This document shows positions 1-16,222 of a DNA stretch of 16,222 nt, piece by piece. The first letter of the stretch is position 1. Every line of letters starts with the position of its first letter. The translations under genes were made by a program, and so were the position numbers. The stretch is from NCBI GenBank assembly GCA_017652345.1, contig JAGCBE010000540.1, positions 1 to 16,222 on the forward strand, in the 5' to 3' direction. The stretch is from Methanobrevibacter sp. Lineage in GTDB: Archaea > Methanobacteriota > Methanobacteria > Methanobacteriales > Methanobacteriaceae. The notes under the pieces are model-generated. The model ran no database searches and had not been told where the DNA came from. It saw only the letters and a program-made list of their open reading frames with translations.

Positions 1-141
1 CCATTTAGCAACAATTAAACCTTTACCTTATAAGAATACTAACTCAATAAAAACATCATCCTACGTGTCTAAAAAGCACCAAAAACAAAAGAGTACGTTT
101 GTTGTACTCTCTTATTGTTCAGTTATAGGAATCGGTTGGTT
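1..141. repeat. Left inverted terminal repeat (141 bp, perfect)
   Basis: Bases 1-141 are the exact reverse complement of 16082-16222; base 142 is the first mismatch. Both 5' ends begin CCATTTAGC, so each 3' end reads GG. Perfect terminal repeats together with a protein-primed polymerase and a terminal protein indicate the natural ends of a linear genome, where replication starts. A doubled terminal base would suit the sliding-back initiation known for phi29 and relatives; this is inference. The repeat also contains an intrinsic terminator and the first two bases of the appendage stop codon. Confidence 0.95.
76..110 (-). terminator. Intrinsic terminator in left ITR, ends the long leftward operon
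   Basis: Read leftward, a 7-bp stem AGAGTAC/GTACTCT (110-104 with 96-90) with a 7-nt loop is followed by TTTTGTTTTT (89-80). It lies about 30 bases beyond the stop of the appendage gene and would end the leftward structural transcript. The same element is present inverted at the other end. Confidence 0.8.
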
Positions 142-2296
142 ATTCTAATATTTCATACATTAATTCACCAACAGTAGATGCTGAAGCTTCATAAAGTAAG
201 TCATTGTATAATTTCCAATGCATGTGTTCTTCTGATGTTGCTTGACCAAAATATGCATTTGATTGAATAGTATAAGCTATTAAGTAAACAGTTTCACCTA
301 ATGTAATACTTGAATCAGCAGTTGTTAAAGTGATTACTTTAGTATTCATATTTGTATTTGATACTTTATTAGCACGGCCATTTATTTCAATATTCATGTC
401 TTTTCTAAAATGTATAAAATCATTTTCACTAACAGTAATGTGAGTAGTATCAGAACTAGCTGTTATTGTACCTAATAAGCATTTTACTTTAATAGTTGTA
501 TTATTATCATAAGTTCTATGATCTTTACCAAATGCAACACTTTCTAAATAATAAGGTTTATAATAAGTTTTTAATGTAGAACTTGTTAATCCACCTGGAT
601 CAAATGTATAAACATTTCTATGTAGTACATTTTTATTAAAGTTTGCATTGTTTCTTTTCAATAACATATTGTATTTAACATTAGTTGCATCACCTCTAAA
701 CATGCAATTTATTAATCTTAAAGCAGGTGTATTAGTATAATCAGTATAGAATTCAACTAAATCTGATATTGTTTTTGAAATATCACAGTTTTCCAAAACA
801 ACTTCTGATGTAAATGTTTTATTTGCAGCAGTTTCAATATAAAATTTACCGTACATCTTACAATTTGTAAATCTTATTGTATCACGATCTGTATTTGATT
901 TAATTCTAAAGCATTTATCAATTTGTGCGTTTCCTTGTTGACTTGAGAAATCACAATTATCAAAATGTATTAAACCATTATCCCAAAATGAATATAATAC
1001 TTTAGCATGTGATGTTTTAAGTTCATAACGTGATCCATCATCAATAAATACTGAAACTCCATCAGATACAGAACCAGCACCGAATTCATAAAGATAAGTA
1101 TCTACAGAAGGTTGATAACCACTAATATCACAATGATTTAATACTATGTGGCCACCTTTTTTAATATTAATCCAATTAGAAGAACACCAATATCTACAAT
1201 TATTAAACCAATAATTTAGGAATTGATCGCTTGATGTTGCTTGTTCATCATATAAGAATGAAGTCCAACTACCATTCATTGTACATTCATTAAATAAATA
1301 TTCACTATTGTTATTTGTTCCAGTTAATTTGTTAACATATTTCCATGTACCACTAAATGAACAATTATTATATTTTAAGTTTTGAGTTTGACCTGTTGAA
1401 TAATTATCAAATAAAATTCTTTCTTTAGAATCATTTGTTGATACGAATATCAAGTCATTAAATTCTATTCCAGCAAATTTATCATCATTTACAAATGCTG
1501 AACCTGTAAAACCATCAAATATTAATTTTGAATAATTACCGTTAATTATTAAATTAAATATTGAATGATTTTGAATATTAGCAAGAAGATTATTATTTTG
1601 TATTAAATAATTACCATTAGGTATTTCAATTGTATTTTTAAAAGTATAATTAGTTGTTATATCTGAATCATAAAAATAATTATATGAAACATATTCAAAT
1701 ATTCTTTTAAATACTAACGAATCGTCATGAGTATTATCGCCATAAGCACCCAATTGTTTAGCATTTATTACATTGTTTTTAATAACTAGTTCAGCAATTA
1801 ATTCATCATTAGCAAGTTCAACAATGAACATTTCATCAACTACATCATTGTTTGTGATATTTCTTATTTTATATAAAGCTGAACCACCGTCATTTTTAGC
1901 ATGATATCCTAAAGTTTCAGCATAAGAGCCATTTACAAAATTAGTAGCTAATTTCATGTCTGCAACTGTATCAAAACCAAATACTGCTTTACTGTTTAAA
2001 TAATCAGCAATTATTTCTTGTAATTGTCCAGATTCAGCCATTTCATCTAATTTATTATTAACTTCATCTTGAAGATCTATGTTTTCTAAGTATGTAATAA
2101 CATCTTGTAATGCATCTGCATTGTTATTAATTGTTGGTAAAACTTTTTCTTGTAAGAAATTACAAAACCACATCAAAAGTTCTGCATAAGTCATTGATTC
2201 TAAATATGATGTAGGTAGTTCGCCTAATGTCATAATTAATCTTTTGAATGGTGGTAAAGTTTTAACGTCAATACTTGTTACTTCATTTATTGCCAT
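140..2296 (-). CDS. Preneck appendage / tail spike (phi29 gp12-like position)
   Basis: 718-aa receptor-binding virion protein, last gene of the leftward operon. The N-terminal ~100 residues (FKRLIMTLGELPTSYLESMT, then helical segments around 60-95) look like an attachment module seen in appendages of gut Firmicutes phages. A segment near 105-145 (DTVADMKLA, then AKNDGGSALYKI) resembles the entry strand of pectate-lyase-like tail spikes. The middle (~180-560) is Asn/Ser/Thr-rich with repeated short 'NCxF/NNC' turns, typical of a right-handed beta-helix. The length is somewhat below phi29 gp12 (854 aa). The start has a good ribosome site (AAAGGGTG). It follows the lower collar gene by 25 bases. 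The stop codon TAA shares two bases with the ITR. The appendage role rests on order and architecture; the receptor and any enzymatic activity cannot be told. Confidence 0.8.
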   Translation of the reverse strand: MAINEVTSIDVKTLPPFKRLIMTLGELPTSYLESMTYAELLMWFCNFLQEKVLPTINNNADALQDVITYLENIDLQDEVNNKLDEMAESGQLQEIIADYLNSKAVFGFDTVADMKLATNFVNGSYAETLGYHAKNDGGSALYKIRNITNNDVVDEMFIVELANDELIAELVIKNNVINAKQLGAYGDNTHDDSLVFKRIFEYVSYNYFYDSDITTNYTFKNTIEIPNGNYLIQNNNLLANIQNHSIFNLIINGNYSKLIFDGFTGSAFVNDDKFAGIEFNDLIFVSTNDSKERILFDNYSTGQTQNLKYNNCSFSGTWKYVNKLTGTNNNSEYLFNECTMNGSWTSFLYDEQATSSDQFLNYWFNNCRYWCSSNWINIKKGGHIVLNHCDISGYQPSVDTYLYEFGAGSVSDGVSVFIDDGSRYELKTSHAKVLYSFWDNGLIHFDNCDFSSQQGNAQIDKCFRIKSNTDRDTIRFTNCKMYGKFYIETAANKTFTSEVVLENCDISKTISDLVEFYTDYTNTPALRLINCMFRGDATNVKYNMLLKRNNANFNKNVLHRNVYTFDPGGLTSSTLKTYYKPYYLESVAFGKDHRTYDNNTTIKVKCLLGTITASSDTTHITVSENDFIHFRKDMNIEINGRANKVSNTNMNTKVITLTTADSSITLGETVYLIAYTIQSNAYFGQATSEEHMHWKLYNDLLYEASASTVGELMYEILE

Positions 2297-2310
2297 TTAT
2301 ATCACCCTTT

Positions 2311-2985
2311 CTAATATAACCCCATAAACAATTCATTTAGATCATTTATGATGTCTTTATCTATAGCAATAATATTATCACGATATTGTTGTATCATTTT
2401 TTGAGCTGTAGCTGATACACCACTATTACCTTTAATTCTTTTTGTTGAACCTTCTTCTGTATTACCAGTTTGTGAATTAGTGTTATTAGTTGTTGATGTA
2501 GATTCACCTGCTTGTGTATCAGATGCATATTTGCCCTCTAATATAGCACTTTTGTTAACTTGTCCTTGTGGTGTATTTGAGTTAATTGTTAAACCATTAG
2601 AATTAGCAGTTTGTGAATCACTTCCTGAAGTACTATTATCAATTGTACGTTCAAATGTTTCTGTATAATCAACATTAACTAAAGGATCATAATTAATACT
2701 AGCTGAATAAATAAGTGGTAACTTTTGTTCCATGATTTCATTCATAGTAACTTTAACATAATGTCTAAATAATGCAGGTGTTTCAAATCCTATTTCACGC
2801 ATGAAGTAATGATCTACAATCTTTTTAGCTAGTTTATCTTTACTCCATGTACCACGATCATTAATAACATCAATTTCATCTTGTGTTAAATAATCAGATA
2901 GTTCATAATCTTTAAACCATCCTTCAACTGTTTCTCTATCAAAAAAGTCAATAACACGTCTAAGTTCAAATGTATATTTACTCAT
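2311..2985 (-). CDS. Lower collar / tail tube protein (phi29 gp11-like)
   Basis: 224 aa, expected to join the head connector to the tail knob. The N-terminal half is helical and charged (FDRETVEGWFKDYELSDYL; FMREIGFETPALFRHYVK), and KLPLIYSASINYDPL follows. A long Ser/Thr/Asn/Gln/Gly-rich stretch (~118-182) includes SNTPQGQ and YASDTQAG, then a helical tail (ATAQKMIQQYRDNIIAIDKD..LNELFMGLY). This pattern is characteristic of lower collar proteins in phi29-like phages: a flexible polar middle with a conserved C-terminal helix ending in LFMxLY/W. The gene overlaps the end of the connector gene by 8 bases (ATGAGTAA), implying translational coupling. It is shorter than phi29 gp11 (293 aa). The call rests on composition, motifs and order. 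Confidence 0.82.
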   Translation of the reverse strand: MSKYTFELRRVIDFFDRETVEGWFKDYELSDYLTQDEIDVINDRGTWSKDKLAKKIVDHYFMREIGFETPALFRHYVKVTMNEIMEQKLPLIYSASINYDPLVNVDYTETFERTIDNSTSGSDSQTANSNGLTINSNTPQGQVNKSAILEGKYASDTQAGESTSTTNNTNSQTGNTEEGSTKRIKGNSGVSATAQKMIQQYRDNIIAIDKDIINDLNELFMGLY

Positions 2986-3964
2986 CTAAATCACCACTTT
3001 CTGTGATTTCATTTTCAAGTAATTTTTCTTTTTCATCTAATATAACTGATTCAGCATTTTTAATAATGTTATGTAAGTCTGATCTAACTCTTACTTCAAT
3101 TTTATCATCACCAGTTAAACCATATAATTCATTGAATTGATCACATGCTTTTTGTCTTGGTGCTAGTCTACTTTGTAGGTAAAGGTTTATTACTTCATTA
3201 TTTTGATTAGCTTCATCAGTAATTAGTCTTTCTTTTTTCTCAATTGATATTGAGTTAACTCCTAAAAATTGAAGGAATTCGTTCCAGATTTCTTTTTTAT
3301 AATCAATAACTTTATCACAAATAAAAGGTGCATCAGTTTTTAATGATTTTAAACTATTTTCATTTATATTTGAATCTTTATCACCAAATATAAAAGGTTG
3401 ATTGCCATCATATTGAGAATATAAGTTTTCCATAGTCAAGCGTTGTTTATCAGAACATACAACCATAACTGGAGTACGTTGTGCAGACATATTAACATCT
3501 GCTGTTCTTTGAGCTAGATACATTCTATAAGCAAATTGTTCAATTGTAAATGCTGTAGGCATTCCTTCCCAATCGTTCATTACAAATATACATTCTTCTT
3601 CACGTTGTTTTTTAATAGTTTCTTCATCTTCACCTAATTGTGTAAATAATTTTTTATACCAATGTAAGCCATTAAAAGTATTACACATTAGAGCACTAGG
3701 TAGTCCATAAATATTTAAATATCCATTAGTTGAACATTGTGTATTAATGAATCCGAATTCAGGAGTTTCAAACATTGTAGCCATACCTTTATAATATAAT
3801 GATCTTTCTAAATATCTTGAATCCATTCCTTTTGGTAACTTCCATTCAAACATTGATAAAGCTACCATTTTCATACGTCTTAGATAGTCAAAATATGTAT
3901 CATCATTAGATAAAGCAGAATCGATAAATTTTAAATTATCTGGTCGAACGTTTTTTCTTCTCAT
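2978..3964 (-). CDS. Upper collar connector / portal protein (phi29 gp10-like)
   Basis: 328 aa. In phi29 the homologous protein (309 aa) forms the dodecameric portal through which DNA enters and on which pRNA assembles. Seen here: SMFEWKLPKGMDSRYLERSLYY in parts near residues 37-58, then GYLNIYGLPSALMC around 82-95. These match the usual opening of this family (FEW-LP, a helix ending in a small loop, N-YG-P). The C-terminal region is helical and acidic. The start has a strong ribosome site (GAAAGGAAGG). It lies between tail knob and lower collar, as expected from phi29-type order, and overlaps the following lower collar gene by 8 bases. It would be the docking partner of the candidate pRNA at 14864-15031. 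Confidence 0.85.
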   Translation of the reverse strand: MRRKNVRPDNLKFIDSALSNDDTYFDYLRRMKMVALSMFEWKLPKGMDSRYLERSLYYKGMATMFETPEFGFINTQCSTNGYLNIYGLPSALMCNTFNGLHWYKKLFTQLGEDEETIKKQREEECIFVMNDWEGMPTAFTIEQFAYRMYLAQRTADVNMSAQRTPVMVVCSDKQRLTMENLYSQYDGNQPFIFGDKDSNINENSLKSLKTDAPFICDKVIDYKKEIWNEFLQFLGVNSISIEKKERLITDEANQNNEVINLYLQSRLAPRQKACDQFNELYGLTGDDKIEVRVRSDLHNIIKNAESVILDEKEKLLENEITESGDLDE

Positions 3965-3979
3965 TTTATTCCTTCCTTT

Positions 3980-5572
3980 CTAATTATTTGTTTGTGAATA
4001 GTCTAAATATGTTGATGGATTATGCCATACAGTAAATCCACCATTAAATAAATCTTTTAATCGTTGCATGTCATCTTCTGGAATATCACCTAATATATTA
4101 ACTTCAATTGTTTTTATAAAATTCCAGTTAGATCTTGATGTAATGTTTGGAGTTGCAACGGTACATAATTTATAACCAAACATTTCAAAATAAGCATCAA
4201 TTTTACGTGCATATTCTTCTTTTATTCCACATCTTTGAATATGTAATCCCATTGCACCTGTAATAGTACTAACATCACCAGAGTTGATATTTCCACCTAC
4301 TGATGGCGGTATAAGTGAATGTCTATATTGCTCTTGCATTGTATTCCAAATGCCACGTAAAGAACCACCTAATTCAGATACATTTCCATGTATTAAATTT
4401 TGTCCTGCATTAATAACATTACCTATTAAACCTGTTTCAGTTGCTGTCATAGGAGTACCAAAAACATTAGAACCGTTTTGTACTTGCCAATTTGTATAAA
4501 CATCTATAGGATAACTAACTTCAGGATATTTACCTAAAGTAAAACCTTCATCATAATTATTATTTGAACCATTGTATTTAAATGGATAAACTTTTACAGA
4601 ACCACCTGGACATAAAACAGCATCTAAATACGCTGTCATTTTATTATTTTCATCTATTTCCCATACTTCTTGTCTATATGTATTAGCTGTACCAACACCA
4701 TTAGACATTAAAATATAACAAAATGGACTGGTTAATAATTTTTTATTTAGTGGTGTATAACCATCTAGTGATGTTATTCTATCAATTTTATATGTTGAAC
4801 CAGCTGGTGTATCACTTTGTTCAACACGATTTATTATTTCACCAGCAGGTGTTTGAAGTGGAGCCCATGCACTTGGAAACATAAACATTGCAACAATTGC
4901 ATCTGTTGCACCTAATTGATTTAATCTTTGTACAGCTTGATAAACTTGATTACTAGCAATACTATAACGATAATATCCACATCCTGATGGCATTCCATTA
5001 TATGTTCCAGATATATAGATAAGATTACCAACTACACAGTTTGGATCATCAAATGCAACTGTTGAACCTAATACAATGCAATCAGCATAAGTATCAGCAT
5101 AAGCATTATGTGTATATACTTTATATTCACCAGTTTCTAAACCTTCTGGATAAGTATAAGCACCAATAGTATCAGATAATTTTGGTACATGTGAACGTTC
5201 TATAAATGATGGTTTTAATGTATAATCAAACATCCATGTTTGAAATACATCTGTTACAAGTCTACATGAACATGAATTATTTGATTCAAATCTCATGTCT
5301 GTAACAAATGCATAAAACCATTTATTTGAATATCCTTCATTTTTATACATACAATAATTATATGTTAAGCATGTATCAAATGATCCTTCAAAATACAATC
5401 TTTCATCTTTTCTCATATAGGTTGCATTATCCATTTCTAATTTTGGTAAAGATGCAAAATAATTATGTTGATTAGTTGCATTTGCAAAATTAATTTGATG
5501 ACGTGAATCCATTTCAAGCGGGCATTTAATTAAGAATATATCACTTGATGGTGCTATTACATAATTATTCAT
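3980..5572 (-). CDS. Tail knob protein, distal tail (phi29 gp9-like)
   Basis: 530 aa; phi29 gp9, which forms the tail knob and penetrates the membrane, is 599 aa. Family-like features include a beta-rich N-terminus with FYAFVTDM, then CRLVTDVFQTWMFDYTLKPS and FIERSHVPKL at about 105-133, the usual 'VFQT...SFxERxHV' segment. A hydrophobic Gly/Asn-rich stretch at about 377-440 (TETGLIGNVINAGQNLIHGN) corresponds in position to the membrane-active loops of gp9, and HIQRCGIKEEYARKIDAYFE follows it. The ribosome site is GAAAGGAT. It is preceded by a strong hairpin that separates it from the capsid gene, which would lower its expression relative to capsid. The identification is firm by motif and order; the membrane-loop role is inferred from phi29. 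Confidence 0.85.
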   Translation of the reverse strand: MNNYVIAPSSDIFLIKCPLEMDSRHQINFANATNQHNYFASLPKLEMDNATYMRKDERLYFEGSFDTCLTYNYCMYKNEGYSNKWFYAFVTDMRFESNNSCSCRLVTDVFQTWMFDYTLKPSFIERSHVPKLSDTIGAYTYPEGLETGEYKVYTHNAYADTYADCIVLGSTVAFDDPNCVVGNLIYISGTYNGMPSGCGYYRYSIASNQVYQAVQRLNQLGATDAIVAMFMFPSAWAPLQTPAGEIINRVEQSDTPAGSTYKIDRITSLDGYTPLNKKLLTSPFCYILMSNGVGTANTYRQEVWEIDENNKMTAYLDAVLCPGGSVKVYPFKYNGSNNNYDEGFTLGKYPEVSYPIDVYTNWQVQNGSNVFGTPMTATETGLIGNVINAGQNLIHGNVSELGGSLRGIWNTMQEQYRHSLIPPSVGGNINSGDVSTITGAMGLHIQRCGIKEEYARKIDAYFEMFGYKLCTVATPNITSRSNWNFIKTIEVNILGDIPEDDMQRLKDLFNGGFTVWHNPSTYLDYSQTNN

Positions 5573-5590
5573 TTTATCATCCTTTCTAAC

Positions 5591-5628
5591 TTAATAAAAG
5601 AGATAAGGGAATATCCCTTATCCCTTTT
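5591..5628 (-). terminator. Long hairpin after the major capsid gene, partial terminator
   Basis: A 15-bp stem (5596-5610 with 5614-5628) closes on a 3-nt loop just after the capsid stop. In leftward RNA every pair forms, one as U-G; in rightward RNA that position would be an A-C mismatch. This shows the element is built for the leftward transcript. The stem's last bases, CUUUU, plus AUU give a short U run, so it may be a leaky terminator or a 3'-end stabiliser that boosts capsid over tail genes. Confidence 0.7.
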
Positions 5629-5642
5629 AATTAAGGATTAAA

Positions 5643-6959
5643 TTAAGCAGCTGCTGTAACAGTTACTGTAACTGTAGCACTAACAGTTCCGTTAGTTGCT
5701 GTGATAACAGATGTTCCATCATCAACACCAGTAACTTCAACAGTTCTGTTGTCAACTTTTTCAACTGTTGCTTTAGCTTCAGTTCCAGAAGTAAATGTTA
5801 TAGTATCATTTGCTTGGAATGGAGTAGCTGTTATGTGTAATCTAATTTTCTTACCTTCTTCAACAGATGGTGAAGTTTCATTGAATGCTAGAGCTGTAGA
5901 TTCTACACTAGGTGCAGATGTAGCTAGGATAACACCATTTGCGAATAAACTCATATTATACATCTTAATGTTATTTAAGTAGTATTGAATAGATCTGTTG
6001 TTTGGATTGTAGAATGAATCCATGAACATATCTTGACGTCTAATTCTGAACCATGATTTATCAGCAATCATACCAACGATTGCAGAACCATCAAAAATCT
6101 TAGTTCCTTCATCATCGTAAATATCAAAATCATTGATTGTTAAGATATTACCTAATAGTTCAGCTTTATCCATGTTGAATGCACTAGCTAGTACATTAAC
6201 ATCCATATAAGCACGGATATCGTTTCTTAAAATGAAAACAACATCTTCTGGATTAGTCCATGTTACAACTGGACGTCCTTCTCCGCCAACTTTAGACCAT
6301 GCATTGTAACCGCTTGATGGTGTTTGGAATTGTAAGAATAATTCTCTTGCTTTTGTAACAAATGCTTTAGCAGTAGCTTCACTTGATATAGCACTAACTG
6401 TATCAATAACAGCTAAGTTATCTTTATAAGCACCAGCTATTAATTGTTTTGTTGCATTATATTCATCAATATATGCACCATTGTATAGTGAATTAGATAG
6501 ATTTTCAATAAATGTTTCTAAATCACCCCATGAAGTAAATGCTTTTTTAAGTTGTTGTCTACTAAATGTAACAGGATATTGAACATCCATGTTAATAGTA
6601 GTATATTGAACTTTAACATCAGCTTCATATTTAATTAGTAAACCAGCAAAATCTTCAGGATTGTATACACGACCTTTAGCAGGATTAACATATACTTCTT
6701 GACCAGCATAACCTAAAGGAAGAGCATCACCTTCTAATACTACAAATGGATTTCTGAATGCTTTAGCTAAGAATTGAGTATAAACTATTCTATTGATTAA
6801 AGCACCACAGAATTCATTGTATACTTCTGGTACACTCAATACTGGTTGAGCTAGTTTACCGATATCTGAATCACTAGTCAATTCAGGAATATATTGATGA
6901 TAAATTGTACTAGATACTTCACGAATTCTGTTTAAACTTGTAACTAAACTTTCGTTCAT
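5643..6959 (-). CDS. Major capsid protein with C-terminal Ig-like (BIG2) domain
   Basis: 438 aa, close to phi29 gp8 (448 aa). The main body (1 to ~355) would adopt the HK97-like shell fold; typical segments are RIREVSSTIYHQYIPEL near the N-terminus, ARELFLQFQTPSSGYN and DKSWFRIRRQDMFMDSFYNP. The last ~75 residues (SVEEGKKIRLHITATP ... VTGVDDGTSVITATNG ... VTVTVTAAA) form a bacterial Ig-like domain of group 2, as in phi29 gp8, probably displayed on the capsid surface. The ribosome site is GAAGGA. It lies 24 bases after the scaffold gene and is followed by a long hairpin at 5591-5628. Family and order agree; the Ig domain role (surface binding) is known only by analogy. Confidence 0.9.
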   Translation of the reverse strand: MNESLVTSLNRIREVSSTIYHQYIPELTSDSDIGKLAQPVLSVPEVYNEFCGALINRIVYTQFLAKAFRNPFVVLEGDALPLGYAGQEVYVNPAKGRVYNPEDFAGLLIKYEADVKVQYTTINMDVQYPVTFSRQQLKKAFTSWGDLETFIENLSNSLYNGAYIDEYNATKQLIAGAYKDNLAVIDTVSAISSEATAKAFVTKARELFLQFQTPSSGYNAWSKVGGEGRPVVTWTNPEDVVFILRNDIRAYMDVNVLASAFNMDKAELLGNILTINDFDIYDDEGTKIFDGSAIVGMIADKSWFRIRRQDMFMDSFYNPNNRSIQYYLNNIKMYNMSLFANGVILATSAPSVESTALAFNETSPSVEEGKKIRLHITATPFQANDTITFTSGTEAKATVEKVDNRTVEVTGVDDGTSVITATNGTVSATVTVTVTAAA

Positions 6960-6983
6960 TTATTTTTTCCTTCTTTCATTATT

Positions 6984-7304
6984 TTATTTTTTGAAATGAC
7001 CTTTTGAATCAAATAGATCCTTTAGAGTAAATTCTTTAGGTTTTGATTCTTCTTTTTGTTCTTGTTCTCTTGGTTCATCTTTTTCCATAGGTATTTGAGT
7101 TAATAATCTGGAATTAGCAGAAGTTAACATGGCATTTTTGTCTTTTAGGTTTCCAACTTCTTTATTCAGATCATTAATCAAATTAACTGATTTATTGTTT
7201 TCAGTAATAAGCATTCCTAAATCATCACCTATTAAAGCAACATTATCATCACCTAATTTTGTTTTTATGGAATTAGTGATTTCATCAAGTATTTTGCTAT
7301 CCAT
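6984..7304 (-). CDS. Head scaffolding protein (phi29 gp7-like)
   Basis: 106 aa from the ATG at 7304; phi29 gp7 is 98 aa. The N-terminal two thirds are helical with a coiled-coil-like heptad run (SVNLINDLNKEVGNLKDKNA), then a charged Glu/Lys/Pro linker (EKDEPREQEQKEESKPKE) and a short C-terminal helix (FTLKDLFDSKGHFKK) likely to touch the capsid protein. Position directly before the capsid gene fits. In-frame ATGs also exist at 7322 and 7310. The first lies upstream of the ribosome site AAAGGAG (7319-7313) and the second is only 2 bases after it, so 7304, with 8 bases of spacing, is chosen. Low sequence conservation is usual for scaffolds, so the call depends on context and shape. Confidence 0.8.
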   Translation of the reverse strand: MDSKILDEITNSIKTKLGDDNVALIGDDLGMLITENNKSVNLINDLNKEVGNLKDKNAMLTSANSRLLTQIPMEKDEPREQEQKEESKPKEFTLKDLFDSKGHFKK

Positions 7305-7317
7305 AATCATTTCTCCT

Positions 7318-7346
7318 TTCATATATCATAAATTTAAATAAATGTC
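7318..7346 (-). promoter_or_regulatory. Candidate leftward promoter before the scaffold gene
   Basis: Leftward TTGACA (7346-7341), 17-bp spacer, then TATGAA (7323-7318) with TG one base upstream (extended -10). The early-operon candidate at 14791-14763 shares the block TATTGAC-N13-TATGATA. Predicted starts near 7311 would fall after the ribosome site, so such a message would be almost leaderless; transcripts read through from upstream would keep the site. It could drive head and tail genes. Confidence 0.4.
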
Positions 7347-7356
7347 AATATACTGA
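7341..7356. promoter_or_regulatory. Near-palindromic operator-like site over a -35 box
   Basis: The plus strand reads TGTCAATATACTGACA, a 16-bp palindrome broken by one mismatched pair. It overlaps the -35 hexamer of the candidate scaffold promoter, a classic place for a dimeric regulator. No binding protein is identified; several small early ORFs are candidates. Confidence 0.4.
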
Positions 7357-7360
7357 CAAT

Positions 7361-8047
7361 TTACATATTACGAGTTCTTTTATGTAAATTACGATTATAT
7401 TGAATAAACCATGGATATTTATTTTTCTTAGTACCTGTCGGTGTTGGTGTAGGTATTGGTATATTAATAAAGAATGTTTCCCATGGATAATCATGTCTTA
7501 CATTATTATGATCAACATAATATGTTTTAATTAAATTTGTATCATTAACACCCATTAAATCATATAACCATGTTGAATTTGTAAGCATCCATACACCATA
7601 GCTATTTTGATGATATCCTTCATAAGTACCTTTTTTAGCTTCAATATGTAAGTGGTCTGCATCAGTACCCTGTGTACCTGTATGTCCCATTAAATCACCC
7701 TGATAAACATGATCACCTATTTGATGTGATGGATTAGCATTATCATGGTTAATTTGAATACATGCATAATCAGATGTACCATCAATAAAATTGACACGAT
7801 TATCACTTTGCCATACAACAGCAATTGATGTTGAACCCCATTTTGCAACTACATGACAATCAAACGGTGCATAATATGGACATAGATTTACAAAAGAACC
7901 ATTTAAATATCCATCAAAGTCCATAGCATAACAACCATTATGTGAATAGGTTGCTGTATATGAACCCTGTGTTATATACATATTTTCCATAGGAAATAAA
8001 AAGTTTTGTAAACCGTTTAATCCATAACCTTTTTGACCAGCTAGCAT
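7361..8047 (-). CDS. M23-family metallopeptidase, possibly tail-associated (gp13-like)
   Basis: 228 aa. Zinc-ligand pattern of peptidase M23: His36 and Asp43 (HNGCYAMDFDG) and His132-Leu-His134 (DADHLHIEA). GDHVYQGDLMGHTG (~111-124) is the typical strand before the active-site HxH. A Pro/Thr linker (IPIPTPTPTGT) and a basic tail rich in Lys, Arg and Asn follow. The enzyme should cut peptidoglycan cross-bridges. phi29 gp13 carries an M23 domain at the tail tip behind a lysozyme domain; this protein lacks any lysozyme part, so it could be a virion entry enzyme or a second lysin. Its ATG shares one base with the stop of the 38-codon ORF (TAATG). No signal peptide is seen. Confidence 0.8.
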   Translation of the reverse strand: MLAGQKGYGLNGLQNFLFPMENMYITQGSYTATYSHNGCYAMDFDGYLNGSFVNLCPYYAPFDCHVVAKWGSTSIAVVWQSDNRVNFIDGTSDYACIQINHDNANPSHQIGDHVYQGDLMGHTGTQGTDADHLHIEAKKGTYEGYHQNSYGVWMLTNSTWLYDLMGVNDTNLIKTYYVDHNNVRHDYPWETFFINIPIPTPTPTGTKKNKYPWFIQYNRNLHKRTRNM

Positions 8048-8163
8048 TATTTTGTTTTCCTTTTCTTAAAATAATTTTTACCAGTTCCAGATTTACCAAA
8101 AATAATATGTATTAATTTATTTTTTGATAATTGACCTCTAGAAACTTTTTTAGGTTTTATCAT
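8047..8163 (-). CDS. Small basic protein with a Walker A-like motif (38 aa)
   Basis: A 38-codon ORF filling the gap between the two M23 genes. Its ATG overlaps the endolysin stop (ATGA) and its TAA overlaps the next ATG (TAATG), the coupled spacing of a genuinely translated gene. The protein is very basic (about 13 Lys plus Arg). It contains HIIFGKSGTGKNYF (~19-32), close to the P-loop pattern GxxxxGK[ST] but with Asn in place of the final Ser/Thr and preceded by a short hydrophobic strand. At this size it cannot be a whole NTPase. It may be a remnant of a phage kinase or ATPase, or a small peptide with another role. No independent ribosome site is visible. Confidence 0.55.
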   Translation of the reverse strand: MIKPKKVSRGQLSKNKLIHIIFGKSGTGKNYFKKRKTK

Positions 8164-8780
8164 TTTAGGTATTTGTTAGAACATATATAATCACGTGTAT
8201 TATCAACTATGTTCCATCCTTCTAAGTTGCAACCATGGTTTTCAACTTCATTACCATTATAAATATATCCAACTACTTTACCATGTTTTGAACCTTTTCT
8301 GATGTTTAATGGTTCACTAGGTATATTATAAGCTGTTTTTGTATGTTTCATTTTACCTTTTGATTTTTCATTTTCATGTTGTTTATTATAACAATTTAAA
8401 TATTTTAAAGGATCAACAAAATATTCTTTATGTGAATAGTTTATATATTCACCTTTATAAAGTCCAAAATGTAGATGTTCACCTGTAACGATTCCAGATT
8501 TACCCATCTTAGCAATTTTTTGTCCTTTTTTAACATGATCACCTTCATGTATTTGCTGACTATTCTTTAATAAATGACCATATTCAGAAACAAATCCTGA
8601 ATCATGTTTAATATGAATTACATAGCCACCACTAACTTGGTGTCTATTATAAATTACAATACCATCATCAACAGCATAAATCCATTGATTATGATGATTA
8701 TCACTATACCAGCCAAAATCTACCCCTTTGTGTTTACCGAATTCTTGATTAATTGAAATGTAATTAACTGGACATTGCAT
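8160..8780 (-). CDS. Endolysin: M23 peptidase with C-terminal SH3b domain
   Basis: 206 aa. M23 zinc site: His17-x3-Asp21 (HKGVDFG) and His102-Leu-His104 (GEHLHFG), with YGHL at 67-70 and EGDHVKKGQKIAKMGKSG (~79-96) as in LytM-type enzymes. A charged linker (~132-144) leads to an SH3b cell-wall-binding domain (~145-206) with EPLNIRKGSKHGKVVGYIYN and EGWNIVD. It would cut cell-wall peptides to release progeny; the lack of a signal sequence fits export through the holin encoded 5 bases upstream. The ribosome site AAAGGA precedes the ATG by about 9 bases. phi29's own lysin (gp15) is a lysozyme-type enzyme, so this is a different catalytic class in a similar role. Family assignment is strong; the exact bond cut is unknown. 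Confidence 0.88.
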   Translation of the reverse strand: MQCPVNYISINQEFGKHKGVDFGWYSDNHHNQWIYAVDDGIVIYNRHQVSGGYVIHIKHDSGFVSEYGHLLKNSQQIHEGDHVKKGQKIAKMGKSGIVTGEHLHFGLYKGEYINYSHKEYFVDPLKYLNCYNKQHENEKSKGKMKHTKTAYNIPSEPLNIRKGSKHGKVVGYIYNGNEVENHGCNLEGWNIVDNTRDYICSNKYLK

Positions 8781-8784
8781 TTAA

Positions 8785-9003
8785 TCATTCCTTTCCTTTT
8801 TCTAATTTTTCAACACGATCATTCAATTGTTGTAAATTTACTTGCATTTTAATTAATGTTTCATTGATTGATTTCAATACTTCATTTGTAGAATGAAATA
8901 AATCATTGCTTTCTTTTTTGTCTACAAATATAAAATATATAAATGCTATGAAACATGCAACTGCAATTCCATTATCTACAACTAATTTAATAATATCTTG
9001 CAT
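8785..9003 (-). CDS. Holin, BhlA/UviB-like
   Basis: 72 aa from the ATG at 9003. One N-terminal membrane span (NGIAVACFIAFIYFIFV, ~12-28) is followed by a charged amphipathic coiled coil (EVLKSINETLIKMQVNLQQL ... RVEKLEKGKE). This is the shape of BhlA/UviB holins, and MQDIIKLVVDNGIA resembles their N-terminus. It directly precedes the endolysin gene, completing a lysis cassette. An in-frame ATG two codons earlier (9009) abuts the ribosome site AGGAAGG with no spacing; the ATG at 9003 has about 6 bases, so it is preferred. The two starts could give long and short forms, as in dual-start holins, but nothing here proves it. Confidence 0.75.
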   Translation of the reverse strand: MQDIIKLVVDNGIAVACFIAFIYFIFVDKKESNDLFHSTNEVLKSINETLIKMQVNLQQLNDRVEKLEKGKE

Positions 9004-9037
9004 TGTCATCCTTCCTTCCTACTTTATTTATATCATT

Positions 9038-10795
9038 TTACGATTTTATTGTAAAGTCTGTAGGAACTAGAATAACACCACCTTTAACGTGTTTATATGT
9101 TAATTTCTTTTCTGTAAAGTTAGGATCATCAGCTTTAATTGAAAATCCTGATACAAAATTATTTAAATTAACATATTTACCTAAACGTTTTGGCATTCCA
9201 GCAATAGTTGAATTAATTTTATTATCTTTATCTATTTCTATATAGCATTTTTGTCTTATGAATTTAGCACGTATAAAACTTGATTCAACTTTATAAGCAC
9301 CTAATTCATAATCATCTATCCTCATAAATTGTTTCAATTCATCTTCTGATAATTTTAAGCAATGTATTGAATCAGTATCTGAATAAATATAATAATCTAT
9401 TCCATACTTTTTTAATGTATAATCACGTATAGCTTGACTATTCCTAATTATATCTGCACGTGCATAACTTGTTATAAATGATGCAACTGGACAATATATT
9501 GTATCTCTATCTCTTCTGTCATAGCATTTATAACGTATAATATCATCTTCTAGTAATGGATATTTACCACGTACAGAAGAACCTAACCCAAATTTACCAT
9601 ATAAAGAGTTAAGCATAAGTTTAGCAATTTGTCTTTTAGCACCATTACCTTCTTTACCTGCTTTAATCTTTTCACCCATCCAATGATCTATATAATTTTT
9701 GAAAAGACCTTTTATTCTTTTGAATTTAAAACCATCATGATATTCTAAATATTCAACATCATAATGTTCAAAAAATAATTCCAGATCAACATTAGTTAAT
9801 ACTAATGTTTCAATTCTACCATTAGTAGTTTCAATATATTCATTATCCATATATCCTAATGTATGTTTTAATTGTACTGTAGGTAACTTTCCATCCTTTA
9901 CTTTAAAAGAACAACTAAACATCTGAATATATAAAGGATGTGTTTTATCATCTTCATATTTACCTTCAAAATAAACAGGATCACCAAATGGCATGTAACA
10001 TTCATACATCATGGAAGGATACATGCTATTCTTATCAATAACAAGTCCTTCACCAACAGTAGTATCTTTATATAGTGGATTCAAATAAGTCCATCCACCA
10101 CGATAACTTTTTCTTATTAATTCATCCTTTAATCCAATGTTCGGATAGTAATTATCAAAAGACATTAAAGTCTTTTTATAATAAGATAAAGCATCAGAAC
10201 CAATTGTCATTTTATCTAAATGTTCATTAAACATAATATCTAATGCACGAGCCATTATTTCAACATCATTACGAATATAATCTATTTCATATTGCTGTAG
10301 TTTATATCCTACTGGACGATATCTATCATAGTCTAATTCTAACTTATTAATCGGTAACTTAAAATCTTTAGCAATCTTTTCAACTGAAAAATTTAATATT
10401 TTAAGTGAATCAATAAATGTAACTTTATTAATCTTTTTACCACGTACAGTAAAATATACTTCTACAGAATAAAATAGACCTGTATCAGATAAAAGACACG
10501 TAAATGTTTTATCTTTACGTGCCTTTTTATCTTCAATACACTCATATCCGTTTTTTAGTAACCAATAAAAGATATATTCACCATCAAATTTTAAATTATG
10601 AAAATAGCATGTATAATTAGCTTTAGTATTCATGCACCATGACATAAAGTCATCAATATTAGTTCCAAATTTAAAATTATCTGGATTTCCTATTTCAGAT
10701 ATAGAAAATGCCCAAACACGTGCATAACCATCTCTTTTAAACCATTCCAGAGTTGATGTTTCAAAATCGCAACAATAACGATTTTTCTTTTTCAT
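9038..10795 (-). CDS. Protein-primed family B DNA polymerase (phi29 gp2-like)
   Basis: 585 aa (phi29 polymerase 572). All key motifs are present. Exonuclease: Exo I Asp10/Glu12 (CCDFETS), Exo II Asn67 and Asp71 (FHNLKFD), Exo III Tyr173 and Asp177 (YIRND). YRGG at 231-234 links the exonuclease and polymerase modules. Polymerase: motif A Asp254 (DKNSMYPS), motif B Lys392 (KLMLNSLYG), motif C Asp473/Asp475 (YSDTDS) and KCY at 516-518. The region between motifs A and B, about 260-390, holds the TPR1/TPR2-type insertions of protein-primed enzymes. It starts on the terminal protein and continues by strand displacement without a helicase. Its ATG shares one base with the terminal protein stop (TAATG), and no strong ribosome site is seen, so translation is probably coupled. 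No key residue is missing. Confidence 0.98.
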   Translation of the reverse strand: MKKKNRYCCDFETSTLEWFKRDGYARVWAFSISEIGNPDNFKFGTNIDDFMSWCMNTKANYTCYFHNLKFDGEYIFYWLLKNGYECIEDKKARKDKTFTCLLSDTGLFYSVEVYFTVRGKKINKVTFIDSLKILNFSVEKIAKDFKLPINKLELDYDRYRPVGYKLQQYEIDYIRNDVEIMARALDIMFNEHLDKMTIGSDALSYYKKTLMSFDNYYPNIGLKDELIRKSYRGGWTYLNPLYKDTTVGEGLVIDKNSMYPSMMYECYMPFGDPVYFEGKYEDDKTHPLYIQMFSCSFKVKDGKLPTVQLKHTLGYMDNEYIETTNGRIETLVLTNVDLELFFEHYDVEYLEYHDGFKFKRIKGLFKNYIDHWMGEKIKAGKEGNGAKRQIAKLMLNSLYGKFGLGSSVRGKYPLLEDDIIRYKCYDRRDRDTIYCPVASFITSYARADIIRNSQAIRDYTLKKYGIDYYIYSDTDSIHCLKLSEDELKQFMRIDDYELGAYKVESSFIRAKFIRQKCYIEIDKDNKINSTIAGMPKRLGKYVNLNNFVSGFSIKADDPNFTEKKLTYKHVKGGVILVPTDFTIKS

Positions 10796-11586
10796 TATTT
10801 ATAATCTTTCAAAATATCATCGATATTCTCAAATAAAGATTCATAAATACTGACAACATCTGATTCCATATTCTCAAATGCAACATCCACTCCTAATTCA
10901 TTGATCTGATTATAATAATATAATATTTGTTTAATAGTTGATTCTGTTTTAAATAATTTATCAAATTGAGCTGGTGATAAGTCCAGCACCTTCTCACGAA
11001 GATCATGAAGTTTAGCATGTGGTATATTATAAACATAACCACTTTCAAGTAACATATCAGCATAATTCTTTTGCCATTCTGATAAATTTACAGTTCTGGC
11101 ATTAGATTCAAGTTTTTCTAAATAATCTGTTAATTCAGTACCAGTATAATCTAAATAATTGACATCTAATAACATTTTTCTTTGAGCTTCAATGTTTCTT
11201 GATTCTTCATTAAATTGTTCGTATAAAGTATAACGTTCTTCTTTACCTTCATACGTTGGTTTTGTTGTTTTGTTAAACTCTTCACGTGCTGTTAAACGCC
11301 TACTAATAAGCCCACGATAACGTTGTATTTGTTTATATCTATATTGTGGTATCTCTCTACCTTTTACCATGATATTCTTTTCACCACCACGTTTAGTAAA
11401 CTCCATCAAGTTCTTTAGTTTTCTGTTTAAATCAGCACGATTACGAGTTGTTTGTTTTAGTGTTCTTACAGCTATTTTTGAAGGAAGATCATAACCTTTA
11501 CCAGATAAACGTTTTATCTTAGCATTGTAATTTTTAACTATTCTATTTATTTTATTATTAAATTTAGTATCATATCTAATAGCCAT
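10795..11586 (-). CDS. Terminal protein, primer for DNA replication (phi29 gp3-like)
   Basis: 263 aa (phi29 TP 266), immediately upstream of and translationally coupled to the polymerase, the same order as phi29 genes 3 and 2. Terminal proteins diverge strongly, so the call rests on size, order and charge. The N-terminal 100 residues are very basic (KFNNKINRIVKNYNAKIKR, TRNRADLNRKLKNL), consistent with DNA or nucleoid binding. The middle is helical. The C-terminal ~60 residues are acidic and helical, where the priming hydroxyl lies in phi29 (Ser232). Possible priming residues here are Thr or Ser in TEST at 214-217, or nearby tyrosines; this cannot be decided by eye. The ribosome site is AGGTGG. 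The protein would stay covalently bound to both 5' ends. Confidence 0.85.
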   Translation of the reverse strand: MAIRYDTKFNNKINRIVKNYNAKIKRLSGKGYDLPSKIAVRTLKQTTRNRADLNRKLKNLMEFTKRGGEKNIMVKGREIPQYRYKQIQRYRGLISRRLTAREEFNKTTKPTYEGKEERYTLYEQFNEESRNIEAQRKMLLDVNYLDYTGTELTDYLEKLESNARTVNLSEWQKNYADMLLESGYVYNIPHAKLHDLREKVLDLSPAQFDKLFKTESTIKQILYYYNQINELGVDVAFENMESDVVSIYESLFENIDDILKDYK

Positions 11587-11597
11587 ACTAACACCAC

Positions 11598-11888
11598 CTA
11601 TAAAATTATATTTTTAAATACTTTATCAGCTGATAACTCTAAGTTATCACGATAAACTCTAAATCCCCTATTTTCACATTTTTTATAATAAGCAATTATA
11701 AATATATCTAATAATTCAATTTTTACTTTATATCTATTCTGAAATTTCAATGTTTCTTCTTTTATATATTCTTTTATATTTTTGTTAAATTTATTTTTAT
11801 GAAATGCACTTGAAAAGTAAAGTTCAAATCCTTCATAGTCTACTTTAAACGGTGATTTTTTTAAATCATTATAAACTATGTTTGCCAT
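11598..11888 (-). CDS. Unknown 96-aa early protein (at the phi29 gene 4 position)
   Basis: Not recognised. Lys-rich and aromatic: a mixed alpha/beta N-terminus (DYEGFELYFSSAFHKNKFNK), a central helix (NIKEYIKEETLKFQNRYK) and a hydrophobic strand (IELLDIFIIAYYKKC), with no Cys pair or obvious helix-turn-helix. It lies between the SSB candidate and the terminal protein gene. In phi29 that slot holds the transcriptional regulator p4 (125 aa), so a regulatory role is possible by position alone. Its ATG shares one base with the stop of the SSB candidate (TAATG), so the two are likely made together. Small DNA- or polymerase-binding roles are equally possible. Confidence 0.75.
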   Translation of the reverse strand: MANIVYNDLKKSPFKVDYEGFELYFSSAFHKNKFNKNIKEYIKEETLKFQNRYKVKIELLDIFIIAYYKKCENRGFRVYRDNLELSADKVFKNIIL

Positions 11889-12349
11889 TATTTAACACGT
11901 ACTAATGTTAAAGTTGAATGACCGTTTGCAGTAGCTTTTTTAGAAACTTTTACTTTAATTGGATGATCTTCAGATGGTTCACCGAAGATATCAAAAATCA
12001 TAAGTAATGCATTATAAATTCCGTATGATCCTGTTGCATAAGTTTTGCCTTCATCATCAAAAATTATAATTCTATATTTTGATGTTGTTCCGATAACTTC
12101 ACCAGTTCCTTCATCAACTACTGGTGCTGGATGTTTATCCATGAATGCACCTGTCATTATAATTGTTTGATCTACCATATCATTTAATAAGGCATCAGCA
12201 TCACCTGTTAAAACATTATATAATGCAACTTGATTATCTTCTTCATCTAAATTTAGAGTACATCTCTTTACTGTTTCATTAATTCTATCACTAACTGTTA
12301 AATTGTTGTTTTCTGCTACAACTAAAGCATTGTTTTCTTCATTTTTCAT
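11888..12349 (-). CDS. Probable single-stranded DNA-binding protein
   Basis: 153 aa. After a polar N-terminal tail (~1-16) comes a compact beta-rich domain: TVKRCTLNLDEEDNQVALYN, then DADALLNDMVDQTIIMTGAF, TSKYRIIIFDDEGKTYATGS and YGIYNALLMIFDIFGEP, ending HSTLTLVRVK. The pattern of strands and the 'GKTYATGSYGIYNAL' block resemble small proteins annotated as ssDNA-binding proteins in AT-rich Firmicutes phages and rolling-circle plasmids. It is not the classical E. coli SSB sequence, and no acidic DDDIPF tip is present. In phi29 the SSB gene (gene 5) likewise lies shortly upstream of gene 3. It would protect the displaced strand during protein-primed replication. The ribosome site is AGGAG, about 10 bases from the ATG. 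Confidence 0.6.
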   Translation of the reverse strand: MKNEENNALVVAENNNLTVSDRINETVKRCTLNLDEEDNQVALYNVLTGDADALLNDMVDQTIIMTGAFMDKHPAPVVDEGTGEVIGTTSKYRIIIFDDEGKTYATGSYGIYNALLMIFDIFGEPSEDHPIKVKVSKKATANGHSTLTLVRVK

Positions 12350-12368
12350 ATTTTAATAACTCCTATTC

Positions 12369-12584
12369 TTAATCTAATACTTTTAAGTATTTATCACTTT
12401 TAGCTTTAATCTCTTTTATTCTTTTGTATGTAAATTTGTAAGTTTTACCTACTTCATACAATACTTCTGTGTATTTATCAAAAAATGCTTTTTGACATTC
12501 ACACTCTAATATATCAGAATCTTTATGTTCAACTTTTTTGTCTTTAAGTTCTGATAAATCTTTTGCCTTTTTAGTTCTTGGCAT
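12369..12584 (-). CDS. Unknown 71-aa Lys-rich protein
   Basis: Not recognised. The basic N-terminus (MPRTKKAKDLSELKDKK) precedes a segment with two cysteines (LECECQKAF) and a C-terminal block (VGKTYKFTYKRIKEIKAKS) that resembles short tails found in many small phage proteins of unknown role. In-frame ATGs at 12593 and 12590 directly touch the ribosome site AAAGG; the ATG at 12584 has about 9 bases of spacing and is preferred. It overlaps the end of the previous gene by 14 bases and lies 19 bases before the SSB candidate, so it belongs to the replication operon. The Cys-x-Cys could bind metal, but one pair alone is weak evidence. Confidence 0.7.
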   Translation of the reverse strand: MPRTKKAKDLSELKDKKVEHKDSDILECECQKAFFDKYTEVLYEVGKTYKFTYKRIKEIKAKSDKYLKVLD

Positions 12585-12780
12585 TTTCATCATCCTTTCC
12601 TAGTTCAGATAGTTCGGTATTAAGTTTATCCATTAACCCCTGATACTCTTTGGATGCCTTAGCTTGCTGTGATACTATTTTGCACTTTTTAATTAGTTCA
12701 CCATATTTAGAATGTTCTTCCCATGATTTACCTAATTCATTCAAAAGTTCACCTAATAGTATAACATCATCCTGATTCAT
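12571..12780 (-). CDS. Unknown 69-aa helical protein, first gene of the replication block
   Basis: Not recognised. An almost wholly helical, charged protein (DDVILLGELLNELGKSWEEH; SKEYQGLMDKLNTELSELGK) likely to form a coiled coil or small helical bundle. An open frame runs upstream to an ATG at 12909. The start at 12780 is chosen for its strong ribosome site, GAAAGGAG, 8 bases upstream, and because the extra upstream residues (rich in Ser, Arg, Cys, Gly) lie in a folded leader with no ribosome site and unlike composition. It overlaps the next gene by 14 bases. Expression is probably governed by the structured leader at 12781-12944. Confidence 0.75.
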   Translation of the reverse strand: MNQDDVILLGELLNELGKSWEEHSKYGELIKKCKIVSQQAKASKEYQGLMDKLNTELSELGKDDENAKN

Positions 12781-12944
12781 ATATTCACTCCTTTCTGTTT
12801 GTTTTAGTACCTTATAAGTACCATGATGGAATAGGATACCATCAGATGACCGACAACAGTATCCGCTGAGAAAAACAAGCCCCCGATTAAGCTTGGACGG
12901 TTTTAGCATTATATTCCATCATGCTACCTATAAAGATAGCATTT
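12781..12944 (-). promoter_or_regulatory. Structured leader RNA before the replication operon
   Basis: A noncoding stretch noticeably richer in G and C than its surroundings. Leftward RNA can form H0 (12944-12937 with 12928-12921). P1 is 12 perfect pairs (12923-12912 with 12833-12822). P2 is 6 pairs (12864-12859 with 12839-12834), directly stacked on P1. A terminator-like hairpin, CAAGC/GCUUG (12895-12891 with 12880-12876), is followed by UUUUU. H0 and P1 share three bases, so they compete. ACCG (12901-12898) can pair with CGGU (12852-12849) as a pseudoknot. H0 needs a U-G pair that only the leftward strand can form. It is probably a cis-acting attenuator, riboswitch-like or translation-control element; the class is unknown. 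Confidence 0.6.
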
Positions 12945-12955
12945 TTAATTTAAGA

Positions 12956-12988
12956 TTATTTCTTTTTACCACCTTTACGGCAACCCAT
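12956..12988 (-). CDS. Ten-residue micro-ORF MGCRKGGKKK, possible leader peptide
   Basis: A 10-codon ORF encoding MGCRKGGKKK with a good ribosome site (GAAGGTG, 5 bases before the ATG). It lies between the 95-aa gene and the structured leader, 11 bases upstream of hairpin H0. Five of ten residues are Lys or Arg. Ribosomes finishing or stalling here would cover part of H0 and could change which leader structure forms, as in attenuation. Alternatively it is a free basic micropeptide. There is no known homologue I can name. Confidence 0.45.
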   Translation of the reverse strand: MGCRKGGKKK

Positions 12989-13011
12989 GGTTTCACCTTC
13001 TTTATGTTTTT

Positions 13012-13022
13012 ATTCTACCACA
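13012..13022 (-). promoter_or_regulatory. Candidate extended -10 promoter upstream of the leader
   Basis: Leftward TGTGG-TAGAAT (13022-13012) matches the Gram-positive TRTGN extended -10 with 5 of 6 bases of TATAAT. No convincing -35 is visible. It overlaps the stop of the 95-aa gene. Predicted starts near 13005 would give a message with the micro-ORF, the folded leader and then the replication genes. Confidence 0.4.
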
Positions 13023-13302
13023 TTCTAGTTTTAGTTAAATAGTATTCACTAAAGATATTGTCAATTGATGTTTCAAGTTTATATTTAAACTTGGTATGAT
13101 AAACAATATATGTTCCTAAATTACGATATATATCTTTTAAATGAATAATAAATTGTTCAACTGGATCTGCATCTTCTGGAATTGTTAATGTTATTTTAAG
13201 TAGTCCTACAGAATCTGATATTGAATAGATATAATCAACTTCTTGTATTTTTTCTTCATCATATATAACAGTTGTAAAATTTTTTAATTTAAATTTCATC
13301 AT
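13015..13302 (-). CDS. Unknown 95-aa early protein
   Basis: Not recognised. Predicted alpha/beta: a basic start (MMKFKLKNFTTVIYD), alternating strands (EVDYIYSISDSVGLLKITLTI in parts), then an aromatic helix (QFIIHLKDIYRNLGTYIVYH) and a Tyr-rich end. The frame is open from a GTG at 13308, but that GTG lies inside the ribosome site AAGGAG, so ATG 13302, or 13299 one codon later, is the likely start. It overlaps the end of the preceding coiled-coil gene by 14 bases. No motif indicates DNA binding or catalysis. It is the last gene before the micro-ORF and leader. Confidence 0.75.
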   Translation of the reverse strand: MMKFKLKNFTTVIYDEEKIQEVDYIYSISDSVGLLKITLTIPEDADPVEQFIIHLKDIYRNLGTYIVYHTKFKYKLETSIDNIFSEYYLTKTRMW

Positions 13303-13528
13303 CTTCACTCCTTAATATTTTTATTACTTCTTTTAATTCAGGATCATAGCCATCAAAATGCCATTCTTCTAAACCTTTTTGACCTTCTTCTAGCATTTTA
13401 ATTGCTTCTAATATTTTTGTTTCTAATTGATTATTTTTTATTTGTAAATGCATGTTTGTTAATTTTAAATTTTGTATAGTATTTTCTTTTATTAATAATG
13501 ATAACTCTAAATCTTTAGCTGTTTTCAT
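13289..13528 (-). CDS. Unknown 79-aa coiled-coil protein
   Basis: Not recognised. The first ~55 residues are a strong heptad pattern (LSLLIKENTIQNLKLTNMHL; KNNQLETKILEAIKMLEEGQ), followed by GWHFDGYDPELKEVIKIL-like acidic residues. It probably dimerises. Many phages encode such short coiled-coil early proteins of unknown role. It overlaps the lipoprotein gene by 14 bases, with its own ribosome site AAAGGAT 8 bases upstream of the ATG, and it overlaps the next gene in turn. Confidence 0.78.
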   Translation of the reverse strand: MKTAKDLELSLLIKENTIQNLKLTNMHLQIKNNQLETKILEAIKMLEEGQKGLEEWHFDGYDPELKEVIKILRSEDDEI

Positions 13529-13763
13529 TTTGATTATCCTTTACTAGATAGCATTTATTAGCACTTATTAAATAAATATCACCATTACTTATTATTTGTA
13601 ATTGTTCACCTTCATAATCACTCCATTTATCAATTTTTAACTCAAATTGATTCCCATCATAATTACAAACTGCCTTATCATAAGTATATTCTAAATCAAA
13701 TATCTGTCTATTACATCCTGTCAACATAAAAGCTAACAAACATATTGTTATAATCTTTTTCAT
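13515..13763 (-). CDS. Small phage lipoprotein
   Basis: 82 aa with a type II (lipoprotein) signal: MKKIITICLLAFMLTGC, lipobox Leu14-Thr-Gly-Cys17, so Cys17 would be lipidated and the protein anchored on the outer face of the membrane. The mature part is a small beta-rich domain (FDLEYTYDKAVCNYDGN, KIDKWSDYEGEQLQIISN, DIYLISANKCYLVKD) with two more cysteines (33 and 71) that could form a disulphide. The 'W-DYE-GEQ-QI' block resembles small proteins common in phages of gut Firmicutes. Some phage lipoproteins block superinfection; nothing here proves that for this one. Its ATG overlaps the stop of the 51-aa ORF (ATGA), implying coupling. Confidence 0.8.
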   Translation of the reverse strand: MKKIITICLLAFMLTGCNRQIFDLEYTYDKAVCNYDGNQFELKIDKWSDYEGEQLQIISNGDIYLISANKCYLVKDNQNENS

Positions 13764-13915
13764 TCTTCATCCACTCCTTTGAGTTCTTTATATCCTTCTA
13801 AAGCAACCTTTAAATAAAAATATGTTTTATCTATTTCACTTTCTTCTATTGCATTTAATTTTATTAATTCTTTAAACATTTCACATATTTTATCTATTTT
13901 TTCTTCAGTACTCAT
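13760..13915 (-). CDS. Small acidic helical protein (51 aa)
   Basis: A short ORF encoding MSTEEKIDKICEMFKELIKL and continuing to GYKELKGVDEE. It is almost entirely amphipathic helix, Glu/Lys-rich with one Cys. The ribosome site TAGGAG lies about 10 bases upstream of the ATG. It overlaps the preceding 32-aa ORF and the following lipoprotein gene by ATGA junctions, so it lies in an unbroken chain of coupled genes. Function unknown; the charge and size suit a small binding or inhibitor protein. Confidence 0.65.
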   Translation of the reverse strand: MSTEEKIDKICEMFKELIKLNAIEESEIDKTYFYLKVALEGYKELKGVDEE

Positions 13916-14010
13916 TCTTTATCACTCCTACTAGCTATTACAATAGCACTATAAATAAATGTTCCTACTAAGCCACCTAATAAATAACCTATAAAAAATC
14001 CTATTAACAT
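13912..14010 (-). CDS. Tiny glycine-rich membrane protein (32 aa)
   Basis: A 32-codon ORF: MLIGFFIGYLLGGLVGTFIY, then SAIVIASRSDKE. It is a single hydrophobic span of about 27 residues with a Gly-x3-Gly-x3-Gly-like zipper and a short charged tail, a shape used for oligomeric helix packing in membranes. Its ATG shares one base with the previous stop (TAATG) and its TGA overlaps the next ATG, so the junctions support translation. Possible roles include a membrane anchor for replication, as phi29 uses membrane-bound early proteins, a pinholin-like peptide, or host interference. These are guesses. Confidence 0.6.
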   Translation of the reverse strand: MLIGFFIGYLLGGLVGTFIYSAIVIASRSDKE

Positions 14011-14312
14011 TAATAACCCTGCCTTTTTAAAAATTTTTCAAATTCATAATCATCCTTATTATGCATTAAATCTTTTTGTCTGTGTCTTTGATTACGATTC
14101 ATTGATTTTGGTATATATTGCATTGATTTGGAATTCTTTAATTGTTCACCATAACGTTCAACCTGATAGTTAATTATTGTTCTGTAGATTTCACGAATAT
14201 CGGCTACATCTAAATCATATTTTTCTTTTATTCTCTGTATAAACAATCTGCACGATTGTAGATCATTATCTTTATACATCTGAAATATTATATTGTTACA
14301 AAAATCTTTCAT
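14010..14312 (-). CDS. Unknown 100-aa early protein
   Basis: Not recognised. Helical N-terminal half (DFCNNIIFQMYKDNDLQSCR; KYDLDVADIREIYRTIINYQ) and a basic, Asn/Arg/Gln-rich middle (KSMNRNQRHRQKDLMHNKDD) that could contact nucleic acid. The size is near phi29 p6 (104 aa, double-stranded DNA-binding), but I see no sequence resemblance and would not call it p6. The ATG overlaps the previous stop as ATGA, and its TAA overlaps the next ATG as TAATG. It belongs to the early cluster nearest the leftward promoter candidate. Confidence 0.75.
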   Translation of the reverse strand: MKDFCNNIIFQMYKDNDLQSCRLFIQRIKEKYDLDVADIREIYRTIINYQVERYGEQLKNSKSMQYIPKSMNRNQRHRQKDLMHNKDDYEFEKFLKRQGY

Positions 14313-14575
14313 AATCCATAATACCTATAAAATTTATAGCTTTTATCAGTTTTAAATACTTTGAACATCTGATTAAAATTTGTAAACCACTCTTCATATT
14401 TTTCTGGATCATTTAGATATTCATAATATTTATAACTGTTATGAATTAGTAAATCATCTGATATATAATAGTATTTTGAAAAGAAAAATTCATTGATTAG
14501 TTCTTCCAGTTCTATTATATTAGATGATACAGCTAATAATTCTAAATCCTTTCTTTTATATTTCTTTACTTCCAT
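14309..14575 (-). CDS. Unknown 88-aa Tyr/Phe-rich early protein
   Basis: Not recognised. Unusually aromatic: FFFSKYYYISDD, SYKYYEYLNDPEKYEEWF, KSYKFYRYYGL. Basic at the start (MEVKKYKRKDLELL) and acidic in the middle, with no membrane span. The ATG lies inside the end of the 52-aa ORF (10-base overlap), and only a weak ribosome site is seen, so it is probably translated by coupling. Its stop overlaps the next gene (ATGA). AT-rich codons alone raise Phe, Tyr, Asn and Lys content, but the clustering here is stronger than in neighbouring genes. Confidence 0.72.
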   Translation of the reverse strand: MEVKKYKRKDLELLAVSSNIIELEELINEFFFSKYYYISDDLLIHNSYKYYEYLNDPEKYEEWFTNFNQMFKVFKTDKSYKFYRYYGL

Positions 14576-14724
14576 AATTCATCACATACTTCTTCACTTT
14601 GACCTTTTGCAATACAATCACTTACAGCATTAGCTGATAACTTATAATTAAAATAAAAGTAACCAAATAATACTATAATTAGAAATACAACCTTCACCCA
14701 TGTCCTTAAATGTCTTTTTGTCAT
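14566..14724 (-). CDS. Small single-span membrane protein (52 aa), first early gene
   Basis: A 52-codon ORF: basic start (MTKRHLRTWVK), one membrane span (VVFLIIVLFGYFYF, ~12-25), then a polar tail with two cysteines (SDCIAKGQ, EEVCDEL). The positive N-terminus predicts N-in, C-out topology. The ribosome site GAAGGAG lies 7-8 bases before the ATG. It is the first gene of the leftward unit, about 40 bases downstream of the candidate promoter, so it would be among the earliest made. The two external cysteines could form a disulphide. Possible roles are host takeover, membrane attachment or exclusion; there is no recognised family. Confidence 0.65.
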   Translation of the reverse strand: MTKRHLRTWVKVVFLIIVLFGYFYFNYKLSANAVSDCIAKGQSEEVCDELWK

Positions 14725-14762
14725 TCTTGTTCACTCCTTCGTTTTACCCTTCTGACATTTTA

Positions 14763-14791
14763 AACTTATCATAGTCAAAATAATAAGTCAA
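14763..14791 (-). promoter_or_regulatory. Candidate leftward early promoter
   Basis: Leftward TTGACT (14791-14786), 17-bp spacer, then TAAGTT (14768-14763) preceded by TG at 14771-14770 (extended -10). The -10 itself is a poor match. Support comes from the shared block TATTGAC-N13-TATGATA, also found before the scaffold gene, and from position upstream of the first early gene with nothing else leftward-facing in the gap. Confidence 0.45.
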
Positions 14792-14795
14792 TACA

Positions 14796-14813
14796 TTTTT
14801 TAAAAAATTTTTT
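14796..14813. other. A/T-tract block, probable bent DNA between divergent promoters
   Basis: Runs T6-A6-T6 lie between the leftward promoter candidate and the rightward promoter at 14828. Such tracts bend DNA and can serve as UP elements. In phi29 a curved region between divergent promoters is bound by regulator p4; only the analogy in position is claimed here. Apart from this and the promoters, 14725-14860 holds no gene that I can see. Confidence 0.4.
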
Positions 14814-14827
14814 GTATTTATTAAAAT

Positions 14828-14857
14828 TTGACATTTTTGTGTAAATTGCTATATAAT
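14828..14857 (+). promoter_or_regulatory. Strong consensus promoter for the pRNA candidate
   Basis: TTGACA (14828-14833) and TATAAT (14852-14857), both perfect matches to the vegetative sigma-factor consensus, are separated by 18 bp. The AT-rich stretch just upstream may act as an UP element. Transcription should start near G14864. It is the best promoter in the window. Confidence 0.85.
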
Positions 14858-14863
14858 AATGTT

Positions 14864-15031
14864 GAACAGATATATGTAGATATTAATGTTTGAAATTATA
14901 ATGCATGTTTTCATGTTATCCCAGTGAAGAACTGTTTGAAACCATAATGTCCTGATAAGACCGTTATAAAAATGTTATTAATTTGCATGAAATGTTCACT
15001 CCTATTGGCATGTTTCGTACATGCCTTTTTT
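14864..15031 (+). ncRNA. Candidate packaging RNA (phi29-type pRNA)
   Basis: A short RNA between a consensus promoter and an intrinsic terminator, about 168 nt in all (phi29 pRNA transcript 174 nt). Hand folding gives a closing helix made of 14864-14868/14993-14997, 14874-14882/14979-14988 (one bulge), 14884-14891/14970-14977 and 14896-14903/14962-14969. A three-way junction follows. Helix C is 14905-14913/14937-14945 with one mismatch; hairpin E is CAGU/ACUG (14922-14925/14931-14934); hairpin D is GUC/GAC (14949-14951/14959-14961). The CE loop just before E has UUAUC (14916-14920) and the D loop has GAUAA (14954-14958), exact complements, as for the interlocking R and L loops of phi29. Three unpaired bases join C to D, as in phi29. 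It would form a ring on the portal and hold the ATPase encoded just downstream. No protein-coding frame explains it. Confidence 0.8.
15007..15031 (+). terminator. Intrinsic terminator ending the pRNA candidate
   Basis: GGCATGT (15007-15013) pairs with ACATGCC (15019-15025) across a 5-nt loop, followed by six T residues (15026-15031). It is a strong terminator between the folded RNA and the ATPase gene, so the RNA can be made in large amounts without ATPase mRNA; some readthrough is possible. Confidence 0.9.
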
Positions 15032-15032
15032 A

Positions 15033-15041
15033 TGTTATAAT
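15033..15041 (+). promoter_or_regulatory. Extended -10 promoter candidate for the ATPase gene
   Basis: TG-T-TATAAT (15033-15041), a perfect -10 with the extended TG, starts two bases after the terminator T-tract. The -35 region (15013-15018, TTTCGT) is poor. Transcription would start near 15048, just before the ribosome site AAGGA, giving a very short 5' leader. It would allow separate, lower ATPase expression. Confidence 0.5.
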
Positions 15042-15062
15042 AAACATGAAGGATGTGAACTT

Positions 15063-16100
15063 ATGCAAATAGATAAATCTATTTATATTAACTTTGATAA
15101 GGTGTTATCATATAATGCTTTTTTGACAATGTTAATATCAGATCGTGGTGTTGGTAAAACATACGGTGCAAAAAAATACTGTATTAATCATTATATAAAG
15201 AAACATAAAAAATTTGCGTGGATTAGACGTTATGGTACTGATTTAGGTGAAACCTTTGGCGATGCTAAAGAACCTAATAAATTTTTTAAAGATGTTTCTG
15301 TAGAATTTCCTAAATACGATTTTTCAACTGAAAACGATGAACGTGGCAAAATAAAATATTGTCTAATGAATGATCATATTATCGGTTATGGTATGAGCTT
15401 AAAATCTGCTGAATCACTTAAAGGTACACAATACAATGATGTTGATACTATTATATTAGATGAATTCTTAGTCGGTGATGGTGGATCACGTTATATTAAA
15501 GATGAACCGATGTATTTATTATCCATCATTGAATCAATTGCACGTTTAAGAAAAGTACGTGTTATTCTCTTAGGTAACTCAACATCAATTGTTAATCCTT
15601 ATTTTGATTTTTTCAATGTTCATTTACCTTATGATTCTGAATATCAACTTTTCAAGAATAACACTATTTTAGTAGCATACATTCAAAACTTAAAATATCG
15701 TGAAGTTAAAAAACAAACTGATTTTGGAAAACTAGTTGCAGGAACTAAATATGAAAATTATGCTATTAATTCACAGTTTATTAATGATACTAATACATTT
15801 ATTAAAAAGAAAACTAAAACAGCTAGATTATTTTGTAATATAATTTTAAATAATACTATATATGGAGTATGGATGGATCACTTGGACATGTATATTTCTA
15901 AAAAGTATAATCAGAACTATAATGTAACAATAACTTTTGATTATAAAAGTCATAATGAAAAAACATTACTTTTAAAATCAAAAAATGTATTTATGCAAAA
16001 TATTGTTAAACATTACCAGAATGCATCTTTATTTTTTGAAAACCAAAATATAAAACATGCTATACTTGATTTATTACGTAGAACCAACCGATTCCTATAA
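15063..16100 (+). CDS. DNA packaging ATPase (phi29 gp16-like)
   Basis: 345 aa (phi29 gp16 332). Walker A is SDRGVGKT at 26-33 and Walker B is TIILDEF with Asp133/Glu134; YGMSLKSAESLKGTQYNDVD (109-128) precedes Walker B as in gp16. It hydrolyses ATP to pump TP-DNA into the prohead, docked through pRNA on the connector. The frame stays open upstream to an ATG at 15021, but that lies inside the terminator stem. ATG 15063, with AAGGA 9 bases upstream, is the credible start. It is the only protein gene on this strand, apart from all other virion genes. Its last five codons (TNRFL) and stop lie inside the right ITR, so they are duplicated as noncoding sequence at the other end. Confidence 0.93.
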   Translation: MQIDKSIYINFDKVLSYNAFLTMLISDRGVGKTYGAKKYCINHYIKKHKKFAWIRRYGTDLGETFGDAKEPNKFFKDVSVEFPKYDFSTENDERGKIKYCLMNDHIIGYGMSLKSAESLKGTQYNDVDTIILDEFLVGDGGSRYIKDEPMYLLSIIESIARLRKVRVILLGNSTSIVNPYFDFFNVHLPYDSEYQLFKNNTILVAYIQNLKYREVKKQTDFGKLVAGTKYENYAINSQFINDTNTFIKKKTKTARLFCNIILNNTIYGVWMDHLDMYISKKYNQNYNVTITFDYKSHNEKTLLLKSKNVFMQNIVKHYQNASLFFENQNIKHAILDLLRRTNRFL

Positions 16101-16222
16101 CTGAACAATAAGAGAGTACAACAAACGTACTCTTTTGTTTTTGGTGCTTTTTAGACACGTAGGATGATGTTTTTATTGAGTTAGTATTCTTATAAGGTAA
16201 AGGTTTAATTGTTGCTAAATGG
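16082..16222. repeat. Right inverted terminal repeat (141 bp, perfect)
   Basis: Exact reverse complement of 1-141. It contains the last five codons and stop of the ATPase gene, the second copy of the intrinsic terminator, and a replication origin end (terminal GG at the 3' end). Terminal protein would be linked to the 5' end of the complementary strand here. Confidence 0.95.
16113..16147 (+). terminator. Intrinsic terminator in right ITR, ends the ATPase transcript
   Basis: Mirror copy of 76-110: stem AGAGTAC/GTACTCT (16113-16119 with 16127-16133), 7-nt loop, then TTTTGTTTTT. It starts 12 bases after the ATPase stop. Confidence 0.8.

Follow-up and report, generated by a model that had tools for sequence, protein, structure and literature searches.

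Packaging RNAs (pRNAs) of phi29-type phages share a secondary structure and hardly any sequence: one account gives 12% similarity among pRNAs, and the published examples from GA-1, SF5, M2/Nf and the Goe4 group, from Cp-1 and from Av-1 resemble the RNA considered here in just this sense, structure being common and sequence not (PMC5340915). Earlier pRNA predictions drew on BLASTN homology to phi29 and GA-1, and the predicted RNAs sit at a genome terminus, except in GA-1 and Karezi (PMC9965433). A covariance model made from Nf and GA-1 could not be relied on to detect the Cp-1 pRNA (PMC6266182). Lactococcus phage asccphi28 likewise has a phi29-like gp16-type ATPase and a terminal protein, and its motor is described as being without evidence of a pRNA (PMC7823558). 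In the literature open to our search, which reached few subscription journals, we found no publication on a pRNA in the phage clade described below or on a pRNA gene beside the ATPase gene.

The window, by which we mean the whole stretch of 16,222 nucleotides analysed here, appears to be the virtually complete linear genome of a phi29-like phage of the protein-primed type, priming being suggested by the polymerase type and the terminal repeat. Its two ends are perfect inverted copies of each other over 141 bp (1-141 and 16082-16222). The gene set is of phi29 type, with a gp16-type ATPase, gp10 connector, lower collar, tail protein, family-B DNA polymerase, phi29-type SSB and a Phi29_MCP capsid protein that bears an Ig-like tail. 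All family-named genes but one lie on the minus strand; the exception is the ATPase gene near the right end (15063-16100, plus strand), whose 3' end overlaps the right repeat. This gene encodes a phi29 gp16-type DNA packaging ATPase of 345 aa (PF05894, 2.9e-61; phrog_2150, 1.2e-75); its nearest relatives, among the matches listed, measure 344-347 aa, and the closest (P0001-P0014) are 76-88% identical to it. The upper collar connector (gp10; 2978-3964, minus strand; PF05352, 1.3e-55) is the presumed seat of an RNA ring. A gp16 ATPase, a gp10 connector and a linear, probably protein-primed genome, as looked for in a phage with a pRNA, are all present. Megablast of the window against the phages collection gave no match. 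A 263-aa ORF between SSB and polymerase (10795-11586, minus strand) occupies the terminal protein's place and has no PHROGs or Pfam match, and the early region carries a 22-nt inverted repeat (12812-12833 and 12912-12933; 91% complementary, spacing 78 nt).

The initial annotation had placed a packaging RNA of about 168 nt upstream of the ATPase gene, bounded by a promoter and a terminator. Both consensus matches are present at the ends it gave, and its coordinates and letters agree with the sequence. The sigma-70 promoter, TTGACA-18-TATAAT (14828-14857, plus strand), matches the consensus at 12/12 positions. Seven promoter-like sites occur within 14720-15100 vs 3.7 expected in shuffles, and this is the only one at 12/12. 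An intrinsic terminator with its T tract follows at 15007-15031 (plus strand); its terminator-like site (15007-15025), 150 nt past the promoter, is the sole one of the same interval (shuffle mean 0.0, n = 50). The primary transcript would thus span 14864-15031 on the plus strand, a prediction made from consensus matches to promoter and terminator; it takes in the parts covered by two RNA models described below, R1 (14869-14993) and R2 (14878-14983), of both of which the window is a training row. No ORF of at least 50 aa was found on either strand over 14725-15020, and a non-coding interval separates the last minus-strand ORF from the ATPase gene.

Hand folding had assigned the phi29 pRNA plan to this RNA. 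As drawn on the plus strand, an outer closing helix (P1a; 14873-14891 with 14970-14989, two small interruptions) is followed on the 5' strand by a 4-nt bulge (14892-14895; of UUAA type in the family consensus of alignments A3 and A5, and the counterpart of the 3-nt bulge in the Rfam pRNA family RF00044) and by an inner closing helix of 8 bp (P1b; 14896-14903 with 14962-14969). From the three-way junction rises P2, the C helix, 3 + 5 bp and interrupted (14905-14913 with 14937-14945), then a bulge loop of CE type (14914-14921, 8 nt), which carries UUAUC and is complementary to its own partner loop, and the E hairpin (14922-14934; 4 bp and a conserved GAAGA loop). Three unpaired bases, as in RF00044, stand at the junction between the second and third helices (14946-14948), and the D hairpin (14949-14961, loop CUGAUAA) completes the plan.

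RNAfold gives the window RNA a minimum free energy (MFE) of -35.7 kcal/mol (z -2.93), a value reached by 0 of 200 shuffles. The MFE fold contains the closing helix and the E hairpin (pair probability 0.93-0.94); the inner closing helix is absent from it and the C helix is lost. With the inner closing helix, E and D forced, the energy is -35.0 kcal/mol (+0.7), and a local hairpin at 14904-14915 still replaces the C helix (pair probability 0.86 vs about 0.02). Inner closing helix and D hairpin reach 0.27-0.43. Because the C helix is weak, the full plan (-33.7 kcal/mol) lies 2.0 kcal/mol above the MFE, so that a lower fold does exist, yet not one of clearly lower energy, and it shares the closing helix and the E hairpin with the plan. 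As modelled, the C helix is the weakest point of the phi29-type plan in the window, where RNAfold disfavours it; in many relatives it reaches 10-11 bp vs the 3 + 5 bp seen here. A plan-based scan, devised after the family had been seen and able to recover the phi29 pRNA, ranks this site first in the whole window, with a score equalled by 25 of 300 dinucleotide shuffles. Under the family structure (drawn from locus L018) the window forms 33 of 42 pairs vs 12-26 of 40-42 with partners slid. Taken alone, the window sequence is compatible with the plan and suggestive only; it is the relatives that supply the proof, and their covariation upholds the plan.

A protein search with the ATPase gave 317 relatives at E <=1e-20. 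Alignments of 20 and 24 sequences from the best 120 of the 317 (A1 and A2) served for a profile search of viral_contigs, which returned 54 IMG/VR loci with the ATPase gene; when one ATPase sequence was used by itself as the protein pattern no loci came up, and the A1 profile gave none in genome_contigs. A hairpin with a GAAGA loop was seen by eye upstream of the ATPase gene in many of the 54 loci. The window and 21 of the 54 loci, hand-picked for this motif, were aligned by MAFFT on sequence only (A3); a further alignment (A5), in which the C helix is included, holds the window and 19 loci hand-picked for even C-helix length. RNAalifold on A3 yields 25 pairs, and 23 of them show a two-sided change in one or more sequences. 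Once the loop-loop pairs are included, 90.3% of A3 cells are paired and the covariation score is 0.738 vs 0.209 in shuffled alignments (0 of 500 as high) and 0.09-0.14 with partners slid. For A5 the score is 0.742 vs 0.226 shuffled (0 of 500) and 0.15-0.24 slid. Both-side changes, a weaker measure, occur at 26 of 30 pairs in A3 (shuffled mean 22.1) and at 39 of 42 in A5 (shuffled mean 34.7; 3 of 500 shuffles reach 39). Covariation was counted against shuffled controls, which ignore relatedness, and slid controls, which are somewhat flattered because the structures derive from rows of this hand-chosen sort; a gap to the slid control as large as the one seen is beyond what this explains.

The outer closing helix (helix 1) and the inner one (helix 2; 95.0-97.5% of cells paired) covary, and in the E hairpin 100% of cells are paired, with both-side changes at 4 of 4 pairs. 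The D hairpin was the last helix of both covariation tests, and the C helix, helix 3 of A5, is the loosest of its stems (71.4% of cells paired). At the level of the family, covariation and the comparison with RF00044 given below thus yield a closing helix, a three-way junction, an arm with bulge and E hairpin, and a D hairpin.

Two five-base loop stretches had been reported as exact complements, and they are present at the positions given: UUAUC in the bulge loop (14916-14920) and GAUAA in the D loop (14954-14958) can form five Watson-Crick pairs. We compared such loops across 38 distinct loop pairs from 46 matches of alignment A4, which a script had delimited and among which several evident misassignments were kept. 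Between an element's own two loops the longest Watson-Crick match averages 3.82 (n = 38; 24 of 38 reach at least 4) vs 2.81 for permuted partners (sd 0.15; highest of 2000 permutations, 3.45) and 2.55 for letter-shuffled loops, so that loops fit their own partners better than swapped ones. Examples of such matches are UAUCA/UGAUA, UACCA/UGGUA, UUCCA/UGGAA and AGUCA/UGACU. As drawn in A3 and A5 the loop-loop helix pairs in 66.0-72.7% of cells, partly owing to register shifts. Such a preference for own partners is what one would predict for a contact between copies, in which one molecule's bulge pairs with a second molecule's D loop. Collecting homologous loci at gp16-like genes, as the initial annotation had proposed, gave relatives whose helices and both loops covary, and not relatives lacking covarying helices or loop complementarity.

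The earlier view that the primary sequence is unlike that of phi29 pRNA and would escape a homology search is borne out: RF00044 is not listed for 14726-15070 even at E <=10 and has no match at its gathering threshold in 20 of the 54 related loci, where it was run; the phi29 positive control scored 145.4. Rfam scans of the window with relaxed thresholds gave only unrelated families, below the gathering score. In the reverse direction, our RNA models R1, R2 and R3 find neither the phi29 pRNA nor the annotated Av-1 packaging RNA, so that covariance models match in neither direction.

Element by element, the family layout nonetheless fits the RF00044 structure line, as the initial annotation had supposed. 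Both have, in the same order, a closing helix whose 5' strand bulges, a three-way junction, a C helix, a 5' bulge loop, an E hairpin and a D hairpin; in both, the 3' side of the E hairpin lacks unpaired bases (family consensus), three bases stay unpaired at the junction, and bulge and D loops are complementary. The differences lie in dimensions and place. In phi29 the closing-helix bulge, the CCA bulge, has 3 nt and lies 8 bp from the junction, whereas that of the new family has 4 nt of another sequence at 9 bp; the C helix has 9 bp vs 10-11 bp in many rows; the bulge loop 9 nt vs 7 nt; the E hairpin 4 bp with a 6-nt loop vs 4 bp with the 5-nt GAAGA; and the D stem 6 bp vs 3 bp. The phi29 pRNA gene occupies the left end of the genome, a long way from gene 16, whereas the new family is encoded beside the ATPase gene. 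The predicted window transcript of about 170 nt is close in length to the 174 nt given for phi29 pRNA (PMC11476376).

We found that R1 matches 45 of the 54 ATPase loci and R2 48 of 54 (E <=0.03), always on the ATPase strand. R3 was built from the R2 matches and applied to 18 phage loci and to the six loci that R2 had missed; it adds three non-training loci (L040, L017 and L020), leaving three of the 54 (L008, L030 and L054) with no match to R1, R2 or R3. The window is a training row of all three models, so that its own scores are not independent. The 49 R2 matches comprise 47 distinct sequences, a few of them nearly identical. When 47 viral stretches were picked by exact E-hairpin motifs only, R2 matched nine, four of which are its training rows, and all nine are on contigs already among the ATPase loci; in the 38 stretches from other contigs, likewise chosen by motif alone, R2 had no match. 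Nor did R1 and R2 find anything credible in 18 loci from named or deposited phage records.

An ATPase tree of 62 rows, from which proteins below 250 aa were left out, includes the window and 42 of the 48 R2 loci. A single group of 47 rows (support 93/87, below the starred level) takes in all R2 rows and four of the five R2 misses that the tree includes; phi29, Enterococcus phage Athos and actinobacterial phages fall outside it. Next to the window stands L001, at 60% identity.

The position of the element invites the reading that it acts in cis as a 5' leader of the ATPase message, an autoregulatory element or attenuator, with no free RNA made. The R2 element lies 5' of the ATPase gene in 46 of 48 loci (ATPase starts set by script, three by hand); it ends at most 60 nt before the start in 41 and 68-177 nt before it in four. 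Many relatives leave little space for a separate terminator. The window, with 79 nt from the end of the R2 element to the ATPase start, does have one between RNA and gene. Two further arrangements also speak against a leader. In L027 the element ends 327 nt before the ATPase start and a 65-aa ORF lies between. In L022 (element 3532-3636) and L037 (3503-3607) it stands 3' of the ATPase gene, between a promoter match of its own (10/12 and 11/12) and a T tract; the next feature in L022 is a same-strand 119-aa ORF, and in L037 a run of opposite-strand ORFs, overlapped by one same-strand 67-aa ORF. The mutual covariation of the two loops, and a layout that is that of the phi29 pRNA, encoded far from gene 16 in phi29, also tell against a leader. 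A small free RNA explains L022, L037, L027 and the window's terminator; an ATPase leader does not, and because of these three loci we regard a leader as improbable.

Across the family, 25 of 49 elements are preceded, at a distance of up to 110 nt, by a promoter match of 10/12 or better vs 6.4% of shuffled upstream stretches; at 9/12 the figures are 37 of 49 vs 30.5%, and four elements have none by this rule. In five loci (L009, L011, L012, L014 and L048) we saw a T-rich stretch, uncounted, close behind the closing helix and before the ATPase start; in these the RNA may act as its own terminator.

A free, structured RNA might still act in trans in some other job, for example early/late gene control, and share the pRNA layout by accident; in its favour, any function of the RNA in this clade is so far a prediction from sequence. 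Its occurrence next to gp16 in 48 of the 54 loci, the lack of any R2 match in the 38 motif-picked stretches from other contigs and the element-by-element agreement with RF00044, complementary loops included, make this reading very hard to credit. A chance fold, over-read by hand, which the 25 equally scoring window shuffles of 300 and the MFE without a C helix might favour, is, barring a gross error in the alignments, next to impossible given covarying relatives and a promoter and terminator exactly at the ends of the element.

We consider it very likely, by analogy and from sequence comparison, that the locus encodes a trans-acting packaging RNA of the phi29 kind, which would form a ring between connector and ATPase. 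According to the signals in the DNA, this RNA would be transcribed from its own strong promoter and end at the intrinsic terminator. In its fold, which covariation in relatives supports, a closing helix bulged on its 5' strand would lead to a three-way junction, from which a C/E arm carrying a bulged loop and a D hairpin emerge. Consistent with the covariation of the loops, each copy would pair its bulged loop with the D loop of its neighbour, giving a ring. By analogy with phi29, that ring would be seated on the gp10 connector and hold the gp16 ATPase, by which the prohead is filled with DNA; ring formation, stoichiometry, connector seating and the need for the RNA in packaging are carried over from phi29. 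The RNA gene and the adjoining ATPase gene would then make up a compact motor cassette.

Candidates for such RNAs were also seen in other phages. In two unannotated human faecal phage scaffolds the plan-based scan points to folds just upstream of the ATPase gene, with sequences unlike the new family: MT836502 (L059, 1392-1470; 0 of 400 shuffles of the locus as good) and MT839814 (L061, 1388-1460; a scan score given without shuffle control). In Hungatella phage CH17P1 (OP172758, L124), which has a named host strain and an ATPase 27% identical to the window's, the best plan-based site (13703-13776; 0 of 120 shuffles) is unannotated and lies between the polymerase and the annotated packaging protein; the same site is R3's only match at E <=10 (17.9 bits, E 0.15). 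R3 further matches MT836189 just behind the polymerase (E 0.0008) and, weakly, MT835826 (E 0.47).

The top site of the plan-based scan is the R2 element in only 17 of the 54 IMG/VR loci, and in Av-1 the annotated packaging RNA is not its match. Two further sites beat six shuffles each, in Cp-1 (16084-16161, inside the holin gene) and in Curtobacterium phage Fairywren (14793-14868); both lie in genes and were not taken as pRNAs, so a single high plan-based score is no proof. In asccphi28, R1-R3 and the plan-based scan found no pRNA above chance: the best R2 match (16.7 bits) lacks the interior, and the scan score is within that of its six shuffles. The inverted terminal repeat of this phage (L064, 1-577) has an annotated promoter P1 and terminator T1 that suggest a short transcript, in which no phi29-type fold stands above chance.

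Judged by sequence comparison, these elements make up a new sequence family within the phi29 kind of pRNA, distinct from RF00044 as modelled and with no covariance-model match to the phi29 or Av-1 RNA; its hallmarks are the conserved GAAGA E loop and the UUAA-type closing-helix bulge. Its members come from a clade of uncultured phages; faecal phages and Hungatella phage CH17P1 supply further candidates, and the relatives suggest that such RNAs extend well past the phages in which pRNAs were known. The roughly 50 natural versions (47 distinct) give covariation of the predicted intermolecular contact itself, the conserved E loop and bulge may mark protein contacts, and the family offers new three-way-junction building blocks. 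It also lets one ask whether the RNA is ancestral to phi29-type motors. We lean slightly towards the view that a packaging RNA is ancestral and general to such motors, beyond the Bacillus phages, often encoded in a two-gene cassette with the ATPase and diverged past every sequence model, and that motors apparently without a pRNA, such as that of asccphi28, would reflect later losses or unrecognised RNAs. Hungatella phage CH17P1, with its named host strain, may render this idea testable.
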